DNA of 36,792 nucleotides from an uncultured Lachnospiraceae bacterium (GTDB lineage: Bacteria > Bacillota > Clostridia > Lachnospirales > Lachnospiraceae), in the NCBI GenBank assembly GCA_946623875.1, contig CAMORO010000019.1, positions 1 through 36,792 on the forward strand. The letters are read 5' to 3'. The notes beneath the pieces were generated by a model that worked only from the letters and a program-made list of their open reading frames with translations, was not told the origin of the DNA and did not search any database. The first letter of the stretch is position 1; every line of letters begins with the position of its first letter. Positions 1 to 36,792 of the stretch are shown here, one piece after another. Position numbers and translations under genes: made by a program.

Positions 1-51
1 TACCGATTGTTATTTCTCACTACGATAGTTGATTCTTAAGTTAATGACATT

Positions 52-786
52 GTGAAAAATGTAAGCTTTAAGCTGGAGGCAGGAAAAAGTATGGCCATTG
101 TCGGTCCGTCAGGCTCCGGCAAGAGTACGATGATCAATCTGATCCCAAGACTGTATGATGTATGTGAAGGATCAGTTATTTTTGACGGTGTGGATGTAAG
201 GAAGTTAAGCCTTAAGCAGCTAAGGAAAAATGTCGGAGTTGTATCCCAGGAAACCTATCTGTTTAACGGGACCATAAGGGATAACTTAAAATATGCCGCT
301 CCCGAAGCAACCGAAGAGGAAATGATAGCAGCCTGTAAGAAGGCCAATATCTATGATTTCATATCCAATCAGGAAAAGGGACTTGACACGATGGTCGGTA
401 ACAGGGGTCTTAAGCTTTCGGGTGGAGAGAAACAGAGGATATCCATAGCAAGGGTACTTCTTAAGGATCCTAAGCTCCTCATCTTCGATGAGGCAACCTC
501 TGCCCTTGATTCGATTTCCGAACAGAAGATACAGGAGGCTATCGATCCGATAATAAAGGAGCGCACGTCAATATTGATAGCGCACAGGCTCTCCACCATA
601 TTGGCAGCGGATAAGATATTCGTGCTTAAGGATGGTAAGATAGTGGAGAGCGGGCAGCACAAGGATCTGGTTAGGGCCGGCGGTGTATATACGGAGCTGT
701 ATGAAACACAGTTTAAGACCAGCGATATTCCAGGTAATAATTCCGAAATCTACGGGATGGCTCCGCTTCCAAGCGATGAGTATTAG
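52..786 (+). CDS. ABC exporter ATP-binding domain, 5'-truncated
   Basis: This is the nucleotide-binding domain of an exporter-type ABC transporter, which would hydrolyse ATP to drive efflux. Visible motifs are Walker A GPSGSGKST (residues 18-26), Q-loop Gln66, signature LSGGE (122-126), Walker B LLIFDE (142-147) and H-loop His178. The family normally has six membrane helices fused upstream. Here an in-frame TAA at 37-39 cuts the reading frame, and only a GTG at 52 without a clear ribosome site remains. The stretch 25-51 could code for a plausible upstream linker if one base were removed and the TAA were GAA, so either a broken gene or a poor contig end is likely. The amino acid permease follows 32 bases downstream on the same strand, suggesting a shared transcript. 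The substrate cannot be deduced. The domain call is firm; the intact status is not. Confidence 0.85.
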   Translation: MKNVSFKLEAGKSMAIVGPSGSGKSTMINLIPRLYDVCEGSVIFDGVDVRKLSLKQLRKNVGVVSQETYLFNGTIRDNLKYAAPEATEEEMIAACKKANIYDFISNQEKGLDTMVGNRGLKLSGGEKQRISIARVLLKDPKLLIFDEATSALDSISEQKIQEAIDPIIKERTSILIAHRLSTILAADKIFVLKDGKIVESGQHKDLVRAGGVYTELYETQFKTSDIPGNNSEIYGMAPLPSDEY

Positions 787-818
787 AATAAAACAATTAA
801 TAGGTCGGGGACATAAGC

Positions 819-1961
819 ATGAATAAAAAAGAAGTATTTACGGCAGCCTGTGTAGTGGCCGGAAACGGAATGGGCAGCGGAATGATGGCGATTCCCTATT
901 TTGTGGCACATGCGGGAATAGCCGGAGGTATTGTGGCCTTTATTCTCGCCTATATCGTAAGTGTTCTGATGCACCTTATGATAGCCGAGCTGTTAATACA
1001 GACAGATGATACAAAGGATATAACAGGAGTGTTTAACAGATACCTTTTTACCGGGAAGGGAGGTAAGGTGTTAAGACTTCTGTTTTTTTTGATACTTGTA
1101 ACGGTGCTTATAGCCAATCTTGCGGCATATGTTTCGGGAGCTGTCGAAATAATCACACAGCTTGTTCCCATAAGCCCGGCACTGACAAGGCTTGTGTTCT
1201 ATGTCATTGCCTCACTTGTAGTCATCCTCGGTCTTAAGATAATGTGTGTGAGCGAAGTGAGTGCTGTAAGTATAATGAGTGTGCTTTTGGTACTTGCGCT
1301 AGTGTTTTCATTCAGTCATATAAATCCGGGGTTTGGAATTTCTTTGACAGGACCGGCAGGAGCATTTACAGCCCTGTTCAGCATGATAATGTTTTCTTTT
1401 TCCGCGATCTTTGCCGTTCCACAGATTATCGACTACCTTGACCGCGATGCTGGAAAGATAAGAAAATCGGTTTTTATGGGAATTCTCATTAATCTGGTAC
1501 TTTCCGTAACAGTGGCAGTTTGTGCCATGATCACATCGGAGGAGGTCACAAAGATAGCAATAGTGGGCTGGAGCGAGGCAGCAGGCGGAGATATAAAGAT
1601 CCTGGGATCATTAATAATTGTACTTGCAATGCTCACTTCATACTGGTCCATAGGTCTTGCCTCATCTGATATCATATCCAGTCAGACAGGTGCAGGAGAA
1701 GGACTTTCTTTTTCCCTGGCAACACTTCCCGCACTTGTAATAACCTTTATTGCAGGCTCCGGTTTCATGGATTACCTTAAGATAGTAGGAGGAGCTGTTG
1801 CCGTGATCCTTTCATTTATGGTGATACCTTCTTATCTTAAGTGCATGAAGACTGCAGATAATTCAAGAATATTAAAGGGTAAAGAAACTAAGATCCCTGT
1901 CACAGTGTTTGTATTCCTTATGTATATTGCGATGGCTGTGGGATCTGTGATAACGGTTTAG
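819..1961 (+). CDS. Amino acid permease, aromatic/hydroxy amino acid type
   Basis: This is an integral membrane protein of 380 residues with about eleven hydrophobic segments, consistent with the aromatic (Tyr/Trp) and hydroxy amino acid permease branch of the APC superfamily (TyrP/Mtr/SdaC type). The N-terminus carries the glycine-rich first helix typical of the family (AGNGMGSGMMAIP, residues 15-27), which contributes to substrate and ion binding in this fold. The start at 819 follows a modest GGGGAC ribosome site. It sits 32 bases after the ABC ATPase and 17 bases before the first radical SAM gene, so it probably belongs to the same transcript. One reading is that it imports the amino acid used by the radical SAM pathway; that is inference. 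Exact substrate specificity cannot be read from sequence. Confidence 0.82.
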   Translation: MNKKEVFTAACVVAGNGMGSGMMAIPYFVAHAGIAGGIVAFILAYIVSVLMHLMIAELLIQTDDTKDITGVFNRYLFTGKGGKVLRLLFFLILVTVLIANLAAYVSGAVEIITQLVPISPALTRLVFYVIASLVVILGLKIMCVSEVSAVSIMSVLLVLALVFSFSHINPGFGISLTGPAGAFTALFSMIMFSFSAIFAVPQIIDYLDRDAGKIRKSVFMGILINLVLSVTVAVCAMITSEEVTKIAIVGWSEAAGGDIKILGSLIIVLAMLTSYWSIGLASSDIISSQTGAGEGLSFSLATLPALVITFIAGSGFMDYLKIVGGAVAVILSFMVIPSYLKCMKTADNSRILKGKETKIPVTVFVFLMYIAMAVGSVITV

Positions 1962-1978
1962 GAAAGAAGGAGATAAGT

Positions 1979-3325
1979 ATGAAGGTTGCTCTTCTGGCTC
2001 CTGCGGGAGCTATGCACAGATATAACGGGATGTTCAGCAAAAACCTGCATTATGCACCTATAACCCTTGCTCTTCTTGCTGCCCTTATCCCCAAGGAGGT
2101 GGATCCTGAGCCTGTTATTTACGATGAAACGGCAGAACCGATCCCTCTTGATCTGTCCGCCGATATAGTGTGTATAACCTGTATCACCGGTACGGCGACG
2201 AGATGCTACAGATATGCCGATTACTTCAGGTCAAGAGGACTGACCGTAATAATAGGAGGTGTGCATCCCACTGTAATGCCAAAGGAAGCTAAGCAGCATG
2301 CGGACAGTGTGATGATCGGGCTCGGTGATGAAACCTTTCCGCAGGCAATAAGGGATTATACAAAGGGTGAGCTTAAGGAATTCTACGAAGGTCATTCATG
2401 TACCGATATTTCGGGACGACCTCTTCCCCGCAAGGATCTTCTTAAAAAAAGCAGATATATAACACTAAATACTGTTGAATGTGTCAGAGGCTGTAATCAT
2501 ACATGTTCCTTTTGTGCCTATCCGTCCGCTTTCGGTCATCATGTTATTACACGACCGGTAAAGGATGTCATAGATGAGATTAAGACCTTCAGGGGAAAGG
2601 TAGTTATTTTTCCCGATGTAAATCTCATAGCCGATATAAGGTATGCAAAAGAGCTGTTCACAGCGATGATACCTCTTAAGAAATGGTGGTTCGGGCTTAC
2701 AACGACAGCAATAGGACACAATGATGAGCTGCTTGAGATATTTAAAAAGAGCGGTTGTAAGGGAATACTTTTGGGGCTTGAATCCGTAAATCAGGAAACG
2801 CAGAAAGATATAAACAAACGGATCAATTCGGTTGATGAATATGAAGACCTTATCCGGAAGCTGCATGATAAGGGTATCCTCATTATGGGCTGCTTTGCCT
2901 TCGGAAGCGATGAGGATGAAAAGGATGTCTTTGAAAGAACGGCGAAGCTGTGTATCGATGCGAAGATCGATCTTCCGAGGTTTTCGATCATAACTCCTTT
3001 TCCCGGAACCCCGTTCTACAACGATCTTAAGGAACAGGACAGGATAACAGAAACCGACTGGTCTCTTTATGATGTTGAGCATGTTGTATACAGGCCGGCA
3101 AATATGACTAAACAGGAGCTTCTTGACGGGATAGACAGTGCATGGCAGGCATGCTATTCATGGAGTGCGATATTTAAACGATTCGATCATAAGAGAATAA
3201 AGAGGTGGTTCTTTATTTATCTTTTATGCAATATCGGTTACAGGAAATATGCAAAGAACTTCAATAAATATGATGAAAGAGTAATGACGGATAATTCGGA
3301 TATACCGGCGGTTTATGAAAAATGA
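1979..3325 (+). CDS. Cobalamin-binding radical SAM protein 1
   Basis: This 448-residue protein has an N-terminal Rossmann-like B12-binding domain (about 1-140), a radical SAM barrel (about 160-380) and a C-terminal extension resembling the DUF4070 part of HpnP-like enzymes. The [4Fe-4S]/SAM motif is Cys172, Cys176, Cys179 (RGCNHTCSFC). The B12 domain has the usual GGVHPTVMP and GLGDE loops, but the DxHxxG position reads D49-E-T-A-E-P, so the cobalt-ligating His is absent. That is common in this class and implies His-off cobalamin. It has a strong ribosome site (AAGGAG). It is the first of four paralogues and the most divergent: it lacks the KWWL motif shared by copies 2-4. It ends in an ATGA overlap with copy 2. 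Such enzymes usually methylate or form C-C bonds at unactivated carbons; the substrate here is unknown. Confidence 0.9.
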   Translation: MKVALLAPAGAMHRYNGMFSKNLHYAPITLALLAALIPKEVDPEPVIYDETAEPIPLDLSADIVCITCITGTATRCYRYADYFRSRGLTVIIGGVHPTVMPKEAKQHADSVMIGLGDETFPQAIRDYTKGELKEFYEGHSCTDISGRPLPRKDLLKKSRYITLNTVECVRGCNHTCSFCAYPSAFGHHVITRPVKDVIDEIKTFRGKVVIFPDVNLIADIRYAKELFTAMIPLKKWWFGLTTTAIGHNDELLEIFKKSGCKGILLGLESVNQETQKDINKRINSVDEYEDLIRKLHDKGILIMGCFAFGSDEDEKDVFERTAKLCIDAKIDLPRFSIITPFPGTPFYNDLKEQDRITETDWSLYDVEHVVYRPANMTKQELLDGIDSAWQACYSWSAIFKRFDHKRIKRWFFIYLLCNIGYRKYAKNFNKYDERVMTDNSDIPAVYEK

Positions 3326-4632
3326 GAATAGTATTTATAAAGGTAAACATGATGTACAGCAAGGGCAGGGATGCCCTGAAGCCTCTTATTTTTCCAATTA
3401 TTGAGTCACTTACGCCAAAAGAACATGATATAGTTTTCTATGACGAAAGGATAGAGGCGCTTCCTGACGTGATAGATGCGGATATCATAGCATTTTCGGT
3501 TGAAACCTTTGCGGCAAGACATGCTTACGAACTGGCCGCAGGATATAAGAGGGATAAAAACAGGATAGTCATGGGAGGATTTCATGCCTCGGCTGTAAAG
3601 GATGAGGTTATGGAGCATGCAGATACGGTTCTTGTTGGTGATGCTGAGGATACGTGGCCTCAGTATCTTAAGGATGTTTCAAACGGATGCGAGAAGAGAG
3701 AGTATATATCCGGAAATACCTGTCCCATATCATTTGTCAGTAACAATGCGCGATGCTACGACGGGAAGAAATATCTTAAGCTTGGGATGATCCAGGCTTC
3801 CAGAGGCTGTAAGTTCAATTGTGATTTCTGTTCGATTAAGAGTCTGTATCCCAAGGGAGTAAGGAAGAAGGATATAGATGAAGTTGTAAGAGAGATAAAA
3901 AACAGCAGGGAGAGACTTTTCTTTTTTATTGATGACAATCTTTTTGTTAATGAAGAGTCGGCAAGGGAGCTTTTTACTGCCATCATTCCGCTTAAGAAAA
4001 AATGGGCCTGTCAGATAAGTCTTGAAATTGCATCAAATAATGAACTGCTTGAGCTTATGCACAATGCAGGCTGTATAATGGTGCTAATAGGCTTTGAATC
4101 CCTTAATCCGAAGAATCTTGAACTTATGAACAAGAGTGCCAATCTTCGTATAAGGGATTACGAGGCGGCAATTGCCAATATATACAGGCACGGTATCATG
4201 ATCTATGGTATGTTTGTGCTGGGATATGACTATGATACGGCTCAGTCGATAAAGGATACATATGATTTTGCTTTACGAAATCATTTTGCGGTTGCCAATT
4301 TCAACCCGTTGATGATACTGCCGGGAACAGAGCTGTTTAAGAGGATGAGTACTGAAGGCAGGTTAAGATATGAGAAATGGTGGCTTGATGACGGATACAG
4401 ATACGGAGATGCCATGTACTATCCCACATCAATGAGCTGTGAAGAGCTGATGCAGGGTTGCAGGGATGCCAGATTTAAGTTTAATTCATTCGGCAATATA
4501 ATACGAAGGATGCTGGGATCAGGAGTGAACCATTCGGGTATTTTTAACTCGACAGTATTTCTTCTTATAAATATCATATCCAGACTGGAAATACACAGAA
4601 AGCAGGGAAAGGCGCTGGGTGAGAGAAAATGA
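3322..4632 (+). CDS. Cobalamin-binding radical SAM protein 2
   Basis: This 436-residue paralogue has the same B12-binding plus radical SAM layout. Cluster cysteines are Cys163, Cys167 and Cys170 (RGCKFNCDFC). The B12-domain segment YDERIEALPD places Arg43 where the DxHxxG histidine would be, and the SVETFAARHAY segment is shared in form with copies 3 and 4. The loop GDAED replaces the common GEGE. The C-terminal region carries KWWL (residues 352-355) followed by a PTSM..EEL segment, again as in copies 3 and 4. The start codon overlaps the stop of copy 1 (ATGA, 3322-3325), so translation is probably coupled. It is presumed to be a cytoplasmic or membrane-peripheral enzyme that cleaves SAM; the reaction is not deducible. 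It could act on a lipid or on a small molecule. Confidence 0.9.
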   Translation: MRIVFIKVNMMYSKGRDALKPLIFPIIESLTPKEHDIVFYDERIEALPDVIDADIIAFSVETFAARHAYELAAGYKRDKNRIVMGGFHASAVKDEVMEHADTVLVGDAEDTWPQYLKDVSNGCEKREYISGNTCPISFVSNNARCYDGKKYLKLGMIQASRGCKFNCDFCSIKSLYPKGVRKKDIDEVVREIKNSRERLFFFIDDNLFVNEESARELFTAIIPLKKKWACQISLEIASNNELLELMHNAGCIMVLIGFESLNPKNLELMNKSANLRIRDYEAAIANIYRHGIMIYGMFVLGYDYDTAQSIKDTYDFALRNHFAVANFNPLMILPGTELFKRMSTEGRLRYEKWWLDDGYRYGDAMYYPTSMSCEELMQGCRDARFKFNSFGNIIRRMLGSGVNHSGIFNSTVFLLINIISRLEIHRKQGKALGERK

Positions 4633-6029
4633 AGATCATACTTATCAAGCCTAATATAGGAAGGCGTGAACACAGCCTGTATGTTGATAATGCCAGCATG
4701 GAACCCTTGCAGCTCGGTGTTCTTGCGGCACTGACACCTGAGGATATAGAAGTTGTTATGTATGATGACAGGCTGGAACCGATCCCCTATGATGAGGAGG
4801 CGGATTTGGTGGCAATAACGGTCGAGACATTTACTGCAAGACGCTCCTATGAGATCGCGGATGAATACAGAAAGCGAGGGACCAGGGTATTAATGGGCGG
4901 AATGCATGTCAAGCTTCTGCCGCAGGAGGTTAAAGAGCATGCGGATTCCATAATGACAGGTGATGCCGAGGATAAGTGGGGCGAGATGCTCTATGACCTT
5001 GCACGGGGTGAGCTTAAGGAGATATATGAATGTGCTCCCGTGTGTGAGGTTCAGAAGGGCGTGATCACGAGGCGTGATATTTATAAAGGCAAAAAATATA
5101 TGCCGATCTCCCTTCTTCAGTTCAGCCGCGGCTGCAGATACAACTGTAAATACTGCGCAAGCAGCGTATATTTTGAAAGAAGACATTTTACAAGGGATGT
5201 GAGTGAGGTTGTAAGAGAGATAAAGTCGCAGAAACGCAGACTGCTTTTCTTTGTGGATGACAATATCGTGGGCGATAAGGAAAAGGCCAAGGAGCTGTTT
5301 CGGGCACTTATACCTCTTAAGATATGGTGGGTAAGTCAGGGCAGTATCGATATGCTTGATGATGACGAGCTTATGCGTCTGATGGTTAAGAGTGGATGCC
5401 TTGGGCTTGTCATAGGATTTGAATCAATAAAACCCGAGAGTATCGAAAACATGCACAAGGGTGTAAACAGGAAATATGTTAATGACCATTACGCGGAGGC
5501 CATAGAGAAGCTCAGGCATTACGGACTTCAGACCTGGGCGGCGTTCACTATAGGTCATGATACGGATACGCTTGAATCCATAGAGGCAACTTACCGTTTT
5601 GCAAGAAGGAACAAGTTCACCTTTGCCGCTTACAATATACTGATGCCCTATCCGAATACCGAGCTGTACGAACAGCTAAAGGCTCAGGGGCGGCTTCTGT
5701 ATGACGGTAAATGGTGGCTTCATGAGGAATACAGGTTCAATTACGCGGCTTTTATTCCAAAGAATATGACTGCTCCCGAGCTGACGGAGGCGGGGTTTGA
5801 ATGCAGGAAGCGGTTTAACAGTGTATCTTCTATCCTGTACAGACTGTTTGAGCCACGCACCAATATGCGCAATCCCGTCAGATTCTTTACTTATCTTATC
5901 TACAATCCGGTGTTTAAGAAGGAAGTATTCGAGAAGCAGGGGATGACTTTCGGATGTAAGGAGAAGGATGATGAAGGTAACATTCATATTGCCGGCGATA
6001 GGCAGGAAAAAGGGCGAGAAATATCTTAA
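4629..6029 (+). CDS. Cobalamin-binding radical SAM protein 3
   Basis: This 466-residue paralogue has an N-terminal B12-binding domain (YDDRLEPIPYD at 45-55, Arg48 in place of the cobalt-ligating His; GGMH and GDAED loops) and a radical SAM barrel with Cys169, Cys173 and Cys176 (RGCRYNCKYC). The KWWL motif is at 361-364. It is translationally coupled to copy 2 by an ATGA overlap. Its C-terminus is about 20 residues longer than the ends of copies 2 and 4. The extra tail is encoded inside the start of copy 4 in another frame and is charged and low-complexity, so it may be a read-through extension created by loss of the original stop codon. The function is as for the neighbours: probable SAM-dependent radical chemistry on an unknown substrate. 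Confidence 0.9.
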   Translation: MKIILIKPNIGRREHSLYVDNASMEPLQLGVLAALTPEDIEVVMYDDRLEPIPYDEEADLVAITVETFTARRSYEIADEYRKRGTRVLMGGMHVKLLPQEVKEHADSIMTGDAEDKWGEMLYDLARGELKEIYECAPVCEVQKGVITRRDIYKGKKYMPISLLQFSRGCRYNCKYCASSVYFERRHFTRDVSEVVREIKSQKRRLLFFVDDNIVGDKEKAKELFRALIPLKIWWVSQGSIDMLDDDELMRLMVKSGCLGLVIGFESIKPESIENMHKGVNRKYVNDHYAEAIEKLRHYGLQTWAAFTIGHDTDTLESIEATYRFARRNKFTFAAYNILMPYPNTELYEQLKAQGRLLYDGKWWLHEEYRFNYAAFIPKNMTAPELTEAGFECRKRFNSVSSILYRLFEPRTNMRNPVRFFTYLIYNPVFKKEVFEKQGMTFGCKEKDDEGNIHIAGDRQEKGREIS

Positions 6030-7299
6030 ATCATGGCTGATGGAGCCGCTTACCATAGCGGTTATGAACACTCTGCTCCCGGAGGGGGTCGAGAGGGAAT
6101 TTTATGATGACAGGATTGAGAGTATCAATTATGATACAGATTCGGATATCGTGTTTATTACCGTGGAAACCTATACGGCAAAAAGAGCGTATTATATTGC
6201 CGGCAGGTTCAGAGAAAAGGGAAAGACAGTGGTTCTCGGAGGCTATCATGTAACGCTGATGCCGCAGGAAGCGCAGGAACATTGTGATGCTGTCATGATA
6301 AATAACTGCGGGGACAATATGAAAGCCCTTATAAAAGATTATGAGACCGGCAATCTTAAGGAAAGATATGTCGGGAAACCCTGTATAGACTATAAGATAG
6401 CAGACCGTTCGATTTACAGGGATAAGCAGAAGAAATATCTTCCGGTCTCATTGGTCGAGACGGGAAGAGGCTGTTATCATAACTGTGAATTCTGCTCCAT
6501 AGCGAAATATTATGATTCAAAGTATATACATCGTGAGGTTGAGGATATAATAGCGGAAATGAGATCGTGTAAACACAAGCTGTTTTTCCTTGTGGATGAC
6601 AGCATCTTTTCCGATAAAGCGTTTGCAAAAGAACTGTTTAAGGAGATAAAAAAGCTTAAGGTAACCTGGACAACTCAGATAACCCTTGATATAGCAAGAG
6701 ATGATGAGACTCTTAAGCTTATGAGGGACAGCGGCTGCTCCATGGTGCTTATAGGCTTTGAGTCTATCAACGGAGACAATCTGAAACAGATGAATAAGGA
6801 ATGGACACAGCGTCTTGGGGAGAGGGATGAGCTTATTGAAAAGATCCATGCGGCCGGGATCAGTATATATGCATCCTTTGTGTTTGGTTTTGATGAGGAT
6901 GCGGAAGAGAGCTTTGTCAGGACACTTGAATTTACCAGAAAGCATCAGTTCTTCGTTGTAGCCTTTAACCATCTGCTGACCTTCCCCAATACGCCTACAT
7001 ATAAGGTATTTGCCAAGGAACATCGTCTTATCTGTGATAAGTGGTGGCTTCAGGAGGGATACACCTTCGGTACCATATCCTTTGTTCCCAAGCGTGTCAG
7101 CGCGGATGAGCTCCGTGCCCTTTGCAGGAAGTACAGAAAACAGTTCTTTAAATTTTCATCGATAGTGAGCAGAGGGATAACCTGTCTAAAGAGGACAAGG
7201 AATCCGTTTATCAACTTTGCATATTGGTTTATCAACATATTGTTCCATTTTGAGGTGGATAAGAGGCTGGGGATACCTGTAGGTGAGAATCTTGAATGA
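5968..7299 (+). CDS. Cobalamin-binding radical SAM protein 4
   Basis: This 443-residue paralogue has cluster cysteines Cys169, Cys173 and Cys176 (RGCYHNCEFC) and KWWL at 358-361. In the B12 domain, YDDRIESINYD places Arg49 at the missing-His position. The loop that is GEGE, GLGDE or GDAED in relatives reads NNCGD here, so cobalamin binding may be altered. The start is taken as the ATG at 5968 (ATG ATG doublet) because an AAGGAGAAGG ribosome site precedes it and the N-terminus (MKVTFILPAIGR) aligns with copy 3. This makes a genuine 62-base overlap with copy 3. The stop overlaps the next gene by ATGA. It is the last of the radical SAM series. Substrate is unknown. Confidence 0.9.
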   Translation: MMKVTFILPAIGRKKGEKYLKSWLMEPLTIAVMNTLLPEGVEREFYDDRIESINYDTDSDIVFITVETYTAKRAYYIAGRFREKGKTVVLGGYHVTLMPQEAQEHCDAVMINNCGDNMKALIKDYETGNLKERYVGKPCIDYKIADRSIYRDKQKKYLPVSLVETGRGCYHNCEFCSIAKYYDSKYIHREVEDIIAEMRSCKHKLFFLVDDSIFSDKAFAKELFKEIKKLKVTWTTQITLDIARDDETLKLMRDSGCSMVLIGFESINGDNLKQMNKEWTQRLGERDELIEKIHAAGISIYASFVFGFDEDAEESFVRTLEFTRKHQFFVVAFNHLLTFPNTPTYKVFAKEHRLICDKWWLQEGYTFGTISFVPKRVSADELRALCRKYRKQFFKFSSIVSRGITCLKRTRNPFINFAYWFINILFHFEVDKRLGIPVGENLE

Positions 7300-8435
7300 A
7301 ACATTTGAATTTGTGTAAAAAGAACAGTGAAAGAAATAACAAACCGGTATTATGTCCCGGCTGTAATAATGACGGATATTACCCTGCTGTCAAAGAGGAC
7401 GGTGATGAGATCCTTAAGATAATGGAAGAGGATGCAGCCCCCGGCGATATAAGCCTTTTGTATACAAGAAGGGACAATCCGTATACATCTTTCCTGATGG
7501 AAAATAAGGATTCACAGGTAGGTGTCATCAGAATGAACGGAAGGGTGGTTGCGACAATAGGTGCCATTCCGAGGGATATGTATATTAACGGTGAAAGAAA
7601 AAGAGTATGCTATGTCACTAATATGAAACGGCTTAAGTCCTGTGATGCTCCCGTTAACTGGCATAAGATGTTTGCCGATATGTGCAGGAAGGTTGACTGT
7701 GATGTATATTACTGTTCCCTGATAGAGGATAATACGGATGTCCGCAGGATGCTTGCAAAGAAACGCCGGTTTATGCCGTATACAACCCCAATATGCACAT
7801 ATAAAACATATATAATCAGCACAAAAGTAAGGCTTGGGGCGGACTGTAAGGGATATGAATTTACAAAATCCGGTAAAGCGGATGAGGCTGACCTGCTTGG
7901 ATTTCTCAAAAGATGCGGAAGAGATCGCAATTTCTTTCCGGTTTTTGAGAGATTGCCGGATGTTGGTGATATCAAGACAGAGGATTTTTATATACTTAAG
8001 AGGAACGGGGTTATCATTGCAGCAGGCGCAGTATGGGACAGAAGGAATGTCAAACAGTATGTGCTTAACAGATGTAAGGGTATATATGCGCTGTTAAGAT
8101 GCATCAATCCCGTTATTTCCGCACTTGGATATATTAAGCTCCCCAAGGACGATACGGTGGTGGATCTGGCTTTTCTTTCATTCCTGCTTTCAGATGACGG
8201 GGATGAAGAGAAATACAGGATCTTCATTTCGCTGCTTTTAAAGGAAATGTCGGATAAATATCCTATGCTGGTTATCGGAACCGATATAAACAATCCCAAG
8301 TACAGAGTGCTTGAGAAGATACGTTCCATATCCTTTAAGACAGAGATAAATGAGGTCATAATGACAAATATAGATTCAAAAACCCCACCGTCCTTTGATC
8401 ATTGCAATATAGAAATCGAATGTGCTCTGTTGTAG
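7296..8435 (+). CDS. GNAT-like protein in the radical SAM operon
   Basis: I do not recognise this 379-residue protein at family level. It looks like a GNAT-fold protein: a strand-rich segment (about 68-100, VGVIRMNGRVVATIGAIP) resembles the central acetyltransferase sheet, and a second similar half (about 190-350) suggests a tandem GNAT arrangement. The N-terminus carries a short CPGC motif (Cys20, Cys23) that could bind metal. There is no signal peptide and no convincing membrane helix. It is joined to radical SAM copy 4 by an ATGA overlap, so it is almost certainly co-expressed. An acyl, acetyl or aminoacyl transfer to the product of the radical enzymes is a reasonable guess. It ends 23 bases before the convergent glycosidase gene. 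Confidence 0.6.
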   Translation: MKHLNLCKKNSERNNKPVLCPGCNNDGYYPAVKEDGDEILKIMEEDAAPGDISLLYTRRDNPYTSFLMENKDSQVGVIRMNGRVVATIGAIPRDMYINGERKRVCYVTNMKRLKSCDAPVNWHKMFADMCRKVDCDVYYCSLIEDNTDVRRMLAKKRRFMPYTTPICTYKTYIISTKVRLGADCKGYEFTKSGKADEADLLGFLKRCGRDRNFFPVFERLPDVGDIKTEDFYILKRNGVIIAAGAVWDRRNVKQYVLNRCKGIYALLRCINPVISALGYIKLPKDDTVVDLAFLSFLLSDDGDEEKYRIFISLLLKEMSDKYPMLVIGTDINNPKYRVLEKIRSISFKTEINEVIMTNIDSKTPPSFDHCNIEIECALL

Positions 8436-8458
8436 TCTGTTTGGTAAGATAGCAGAAG

Positions 8459-9391
8459 TTACTTCGTTGTATCAAAATACCTTTTGACCACCTCTTGTGC
8501 AGGTTTGGCATAAATATCATATCCCGTGTCGTTAAGCGCATCCTTACTGCAGTAGAGCTTAAGGCTCCAGTCCCATAAAAAGAAGCCGCCGACAAAATCA
8601 CGTTTATCACAGGCATTGAACATGGTTTCATACCATCTTGCCTGTTCTTCGGGTGCGGGAGATCCATTAATGGTCCAGTCATTTGGAACATTCATTGATC
8701 CTTTGGTTGATTTACAGCCTGCCTCGGCAAAGAAGAAGGGTTTATTAAATTTTTTTACTACGGCTTCGATGCGGTCAAGCTGTGCTTCCCAGTCATTTAT
8801 GGGGTAATAGCCGCTTGAACAGATGTAGTCCACACAATCCCACCAGGTAACATTGTCCTCCTGATATTTATCGGTATTGTAAGTGAGAGGCCCATGATAA
8901 ACCTTTCTTATTTCAGAAATAACGTTTCGCCATTCCGCTTCCCTGTGTTCCGACTGAACCATTTCGCAGCCGGCTATGAACATGTCACAGCCTGTTTCCT
9001 CGGCAAGCTCTGCGTAGTGAAGCTGGAAATCCGTATATGCCTTAAACCATATTGACCATTTGGGTTCACAGGGAACATCCTTGTCAAAGAAACAGATATG
9101 TGCTCTCCAGGTTCCGTTCTTACAGTTAACGGTAGGCTTGATGGCAACCTTCAGTCCCTTAGAATGAATGTAATCTATCATTTTTTTCAATTCATCATCC
9201 CTAAGGTTTGCCGGAGAAGTATAATCGATCTCCTGAGACTGAGGAGTTTCCTGAAGACCATTCGGAACCAGTATTATGTAATTGGCTCCTGTTCCGTCAA
9301 TGAGTTTATCAAGGCTGTCATATGCCTGTTTCTTTTCAAATGAGCCTGCTCCGGCAAATGCCCCGAAGGTGATTCCTTTAATGTAGTCCAT
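8459..9391 (-). CDS. GH113-type glycoside hydrolase
   Basis: This 310-residue single TIM-barrel protein resembles glycoside hydrolase family 113, whose known members cleave beta-1,4-mannosidic bonds. Likely catalytic residues are acid/base Glu143 (AGCEM, end of strand 4) and nucleophile Glu223 (FFFAEAGC, end of strand 7), spaced as in characterised GH113 enzymes. The first strand reads KGITFGAFAGAGSF. Aromatic subsite residues (Trp183, Trp184, Tyr195, Tyr196) are present. No signal peptide is seen, so it would act in the cytoplasm on imported manno-oligosaccharides. The start at 9391 has an AAAGGAA ribosome site. It is on the opposite strand from the radical SAM operon and follows the MATE gene by 80 bases. 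The family call is fairly secure; mannan specificity is from family knowledge. Confidence 0.85.
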   Translation of the reverse strand: MDYIKGITFGAFAGAGSFEKKQAYDSLDKLIDGTGANYIILVPNGLQETPQSQEIDYTSPANLRDDELKKMIDYIHSKGLKVAIKPTVNCKNGTWRAHICFFDKDVPCEPKWSIWFKAYTDFQLHYAELAEETGCDMFIAGCEMVQSEHREAEWRNVISEIRKVYHGPLTYNTDKYQEDNVTWWDCVDYICSSGYYPINDWEAQLDRIEAVVKKFNKPFFFAEAGCKSTKGSMNVPNDWTINGSPAPEEQARWYETMFNACDKRDFVGGFFLWDWSLKLYCSKDALNDTGYDIYAKPAQEVVKRYFDTTK

Positions 9392-9471
9392 GTCAGTTCC
9401 TTTCTGTGATCTTTTTTATAAGTGTTGGGTATAACATTACCTGTTTTCGTTTTCCTTTATTTCAAAGATTA

Positions 9472-10914
9472 TCAGGCTTTCCCACCTGCTGTACAAAGTT
9501 GATTGTCGGTATTGTTGTGTAGCTTTTGTTCTTCGTTTGCAGCGTTAATGTTACCCTGTACAGGTTTTTCAACAAGTTGTATCAGCTTCCATTTTCCCTG
9601 TTTATATCTTATCAGGCTGGCGATACCGGTAATAAACCATGTAAGCGCTGTTGCAAGCCAGACGCCCCATTTGCCGACAGACGGAATAAGAATGAGGGTG
9701 TTAGAGAAGACTATACGCCCGGCAACCTCTACACCGCCGTTTATCATTGCATATATGGAATCACCGGCTCCGTTAAGCAGTCCTCTTACCACATAGATAA
9801 TACCGAGAGTAAAGTAGAACCATGAGGTTATCTTAAGAGCACTTGTACCAAATGAGATAACATCGGCATCTGATACGAATACTCTCATTATATTGTTTCC
9901 GAACTTATAGAAGAAAAGAAGCATGAGGATGCTGAAGCCTGCAACAAGAATCACCGATCTTACAAAGGCACGTTTTACCCTGTCAAGCTTGCCTGCACCT
10001 ATATTTTGGCCGGTGAAAGTTGACAGAGCCATACCGAGGGAGTTAAACGGCTGTTGTACCAACTGTTCGATGCGGGATGTAGCCGTGAATGCCGCGACCA
10101 CCAGTGAGCCGAAGGTATTTACCACACTTTGCAGTGCCACACAGGATATGGCGATAAGGGATGACTGCATTGCAAGCGGAAGCCCAATACGGTAACATTT
10201 GCCGGTGATCCTTCTGTTGAAACTCATCTCATCCCTGTTTATCGAGAAATACGGATTCTTCCTGATTGCATATATAAGGCTGCCTATCGCTGAGAGTATC
10301 TGCGCAATGATTGTCGCATATGCTACCCCGCGAACTCCAAGTCCGAACCGTATTACCAGCAGAAGGTCGAGAAATACATTGACCAGACTGGCGAAGATGA
10401 GGAAAAATAAGGGTGTTTTGCTGTCTCCGAGAGCCCTTAATATGGAAGAAATACAGTTGTATGCGGCTACGGCAAGTATCCCGGCACATGATATCTGCAT
10501 ATATGCAGTTGCATCATCGAGTATATTGGACGGCGTGTGAAGCCATGTTAATACGGGTCTTGCCAGAAGTATGCCAAGGAGAGACATAACAAGCCCGGTT
10601 GTTGCGATTATATATACCGAATTAAATATGGTCCTTCTGACATTAACACTGTCTTTTGCACCGAAATGCTGTGATATGACTACACCTATGCCGCCGGTAA
10701 GTCCTATACACAGTGAGAAAAAAAGGAAGTTTAGAGAACCGGTGGCACCTACTGCAGCGAGTGCATTGGCGCTTACGTATTTGCCTACAACAATGGAATC
10801 TACCATGTTATATACCTGTTGGAAGATGTTTCCTATAAGCATAGGTATCGAAAAGCTTATAAGGAGCTTAAATTCATTACCGGTTGTCATATCTTTAACT
10901 AAGCCTTTGTTCAT
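9472..10914 (-). CDS. MATE family efflux transporter
   Basis: This is a 480-residue multidrug and toxin extrusion protein with twelve predicted membrane segments in two homologous halves. The N-terminal half opens with the family-typical SIPMLIGNIFQQVYNMVDS stretch, followed by VGATGSL. It would export cationic drugs or metabolites in exchange for Na+ or H+. The reading frame is open to 11031, but the start is placed at the ATG at 10914 because a GGAGCGGAGG ribosome site lies just upstream and MNKGLVKDMTTGN is a normal MATE start. The upstream extension contains a plausible promoter and is not membrane-like. It is divergent from an AraC regulator that is a natural candidate to control it. The substrate is unknown. 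Confidence 0.93.
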   Translation of the reverse strand: MNKGLVKDMTTGNEFKLLISFSIPMLIGNIFQQVYNMVDSIVVGKYVSANALAAVGATGSLNFLFFSLCIGLTGGIGVVISQHFGAKDSVNVRRTIFNSVYIIATTGLVMSLLGILLARPVLTWLHTPSNILDDATAYMQISCAGILAVAAYNCISSILRALGDSKTPLFFLIFASLVNVFLDLLLVIRFGLGVRGVAYATIIAQILSAIGSLIYAIRKNPYFSINRDEMSFNRRITGKCYRIGLPLAMQSSLIAISCVALQSVVNTFGSLVVAAFTATSRIEQLVQQPFNSLGMALSTFTGQNIGAGKLDRVKRAFVRSVILVAGFSILMLLFFYKFGNNIMRVFVSDADVISFGTSALKITSWFYFTLGIIYVVRGLLNGAGDSIYAMINGGVEVAGRIVFSNTLILIPSVGKWGVWLATALTWFITGIASLIRYKQGKWKLIQLVEKPVQGNINAANEEQKLHNNTDNQLCTAGGKA

Positions 10915-11135
10915 AATAAAGCCTCCGCTCCGTGCTTTGCACTTTAAAAACCTGTCCACTATTCGCCCTGAAGGACTTATACTGTGAAATGAGTGTAGAC
11001 CAACAAAGGCTTCAATGATATAATGAATCAATCTGTTTGTTGAATAAATCTATCGTGTTTTGATAGATTGTTGTAAAATTCAATAAATATTGCATTTTTT
11101 TGTTTGAATAAATATATATTTTCTATAGGAGAACC
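10915..11135. promoter_or_regulatory. Divergent MATE/araC control region
   Basis: This 221-base region lies between divergent genes and is AT-rich near the AraC gene. It contains a perfect 8-bp inverted repeat AATCTATC/GATAGATT (11047-11054 and 11062-11069, 7-base spacer). A repeated TTGAATAAAT element occurs around 11040 and 11104, about 64 bases apart. On the minus strand TTGGTC, 16 bases, TATAAG gives a possible MATE promoter. Direct repeats and a dyad between a regulator and its target fit AraC-type operator sites, but no specific site is proven. Confidence 0.45.
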
Positions 11136-11999
11136 ATGAATTATCTTTATGAATACAGTGATATATTAAATACACCGTATGAGGCATTTGAGTTCGATAC
11201 TCTTAAGAATGATTTCCCGGTAAGGCCGCACTTCCACCACTATGTTGAGTTCATATACATGCTGGAAGGCAGTATGTTTTCAACGGCAGAGGAGAAAGAA
11301 TACTACCTTAAAGAAGGTGATCTGCTGCTGATCTTCCCGGATACCGTGCATTCAATGGCCGCAAGCTCTGTAAAGGGAGCAAGGTTCATGGGTATGAAGT
11401 TCGATGCATCACGTCTTACCGTCAATACAACCAGCATCCCAAGGCTTGGCACCATGCTGACGGCTGCAAGAAAGCAGTCGGCCAGGGTTCTGTTCGAAGC
11501 AGATGAGCACCTGTTTCCGGGTGTCTATGAATTTGTCCTGCAGTGCGAAAAAGAACTGAGGGAAAGAAAACTCGGCTATGAGGTATCCGTTCATGCAAGG
11601 CTCTGTCTTTTCATGACTGACCTTATAAGACTATGGGAAAAGGAGGGTATTGGTTTTGGCAATGTATCCGAATATGTTACCAAGGAGGAGATCAGCCTTC
11701 AGAACCTGCTTGAATATATGGACCGTCATATAGAGGAAGGCTTAAGGGTCGAGGATCTTGCAAAGAGATGCGGGATGAGTTATTCACATTTTGCAAGGAG
11801 CTTCAAAAGTATGTACGGAAGAACCTGCAAGGAACATCTTGAACTTATAAGGGTTGAAAAGGCCGAGGAGATGCTTAAGTTCACGGACTATACCTTAAAT
11901 GAGATAGCATTGGAATTGGGATATGCGGATCAGAGCCACTTTGCGAGAGTATTCAAAAATCTGAAAGGAATAACTCCCGGATCGGTAAGGGGAAGGTGA
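11136..11999 (+). CDS. AraC family transcriptional regulator
   Basis: This 287-residue regulator has an N-terminal cupin sensing domain (about 15-110; RPHFHHYVEFIYMLEGS includes the HxH-type cupin signature) and a C-terminal double helix-turn-helix (about 185-287, LAKRCGMSYSHFARSFKS and a second helix pair ending LGYADQSHFARVFKN). The family binds small ligands such as sugars through the cupin and activates adjacent promoters. A TAGGAGA ribosome site precedes the ATG. It is divergent from the MATE transporter and two genes from the GH113 glycosidase; control of those genes, perhaps in response to a sugar, is inference. Confidence 0.93.
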   Translation: MNYLYEYSDILNTPYEAFEFDTLKNDFPVRPHFHHYVEFIYMLEGSMFSTAEEKEYYLKEGDLLLIFPDTVHSMAASSVKGARFMGMKFDASRLTVNTTSIPRLGTMLTAARKQSARVLFEADEHLFPGVYEFVLQCEKELRERKLGYEVSVHARLCLFMTDLIRLWEKEGIGFGNVSEYVTKEEISLQNLLEYMDRHIEEGLRVEDLAKRCGMSYSHFARSFKSMYGRTCKEHLELIRVEKAEEMLKFTDYTLNEIALELGYADQSHFARVFKNLKGITPGSVRGR

Positions 12000-12008
12000 A
12001 ATACCTGT

Positions 12009-12079
12009 ACAAGCCCCGATTGATTACATGACATAATTGCACAAGCCCCGATTGATTACATGACATAATTGCACAAGCC
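12009..12079. repeat. Tandem 32-bp repeat, 2.2 copies
   Basis: Two perfect 32-base copies begin at 12009 and 12041 (each starts ACAAGCCCCGATTGATTACA and ends CATAATTGC), followed by a 7-base partial third copy at 12073-12079. The end of copy 2 and the start of the partial copy supply the TTGCAC of the downstream promoter. It is too short and has no spacers, so it is not a CRISPR array. It could be a repeated regulator site or replication slippage. Confidence 0.9.
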
Positions 12080-12097
12080 GTTGTGTAATGCTATAAT
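12069..12097 (+). promoter_or_regulatory. Sigma-A-type promoter upstream of glf
   Basis: TTGCAC (12069-12074) and TATAAT (12092-12097) are separated by 17 bases, a near-consensus housekeeping promoter. It would transcribe the small ORF at 12129, glf, and possibly ddl. The -35 box lies on the boundary of the tandem repeat. Confidence 0.75.
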
Positions 12098-12128
12098 GTT
12101 TGGGCATATTATACCCGGAGTGTTTATA

Positions 12129-12215
12129 GTGAACGCATTGAATAAAGGTATTTCCAATATGTTAACTGATTTTGCCGCGGATACGAAACTGAGATCGGCA
12201 ATTAAATCCGTTTGA
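12129..12215 (+). CDS. Possible 28-residue small ORF before glf
   Basis: A GTG-started ORF of 28 codons ends in TGA at 12213-12215. GGAG at 12117-12120 lies 8 bases upstream of the start. The peptide (MNALNKGISN..., ending SAIKSV) has no membrane segment and looks mildly amphipathic. It lies between the promoter and glf, so it could be a leader peptide or a small protein. Its length and lack of recognised family leave it uncertain. Confidence 0.3.
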   Translation: MNALNKGISNMLTDFAADTKLRSAIKSV

Positions 12216-12249
12216 GAATATAATACAACTATCGGGAGGAGATTAAGGA

Positions 12250-13365
12250 ATGTATGATTATCTTATAGTGGGAGCCGGACTGTACGGTGCTGTATGTGCG
12301 AGGGAGCTTACCGATGCGGGCAGAAAGGTGCTGGTGATCGATAAGAGAGACCATATAGCAGGAAATGTATATACAGAGAAGATAGAAGGGATCAATGTCC
12401 ATAAATACGGAGCACACATCTTCCATACCAATGATAAGAGGGTGTGGGATTATGTGCAGAAGTTTGCGACTTTTAACCGTTTCACCAATTCTCCGGTGGC
12501 AAATTACAAGGGTGAGCTGTATTCACTTCCTTTTAATATGTACACCTTTAATAAGATGTGGGGTGTGGTGACTCCCGAAGAGGCACTTGATAAGATAGAG
12601 GAGCAAAGGAAGGAAATAACGGGAGAGCCAAAGAATCTTGAGGAGCAGGCTATTTCCTTAGTCGGACGTGACATATATGAGAAGCTTATCAAGGGCTATA
12701 CACAGAAGCAGTGGGGGCGAGAGTGCAGCGAACTTCCCGCTTTTATAATAAAGAGACTTCCCGTAAGGCTTACCTTTGACAACAATTACTTCAATGCGCT
12801 GTATCAGGGTATACCAATCGGCGGTTATACGAAGCTGGTTGAGCAGATGCTTAAGGGTATTGAGGTTAAGACGGGAGTGGATTACTTCAGGGTTAAGGAT
12901 GAAGAGGCTTACAGTGCACAGAAGGTGATATACACCGGTCCGATTGATGCGTATTTCGATTACTCGCTCGGTACTCTTGAATACAGAAGTGTGAGATTTG
13001 AGAACGAACTGCTTGATATTCCCAACTATCAGGGAAATGCGGCAGTCAACTACACTGATGAACAAACACCTTATACAAGGATAATCGAGCATAAGTGGTT
13101 CGAATTCGGTAAGGATGAGGACGGAAATGATCTTCCAAAGACGGTTATATCAAAGGAGTACAGTTCGGAGTGGAAGCCGGGGGATGAACCCTATTATCCT
13201 GTCAATGACGATAAGAATTCGGCATTGTATAAGCAGTATAAGGAACTTGCGGATAAAGAGGGGAAGGTCATATTCGGAGGACGCCTCGGTGAATATAAGT
13301 ATTATGATATGGATCAGGTCATTGCAGCGGCACTTAATAAAACGGATGATATAAGTAATCACTGA
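12250..13365 (+). CDS. glf: UDP-galactopyranose mutase
   Basis: This 371-residue flavoenzyme interconverts UDP-galactopyranose and UDP-galactofuranose, the donor for galactofuranose-containing surface glycans. The N-terminus is an FAD-binding Rossmann motif (VGAGLYGAVCARE, residues 7-19), followed by the family-typical KYGAHIFHTND segment (about 54-64) and the TQKQWG segment (about 151-156). The length matches bacterial Glf. A GGGAGGAG ribosome site precedes the ATG at 12250. It has its own upstream promoter and is followed 82 bases later by ddl, an envelope-precursor pairing. Other galactofuranose genes are not in the window. Confidence 0.96.
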   Translation: MYDYLIVGAGLYGAVCARELTDAGRKVLVIDKRDHIAGNVYTEKIEGINVHKYGAHIFHTNDKRVWDYVQKFATFNRFTNSPVANYKGELYSLPFNMYTFNKMWGVVTPEEALDKIEEQRKEITGEPKNLEEQAISLVGRDIYEKLIKGYTQKQWGRECSELPAFIIKRLPVRLTFDNNYFNALYQGIPIGGYTKLVEQMLKGIEVKTGVDYFRVKDEEAYSAQKVIYTGPIDAYFDYSLGTLEYRSVRFENELLDIPNYQGNAAVNYTDEQTPYTRIIEHKWFEFGKDEDGNDLPKTVISKEYSSEWKPGDEPYYPVNDDKNSALYKQYKELADKEGKVIFGGRLGEYKYYDMDQVIAAALNKTDDISNH

Positions 13366-13447
13366 TGATGGGAAACAGTTAAATGTTTATGTTTATTTGG
13401 AATGATAAGAAAGAAATACGGAAAAAGATGAATTTCGGAGGAGTAAA

Positions 13448-14632
13448 ATGAAAACAAGGGTAGCAATGATGTTTGGCGGCAAAAGTGTTGAGCATGAGGT
13501 TTCGGTAATTTCGGGCATTCAGGCGATACTCAGCATGGATACGGATAAATATGAGGTGATCCCCGTATACATGACGAAGAAGAATGAGATGTACATAGGC
13601 GATGATATCGGAAATATTGAGGCTTATAAGGATATAAACGGATTACTTTCACGTTCCCAGAGAGTAATAATGATAAATGAGGACGGCCGGGTGAAGCTTA
13701 TGGGCTTCCCTATTAAGAAATTCGGTAAGAATACGGAGGTTGAAATAGATATAGCGTTCCCGGTTGTTCACGGAACAAACGTTGAGGACGGAGCATTTCA
13801 GGGGTATCTTAAGACCATGGGCATACCGTTCGTCGGCTGCGATGTTACGGCATCTGCCATCGGGATGGATAAATACATAATGAAGGCAGTGCTCAAGGAG
13901 GGAAATGTCCCTGTTCTTGATGCAAGGCTGTATACTCTGGCTCATTACAGGGAGGTCAATTCGCTGCTTGATGATGTAGAGAACTGTATCGGCTATCCTG
14001 TTATAGTAAAACCCGTAAATCTTGGGTCAAGTGTCGGTATATCGGTTGCAAAGAACAGGACAGAGCTGACAGCCTCTATAGATGATGCCTTCAGATATGC
14101 GACCAAGGTACTTGTTGAGCATGCGATCACCAACTTAAGGGAGATCAACTGCTCGGTACTGGGAGATGAGAATGATGCGATCGCTTCGGAATGTGAGGAG
14201 CCGCTTCATACGGAAGATATTCTGAGCTATGAGGATAAGTATGTAAGTAATTCAAAGAGCGGGGGTTCCAAGGGTATGGCAAGTGTATCACGTAAGATAC
14301 CGGCAGAGATTTCGGAGGAATTCAGGGAAGAGATCAGGGAGATGGCTGTAAAGTCATTTAAGCTCCTTGGCTGCAACGGTGTGGCAAGGATTGACTTTAT
14401 GATAGATGAAGATAACGGGAAGCTGTATTTCAATGAAATAAACACGATCCCCGGCTCGCTGGCGTTCTATCTCTGGGAGCCTGTGGGAGTTCCCTACAGG
14501 GAACTTCTTACCCGTATGATAGAGCTGTGTCTTAAGAGGGCGCGAACCGAGGATGGTTTAACATTTACCTTTGATACCAATATTCTTAACTCCGCAAGCT
14601 TCGGAGGTTCGAAGGGCGGAGCCAAGCTTTAG
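13448..14632 (+). CDS. ddl: D-alanine--D-alanine ligase
   Basis: This ATP-grasp enzyme of 394 residues joins two D-alanines for peptidoglycan precursor synthesis. The N-terminal signature FGGKSVEHEVS (about 9-19) supplies the glutamate that binds the first D-Ala. The central KPVNLGSSVGIS is the ATP-grasp loop, and the late NEINTIPGSLAFYLWEP holds the Mg-binding residues. The omega loop reads SYEDKY, keeping the tyrosine typical of D-Ala-D-Ala rather than the histidine of D-lactate-forming VanA-type ligases, so normal cell wall chemistry is expected. An AATTTCGGAGGAG ribosome site precedes the start. It is followed by a hairpin shared with the convergent sod gene. Confidence 0.95.
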   Translation: MKTRVAMMFGGKSVEHEVSVISGIQAILSMDTDKYEVIPVYMTKKNEMYIGDDIGNIEAYKDINGLLSRSQRVIMINEDGRVKLMGFPIKKFGKNTEVEIDIAFPVVHGTNVEDGAFQGYLKTMGIPFVGCDVTASAIGMDKYIMKAVLKEGNVPVLDARLYTLAHYREVNSLLDDVENCIGYPVIVKPVNLGSSVGISVAKNRTELTASIDDAFRYATKVLVEHAITNLREINCSVLGDENDAIASECEEPLHTEDILSYEDKYVSNSKSGGSKGMASVSRKIPAEISEEFREEIREMAVKSFKLLGCNGVARIDFMIDEDNGKLYFNEINTIPGSLAFYLWEPVGVPYRELLTRMIELCLKRARTEDGLTFTFDTNILNSASFGGSKGGAKL

Positions 14633-14651
14633 GAAGTCAGTTCAGATCAGT

Positions 14652-14676
14652 GAGTCGGAAGATGTTCTTCCGGCTC
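14652..14676. terminator. Hairpin between convergent ddl and sod
   Basis: GAGTCGGAAGA (14652-14662) pairs with TCTTCCGGCTC (14666-14676) over 11 positions, including one wobble, around a 3-base loop. It lies 20 bases after the ddl stop and overlaps the sod stop codon, so it could end transcription in both directions. The U-run is weak. Confidence 0.6.
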
Positions 14677-15289
14677 ATATTAGTTCAGAATACTTTCGAG
14701 ATACTTTCTCCCAGTCAAGAACCTCGAAAAAGGCTTTGATATAATCACCGCGAAGATTCTTATACTTCAGATAATATGCGTGTTCCCATACGTCAAGAGC
14801 AAGGATGGGTATATTTTTGGTACCGAGACTTATGGGATTGTCCTGGTTGGCGCTGTTGCTGACTACAAGGTCTCCCGAAGGAGTTACGCTGAGCCATGCC
14901 CAGCCCGAGCCGAACTGTCCTGTTGCAAGTGCTGTAAGCTTTTCCTTCAATGCATCAAGACTTCCAAAGGTCTCGTCTATCTTTGCTTTTAGCTTTCCGA
15001 CAGGCTCCTTTGCAGGGTTTGCCGAGAAGTTTTCGAAGTAAAGATTGTGATTGAAGTATCCGCCTCCGTTATTGCGAATGGCGATCCTGTCTGTCTCATC
15101 TTTTACAGAATCAAGGCTGTCCAGGATACTTACCGCATCAGTATTTTCTATACCGGCCTTTTCAAGGGCTTTATTAAAGTTGGCGGTATAGGTTGCATGG
15201 TGCTTGGCATAATGGGTTTCTACCGTTAGAGCATCAATATGGGGCTCCAACCCATCATATCCGTAGTCAAGAGTGATCTGTTCAAACAT
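14675..15289 (-). CDS. sodA: Superoxide dismutase, Mn-type
   Basis: This 204-residue Fe/Mn superoxide dismutase converts superoxide to peroxide and oxygen in the cytoplasm. Metal ligands are His26, His81, Asp166 and His170 (DVWEHAYY). Metal-choice markers point to manganese or cambialistic use: Gly at 76-77 in NNGGGYFNH and Gln149 in SANQD, whereas iron enzymes usually place the glutamine in the earlier motif. The start has a GAAAGGAG ribosome site. It follows proA by 49 bases and may be the last gene of the deoC-plsC-proA series. It marks an organism that meets oxygen at least transiently. Confidence 0.95.
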   Translation of the reverse strand: MFEQITLDYGYDGLEPHIDALTVETHYAKHHATYTANFNKALEKAGIENTDAVSILDSLDSVKDETDRIAIRNNGGGYFNHNLYFENFSANPAKEPVGKLKAKIDETFGSLDALKEKLTALATGQFGSGWAWLSVTPSGDLVVSNSANQDNPISLGTKNIPILALDVWEHAYYLKYKNLRGDYIKAFFEVLDWEKVSRKYSELI

Positions 15290-15338
15290 AGTGCGTCTCC
15301 TTTCTTTTACAGCATTTTATGGTTAATGTTTTATCTGC

Positions 15339-16613
15339 CTATTTGTTCCTGAAGTGAAACTGTTTCTTTCCGGAAGCGTAGTCATCCACGATATGGCCGT
15401 TGCCGTAGAGCTTGTACTTATATGTAACAAGACCTTCAAGTCCGACCGGACCTCTGGCATGTATCTTTCCGGTGCTGACACCTACTTCTGCGCCAAATCC
15501 GTAGCGGAACCCGTCCGCAAACCTTGTGGAGCAGTTGCAGTATACACTTGCGGAATCGACCATCTGCATGAAACGTTCTGCGGTTTCCTTATTTTCCGTT
15601 ATTATTGCATCGGTATGATGGGAACCGAAGCGGTTAATGTGTCCGATGGCTTCATCTACATTATCAACAAGCTTTACAGAAACGATAAGGTCAAGATATT
15701 CGATGAATCCGTCTTCACCGATCGTTTCCGCCTCTATCATATCACTTACCTCTTTTGTTCCTCTTATCTTAACTCCATGCTCCTTTAATGCCTTGGCAAG
15801 AACGGGAAGGAAACCGGAGGCTGACTCCCGGTTTATAAGTAAGGTTTCCACGGCGTTGCATACTGCCGTGTACTGGGTTTTGGCATCTATGATCACCTTT
15901 AGTGCTTTATCCCTGTCCGCATCCTTATCAACATATATATGACAGATACCGTCTGCATGGCCCATAACGGGGATCTTGGTATTGTTCATGATATACTGTA
16001 CAAAGGCATTGCTTCCGCGCGGTATCAGCAGATCGACATAACCGTGACACTCAAGCAGTTCATCAATCTCCGCATGAGATTTTGCAAGCAGGAGTGAATC
16101 CCCGGGGAGTCCGGCTCTTATCACCGCTTCGTGGATGATATCAAATAGTTCTTTGTTTGTATTGGAGGTTTCTTTTCCACCTTTCAGGATCGCACAGTTT
16201 CCGCTCTTAATGCACAGAGTGGATATCTGGATGAGAGCATCGGGTCTTGCTTCGAAGATTACACCGATAACCCCGATGGGACAGGTTACACGATAAAGCG
16301 ACAGACCCTCATCCAGATCACGTGAAAGAGTGGTTTGTCCGATGGGGTCCGGCAGGGATATAAGCTGTTCTATACCCTTGATGCAGTCCTCAAGCTTGCC
16401 TTCATTGAACTTAAGCCGTTTCATAACTGCCTGTGATATATTGTCATCTTCTGCCTTATCCGTATCAAGCTTATTTGCTGCAAATATCTTATCTGCATTA
16501 TCATTAAGAGCCTGAGCGATAAGTCTGAGCGCACTGTTTCTTTCCTCTATCGTTGAAGCAGCAAGAAAAGGTGCAACGGATTTCATTTTTTTAACGTCTT
16601 CTTTGATTGTCAT
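15339..16613 (-). CDS. proA: Gamma-glutamyl phosphate reductase
   Basis: This 424-residue enzyme performs the NADPH-dependent second step of proline synthesis, reducing glutamate-5-phosphate to the semialdehyde. It belongs to the aldehyde dehydrogenase superfamily. The catalytic cysteine is Cys252 in QYTAVCNAVETLL, and the FEARPDALIQI segment (120-130) is typical of ProA. An AGGAG ribosome site precedes the ATG. The partner proB (glutamate kinase) is not adjacent, which is unusual, since proBA are often together. It lies 88 bases after plsC on the minus strand. Confidence 0.96.
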   Translation of the reverse strand: MTIKEDVKKMKSVAPFLAASTIEERNSALRLIAQALNDNADKIFAANKLDTDKAEDDNISQAVMKRLKFNEGKLEDCIKGIEQLISLPDPIGQTTLSRDLDEGLSLYRVTCPIGVIGVIFEARPDALIQISTLCIKSGNCAILKGGKETSNTNKELFDIIHEAVIRAGLPGDSLLLAKSHAEIDELLECHGYVDLLIPRGSNAFVQYIMNNTKIPVMGHADGICHIYVDKDADRDKALKVIIDAKTQYTAVCNAVETLLINRESASGFLPVLAKALKEHGVKIRGTKEVSDMIEAETIGEDGFIEYLDLIVSVKLVDNVDEAIGHINRFGSHHTDAIITENKETAERFMQMVDSASVYCNCSTRFADGFRYGFGAEVGVSTGKIHARGPVGLEGLVTYKYKLYGNGHIVDDYASGKKQFHFRNK

Positions 16614-16701
16614 ATTTGTCTCCTGTTACGGCTGTATTTGGATTTCCCAAGTCTTTATCAAATTCTCTCAAAAACACTTCCTGAATTGATGTATCTAACC
16701 T

Positions 16702-17448
16702 TTAAGTTGATTGTTTCAATAAAGGCAGGTTTACATTATCAATAAGATCCTGTATCACATTCTGTGTATACTTACCCGGATGTTTTTTGTCATCACCCGA
16801 AAGATCCTTCGTGTAGATAGGTTTGCCGAAGGTAAAGACTACGGTTTCACCGGTAATTCGTGGAAAGTGGTTCTCAAACATATTTGCGGTGTTTGATATT
16901 GCTACGGGTATTATCGGACAGCCTGATTTCTCGGCCATTTTCATGGAGCCTTCCTTAAAGGGATGAATCTTTCCGTCCTTACTCCTTGTTCCCTCCGGGA
17001 ATACGAATATATTTATTCCGTTCTTTAAGTATTCAACTGCCTTCAGGATCGTCTTCATTCCCTGCTTTATATCCTTTCTGTCAATAAACAGACAGCGTAT
17101 ATAATACATCCAGACATTGAGTGACGGTGCCCTTGAAAGCTCTTTTTTGGCGATATATCCCGTCGGTCGTTTCATCAGAGTATAGCTGATGATTATATCG
17201 AAATAGCTGTTGTGATTTCCGACAAACAGAGAGGCTGTGTCATCCGGGATGTTCTCAAGCCCGTTTACTATGACATTTGCTCCCGAGATAAAGATGACTG
17301 TACTGAATCCGAAATTAACACATGCCTTACTGATCCTATCCCTGAGAGAAATATTGATCTTACCTGTTATAAACAGTACAAGCTCTAAAGGCAGGGTTAA
17401 TATCAGGTATAGTAATAAAAATGAAGCTGCCAGTATAAATCGGATCAT
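16702..17448 (-). CDS. plsC: 1-acyl-glycerol-3-phosphate acyltransferase
   Basis: This 248-residue membrane-associated enzyme acylates lysophosphatidic acid to phosphatidic acid in phospholipid synthesis. The H-X4-D catalytic motif is NHNSYFD (His79, Asp84) and the substrate-binding motif is PEGTRS (151-156). An N-terminal hydrophobic helix (about 4-28) would anchor it to the membrane. A GGGAGG ribosome site precedes the ATG. It starts 23 bases after deoC ends, so the two are probably cotranscribed. Which acyl donor it uses cannot be told from sequence. Confidence 0.94.
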   Translation of the reverse strand: MIRFILAASFLLLYLILTLPLELVLFITGKINISLRDRISKACVNFGFSTVIFISGANVIVNGLENIPDDTASLFVGNHNSYFDIIISYTLMKRPTGYIAKKELSRAPSLNVWMYYIRCLFIDRKDIKQGMKTILKAVEYLKNGINIFVFPEGTRSKDGKIHPFKEGSMKMAEKSGCPIIPVAISNTANMFENHFPRITGETVVFTFGKPIYTKDLSGDDKKHPGKYTQNVIQDLIDNVNLPLLKQST

Positions 17449-17471
17449 GCCAAAACCTCCCTTCGATATTT

Positions 17472-18125
17472 TTAGATGGTACTTTTAACGATCTTAACAA
17501 TACGGCTGGTACCGAGCCTGTCTGCGCCAAGCTTCATGAATTCTTCCGCATCCTCAAGAGATGAGATACCGCCTGCGGCCTTGATCTTAACATTGTCACC
17601 AATATGCTCCGCAAACAGCCTGACATCATCAAATGTTGCGCCGGCTGTTGAAAATCCTGTTGAAGTTTTGATATAGTCGGCTCCTGAGGCGGTCACAATT
17701 TCACACATCCTGACTTTCTCTTCATCCGTCAACAGACAGGTTTCGATTATTACCTTAAGTATATGACTCTCACAGGCTTCCTTTATCTGTTTTATCTCAT
17801 CAAGAACATAATCATATTCACCGGCTTTGAGCATTCCGATGTTTATGACCATATCTATCTCATCAGCACCTTTTTCAATAGCATCCCTGGTTTCAAATAC
17901 CTTGGTTTCCGTTGTCATATTTCCATTGGGAAAGCCTATGACAGTACAGATTTTAACGTCACCCTTAAGATATTCCTTTGCTGCCCTGACGTAACAGGGC
18001 GGTATACAGACAGAAGCAGTCCCGTATTTTTTCGCATCATCACAGATGACCTTAATTTCATCCCAGGTTGCGTCCTGAAGAAGTAATGTGTGATCGCAGG
18101 CGGCCAGTATTTTATTTACATCCAT
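17472..18125 (-). CDS. deoC: Deoxyribose-phosphate aldolase
   Basis: This 217-residue class I aldolase splits 2-deoxyribose-5-phosphate into glyceraldehyde-3-phosphate and acetaldehyde in nucleoside salvage. Active-site residues are Asp91 (DMVINIG), Schiff-base Lys153 (YIKTSTGF) and Lys182 (KIKAAGGI). Length matches bacterial DeoC. The start follows AAAGGGGAT. It is the first gene of the minus-strand series deoC-plsC-proA-sodA and is preceded by a long structured leader and a good promoter. The acetaldehyde it makes could be used by the divergent alcohol dehydrogenase; that link is inference. Confidence 0.96.
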
Positions 18126-18160
18126 GACAGATATCCCCTTTGTTCATATAGTCTCTTGAG

Positions 18161-18333
18161 CCTGTTCTGAACAGTTATAGAATCCTGAATTTCATCAGAA
18201 ATTCGGGATTCGTACTCGACCAGGTTCTGCTAAAAGCAGGACCGTGTCATGCGGAACGCATGATTTCTGAATGCATTTCCTTGTTTGCATTCAGAAAGTC
18301 ATAGTAAACGAGATAAATAATTTCGTTCACTAT
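18161..18333 (-). ncRNA. Array of consecutive hairpins in the deoC leader
   Basis: Reading with deoC, five stems follow almost without gaps. They pair 18323-18333 with 18301-18311 (11 bp), 18286-18297 with 18264-18275 (12 bp, perfect), 18257-18263 with 18247-18253 (7 bp, perfect), 18236-18243 with 18223-18230 (8 bp) and 18198-18211 with 18180-18193 (14 bp). A small palindrome CTGTTCTGAACAG (18162-18174) comes last. The few mismatches are all G-U type, which suggests selection at RNA level. The array lies between a predicted promoter (18352-18380) and the deoC start, so it would be the mRNA leader. No U-run terminator and no known riboswitch consensus was recognised. Confidence 0.55.
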
Positions 18334-18351
18334 ACATAATGTGTTCATAGA

Positions 18352-18380
18352 ATTATACCATTTAAGAAAGTTTACTACAA
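18352..18380 (-). promoter_or_regulatory. Sigma-A-type promoter for deoC operon
   Basis: On the minus strand TTGTAG (18380-18375) and TATAAT (18357-18352) are separated by exactly 17 bases. Transcription would begin near 18345 and run about 220 bases through the hairpin array before the deoC start codon at 18125. Confidence 0.65.
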
Positions 18381-18445
18381 TCATATTTACTTATGCCGAT
18401 TTTCATTTATTCCGATCTTTGGTTGTGTTATTATATTTAATGAAG

Positions 18446-18474
18446 TTGCAGCGCTGTTTCCGGTCGTGTATATT
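18446..18474 (+). promoter_or_regulatory. Promoter upstream of the alcohol dehydrogenase
   Basis: TTGCAG (18446-18451) and TATATT (18469-18474) are separated by 17 bases. This gives an untranslated leader of about 115 bases before the start at 18595. Confidence 0.5.
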
Positions 18475-18594
18475 TTCTTACTTAAGATAATCTCCATCGG
18501 GAAGATATATGTATTGACTGATCGGAGGAAACACAGGGATTTTGTGACTGTTACCGGGTTTGATACATGATTGTTCGTTAAGGAGGAGAATGGT

Positions 18595-19773
18595 ATGTTT
18601 GGGTTTAAGTATTATACACCTACCAAGGTTGTATTCGGAAAGGAAACGGAGCTTAAGGTTGGGGAACTAATTAAGGAATTCGGGGGAAAGAAGGTACTTA
18701 TCCACTACGGTGGCGGAAGTGTCATACGTTCGGGACTGATGGACAGGGTTACGGGAGTCCTTGATAAAGAAGGCATAGAATATATCAAGCTAGGCGGAGC
18801 TGTGCCCAATCCTCATCTTTCGCTTGTATATGAGGGGATTGAACTGTGTAAGAAGGAAGGAATAGATTTCATACTTGCCGTAGGCGGCGGAAGCGCCATA
18901 GATTCTGCCAAGGCGATAGGTTACGGTGTTACCAACGAAGGTGATGTATGGGATTTCTATGATTATAAGAGAGAGGCAGAAGCATGTCTCCCGATAGGTG
19001 TTATCCTTACGATAGCGGCAACGGGAAGTGAAATGAGCGATTCTTCGGTGATCACCAGGGAAGAGGGACTGGTAAAGAGGGGATACAGCAGTGATTACGG
19101 AAGGGCTAAATTCGCTATCATGAATCCCGAGCTTACGATGACGCTTCCGGATTACCAGACTGCATGCGGATGTACGGATATCATGATGCATACAATGGAG
19201 CGCTACTTTACTAACGGCGGAAACATGGAGATAACTGACTCTATGGCCGAGGGATTGTTAAGAACGGTTAAGGCCAATGCCCTGATACTTAACAAGGATC
19301 CTGATAATTACGATGCAAGGGCTGAGGTCATGTGGGCAGGAAGCCTTGCTCACAACGGGCTTACCGGTTGTGGAAATGACGGCGGCGACTGGATGACACA
19401 CAAGCTTGAGCATGAGCTGGGAGGTCTGTATGACGTGGCTCACGGTGCGGGACTTGCGGCTATTTGGGGAAGTTGGGCAAGATATGTATACAGGAACTGC
19501 CTCCACAGGTTTAAGAGATTTGCGATAAATGTAATGGGAGTAGAGGAAGCAGGCACCGATGAAGAGATAGCCCTTAAGGGTATTGAAGCAATGGAGGATT
19601 TCTACCGCAGCATAAACATGCCGACTAACTTAAGGGAACTGGGTGTTAAGGCTACGGATGACGACCTTAAGGAAATGGCTCACAAGTGTGCTGTAGGAGT
19701 CGGCGGAAAGATGGGATCCGCAAGAGTGCTCGATGAAGAGGATATGCTTGCAATATTCATGGCAAGCATGTGA
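18595..19773 (+). CDS. Iron-type alcohol dehydrogenase, YqhD/BdhA-like
   Basis: This 392-residue group III alcohol dehydrogenase reduces aldehydes such as acetaldehyde or butyraldehyde with NAD(P)H. The coenzyme motif is GGGSAIDSAK (97-106). Metal ligands are Asp195, His199, His269 and His283, at almost the same positions as in E. coli YqhD, so this is the YqhD/butanol dehydrogenase subgroup. An upstream TTG at 18571 keeps the frame open, but AGGAGG at 18581-18586 sits 8 bases before the ATG at 18595, which is chosen as the start. It has its own promoter and a structured element after its stop codon. The role is probably fermentative alcohol formation or aldehyde detoxification. Confidence 0.93.
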   Translation: MFGFKYYTPTKVVFGKETELKVGELIKEFGGKKVLIHYGGGSVIRSGLMDRVTGVLDKEGIEYIKLGGAVPNPHLSLVYEGIELCKKEGIDFILAVGGGSAIDSAKAIGYGVTNEGDVWDFYDYKREAEACLPIGVILTIAATGSEMSDSSVITREEGLVKRGYSSDYGRAKFAIMNPELTMTLPDYQTACGCTDIMMHTMERYFTNGGNMEITDSMAEGLLRTVKANALILNKDPDNYDARAEVMWAGSLAHNGLTGCGNDGGDWMTHKLEHELGGLYDVAHGAGLAAIWGSWARYVYRNCLHRFKRFAINVMGVEEAGTDEEIALKGIEAMEDFYRSINMPTNLRELGVKATDDDLKEMAHKCAVGVGGKMGSARVLDEEDMLAIFMASM

Positions 19774-19779
19774 GAATTC

Positions 19780-19869
19780 GTCATGAGGGGTTGCAACTCA
19801 TCCGGGGGATGAGTGTTCTGCAACGACCGGAGCGAAGCGTAGACCCGCTTGTGGTGGAGTCCTTATGAC
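19780..19869. repeat. 90-base structured element with terminal inverted repeats
   Basis: GTCATGAGG (19780-19788) pairs with CCTTATGAC (19861-19869) over 9 bp with one wobble. Inside, ACTCATCC/GGATGAGT forms a perfect 8-bp stem with a GGG loop, framed by GTTGCA/TGCAAC. A second arm, AAGCG/CGCTT, follows. The whole would fold as a branched RNA or DNA cruciform and looks more GC-rich than its surroundings. There is no U-run, so a simple terminator is unlikely. It could be a small palindromic mobile repeat or a pyrC leader structure. Confidence 0.5.
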
Positions 19870-19925
19870 ATTACCTGTTCTGAATAGTTATTCATATTTA
19901 ATTTATAAAACAGGATGGTGTAAAA

Positions 19926-21230
19926 ATGGCTGGCATAATGATCAGGAATATAAGGCTGATAAATCCCGAGAGTAATACTGATGAAACAGTTGATATTCTT
20001 ATAAGCAAAGGTGTTGTAACGGCTATCGATCTTCATAGCAAGAGCACCATAAGGGAGATACAGGCAGATGAGATTATAAATGGGAGGGGGCTTATTGCAG
20101 CCCCCGGTCTTGTGGATGTTCATGTACATTTCAGGGATCCGGGATTTACATATAAGGAGGATATCCATACGGGAGCGATGGCTGCCGCTAAAGGAGGATA
20201 TACATCCGTTGTTATGATGGCCAATACCAAACCTGCCATTGACAATGAGGGAACTCTTAAGCAGGTGCTTGATAAAGCGGGTAATGAAAGCATAAAGATA
20301 TATAGTGTAGGGAACATAACAAAGGGACTTAAGGGTAAGGAATTGACGGACATCGCTGCCCTTAAGGCAGCGGGTGCCGTAGGATTGTCGGATGACGGGA
20401 TCCCTGTTCTTGATACAGAAATCCTTAAAGAAGCCTTTACCGTGGCAGCCGGACTCGATATACCTGTAAGCCTTCATGAAGAAGATCCGGAATATATAGA
20501 GAATAACGGGATAAATGCCGGCTTTGCTTCAGGTAAGCTTCACATTGGAGGTTCTGACCGAAAGGCTGAGATATCAATGGTTGAACGTGATATTAAGCTG
20601 GCACTTGAAACCGGAGTAAAGCTGGATATCCAGCATATCAGTACAAAAGAAGCAGTTGAAGCGGTACGACAGGCAAAGAAAAAGAGCTGTAATATCCATG
20701 CCGAAGCAACTCCTCATCATTTCACACTTACGGAAGAGGCAGTGCTTACATACGGAACGCTTGCTAAGATGAATCCGCCTCTCAGAACAGAGGAAGACAG
20801 GATGGCAATAATAGAAGGTCTTAAAGATGGTACAATAGACATGATCGCAACGGATCATGCGCCTCATTCCCGGGCGGAGAAGGATAAACCCCTGACAGAG
20901 GCACCGAGCGGGATAATAGGTCTTGAAACGGCACTGGCTCTGGGAATCACCAATCTTGTTGACAAGGGTTATCTTTCCATGCTCCGGTTGATAGAGAGGA
21001 TGAGCCTGGGACCTGCCAGGGTGTATGGACTGAATGCGGGTTCGGTTAAGATAGGTTCTCCTGCGGATATGGTGATCTTCGATCCCAATGAAGAATGGAT
21101 AGTAAGTGACTTCATATCCAGATCAGACAATTCGCCCTTCGTCAACTGGCGCCTTAACGGAAAAGTCAAATACACGATATGCAATGGAAATGTTGTGTAT
21201 AAAGATGAGCCTGAAATAAAGGATAATTAA
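19926..21230 (+). CDS. pyrC: Dihydroorotase
   Basis: This 434-residue class I dihydroorotase cyclises carbamoyl aspartate to dihydroorotate in pyrimidine synthesis. Zinc ligands His66 and His68 lie in DVHVHFRDPG. Later markers are MANTKPAID, GLSDDG (metal-bridging Asp), ATPHHF and IATDHAPHS. The start at 19926 follows AGGATGG, with a second possible start at the Met of MIRN five codons in. It opens the group pyrC-pyrK-pyrD. The short upstream region carries a second copy of an 18-base palindromic sequence also found before deoC. Confidence 0.96.
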   Translation: MAGIMIRNIRLINPESNTDETVDILISKGVVTAIDLHSKSTIREIQADEIINGRGLIAAPGLVDVHVHFRDPGFTYKEDIHTGAMAAAKGGYTSVVMMANTKPAIDNEGTLKQVLDKAGNESIKIYSVGNITKGLKGKELTDIAALKAAGAVGLSDDGIPVLDTEILKEAFTVAAGLDIPVSLHEEDPEYIENNGINAGFASGKLHIGGSDRKAEISMVERDIKLALETGVKLDIQHISTKEAVEAVRQAKKKSCNIHAEATPHHFTLTEEAVLTYGTLAKMNPPLRTEEDRMAIIEGLKDGTIDMIATDHAPHSRAEKDKPLTEAPSGIIGLETALALGITNLVDKGYLSMLRLIERMSLGPARVYGLNAGSVKIGSPADMVIFDPNEEWIVSDFISRSDNSPFVNWRLNGKVKYTICNGNVVYKDEPEIKDN

Positions 21231-21322
21231 GAGTGATCTGTTATTTAGACAATTTGTTGGGTAATATAATAAAATTCTCGATACAAAAGATAAAACATTA
21301 GACAACGGGGAAGCTGAAAACA

Positions 21323-22114
21323 ATGAGTAAGATAAAAGAAACCGCAAAGGTCATATCACAGGAAAAGCTGGCGCTGGATATATACAGTATGTGGATCGAA
21401 ACAGGGATTGCCAAAGAAGCAGTACCCGGTCAGTTCATTTCCGTTTACACAAAAAGTGAAGCGAGGCTTCTGCCACGTCCGATAAGTATATGTGAAACAG
21501 GGGATAACTCTCTTAGGATCGTATACAGGATAGCAGGCAAAGGAACGGAGGAATTCGCCGCATATAAGGAAGGGGACAGAGTGGATATTCTGGGTCCTCT
21601 GGGTAACGGATTTCCGTTGACTGAAATAGAGGATAAATGCAGTAATGGCCGGGAAGATCAGGGTTTGATACTTATAGGAGGCGGGATCGGAATTCCCCCG
21701 ATGCTAGAGCTGGCAAAACAGCTTAAGGGAAAAGTGACCATAGTAGTCGGATACAGGGATGCTGATATGTTCCTTGATGAGGAACTGAAGAAATACGGAA
21801 GGCTTGTAATAGCAACCGATGACGGTTCCGTAGGAACAAAGGGTAATGTTATTGATGCGATAAAGGAGCAGGGAGTTGAGGGCTCTGTTATCTGTGCCTG
21901 CGGTCCGACCCCCATGCTTCGCGGCATTAAGGCATATGCGGCTGAAAAGGGAATAGAGGCTTATATTTCAATGGAAGAGCGCATGGCCTGCGGAGTGGGA
22001 GCCTGTCTTGGCTGTGTATGCAGATCAGCAGAAGTTGATGACCATTCCAAGGTAAATAATAAAAGAATATGTAAGGACGGACCGGTATTTAAGGCAACGG
22101 AGGTGGAACTGTGA
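21323..22114 (+). CDS. pyrK: Dihydroorotate dehydrogenase electron transfer subunit
   Basis: This 263-residue iron-sulfur flavoprotein passes electrons from dihydroorotate dehydrogenase 1B to NAD+. It has an FAD-binding beta barrel with RPISI (about 54-58), an NAD-binding domain (GGGIGIPPMLELAK) and four cysteines for the [2Fe-2S] cluster: Cys223, Cys228, Cys231 and Cys250. It lies 92 bases after pyrC with a weak GGGGAAG ribosome site, and its end overlaps the pyrD start by GTGA. It fits an anaerobe that uses NAD+ rather than fumarate or quinone for this step. Confidence 0.96.
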   Translation: MSKIKETAKVISQEKLALDIYSMWIETGIAKEAVPGQFISVYTKSEARLLPRPISICETGDNSLRIVYRIAGKGTEEFAAYKEGDRVDILGPLGNGFPLTEIEDKCSNGREDQGLILIGGGIGIPPMLELAKQLKGKVTIVVGYRDADMFLDEELKKYGRLVIATDDGSVGTKGNVIDAIKEQGVEGSVICACGPTPMLRGIKAYAAEKGIEAYISMEERMACGVGACLGCVCRSAEVDDHSKVNNKRICKDGPVFKATEVEL

Positions 22115-23016
22115 AGGATTTAAGTGTTAATATTGCGGGAGTGGAATTTAAGAATCCTGTGATGGAAGGCTCCGGAACCTTCGGTTCGGGGATGGAATAC
22201 GGGGAATTCGTTGATCTTAACAGGCTCGGAGCGGTCGTGACCAAGGGTGTTGCCAATGTTCCCTGGACAGGAAACCCGACACCCAGAGTGGCAGAGGTGT
22301 ATGGTGGAATGCTGAATGCGATAGGTCTCCAGAATCCCGGAATAGATACATTTATCGCAAGAGATCTTGAATTCCTTAAAAAATATGATACAAAGGTCAT
22401 AGTAAATGTATGCGGTAAATCGGTAGAGGATTACCTTGATGTGGTGGAGCGCCTCTCAGATGAGGCTGCAGATATGCTTGAAATAAACGTTTCATGCCCC
22501 AATGTCAAGGAAGGAGCAATAGCCTTTGGTCAGAAGGCAGATGCACTGTACAATATAACGAATGAAATAAAGAAGAAAGCAAAACAGCCCATAATAATGA
22601 AGCTGTCTCCAAATGTCACAGACATTACGGAGATGGCGAGGGCAGCCGAGGCAGCAGGCGCTGATGCATTGTCACTAATAAATACGATAACAGCAATGAA
22701 GATAGATATACATAAGAGGACATTTGCCTTGGCCAATAAGACGGGAGGACTGTCGGGACCTGCTATCAAACCCGTTGCGGTAAGAATGGTCTATCAGACT
22801 GCACAGGCGGTTAAGATACCCATTATCGGAATGGGAGGCATAGCAAATGCAGAGGATGCACTTGAGTTCATCATGGCGGGAGCCAGCGCTGTTGCTGTAG
22901 GAGCGATGAATTTCCATGATCCTTATACTACGGTTAAGGTGATCGACGGACTGAGGGATTATATGGAGCAATATAAGGTAAGTGATATTAAGGAACTGAT
23001 CGGGTGCGTAAAGTAG
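22111..23016 (+). CDS. pyrD: Dihydroorotate dehydrogenase, class 1B catalytic subunit
   Basis: This 301-residue FMN enzyme oxidises dihydroorotate to orotate, working with PyrK. The catalytic base is Cys129 in EINVSCPNVK, the mark of class 1. Further signs are the N-terminal PVMEGSGTFG and the FMN phosphate loop GMGGIANAEDA. The GTG start at 22111 overlaps the PyrK stop, with GGAGG in front, so translation is coupled. A strong terminator follows. The remaining pyrimidine genes (pyrE, pyrF, carAB, pyrB) are not in the window. Confidence 0.97.
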   Translation: MKDLSVNIAGVEFKNPVMEGSGTFGSGMEYGEFVDLNRLGAVVTKGVANVPWTGNPTPRVAEVYGGMLNAIGLQNPGIDTFIARDLEFLKKYDTKVIVNVCGKSVEDYLDVVERLSDEAADMLEINVSCPNVKEGAIAFGQKADALYNITNEIKKKAKQPIIMKLSPNVTDITEMARAAEAAGADALSLINTITAMKIDIHKRTFALANKTGGLSGPAIKPVAVRMVYQTAQAVKIPIIGMGGIANAEDALEFIMAGASAVAVGAMNFHDPYTTVKVIDGLRDYMEQYKVSDIKELIGCVK

Positions 23017-23050
23017 AAAGAACACACAGGTTAAATATATAATTACAGAA

Positions 23051-23088
23051 AACAAGACACGCAGGTTTGATCCTGCGTGTCCTCTTTT
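23051..23088 (+). terminator. Rho-independent terminator after pyrD
   Basis: GACACGCAGG (23056-23065) pairs perfectly with CCTGCGTGTC (23072-23081) around a 6-base loop and is followed by CTCTTTTA. It ends the pyrC-pyrK-pyrD transcript. Confidence 0.9.
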
Positions 23089-23124
23089 ACTCAAACTTCT
23101 TTGTTGGGATATGGTAGCATCATA

Positions 23125-23775
23125 TTAACCCGTAACTCCTGTTTGAGATTCCCTGGCCCAGTTGTCAAAGCCTTCCATTACCGCATCATATGTCTTGCTT
23201 GATATTTCCGGTAATTCCTGCCCCCATGATTTGGTGGCCTGGTCAAAGCCCTTCTTGAAAGAGTCTCTCATCTTCTCGATCTTGTCGGGATCGCCTCCGG
23301 TCAATGCCTTAGCCATTTCAAGTATCCTGTCGGAAGTGTTCTTCACCCCATAGAAACCATCCTCGGATATAGCCTTCTTGGCTTCTTCTTTAGCAGCTTC
23401 GGAAACGGTGAACTTACCGCTTGCAAGGAAACGCCATATACTGTCCTCATTATCTCCGTTGGCAGCCTTGAAAGCCGACAACTGTCCTGACATTGTGTCA
23501 TGGACCATATCGAGCAGCCGCTGTTTATTTGCATCCTGATCGGCCTTAAGCTGTTCCACAAGCGCAGTGTTTGGCTTGTAGATCACACCCGAACGGTCAG
23601 GAGCCTTGGAGCTTTCTGAACTCTTCTCATATATGACACCCGATTCCGCTGCTTTTGAAGCTTTGGAAGAGGAGGAAGTATCTTCGGTTTTGGGATTGTT
23701 GGTTGACTTCTTGACAGAATTGTATGCACTGTATGCATCTACCTGTGAGTATCCCTGAATTCCGTTTACACTCAT
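23125..23775 (-). CDS. Conserved-type protein of unknown function
   Basis: I do not recognise a named family for this 216-residue protein. The first 80 residues are low-complexity, rich in Ser, Lys and Ala, with a repeated GVIY(E/K) element at about 46 and 64. The rest (about 70-216) is predicted to be mostly helical (EQLKADQDANKQRLLDMVHD and similar) and ends near a WARES segment. There is no signal peptide and no membrane helix. A strong AAGGAGGG ribosome site supports expression. It stands alone on the minus strand between the pyrD terminator and ispE. The MSVNGIQGYSQVDAYSAY opening is of a kind I associate with Lachnospiraceae hypothetical proteins, but that is from memory. Confidence 0.75.
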   Translation of the reverse strand: MSVNGIQGYSQVDAYSAYNSVKKSTNNPKTEDTSSSSKASKAAESGVIYEKSSESSKAPDRSGVIYKPNTALVEQLKADQDANKQRLLDMVHDTMSGQLSAFKAANGDNEDSIWRFLASGKFTVSEAAKEEAKKAISEDGFYGVKNTSDRILEMAKALTGGDPDKIEKMRDSFKKGFDQATKSWGQELPEISSKTYDAVMEGFDNWARESQTGVTG

Positions 23776-23953
23776 GTTGACCCTCCTTGGATTTATTCAT
23801 CCATATGCACGGACTGTAATGTCCTGATGTGTATGGGTGAAAATAAGAAAAATATAGGTTTCATTAATAATATCGGCTTTAATCAATATTTTATTAGCTT
23901 TTTTTTTGATTAGATGATATGATTTTAAGTAAAGGATATTGTATACAAAATAC

Positions 23954-24886
23954 ATGGCACAAACGGACAAAGCAATGGGAAAAGAAACAGTTATAGATGC
24001 ACCTGCGAAGATCAATCTTTCGCTGGATGTTATCGGAAAAAGAGAGAACGGATATCATGATGTACGGATGATCATGCAGCAGATAAGCCTGCATGATACG
24101 ATTACGATAACCGTTGAAGAAAACGGTAATAAAGGAAGCTGTACGGATGATGCCTTGGGACTTATAACTGTAGGGACCAATTCGGGTGAGCTTCCTGTAA
24201 ATGAGGATAATCTTGTATATAAGGCTGCTAAGCTTATCATGGATGAATGCAGGATAAGTGATCCGGTCAGGATATTTATAGACAAGCATATTCCGATAGC
24301 TGCGGGACTTGCGGGTGGAAGTTCGGATGCAGCAGCAGTTCTTAAGGGAATGAACAGCCTGTTTGATCTTAAGCTGTCAGACGCAAAGCTTAAGGACATC
24401 GGAGTGAGGATCGGCGCGGATGTTCCCTATTGTATAACGGGAGGAACCGCTATTGCGGAGGGAATAGGTGAGGTATTGACTCCTCTTCCTTCGATACCCG
24501 ATTGTTATATTCTTATTGCAAAGCCGGGAATAAGTGTTTCCACAGGATATGTATATACTGCATTTGACAGCCTTGTGGATAAGATACATCCGGATGTGGA
24601 TGCTATGATAAGTGCGATAAACGAGGGAAACCTTCAGGGAATTGCAGCTTTACTCGGCAATTCATTGGAAGGGGTCACGCAGGAGGAATATCCTGTAATA
24701 AAAGAAATAAAAAGATTAATGCTTGATAACGGAGCAATGGGAGCGCTTATGAGCGGCAGCGGTCCGACAGTGTTCGGTTTGTACAGGGATAAGGAAAGTG
24801 CTCTTGCCGGAGCGGATGAAGTAAAGAAATCGGGAAAGGCACAGGATATCGAGGTTACGGAACCTTTAAATAAGGATAACTATTGA
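23954..24886 (+). CDS. ispE: 4-diphosphocytidyl-2-C-methyl-D-erythritol kinase
   Basis: This GHMP-family kinase of about 310 residues phosphorylates CDP-methylerythritol in the MEP route to isoprenoids. It opens with the family signature APAKINLSLDVIGKRENGYH, has the ATP loop PIAAGLAGGSSDAAA and ends with the third motif LMSGSGPTVFG. The start is uncertain. TTG at 23939 is only 2 bases from AAAGGA, and ATG at 23954 is 17 bases from it. ATG 23954 is listed here and the protein could be five residues longer. The GntR gene follows within about 20 bases. Confidence 0.94.
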   Translation: MAQTDKAMGKETVIDAPAKINLSLDVIGKRENGYHDVRMIMQQISLHDTITITVEENGNKGSCTDDALGLITVGTNSGELPVNEDNLVYKAAKLIMDECRISDPVRIFIDKHIPIAAGLAGGSSDAAAVLKGMNSLFDLKLSDAKLKDIGVRIGADVPYCITGGTAIAEGIGEVLTPLPSIPDCYILIAKPGISVSTGYVYTAFDSLVDKIHPDVDAMISAINEGNLQGIAALLGNSLEGVTQEEYPVIKEIKRLMLDNGAMGALMSGSGPTVFGLYRDKESALAGADEVKKSGKAQDIEVTEPLNKDNY

Positions 24887-24906
24887 TTAAGGGAGGTTAC
24901 AGGGAT

Positions 24907-25578
24907 ATGGAAGAGCCTAAACTTCAACTGATGATAGATGAATACCTTCCTCTCAGGGATGTTGTATTTAATACATTAAGACAGGGTATATTAAGAGGAG
25001 ATCTTAAACCCGGAGAAAGGCTTATGGAGATACATCTGGCCAAAAGACTCGGAGTATCACGTACACCTATAAGGGAAGCGATCCGTATGCTTGAGCTTGA
25101 AGGACTTGTGACTATGATCCCGAGGAAGGGTGCAGAGGTTGCAAGGATAAGCAGGCAGGATTTAAGGGATGTACTGGAGGTAAGGAAATCCCTGGATTCA
25201 CTTGCCGTTTCACTTGCCTGCGAGCGTATTACGGAGGAAGAGAAGAAAGATCTTGATAATGCAGAGGAGGCTTTCGAGCAGGCCGTAAGGACAAAGGATG
25301 TGACCAGTATTGCAGAAGCGGATGTTAAATACCATGATGTGATCCTAAGGGCAAGTAAGAACGGCCGTCTTATGCAAATGGTAAACAATCTGGCAGAAAG
25401 GATGTACAGGTACAGGCTTGAGTATATAAAGGACAGTCGTAATCATGAAAGACTGATAGAAGAACACAGGAAGATAATGAAGTACATAGATGACGGTGAT
25501 ACGGAAAACGCCTGTATAACAATACAGATGCATATCGATAACCAGGAGAAGAATATCATAAGCCAACTGGAGCAATAA
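24907..25578 (+). CDS. GntR family regulator, FadR/FCD type
   Basis: This 223-residue DNA-binding regulator has an N-terminal winged helix (about 10-75; RLGVSRTPIREAIRMLELEG is the recognition region) and a C-terminal helical FCD domain (about 85-215) that usually binds carboxylic acid ligands, often with a metal. The frame is open from a TTG at 24883, but GGGAGG at 24891-24896 places the start at ATG 24907. It follows ispE closely and may be cotranscribed with it. Its targets are not evident from the neighbours. Confidence 0.93.
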   Translation: MEEPKLQLMIDEYLPLRDVVFNTLRQGILRGDLKPGERLMEIHLAKRLGVSRTPIREAIRMLELEGLVTMIPRKGAEVARISRQDLRDVLEVRKSLDSLAVSLACERITEEEKKDLDNAEEAFEQAVRTKDVTSIAEADVKYHDVILRASKNGRLMQMVNNLAERMYRYRLEYIKDSRNHERLIEEHRKIMKYIDDGDTENACITIQMHIDNQEKNIISQLEQ

Positions 25579-25733
25579 TAAGGTTATACTTGCAATTACT
25601 GTAAATAAAGTATAAAATTTTCTATGTCCTGTCCGGGGTAGGGGGATGTGATCCGCTCTATGATGATTCAGGGCGGTTCAGACATATGAAAGCGTTTATT
25701 ATGTGTTTCACGGATTCAGAAAGGCAATGATAT

Positions 25734-26183
25734 ATGAAGAAGGATGTTCTTATCACGATTTCCGGCATACAATCGGATCTGTTTAAGGAATCCGATAAGA
25801 TAGAGATAATTACGAACGGGAGCTATTATAAGAAAAACAACAAGCATTATCTTCTGTATGATGAGGTGGTTGAAGGTCAGGATGAAGTTATAAGGAATGT
25901 GGCTAAGTTCGATGAGGATGAATTCCATATCACCAGAAGCGGATTTACCAATGTGAATATGTCCTTTGAGGAAAACAAGCGCAATATTACCAATTACATT
26001 ACTCCGTACGGAAGTATGCTGATAGGCGTCGATGCCAGCAAGGTAGATGTTGTTGAGAATGAAGAAAGCATACAGGTGGATATAGCGTATTCGCTGGATG
26101 TAAATTACGAGCATTTGGCTGAATGTACTTTACATATGGATATACAGTCCCGAACCGGGAACGAAGGATTGGTACTTAGTTGA
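25734..26183 (+). CDS. DUF1934 domain protein, YwiB-like
   Basis: This 149-residue soluble protein matches the DUF1934/YwiB family, predicted to form a lipocalin-like beta barrel of unknown function. Alternating beta strands run through the whole length, with the family-like opening DVLITISGIQ and a later RSGFTNVNMSFEEN. There is no signal peptide or membrane segment. AAAGG lies about 10 bases before the ATG. It stands 155 bases after the GntR gene and 20 bases before galU, so it may share a transcript with galU. The family is widespread in Firmicutes; no activity is established. Confidence 0.85.
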   Translation: MKKDVLITISGIQSDLFKESDKIEIITNGSYYKKNNKHYLLYDEVVEGQDEVIRNVAKFDEDEFHITRSGFTNVNMSFEENKRNITNYITPYGSMLIGVDASKVDVVENEESIQVDIAYSLDVNYEHLAECTLHMDIQSRTGNEGLVLS

Positions 26184-26203
26184 TTATTTAACGGAGGGTG
26201 ATT

Positions 26204-27094
26204 ATGAAAGTAAGAAAAGCGATCATACCGGCAGCAGGTCTGGGAACAAGGTTTTTACCTGCAACAAAAGCACAGCCGAAGGAAATGCTTGCGATAGTGG
26301 ATAAGCCCACTATCCAATATATAATAGAGGAAGCAGTACAGTCCGGGATCCAGGATATCATTATAGTTACCGGACGTAACAAAAGATCGATAGAGGATCA
26401 TTTCGACCGTTCAATAGAGCTTGAGCTTGAGCTTGAAAAGAGCGGAAAGCAGGAGATGCTTGATATGGTCAAGAAGATTTCCGAGATGGCCAATATCCAC
26501 TATATCAGGCAGAAGGAGCCGCGCGGACTGGGACATGCGATACTGACCGCAAGACATTTCATTGGAAATGAGCCCTTTGCGGTACTTCTCGGAGATGATG
26601 TTGTTGTAGCAAAGAAGCCCTGTATCGGTCAGATGATAGATGTTTATAATGAATACAAGACATCTGTTCTCGGTGTACAGAAAGTAGCCCATGAGGTTGT
26701 TAATAAATACGGTATTGCCGATTGCAAGCTTATAGATGACAGGGTATATAAAGTTAAGGACCTTGTGGAGAAACCCGCGATAGAGGAGGCTCCTTCGGAT
26801 ATAGCGATATTGGGAAGATATATCATCACACCGTCGATCTTCTCATATCTGGAAACACAGGATGCGGGAACAGGCGGAGAGATCCAGCTTACGGATGCGT
26901 TAAGAAGACTGGCCAAGGATGAGGCTATGTACGCATATGATTTTAAGGGCCACAGATATGATGTGGGTACCAAGTGCGGATTTATACAGGCAAACGTTGA
27001 ATTCTCATTGAGAAATCCTGAGCTTAAGGATGAGATGTTTAATTACATTAAGGCTCTTAATGAAAACATGGAAGAAATGCTTGATTATGAGTAA
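26204..27094 (+). CDS. galU: UTP--glucose-1-phosphate uridylyltransferase
   Basis: This 296-residue nucleotidyltransferase makes UDP-glucose, the precursor for surface polysaccharides and glycolipids and the source of UDP-galactose used by Glf. It opens with the family signature IPAAGLGTRFLPATK and carries PKEML, EPRGLGHAI and LLGDD (metal-binding). A GTG at 26198 is in frame, but GGAGGG (26193-26198) places the start at ATG 26204. A bidirectional terminator lies after the stop. Confidence 0.97.
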   Translation: MKVRKAIIPAAGLGTRFLPATKAQPKEMLAIVDKPTIQYIIEEAVQSGIQDIIIVTGRNKRSIEDHFDRSIELELELEKSGKQEMLDMVKKISEMANIHYIRQKEPRGLGHAILTARHFIGNEPFAVLLGDDVVVAKKPCIGQMIDVYNEYKTSVLGVQKVAHEVVNKYGIADCKLIDDRVYKVKDLVEKPAIEEAPSDIAILGRYIITPSIFSYLETQDAGTGGEIQLTDALRRLAKDEAMYAYDFKGHRYDVGTKCGFIQANVEFSLRNPELKDEMFNYIKALNENMEEMLDYE

Positions 27095-27145
27095 TTATCC
27101 GGAACAGCACATAATTTTTAAATATGATGTGTCATGTTCACATGT

Positions 27146-27180
27146 AAAAAACAGGACGGTACGTTCCCGTCCTGTTTTTT
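27146..27180. terminator. Bidirectional terminator
   Basis: A perfect 14-bp stem pairs 27146-27159 with 27167-27180 (arms AAAAAACAGGACGG and CCGTCCTGTTTTTT) around a 7-base loop. The A and T tails give a U-run on either strand, so it ends galU transcription and that of the convergent small membrane protein gene. Confidence 0.92.
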
Positions 27181-27655
27181 ATTTGATCGGCTTAGCGCCT
27201 GCCTTTTCCTGAAGCTTCTCAACAGCCTGTTTGAATTTGCTCTTGGGCTTTTGTTCTGCCTTAAGATTTCCGCCGCGTAATCCCTTTACTTCAACCATGT
27301 AAATTCCGCTTACCGAGGCTTTAACCTCTTTCTTGACGGGAACAAGGTCGAATATCTTCTCATCACATATAAGAGACATTATTTGGGGACCTATCTTAGC
27401 CTTGACTATCGGAAGCTTGCGCCACCTCAGGATCCTGGGCGTCTGTTCCAGCACAATAGCCGGTAGTCCGGCATCCTTAAGCTTCATCCGTTTCTTGTCA
27501 ATGATAAGCATGGAGTAGGTCTGCTTTGTAGCGGCTATCTGAGCTTCCTGTTCGGCCTGCTGTTTCTGAGCCCTCTTGCCAAGGAAGTACAGCGCCACTA
27601 TCACGGCTACAAGTAAGACAGCGATAACGATCAATGTAATTGTTACCGGTGACAA
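27179..27655 (-). CDS. Small single-pass membrane protein, unknown function
   Basis: This 158-residue protein has one N-terminal membrane helix (about 4-25, rich in Val, Ile and Leu), a short charged linker (KRAQKQQAEQEAQ) and a cytoplasmic domain with a strand-rich part (about 45-120) and a basic, lysine-rich tail. No named family is recognised. The start is a TTG at 27655; a strong GGGAGG lies 8-9 bases before it, which favours TTG over any internal Met. The gene is convergent with galU and divergent from the lipoprotein gene at 27853. The topology (N-out, bulk inside) is inferred from the basic residues after the helix. Confidence 0.8.
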   Translation of the reverse strand: MSPVTITLIVIAVLLVAVIVALYFLGKRAQKQQAEQEAQIAATKQTYSMLIIDKKRMKLKDAGLPAIVLEQTPRILRWRKLPIVKAKIGPQIMSLICDEKIFDLVPVKKEVKASVSGIYMVEVKGLRGGNLKAEQKPKSKFKQAVEKLQEKAGAKPIK

Positions 27656-27795
27656 GTCTTACACCTCCCATTTGTTTAATACGCAACCATGAGATCATCA
27701 TAGGTACGTAAACCTTTATAATTCTATCACAACAGGCAGGCGGTATGCAATTACTATTATCTATTTAGAGCAGAAAATCCTTTAAAATGTGGTAT

Positions 27796-27823
27796 TTGTG
27801 TGATATAACATATAAGGTATATA
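27796..27823 (+). promoter_or_regulatory. Possible promoter for the lipoprotein gene
   Basis: TTGTGT (27796-27801) and TATATA (27818-27823) are separated by 16 bases and lie 30 bases before the start codon. Confidence 0.45.
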
Positions 27824-27852
27824 AATGAAGTGTTTACAGAAAGAGGAGTATT

Positions 27853-28965
27853 ATGAAAAAGAGGATTTTAGCAGGCCTGCTCCTGTCGATGGGCTGTATG
27901 TTAACAGCCTGTGCAGGAGAGACAGGCACAGTATCCGGTAATCAGGTGGCAGGGACTGTGGAAGCCGTAGGGAGTCTTATCAACAGCATAGATCCGGCGG
28001 ATTACATTAAGCTCGGACAGTATAAAGGTTTGGAAGTGACAAGGCTGTCAACGAAGATCACTGAGGCGGACATAGAAGCGGAGCTTAAGGACAGCATGGG
28101 CTCCTTTCTTGAACCGGTTGAGGTTACGGACAGGGATACGGTAGAAAAGGGAGATATAGCAAATATTGATTTTGTCGGTAAAAAAGACGGAGTGGCTTTT
28201 GAGGGAGGAACAGGACAGGGATACGATCTGACAATCGGTTCGGGTACCTTTATCCCCGGGTTTGAGGAAGGGCTTATCGGTGCAAAGGTCGGTGAACAGA
28301 CAGATCTTGACCTTTCTTTTCCGGACAGTTATCCAAATGATCCGAGCCTTGAAGGACAACCGGTTGTTTTCGAGGTTAAGGTTAATTCGATCAAGGCGAT
28401 GCCTGAAATTACCGATGAAGATGTAAAAAAGGCTACCGACGGCGCGTATGACACGATTAAGGCTTATAAGGAATCCATAAAGAAGGAACTTGAACAGTCG
28501 GCGGTTCAGTATGCAGACAGCGCGATGTATATCGATCTGTGGGATCAGGTTGTCAATAATGCAGAGTTGAAGGCTGATATGCCTGAAGATTTTGTAAATG
28601 AAAAGCTTGATGCAATAACAAAAAATGCAAAAAAATATGCACAGGCCTACGGAATAGACTGGGAAACATATCTTTCACAGGCAATGGGTATAACCGAGGA
28701 TGAGTTTAAAAAGGAAGCCTCCGAATATGCAAGGAAAGGAGCAAAGGAAAGCCTCGTACTTCAGGCTCTGGCCAGGGCAGAGGGCCTGGAGCTTACACAG
28801 GATGAGATATCGGATGCCATGAAGGAATATGTGGAGTTGTATGATTACGGTTCCGTGGAGGATTTCATGGAGAAGGAAAATATGGATGAATTCAGGGAAT
28901 ATGTATTGATGTCAAAGGTTCAGGAGTTCCTGGCAGATGAGGCAGTAATTAAAACCGAAGACTGA
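27853..28965 (+). CDS. Trigger-factor-like FKBP lipoprotein
   Basis: This 370-residue protein combines an FKBP-type peptidyl-prolyl isomerase domain (about 90-185, [17 protein letters not shown] to FEVKVNSI) with a helical trigger-factor C-terminal chaperone domain (about 190-365). The ribosome-binding domain of ordinary trigger factor is absent. Instead a lipoprotein signal peptide is present, with lipobox LTAC (residues 17-20) and Cys20 as the lipidated residue. It would be anchored outside the membrane and help fold secreted proteins, a role like PrsA. An AGAGGAG ribosome site precedes the ATG. asnS follows 17 bases downstream, probably on the same transcript. Confidence 0.9.
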
Positions 28966-28982
28966 AGAAAGGGTGTGAAACT

Positions 28983-30374
28983 ATGGAATTAACAGAAATA
29001 AGAGAGTTGTTCAGAAACAAAGAACAGTATTTTGATAAGAAGATAACTGTCGGCGGTTGGGTGAGAAGTATACGTGACGGCAAGTCTTTTGGATTTATTG
29101 TCTTAAATGACGGTACTTTTTTTGAACCTTTGCAGATCGTATACGGAGACAGCCTTGACAATTTCGATGAAATAAACAGGATAAATGTGGGAGCGGCATT
29201 GATAGTGACAGGTACTCTTATTTCCACGCCTGCGGCCAAACAACCGTTCGAAATACAGGCGGATGAGGTTATTATAGAGGGAACATCAACTCCGGATTAT
29301 CCTCTTCAGAAGAAGAGACATACTATGGAGTATTTAAGAACGATAACTCATCTGCGTGCAAGGACCAATACCTTTCAGGCTGTATTTCGTGTACGCTCAC
29401 TGGCAGCATATGCGATCCACAAGTTCTTTCAGGAGAGAGGCTTTGTATATGTTCATACACCGCTTATCACAGGAAGTGACTGTGAGGGTGCGGGAGAGAT
29501 GTTCAGGGTTACCACACTTGATATGAATGAAATCCCACGAACCGAGGAGGGAGCAATAGACTATACGAAGGACTTCTTCGGAAAAGAAACTAATCTGACC
29601 GTAAGCGGACAGCTTAACGGTGAGACCTATGCCATGGCATTCAAGAACATATATACCTTCGGACCGACGTTTCGTGCCGAGAATTCCAATACAACAAGGC
29701 ATGCAGCCGAATTTTGGATGATAGAGCCCGAGATGGCATTTGCTGATCTTAAGGACGATATGATCCTTGCAGAGAGCATGATCAAATACATTATCAGATA
29801 TGTAATGGAAAATGCTCCCGAGGAGATGAAGTTCTTCAATCAGTTTGTGGATAAAGGACTTATGGAGAGACTTCAGCATGTGGTTGACTCGGATTTCGGA
29901 CATGTAACATATACCGATGCCATTAAGATACTTGAGAAACACAACAATGAGTTTGAATACAAGGTATTTTGGGGTTGTGATCTTCAGACCGAACATGAGA
30001 GATATCTTACGGAGAAGGAATTCAAAAGACCTGTATTTGTAACCGATTATCCGAAGGAGATAAAAGCCTTCTATATGAAGCTTAATGAGGATGGAAAAAC
30101 AGTAGCGGCAATGGACTGTCTGGTTCCCGGTATAGGTGAGATAATAGGTGGTTCTCAGAGAGAGGACGATTACGATAAGCTGCTTGTAAGAATGGAAGAG
30201 ATCGGACTGAAGAAGGAAGATTATGATTTTTATCTGGATCTCCGTAAATACGGCTCGGCAAGACATGCAGGGTTTGGTCTCGGATTTGAGAGATGTGTAA
30301 TGTACCTTACAGGTATGGGAAATATAAGGGACGTTATACCGTTCCCGAGAACAGTTAACAACTGCGATCTGTGA
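28983..30374 (+). CDS. asnS: Asparaginyl-tRNA synthetase
   Basis: This 463-residue class IIb aminoacyl-tRNA synthetase has an N-terminal OB-fold anticodon-binding domain (about 15-105, opening with [17 protein letters not shown]) and a catalytic core with motif 2 around FRAENSNT and motif 3 near [15 protein letters not shown]. The IPFPRT segment near the end is typical of AsnRS. It charges tRNA-Asn with asparagine. The start has an AAAGGGTG ribosome site. It lies 17 bases after the lipoprotein gene. Confidence 0.97.
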
Positions 30375-30457
30375 TGGTTTTGTGAAAAAATCCGCAGTGG
30401 GTTTACATACGGGATAAATTATGTTAACATAATATTACAAACTTATTACATTTCCTG

Positions 30458-30526
30458 ATCACAGTAGACGAACAGGGTCGTTTACTGTGATTTGGGTTAT
30501 CATACAGGTATGAGGGAGCCTGTATG
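30458..30526 (+). promoter_or_regulatory. Two hairpins between asnS and the NlpC/P60 gene
   Basis: ATCACAGTAGACGA (30458-30471) pairs with TCGTTTACTGTGAT (30478-30491) over 14 bp with one wobble. CATACAGG (30501-30508) pairs perfectly with CCTGTATG (30519-30526). The first may end asnS transcription although the U-run is poor; the second lies just before a TATAAT box at 30554-30559. They could also be a leader structure for the hydrolase gene if transcription begins further upstream. Confidence 0.5.
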
Positions 30527-30575
30527 GTTATAGTTTTATAAATGCCAGGGAAGTATAATAATAAGGGGACAAAGT

Positions 30576-31940
30576 ATGAAAAAAAGACTGATCTTGTTAG
30601 GCATGTCATTGATCCTTACGGTCACTCCGGCTATGAATGTTGCTGCAACGACCAAAAAAGAAGCTCAGAATCAGAAGAATGAGGCTCAGAAGAATCTGGA
30701 TGCCGTAAACAGTAATATCGAAAGTATCGAGGAAGACAAGGAAACCGTAAAAGAGGAAATAGTTGAAATTGATGCTCAGTTGGTAGATTTACTGCTTACC
30801 GTTGATCTTATATCGGGAGATATCGATCTTAAACAGTCGGCTATTGATGATGCGCAGGCAGAATACGAAGAAGCCAAGGCAAAGGAAGAAGAACAATACG
30901 AATCCATGAAGAGACGTATTAAGTTCATGTATGAAAAGGGGGATAAGAAATATGTTGAAATGTTCCTTCAGTCCCAGAGTCTTGCGGAGATAGTCAATAA
31001 ATCAGATTATATTGAGCAGTTGTATCAGTATGACAGGGAAATGCTGCTTGATTATCAGAAAACAAAGGAAAAGGAAGCCCAGATCAAGGAAAAGCTTGAG
31101 AGTGAGAAGGAAGATCTTCTTGAAATGCAGCAGGAGTACCTGGATGAGAGTGAAGAGCTTCAGAAGATAATAGATGAAAAGAAAAGCACACTTGACAATT
31201 TTGATGCTCAGTTAAATGAGGCCAAGAAAAAGGCCGGTGAATATCAGGTTCAGATCAAACAGCAGACAGCGGTTCTTAAGCAGATAGAAGCAGATGAAGC
31301 CAGAAAGAAAGCCGAAGCTGAAGCAAAGAAGAAAGCAGAGGCAGAGGCCAGGAAAAAGGCTGAAGCCGAGGCAAAGAAGAAAGCGGACGAGGAAGCAAAG
31401 AAAAAGGCTGAAGAAGACGCTAAGAAGAAATCCGAAGAAGAGAGCTCAAAGGAGAACAAACAGGAACAGCAGGAGACACAGGAGTCTGAGAGCAACAGTT
31501 CCGATAATAATGAAAAATCTGAAGAAACTGAAGATAAGTCCGGGGAAAGTCAATCATCCGAAAGTAAAAGTTCGGTCAAGGCATCTCCCGGAGATTCGGG
31601 CAAAGGACAGGAGATTGCCAATTATGCCTGCAATTTTATCGGAAATCCATATGTAGCGGGAGGAACCTCCCTTACAGAGGGTTGTGACTGTTCGGGATTT
31701 ACCAGTGCAGTATATCAGCATTTCGGAATGTCGCTGCCGAGGAATTCATATTCACAGTCGGTAAGCGGACGTGAAGTCAGTTATTCCGAGGCACAGCCCG
31801 GAGATATTATTTATTATGGCGGACATGTAGGTATATATATAGGAGGCGGACAGATCGTCCATGCAAGTACTCCGGCATCGGGGATCAAGATAAGCAATGC
31901 CTTGTACAGATCGATCATAACGGTAAGGAGATTTGTATAA
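30576..31940 (+). CDS. Secreted NlpC/P60 peptidoglycan hydrolase with coiled coil
   Basis: This 454-residue secreted cell wall hydrolase has a signal peptide (1 to about 25, ending near MNVAA), a long coiled coil (about 28-235) of the CwlO/PcsB type, a charged repeat of alternating EA(K/R)KKA units (about 236-292), a Ser/Glu-rich linker (about 293-340) and a C-terminal NlpC/P60 domain (about 345-454). Catalytic residues are Cys372 (CDCSGF), His417 (GGHVGIY) and His429 (IVHAST). The family cuts the stem peptide of peptidoglycan during growth, often gated through the coiled coil by FtsEX. Its start follows AAGGGGAC. It is convergent with trkH, with only 9 bases between the ends. Confidence 0.95.
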   Translation: MKKRLILLGMSLILTVTPAMNVAATTKKEAQNQKNEAQKNLDAVNSNIESIEEDKETVKEEIVEIDAQLVDLLLTVDLISGDIDLKQSAIDDAQAEYEEAKAKEEEQYESMKRRIKFMYEKGDKKYVEMFLQSQSLAEIVNKSDYIEQLYQYDREMLLDYQKTKEKEAQIKEKLESEKEDLLEMQQEYLDESEELQKIIDEKKSTLDNFDAQLNEAKKKAGEYQVQIKQQTAVLKQIEADEARKKAEAEAKKKAEAEARKKAEAEAKKKADEEAKKKAEEDAKKKSEEESSKENKQEQQETQESESNSSDNNEKSEETEDKSGESQSSESKSSVKASPGDSGKGQEIANYACNFIGNPYVAGGTSLTEGCDCSGFTSAVYQHFGMSLPRNSYSQSVSGREVSYSEAQPGDIIYYGGHVGIYIGGGQIVHASTPASGIKISNALYRSIITVRRFV

Positions 31941-31949
31941 AAGACGTAT

Positions 31950-33425
31950 TTACTGCTTGGAACGCCTGTGATAGTGAACAAACATTTCCTTCCACAGCTT
32001 GGGATGGAACAGCATAAGCAGAGGGAAGAGCTCAAGCCTTCCCGCTATCATATCAAACATAAGAACATATTTACTCAATGTAGAAAAATGATCAAAGTTT
32101 TTTGTGGGACCCACCTGTGACAGGCCGGGTCCTATATTGTTGATCGTAGCTGCAACTGCCGTGAAATTGGTAACAAGCCCTCGGCCGTCTATGGCAACCA
32201 GAAGTACGGAAACCGAGAACAGCAATACAAAGGTTATAAAGTAAACATTAGTGGCTCGAAGAACTTCATGTTCTATCGGCTTATCGTCCATCTTGATCTT
32301 CTTGATGCTCTTGGGATGTATGTAGGAATCCATTTCCTTGATTATTGTCTTCCTGAGAATGATGAGCCTCGAGACCTTGATACCGCCTCCGGTACTTCCC
32401 GCACATGCACCCACAAACATTAGAAATACAAGTACAGTCTGACATACGGCAGGCCATTTATCGAAATTAACAGATGAAAAGCCGGTTGTTGTGATTATTG
32501 ATGCTACCTGAAAAGCCGTGTCCCTGAATGCATCACCAATGTATTCATATCTGGGCAAAAGCTTTGTGAATATGATCACAATGGCGATAATAATGATGGC
32601 AAAATAGTGTATGACCTCTTCCATTGAAAATGCTTTCCTGAACTGTCTGTAAATTAACAGATAGTATGCATTGAAATTAACTCCGAAGAGTATCATAAAT
32701 ATGGTAACGACCCACTGCAGATAGGGGGAGTAACTGGTAAAGGAGTCATTTTTAATTCCAAAACCGCCGGTTCCCGCTGTAGCGGTTGCCGTACATATTG
32801 ATTCAAACAGAGGCATGTCACCGCATACAAGAAAGGCTATCTCCACCAGAGTAAGAACCAGATAGATAAGATACAGGATACGTGCTGTTGAACGTATCTG
32901 CGGAACAAGCTTTCCTACAGAAGGCCCCGGGCTCTCTGCCTTCATAATGTTGATCTGGGAACCTCCGCCTATCGGAATGATGGCAAGAAGAAAGACAAGA
33001 ACACCCATACCGCCGATCCAGTGGGTAAAGCATCTCCAAAAGGTAACACATTTACTGAGACTTTCAACCTCAGAAAGGATACTGGCTCCTGTGGTGGTAA
33101 ATCCGGATATGGTTTCAAATAAAGCATTGGTAAAAGAAGGTATCTCACCACTCAGATAAAATGGTAGACAGCCGAAAAAGCTTAGGAATATCCAGCTTAA
33201 GGAAGTTATAATGCATCCTTCCTTAAGGTAAAACACCTTGGATTGTGGTTTGGAATAAGTCATCCCGAAACCGAGAAATAAACAGAGTGCAGCTACAAGT
33301 AGGAAGTATTTGCCGTGACTTTCCCTGTAAATAAGAGCTACTATACACGGAAGAAGCAGCAGAGCTGCTTCTATCTTAAGAACCTGTCCGAGAGTATATC
33401 GAACTATAGAACTATTCATTATCAT
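31950..33425 (-). CDS. trkH: TrkH family potassium uptake membrane subunit
   Basis: This 491-residue potassium channel-like transporter of the TrkH/KtrB superfamily has four pore repeats, each with a filter glycine (for example SGFTTTGAS, TATAGTGGFGIKN, ITTTGFSSVNF, NNIGPGL). It imports K+ with the TrkA subunit gating it from inside. Two start codons are possible, at 33425 or 33419; GGAGA is closer to ideal spacing for the second. It lies 20 bases after trkA on the same strand, forming a two-gene operon. Confidence 0.95.
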   Translation of the reverse strand: MIMNSSIVRYTLGQVLKIEAALLLLPCIVALIYRESHGKYFLLVAALCLFLGFGMTYSKPQSKVFYLKEGCIITSLSWIFLSFFGCLPFYLSGEIPSFTNALFETISGFTTTGASILSEVESLSKCVTFWRCFTHWIGGMGVLVFLLAIIPIGGGSQINIMKAESPGPSVGKLVPQIRSTARILYLIYLVLTLVEIAFLVCGDMPLFESICTATATAGTGGFGIKNDSFTSYSPYLQWVVTIFMILFGVNFNAYYLLIYRQFRKAFSMEEVIHYFAIIIIAIVIIFTKLLPRYEYIGDAFRDTAFQVASIITTTGFSSVNFDKWPAVCQTVLVFLMFVGACAGSTGGGIKVSRLIILRKTIIKEMDSYIHPKSIKKIKMDDKPIEHEVLRATNVYFITFVLLFSVSVLLVAIDGRGLVTNFTAVAATINNIGPGLSQVGPTKNFDHFSTLSKYVLMFDMIAGRLELFPLLMLFHPKLWKEMFVHYHRRSKQ

Positions 33426-33445
33426 TCTCCATGATCGTTAAATTA

Positions 33446-34834
33446 TCAGGCCAGGATATCCGTAACGTTTCCAAGTCCCGAATGTGTGGTTACTATCATT
33501 ACGGAATCACCGACCATAAGTGTATCCGAGCCGCTTGGCATAAATATCTTTCCACCGCGGTTAATAAGTGCGATTATCAGGCTGTTCTTCAGACTCATCT
33601 TAGCGAGTGTGGTACCTGTTACAGCCGATTCCTTGTCAATAAAGAATTCGATCGCCTCAACTCTGTGATCGTACATATGATACAATGTCTCTATATTGGA
33701 ATTCATCGAAGCCTTCTTGGCACGGACATAGGCTATGATGGCTTCGCTGGTTATATATCTGGGATAAACGATGCTGCCCAGATCAAGCTTACTGATAACT
33801 CCGCGGAAATTGATACGGTTTATCTTGGTAATGACCTTAGCGCCTGATACCTGCTTGGCATAGAGGGTCAGGATAATGTTCTCTTCATCGATGCCGGTAA
33901 GAGGGATAAATGCTTGTACAGTCTCAATCCCTTCCTCTTTTAGCAGTTCCTCATTGGTTCCGTCACCGTTAATGATGATCGCCTTAGGCAGAAGTATGCT
34001 CAGTTCCTCGCAGCGTGCCTTATCGGTTTCGATTATCTTAACTGACATACCGACATTAAGGAGCATGCTTGCAAGGTAATATGCAGCCTTTCCTCCGCCT
34101 ATTATCATTACATCTTTTATTTTGTTTGATTTAACGCCTATCTGTGAGAAGAAATCCTTGACCTGTTTCCTTGAGGTTACAAAGGAGATTATATCACCGC
34201 TAAGGATCCTGTCATTTCCTGACGGAATGAAAACCTTGTCATCTCTTTCAATCGCACATACGAGGATCTTTGTCTTGATGAAGCCTGACAGTTCAGCAAT
34301 CCTGACTCCGTTAAGCTTACTGTCCTCATTAACTTTAAATTTGATCAGCTCGGCCTGACCGTGGGCAAAGGAACTGACCTCAAGAGCTGACGGCAGATAC
34401 AGAATACGTGAGATTTCTTTGGCAACCTCAAATTCGGGATTGATGATCATTGCAAGTCCCAACTGTTCCGTCAGGTATTGAACTTCCTTGTTGTATTCGG
34501 GGGTTCTTACCCTTGCGATGGTGGCACAGTTACCTACCTGTTTGGCAACGGTACAGCACAAAAGGTTAAGTTCATCAGAGTTGGTGACTGCGATCATGAG
34601 GTCAGCTTTCTTAATACCTGCCTCCTCCTGAGTAGTGAAACTGGCTCCGTTACCCTCAATTCCCATAACATCAAAGGTATTTGTCAGAGATTCCAGTATA
34701 CGTGGGTTCTTATCGATTATAGTTATGTCATTACCTTCATTACTGAGGATCTCAACCAGTGTTGAGCCAACCTTACCGCAGCCGACTATAATAATTCGAA
34801 GTCCCTGTGCAGCCGTTTTTTTCTGTCTGAACAT
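33446..34834 (-). CDS. trkA: Potassium uptake regulatory subunit TrkA
   Basis: This 462-residue cytoplasmic gating subunit has two tandem RCK modules. Each has a Rossmann nucleotide-binding half (VGCGKVGSTL at about 17-26; IGGGKAAYYLAS at about 241-252) and a TrkA-C ligand domain (about 150-225 and 380-462). It binds NAD(H) or ATP and controls TrkH. Full-length double-RCK TrkA is normal for the Trk type, whereas KtrA has one. Its start follows AGGAGG. The RCK-C domain is a frequent c-di-AMP binding site in Firmicutes, so such control is possible but not shown by sequence. Confidence 0.95.
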   Translation of the reverse strand: MFRQKKTAAQGLRIIIVGCGKVGSTLVEILSNEGNDITIIDKNPRILESLTNTFDVMGIEGNGASFTTQEEAGIKKADLMIAVTNSDELNLLCCTVAKQVGNCATIARVRTPEYNKEVQYLTEQLGLAMIINPEFEVAKEISRILYLPSALEVSSFAHGQAELIKFKVNEDSKLNGVRIAELSGFIKTKILVCAIERDDKVFIPSGNDRILSGDIISFVTSRKQVKDFFSQIGVKSNKIKDVMIIGGGKAAYYLASMLLNVGMSVKIIETDKARCEELSILLPKAIIINGDGTNEELLKEEGIETVQAFIPLTGIDEENIILTLYAKQVSGAKVITKINRINFRGVISKLDLGSIVYPRYITSEAIIAYVRAKKASMNSNIETLYHMYDHRVEAIEFFIDKESAVTGTTLAKMSLKNSLIIALINRGGKIFMPSGSDTLMVGDSVMIVTTHSGLGNVTDILA

Positions 34835-35039
34835 ATCAGTTTCCTCCTGCGCTATCCCCTATAATACCACTTTATAAAAAAATTTGCATTACAAAGGGAA
34901 AATTAATTTATCAGTATCATTGAAAACTTTGTGAGATAGGGTGTAGTATAGTTTTATCCAAATTAAACGGATGGACGTCTTTGTTTTTGATTCTTTGATA
35001 GGGAACAGACAAATAAAAGAGAAGCGGATTGGGAAGAAA

Positions 35040-36761
35040 ATGGATAAAAATAAGGAAAAAGTAATAGTAATCGATTTTGGAGGACAGTACAACCAGCTTG
35101 TTGCAAGAAGGGTCAGGGAATGCAATGTGTATTGTGAGATATATTCCTACAAGACACCGCTTGAAAAGATAAAGAGCATGAATCCCAAGGGGATCATACT
35201 TACGGGCGGTCCCAACAGTGTCTATGAGGAAGGGGCACCGACTGCCGGAAGAGAGCTTTTTGAGATAGGAGTACCGGTTCTGGGTCTTTGTTACGGAGCG
35301 CAGCTTATGAGTTATGTACTCGGAGGTGAGGTTAAAAAGGCAGATGCCCGTGAATATGGCAAGACCAGAACTTTAATAAACAGGAAATCCGCATTGTTTT
35401 GGGGAATAGGAGATTCTCTTGATCCCAGAGAGAGTTATTCAGATGTGCTTACCGATAAGGAAAGAAACAACAAGAGCTTTGATGAGAAGGATACACTTGT
35501 TACGCAAGTATGGATGAGCCATTTTGACTATATATCAAAGCTTGCTCCGGGATTTACCACTGTAGCATATACAGAGAACTGTCCCGTGGCAGCAGCGGAA
35601 AATCCGTCAGCAGGTCTGTATGCTATCCAGTTTCATCCCGAGGTTTTGCATACTATAGAAGGTACTAAGATATTGTACAATTTTGTCAGGAAAATATGCG
35701 GTTGTCAGGGTTTGTGGCGGATGGATGCCTTCGTTGAGAATACAGTACGTCTGGTACGTGAACAGGTAGGGCATGGCAAGGTGCTTCTGGCATTGTCTGG
35801 CGGAGTGGATTCCTCTGTACTGGCTGCCCTTCTTTCTAAAGCCATAGGAAAGCAGCTTACCTGTGTTTTTGTGGATCACGGTCTTCTCCGTAAGAATGAG
35901 GGTGATGAGGTTGAGAGAGTATTCGGGAATACCGGAGATTTCGACCTGAATTTTGTACGTGTTAATGCTCAGGAGAGATATTACAAGAAGCTTGAGGGAG
36001 TCAGGGATCCTGAGAAGAAGCGTAAGATAATCGGTGAGGAGTTTATCAGGGTATTTGAAGAAGAAGCGAAAAAGATCGGAACGGTTGATTTCCTTGCACA
36101 GGGAACCATATACCCCGATGTTGTTGAAAGCGGTCTGGGTGGTGAGTCAGTTGTCATAAAGTCTCATCACAATGTCGGCGGACTGCCGGATTACGTTGAT
36201 TTCAAAGAGATAATAGAACCCTTACGAGATCTGTTTAAGGATGAAGTGAGGAAGGTTGGGATTGAACTTGGACTTCCCGACAGCCTTGTATACAGACAGC
36301 CGTTCCCGGGTCCCGGTCTTGGAGTCAGGATCATAGGGGAAATAACGCCTGACAAGGTTAAGATAGTTCAGGATGCGGATGCAATTTACCGTGAAGAAGT
36401 GGCAAAAGCCGTTAAAGACTGGAGATGTTCACCGCTTGATCATGCGGTCCTTACACCGGAAGGAAGGTTTCAGTACCGTAAACCGGGGGAGGATGAAAAT
36501 CCGCCATGGATGCCGGATCAGTATTTTGCAGCTCTAACTAATATGCAGAGTGTCGGGGTAATGGGTGATGAAAGAACCTATGATTATGCGGTTGCCCTTC
36601 GCGCGGTCAAAACAATCGATTTCATGACAGCCGAAGCCGCAGACATTCCATTTGAAGTACTTCAGACCGTAATGAGCAGGATAATCAATGAGGTTCGTGG
36701 CGTGAACAGGGTATTCTATGATCTGACGAGTAAACCTCCCGGGACGATAGAGCTGGAGTGA
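35040..36761 (+). CDS. guaA: GMP synthase (glutamine-hydrolysing), with two insertions
   Basis: This 573-residue enzyme makes GMP from XMP, glutamine and ATP. The glutaminase domain has Cys84 (GLCYGAQ), His199 and Glu201 (QFHPEV). The synthase domain has the PP-loop SGGVDSS (253-259), and the C-terminal dimerisation domain ends in TIELE. The usual length is about 510-525; the excess comes from two segments, about 122-153 in the glutaminase domain and about 459-493 just before the QYFAALTNM motif. Both keep the frame. The frame is open from 34971, but ATG 35040 with GGGAAG before it fits the normal N-terminus. It is divergent from trkA. Confidence 0.95.
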
Positions 36762-36792
36762 AAATTCCTTAAAAAGAACCCAGTATTTATGC

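Follow-up and report, generated by a model that had tools for sequence, protein, structure and literature searches.

A stretch of 36,792 nucleotides from an uncultured Lachnospiraceae bacterium (hereafter the window) carries a cluster of radical SAM genes of the B12-binding type, which we read as encoding a dedicated and horizontally spread biosynthetic pathway in its type 1 form, with up to five old paralogues that each take a separate step on a single substrate series. A probability of about one half is given to this reading. In distant bacteria, relatives of the cluster lie together with acid-amine ligation genes, and one small molecule is therefore probably built stepwise. Gene content, overlap, synteny, co-occurrence and phylogeny are observed in the sequences, and from there we infer the substrate, the reactions and their order.

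Results

Layout of the locus

Four radical SAM genes and a gene for a GNAT-like protein are joined end to end (Table 1). The coordinates bear out the overlaps described in a first-pass annotation, namely 4 nt (ATGA) at A/B, B/C and D/E, and 62 nt at C/D. The latter is not merely the product of a wrong start, because the N-terminus of D aligns with those of A, B and C. A permease gene absent from that annotation ends 17 nt upstream of A and is a regular member of type 1 clusters. The upstream ABC transporter gene was rejected as a member, since other type 1 loci have different genes there. No Rfam or tRNA match was found in the window. The host bacterium is a relative of rumen microbes.

Table 1. 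Genes of the type 1 cluster in the window
Gene	Position	Strand	Description
Perm	819-1961	+	Trp/Tyr permease-like transporter; PF03222 64.3 bits against a cut-off of 22
A	1979-3325	+	B12-binding-type radical SAM protein; core member; C-terminal DWSLY
B	3322-4632	+	B12-binding-type radical SAM protein
C	4629-6029	+	B12-binding-type radical SAM protein; most conserved copy
D	5968-7299	+	B12-binding-type radical SAM protein; core member; weakest B12-binding score
E	7296-8435	+	GNAT-like protein, probably two GNAT units

Domains and motifs of the radical SAM copies

The Radical_SAM domain (PF04055) is found above the cut-off in A to D (E-values 4.8e-15 to 2.1e-20), and CxxxCxxC is present throughout the 63 radical SAM rows from clusters. 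For the B12-binding domain (PF02310), A is the sole copy to pass the curated cut-off (38.1 bits against 32.1), with B, C and D below it at 30.1, 28.8 and 24.4 bits (E-values 4.8e-7 to 2.7e-5), and DxHxxG occurs within the first 60 residues in 0 of 81 rows. Cobalamin use is therefore predicted by homology only. The segments that the first-pass annotation had reported for copies 2-4 were recovered (YDERIE/YDDRLE/YDDRIE and VETFAARHAY/VETFTARRSY/VETYTAKRAY), as was the C-terminal KWWL of B, C and D, which A lacks. This difference is systematic, C-terminal WW being found in 38 of 38 B/C/D rows and in 0 of 25 A/A' rows. C has a best-segment identity of 66-88% in 25 of 26 loci; the exception is L038, a truncated locus, with 43%. 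In L025 and L031 C is divided between two ORFs, and in L038 both C and D are split; assembly error and decay are both possible.

A fifth paralogue on another contig

A scan of the window genome for the B12-binding domain returned eight matches, four of them inside the window and the others on contigs C57, C53, C5 and C6, of which the first three were examined. The match on C57 is a fifth paralogue, A', missed by the first-pass annotation; that on C53 is a distant radical SAM protein, and that on C5 was dropped, as there is no radical SAM match there. Among 41 genomes searched, A' (>600 bits) is present in six of the 11 with the cluster and in none of the 30 without it (Fisher p = 1.0e-4), and in five of the six genomes bearing it A' lies on a different contig from the cluster. 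It is missing from 5 of the 11 cluster-positive genomes, one of which is 59% complete, and is thus not essential. An alpha/beta hydrolase on C57 was rejected as a partner of A', since the two genes are not neighbours in any of G036, G009, G014 and G018.

Cluster types and distribution

A search for the same gene order in other genomes, which had been proposed as a check, revealed a conserved cluster that reaches beyond Lachnospiraceae. It occurs in two types, with the orders permease-A-(A')-B-C-D-E (type 1, as in the window) and (A')-B-C-f2-GH3-A-D-E (type 2), where f2 is a GNAT-like protein and GH3 belongs to an acid-amine ligase family (PF03321 8.9e-43 for the L028 protein). One scan found cluster genes in 26 of 26 named loci, comprising 14 of type 1 with Perm, nine of type 2 with f2 and GH3, and three truncated on the left. 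Across 42 sequences, Perm is present in 19, f2 with GH3 in 19 and both in none, and the four with neither are truncated. In the window genome, which is only 83% complete, no GH3 scores above the cut-off (best 18.9 bits against 23.6). The smallest sets read, in L054, L093 and L090, consist of f2, GH3, A, D and E in varying order, with A and D as the sole radical enzymes. The set is patchy and rare, C matching at 1e-100 in 3 of 291 genomes of the class. At 1e-60, C matches in 42 of 398 genomes of the phylum, and 36 of the 42 have a single match; genomic context among these 42 was read for the window's own genome, five other cluster genomes and six more. f2 was found in 4 of the 398 phylum genomes, all four of which also carry the radical SAM cluster. 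It is not strictly bound to the set, because f2-like genes of Azospirillum have no GH3 or E match in the 16.7-kb stretches read.

The GNAT-like E of the window itself has no Pfam match, and a family member in L033 matches Acetyltransf_1 above the cut-off (PF00583, 5.3e-8); the proteins of L022, L052 and L054 fall below the cut-off, and that of L018 has no Pfam acetyltransferase match. Judged from length and sequence, E is probably composed of two GNAT units. Searched against the PDB, the E profile gave no match and the f2 profile only E-values of 0.14 or worse. The likeness between E and f2 is weak (E-value 0.0013, probability 18%), and common descent is for this reason not claimed.

Phylogeny of the copies

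The 81 rows were reduced to 77 by removing a duplicate and three rows on long branches, and in the resulting tree each paralogue is a separate group that spans two phyla. Support, with bootstrap as the first figure, is 85/86 for A, 100/99 for B, 100/100 for C and 100/92 for D, and the bootstrap of the A' group is 100%; deeper in the tree, B+C+D (100/100) and A+A' (100/99) are united. A copy from Citrobacter falls inside the B group. As each paralogue groups across two phyla, the duplications are old, and the local tandem duplication suggested by the first-pass annotation is not supported. The five old groups are shared with a gammaproteobacterium, and therefore the cluster has been inherited or transferred as a set. 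The division of labour within one pathway, also suggested there, gains support from paralogues that stay together in distant genomes and from the co-occurrence of A' on another contig.

Distant relatives

A plasmid of Citrobacter portucalensis (NZ_CP134684.1) carries relatives of all eight genes (A, A', B, C, D, E, f2 and GH3), in the order f2-GH3-A-D-E-B-C-PAP2-hypothetical, with A' and a desaturase on the opposite strand. Its A counterpart is 45.6% identical to an A row, and no near match to the Citrobacter cluster was found in E. coli genomes. In Burkholderia arboris, an f2-E-GH3 trio is accompanied by three FA_desaturase genes, a Rieske/VanA_C oxygenase and a PF10118 gene, with no radical SAM match in the 21-kb stretch; an Acinetobacter trio lacks both desaturase and radical SAM genes. 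Alignments of the E-like proteins from Acinetobacter, Burkholderia and Citrobacter extend over 304-335 columns. The Burkholderia protein is distant (19% identity, 77 bits) and, when searched against plasmids, retrieved nothing but itself. The Citrobacter and Burkholderia desaturases are related (26% identity, 1e-22). The Citrobacter PAP2 protein scores 32.6 bits against a cut-off of 27.2, with the PAP2 part of a Burkholderia PAP2-desaturase protein below it at 21.5, and the two match weakly (22 bits).

Comparison with known families

No cluster protein scored reached an NCBIfam equivalog cut-off. No characterised pathway with such a layout was found, as the first-pass annotation had supposed, nor was a description in print found in the open-access literature. 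BchE (TIGR02026), the anaerobic Mg-protoporphyrin monomethyl ester cyclase, combines a B12-binding-type and a radical SAM domain as A to D do, and is the best NCBIfam match of A in the window (102.5 bits) and of A' from the same genome (102.9). However, A to D score 71.3-102.5 bits against a cut-off of 481.35, the cluster has up to five paralogues in one set, and no tetrapyrrole genes were seen among the window genes scanned. The hopanoid enzymes HpnJ (TIGR03471) and HpnR (TIGR04367) have this domain architecture as well. For B, C and D the top-scoring model is HpnJ (88.9-94.5 bits against 577.6), as it is for A of L052 (87.3 against 69.0 for BchE), and HpnR gives 43.9-65.2 bits against 650. 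TIGR04072, a B12 radical SAM model for ladderane-type lipids, gives 52.3-74.3 bits against 360, and the PhpK-family P-methyltransferase model 73-84 bits to A to D, short of its cut-off of 600. HpnP is absent among the NCBIfam matches listed (for A and D, the best 25).

A profile of A to D matched seven PDB sequences at E 0.001, nearest being AprD4 (6fd2, 2.7e-17) and the generically named 9ccb (1.7e-12), with tryptophan C2-methyltransferase (6wte) at 1.7e-9; these three matches are confined to the radical SAM part (profile positions 159-376 of 442). The substrates of all three are different. Solved structures of tetraether synthase (Tes) exist in the PDB, and none of the seven sequences is labelled as such, though the name of 9ccb is generic.

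The GH3 of type 2 clusters belongs to the superfamily of OlsH, a GH3-like lyso-ornithine lipid synthetase, and the three GH3 nucleotide-binding motifs named in PMC12493201 are recognisable in it. The L028 GH3, however, reaches only 46.9 bits against the cut-off of 620 (NF052613), the OlsH operon carries a methyltransferase and OlsI rather than radical SAM genes (PMC12493201), and the window cluster has no GH3 at all.

Discussion

In type 2 clusters, the ATP-dependent GH3-family ligase, with the GNAT-like f2 and E, would form an amide-linked acyl-amino conjugate; A and D would carry out its first radical modifications, followed by further anaerobic radical modifications by B, C and A'. In type 1 clusters, Perm takes the place of GH3 and f2, and probably imports an amino-acid-like substrate or intermediate. 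As regards the chemistry, anaerobic oxidation of the BchE kind (hydroxylation, desaturation or ring closure) is possible, on thin support, and is ranked slightly above methylation. The BchE matches of A and A' and the desaturases and Rieske oxygenase around the Burkholderia trio speak for it; the HpnJ matches of B, C, D and L052 A, and the PhpK scores above BchE in B and C, speak against it. According to PMC7242693, BchE takes its oxygen from water and AcsF uses O2. More speculatively, the cluster might be an anaerobic B12-radical counterpart of O2-dependent acyl-chain oxidation, in which five old paralogues oxidise, desaturate or couple a GH3-made acyl-amino conjugate into a new class of amino-lipid-like metabolites, mobile between phyla and also by plasmid, with desaturases and a Rieske oxygenase doing matching work in an aerobe. 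We regard this wider proposal as doubtful; the idea of O2 replacement rests on one locus, because in Citrobacter a desaturase occurs together with the full five radical enzymes, and in Acinetobacter the trio has neither kind of gene.

The first-pass annotation had suggested, as one example, successive methylations of one substrate. Methylases are common among the characterised B12 radical SAM enzymes, and the PhpK model outscores BchE in two copies, yet no methylase equivalog cut-off (PhpK, HpnR) is reached and the surroundings of the Burkholderia trio fit oxidation at least equally; successive methylcobalamin-dependent C-methylation appears somewhat unlikely. A lipid or membrane-spanning lipid, made by Tes/MSS-like C-C coupling of acyl chains with GH3 supplying an amino-lipid head, would account for the distant OlsH and TIGR04072 matches, the FA_desaturase genes of Citrobacter and Burkholderia and the Citrobacter PAP2 gene. 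These scores are nonetheless far under their cut-offs, the PDB matches carry no tetraether synthase label, and an amino-acid-type permease replaces GH3 and f2 in type 1 loci; this product is rather improbable. Related single-copy genes in the phylum, seen in the 36 genomes with one C match, would suit independent housekeeping or scavenging enzymes that are adjacent by chance, but a rare and patchy set, reordered yet kept together across phyla and co-occurring with A' on another contig, makes chance adjacency very hard to believe.

For many enzymes of the B12 radical SAM superfamily the substrate is not known; this analysis places five paralogues in one probable pathway. As cluster forms exist with two, four and five radical enzymes, the order of steps could be read by comparing their products. 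The conserved acid-amine ligase and the alternative permease are direct clues to the substrate, and the cluster-positive Butyrivibrio sp. NC2007 (L019), a strain that can be cultured, and the plasmid form make the pathway testable.

Gene content of the window cluster

The five open reading frames reported by the first-pass annotation, four radical SAM genes (A to D) and a GNAT-like gene (E), were found again in the sequence with overlaps of 4, 4, 62 and 4 nt, and the motifs it had described as common to the paralogues were confirmed in an alignment of A-D. In the Pfam scan, A-D are radical SAM proteins with an N-terminal domain of the B12-binding type, the curated cut-off for which is exceeded by A only. 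Identity to A is 29% for B, 34% for C and 32% for D. The window's E has no match in the same scan; one of its relatives is above the cut-off of a GNAT model, and others have weak or no matches. The ABC exporter gene at the contig start is absent from this place in the other permease-containing loci read, and the GH113 gene is outside the cluster.

Coordinates of the cluster genes and of related features (L, loci in other genomes; C57, another contig of the window's genome)
Feature	Location	Strand	Remark
ABC exporter, ATP-binding end	window:52-786		truncated by contig start; 32 nt upstream of permease
Permease-like gene	window:819-1961		ends 17 nt upstream of A
A	window:1979-3325		radical SAM
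B	window:3322-4632		radical SAM
C	window:4629-6029		radical SAM
D	window:5968-7299		radical SAM
E	window:7296-8435		GNAT-like
GH113 glycoside hydrolase	window:8459-9391	minus	directly after E; 444 bits
A' (fifth radical SAM paralogue)	C57:7279-8574		58.6% identity to A' inside a Butyrivibrio cluster
Alpha/beta-hydrolase-like gene	L013:4881-6248		between permease and A
Mbeg1-like gene (family f3)	L015:12774-13913		after E
Mbeg1-like gene (family f3)	L013:12807-13997		after E
C split across two ORFs	L025:4941-6338
C split across two ORFs	L031:4458-5822
C and D both split	L038:1-1928
Acinetobacter baumannii gene set	L103:2228-12838
Acetoanaerobium noterae cluster	L086:6670-12679		NZ_CP154629.1
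Cluster resembling that of L086	L098:9311-13954

Two cluster types

In one scan of named genome contigs, C matched 26 loci, most of them metagenome-assembled and two (L031 and L038) from the same assembly. Their titles name Lachnospiraceae, Butyrivibrio, Oscillospiraceae, Ruminococcus, Clostridiaceae and others; Butyrivibrio sp. NC2007 is a named strain among them. The window's order, permease-A-(A')-B-C-D-E (type 1), occurs in 14/26, L031 stopping inside D. Nine follow the order (A')-B-C-f2-GH3-A-D-E (type 2), where f2 is a GNAT-like protein and GH3 belongs to the acid-amine ligase family; L027 stops inside D. The left side is cut off in the other three. A' lies within the cluster in five type 1 loci (L019, L020, L021, L023, L024) and four type 2 loci (L029, L033, L034, L036).

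A wider set of 42 sequences, containing duplicates (L053 = L032, L088 = L027, L123 = L016) and two loci of one genome (L091, L092), has the permease in 19 and f2 with GH3 in 19, two of which are the Burkholderia and Acinetobacter sequences, without radical SAM matches; the two never occur together (0/42), and the four sequences with neither are all truncated. The smallest sets, as read at the locus, comprise f2, GH3, A, D and E (L054, L093, L090). An Mbeg1-like gene follows E in six loci, and L017 has an ORF between permease and A equal in length to that of L013. The split ORFs of L025, L031 and L038 reflect either assembly error or gene decay.

The cluster is rare. E is present in 12/145 relatives and C has a match at 1e-100 in 3/291 class genomes, both counts including the window genome; the match in one of these (G275) is its D. 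At 1e-60, C is matched in 42/398 phylum genomes, and more than one match is found only in the window genome and in G539, G583, G632, G659 and G733, all five of which carry the cluster when their contexts are read. G632 is of type 1, with the permease; f2 occurs in the remaining four (4/398).

Paralogue history and the fifth paralogue

A tblastn search of plasmids with D gave nine records, one of which, Citrobacter portucalensis NZ_CP134684.1, belongs to another phylum and is matched in five places. Its genes are ordered f2-GH3-A-D-E-B-C-PAP2-hypothetical; the opposite strand carries A' and a desaturase. Each radical SAM gene scores highest with its own class, A' narrowly over A (350 vs 346 bits). 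In a 77-row tree, bootstrap values are 100% for the B, C, D and A' groups and 85 for A, with deeper groupings of B+C+D (100/100) and A+A' (100/99). The Citrobacter copies are rows within these paralogue groups, which indicates that the duplications predate the spread of the cluster. WW is present in the C-terminal region of 38/38 B/C/D rows and 0/25 A/A' rows.

Among 41 genomes (37 of the genus and four more of the family), with cluster presence called from E and A' above 600 bits, A' was found in 6/11 cluster-positive and 0/30 cluster-negative genomes (Fisher p = 1.0e-4, a guide only, since the genomes are related and incomplete). It was not found at this threshold in the other five cluster-positive genomes. 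Of the six genomes with A', G002 has it inside the cluster, whereas the other five carry it on a separate contig.

The f2-E-GH3 trio at loci lacking radical SAM matches

In Burkholderia arboris, f2, E and GH3 lie with genes matching FA_desaturase (three), Rieske/VanA_C (one) and PF10118 (one). The Acinetobacter baumannii set comprises genes for a LuxR-type regulator, an amidase, HlyD-type and MFS proteins, then f2 and GH3, followed by an outer-membrane efflux gene and E, and its product is possibly an exported acyl-amino conjugate. The E proteins of Burkholderia and Acinetobacter, with only 19-23% pairwise identity, align to the E profile in hhalign at probabilities of 98.7 and 97.7. Near the f2-like genes of Azospirillum, matches to GH3 and E were not found.

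A feature-combination search of mainly open-access full text found no published description of the cluster, which is classed here among B12 radical SAM biosynthetic clusters. Acetoanaerobium noterae carries a different one, in which four successive radical SAM genes flank a small gene for a methyltransferase; the B12-binding domains of two of the four are above cut-off. The L098 cluster resembles it, with three radical SAM-like genes; each of the two has only one copy close to C, and they possibly represent a second multi-radical-SAM pathway.

Proposed pathway

GH3 enzymes join an acid and an amine, and OlsH synthesises N-acyl ornithine using ATP (PMC12493201). The three nucleotide-binding motifs of GH3 enzymes are recognisable in the type 2 GH3, although it is below the OlsH cut-off. 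The presumed acyl-amino conjugate would be modified first by A and D, and B, C and A' would act on it afterwards.

Two observations slightly favour a BchE-like oxidation as the radical chemistry: BchE (TIGR02026) is the top-scoring NCBIfam model for the window's A and for A', and the Burkholderia trio adjoins O2-dependent enzymes, much as BchE is paired with AcsF, its O2-dependent counterpart (PMC7242693). The case is thin, since this context is a single locus, HpnJ (TIGR03471) is the best model for B, C and D, the P-methyltransferase model PhpK outscores BchE in B and C, and A of L052 scores better with HpnJ. In type 1, the permease takes the position of GH3 and f2, a replacement which suggests that the substrate or an intermediate is imported.
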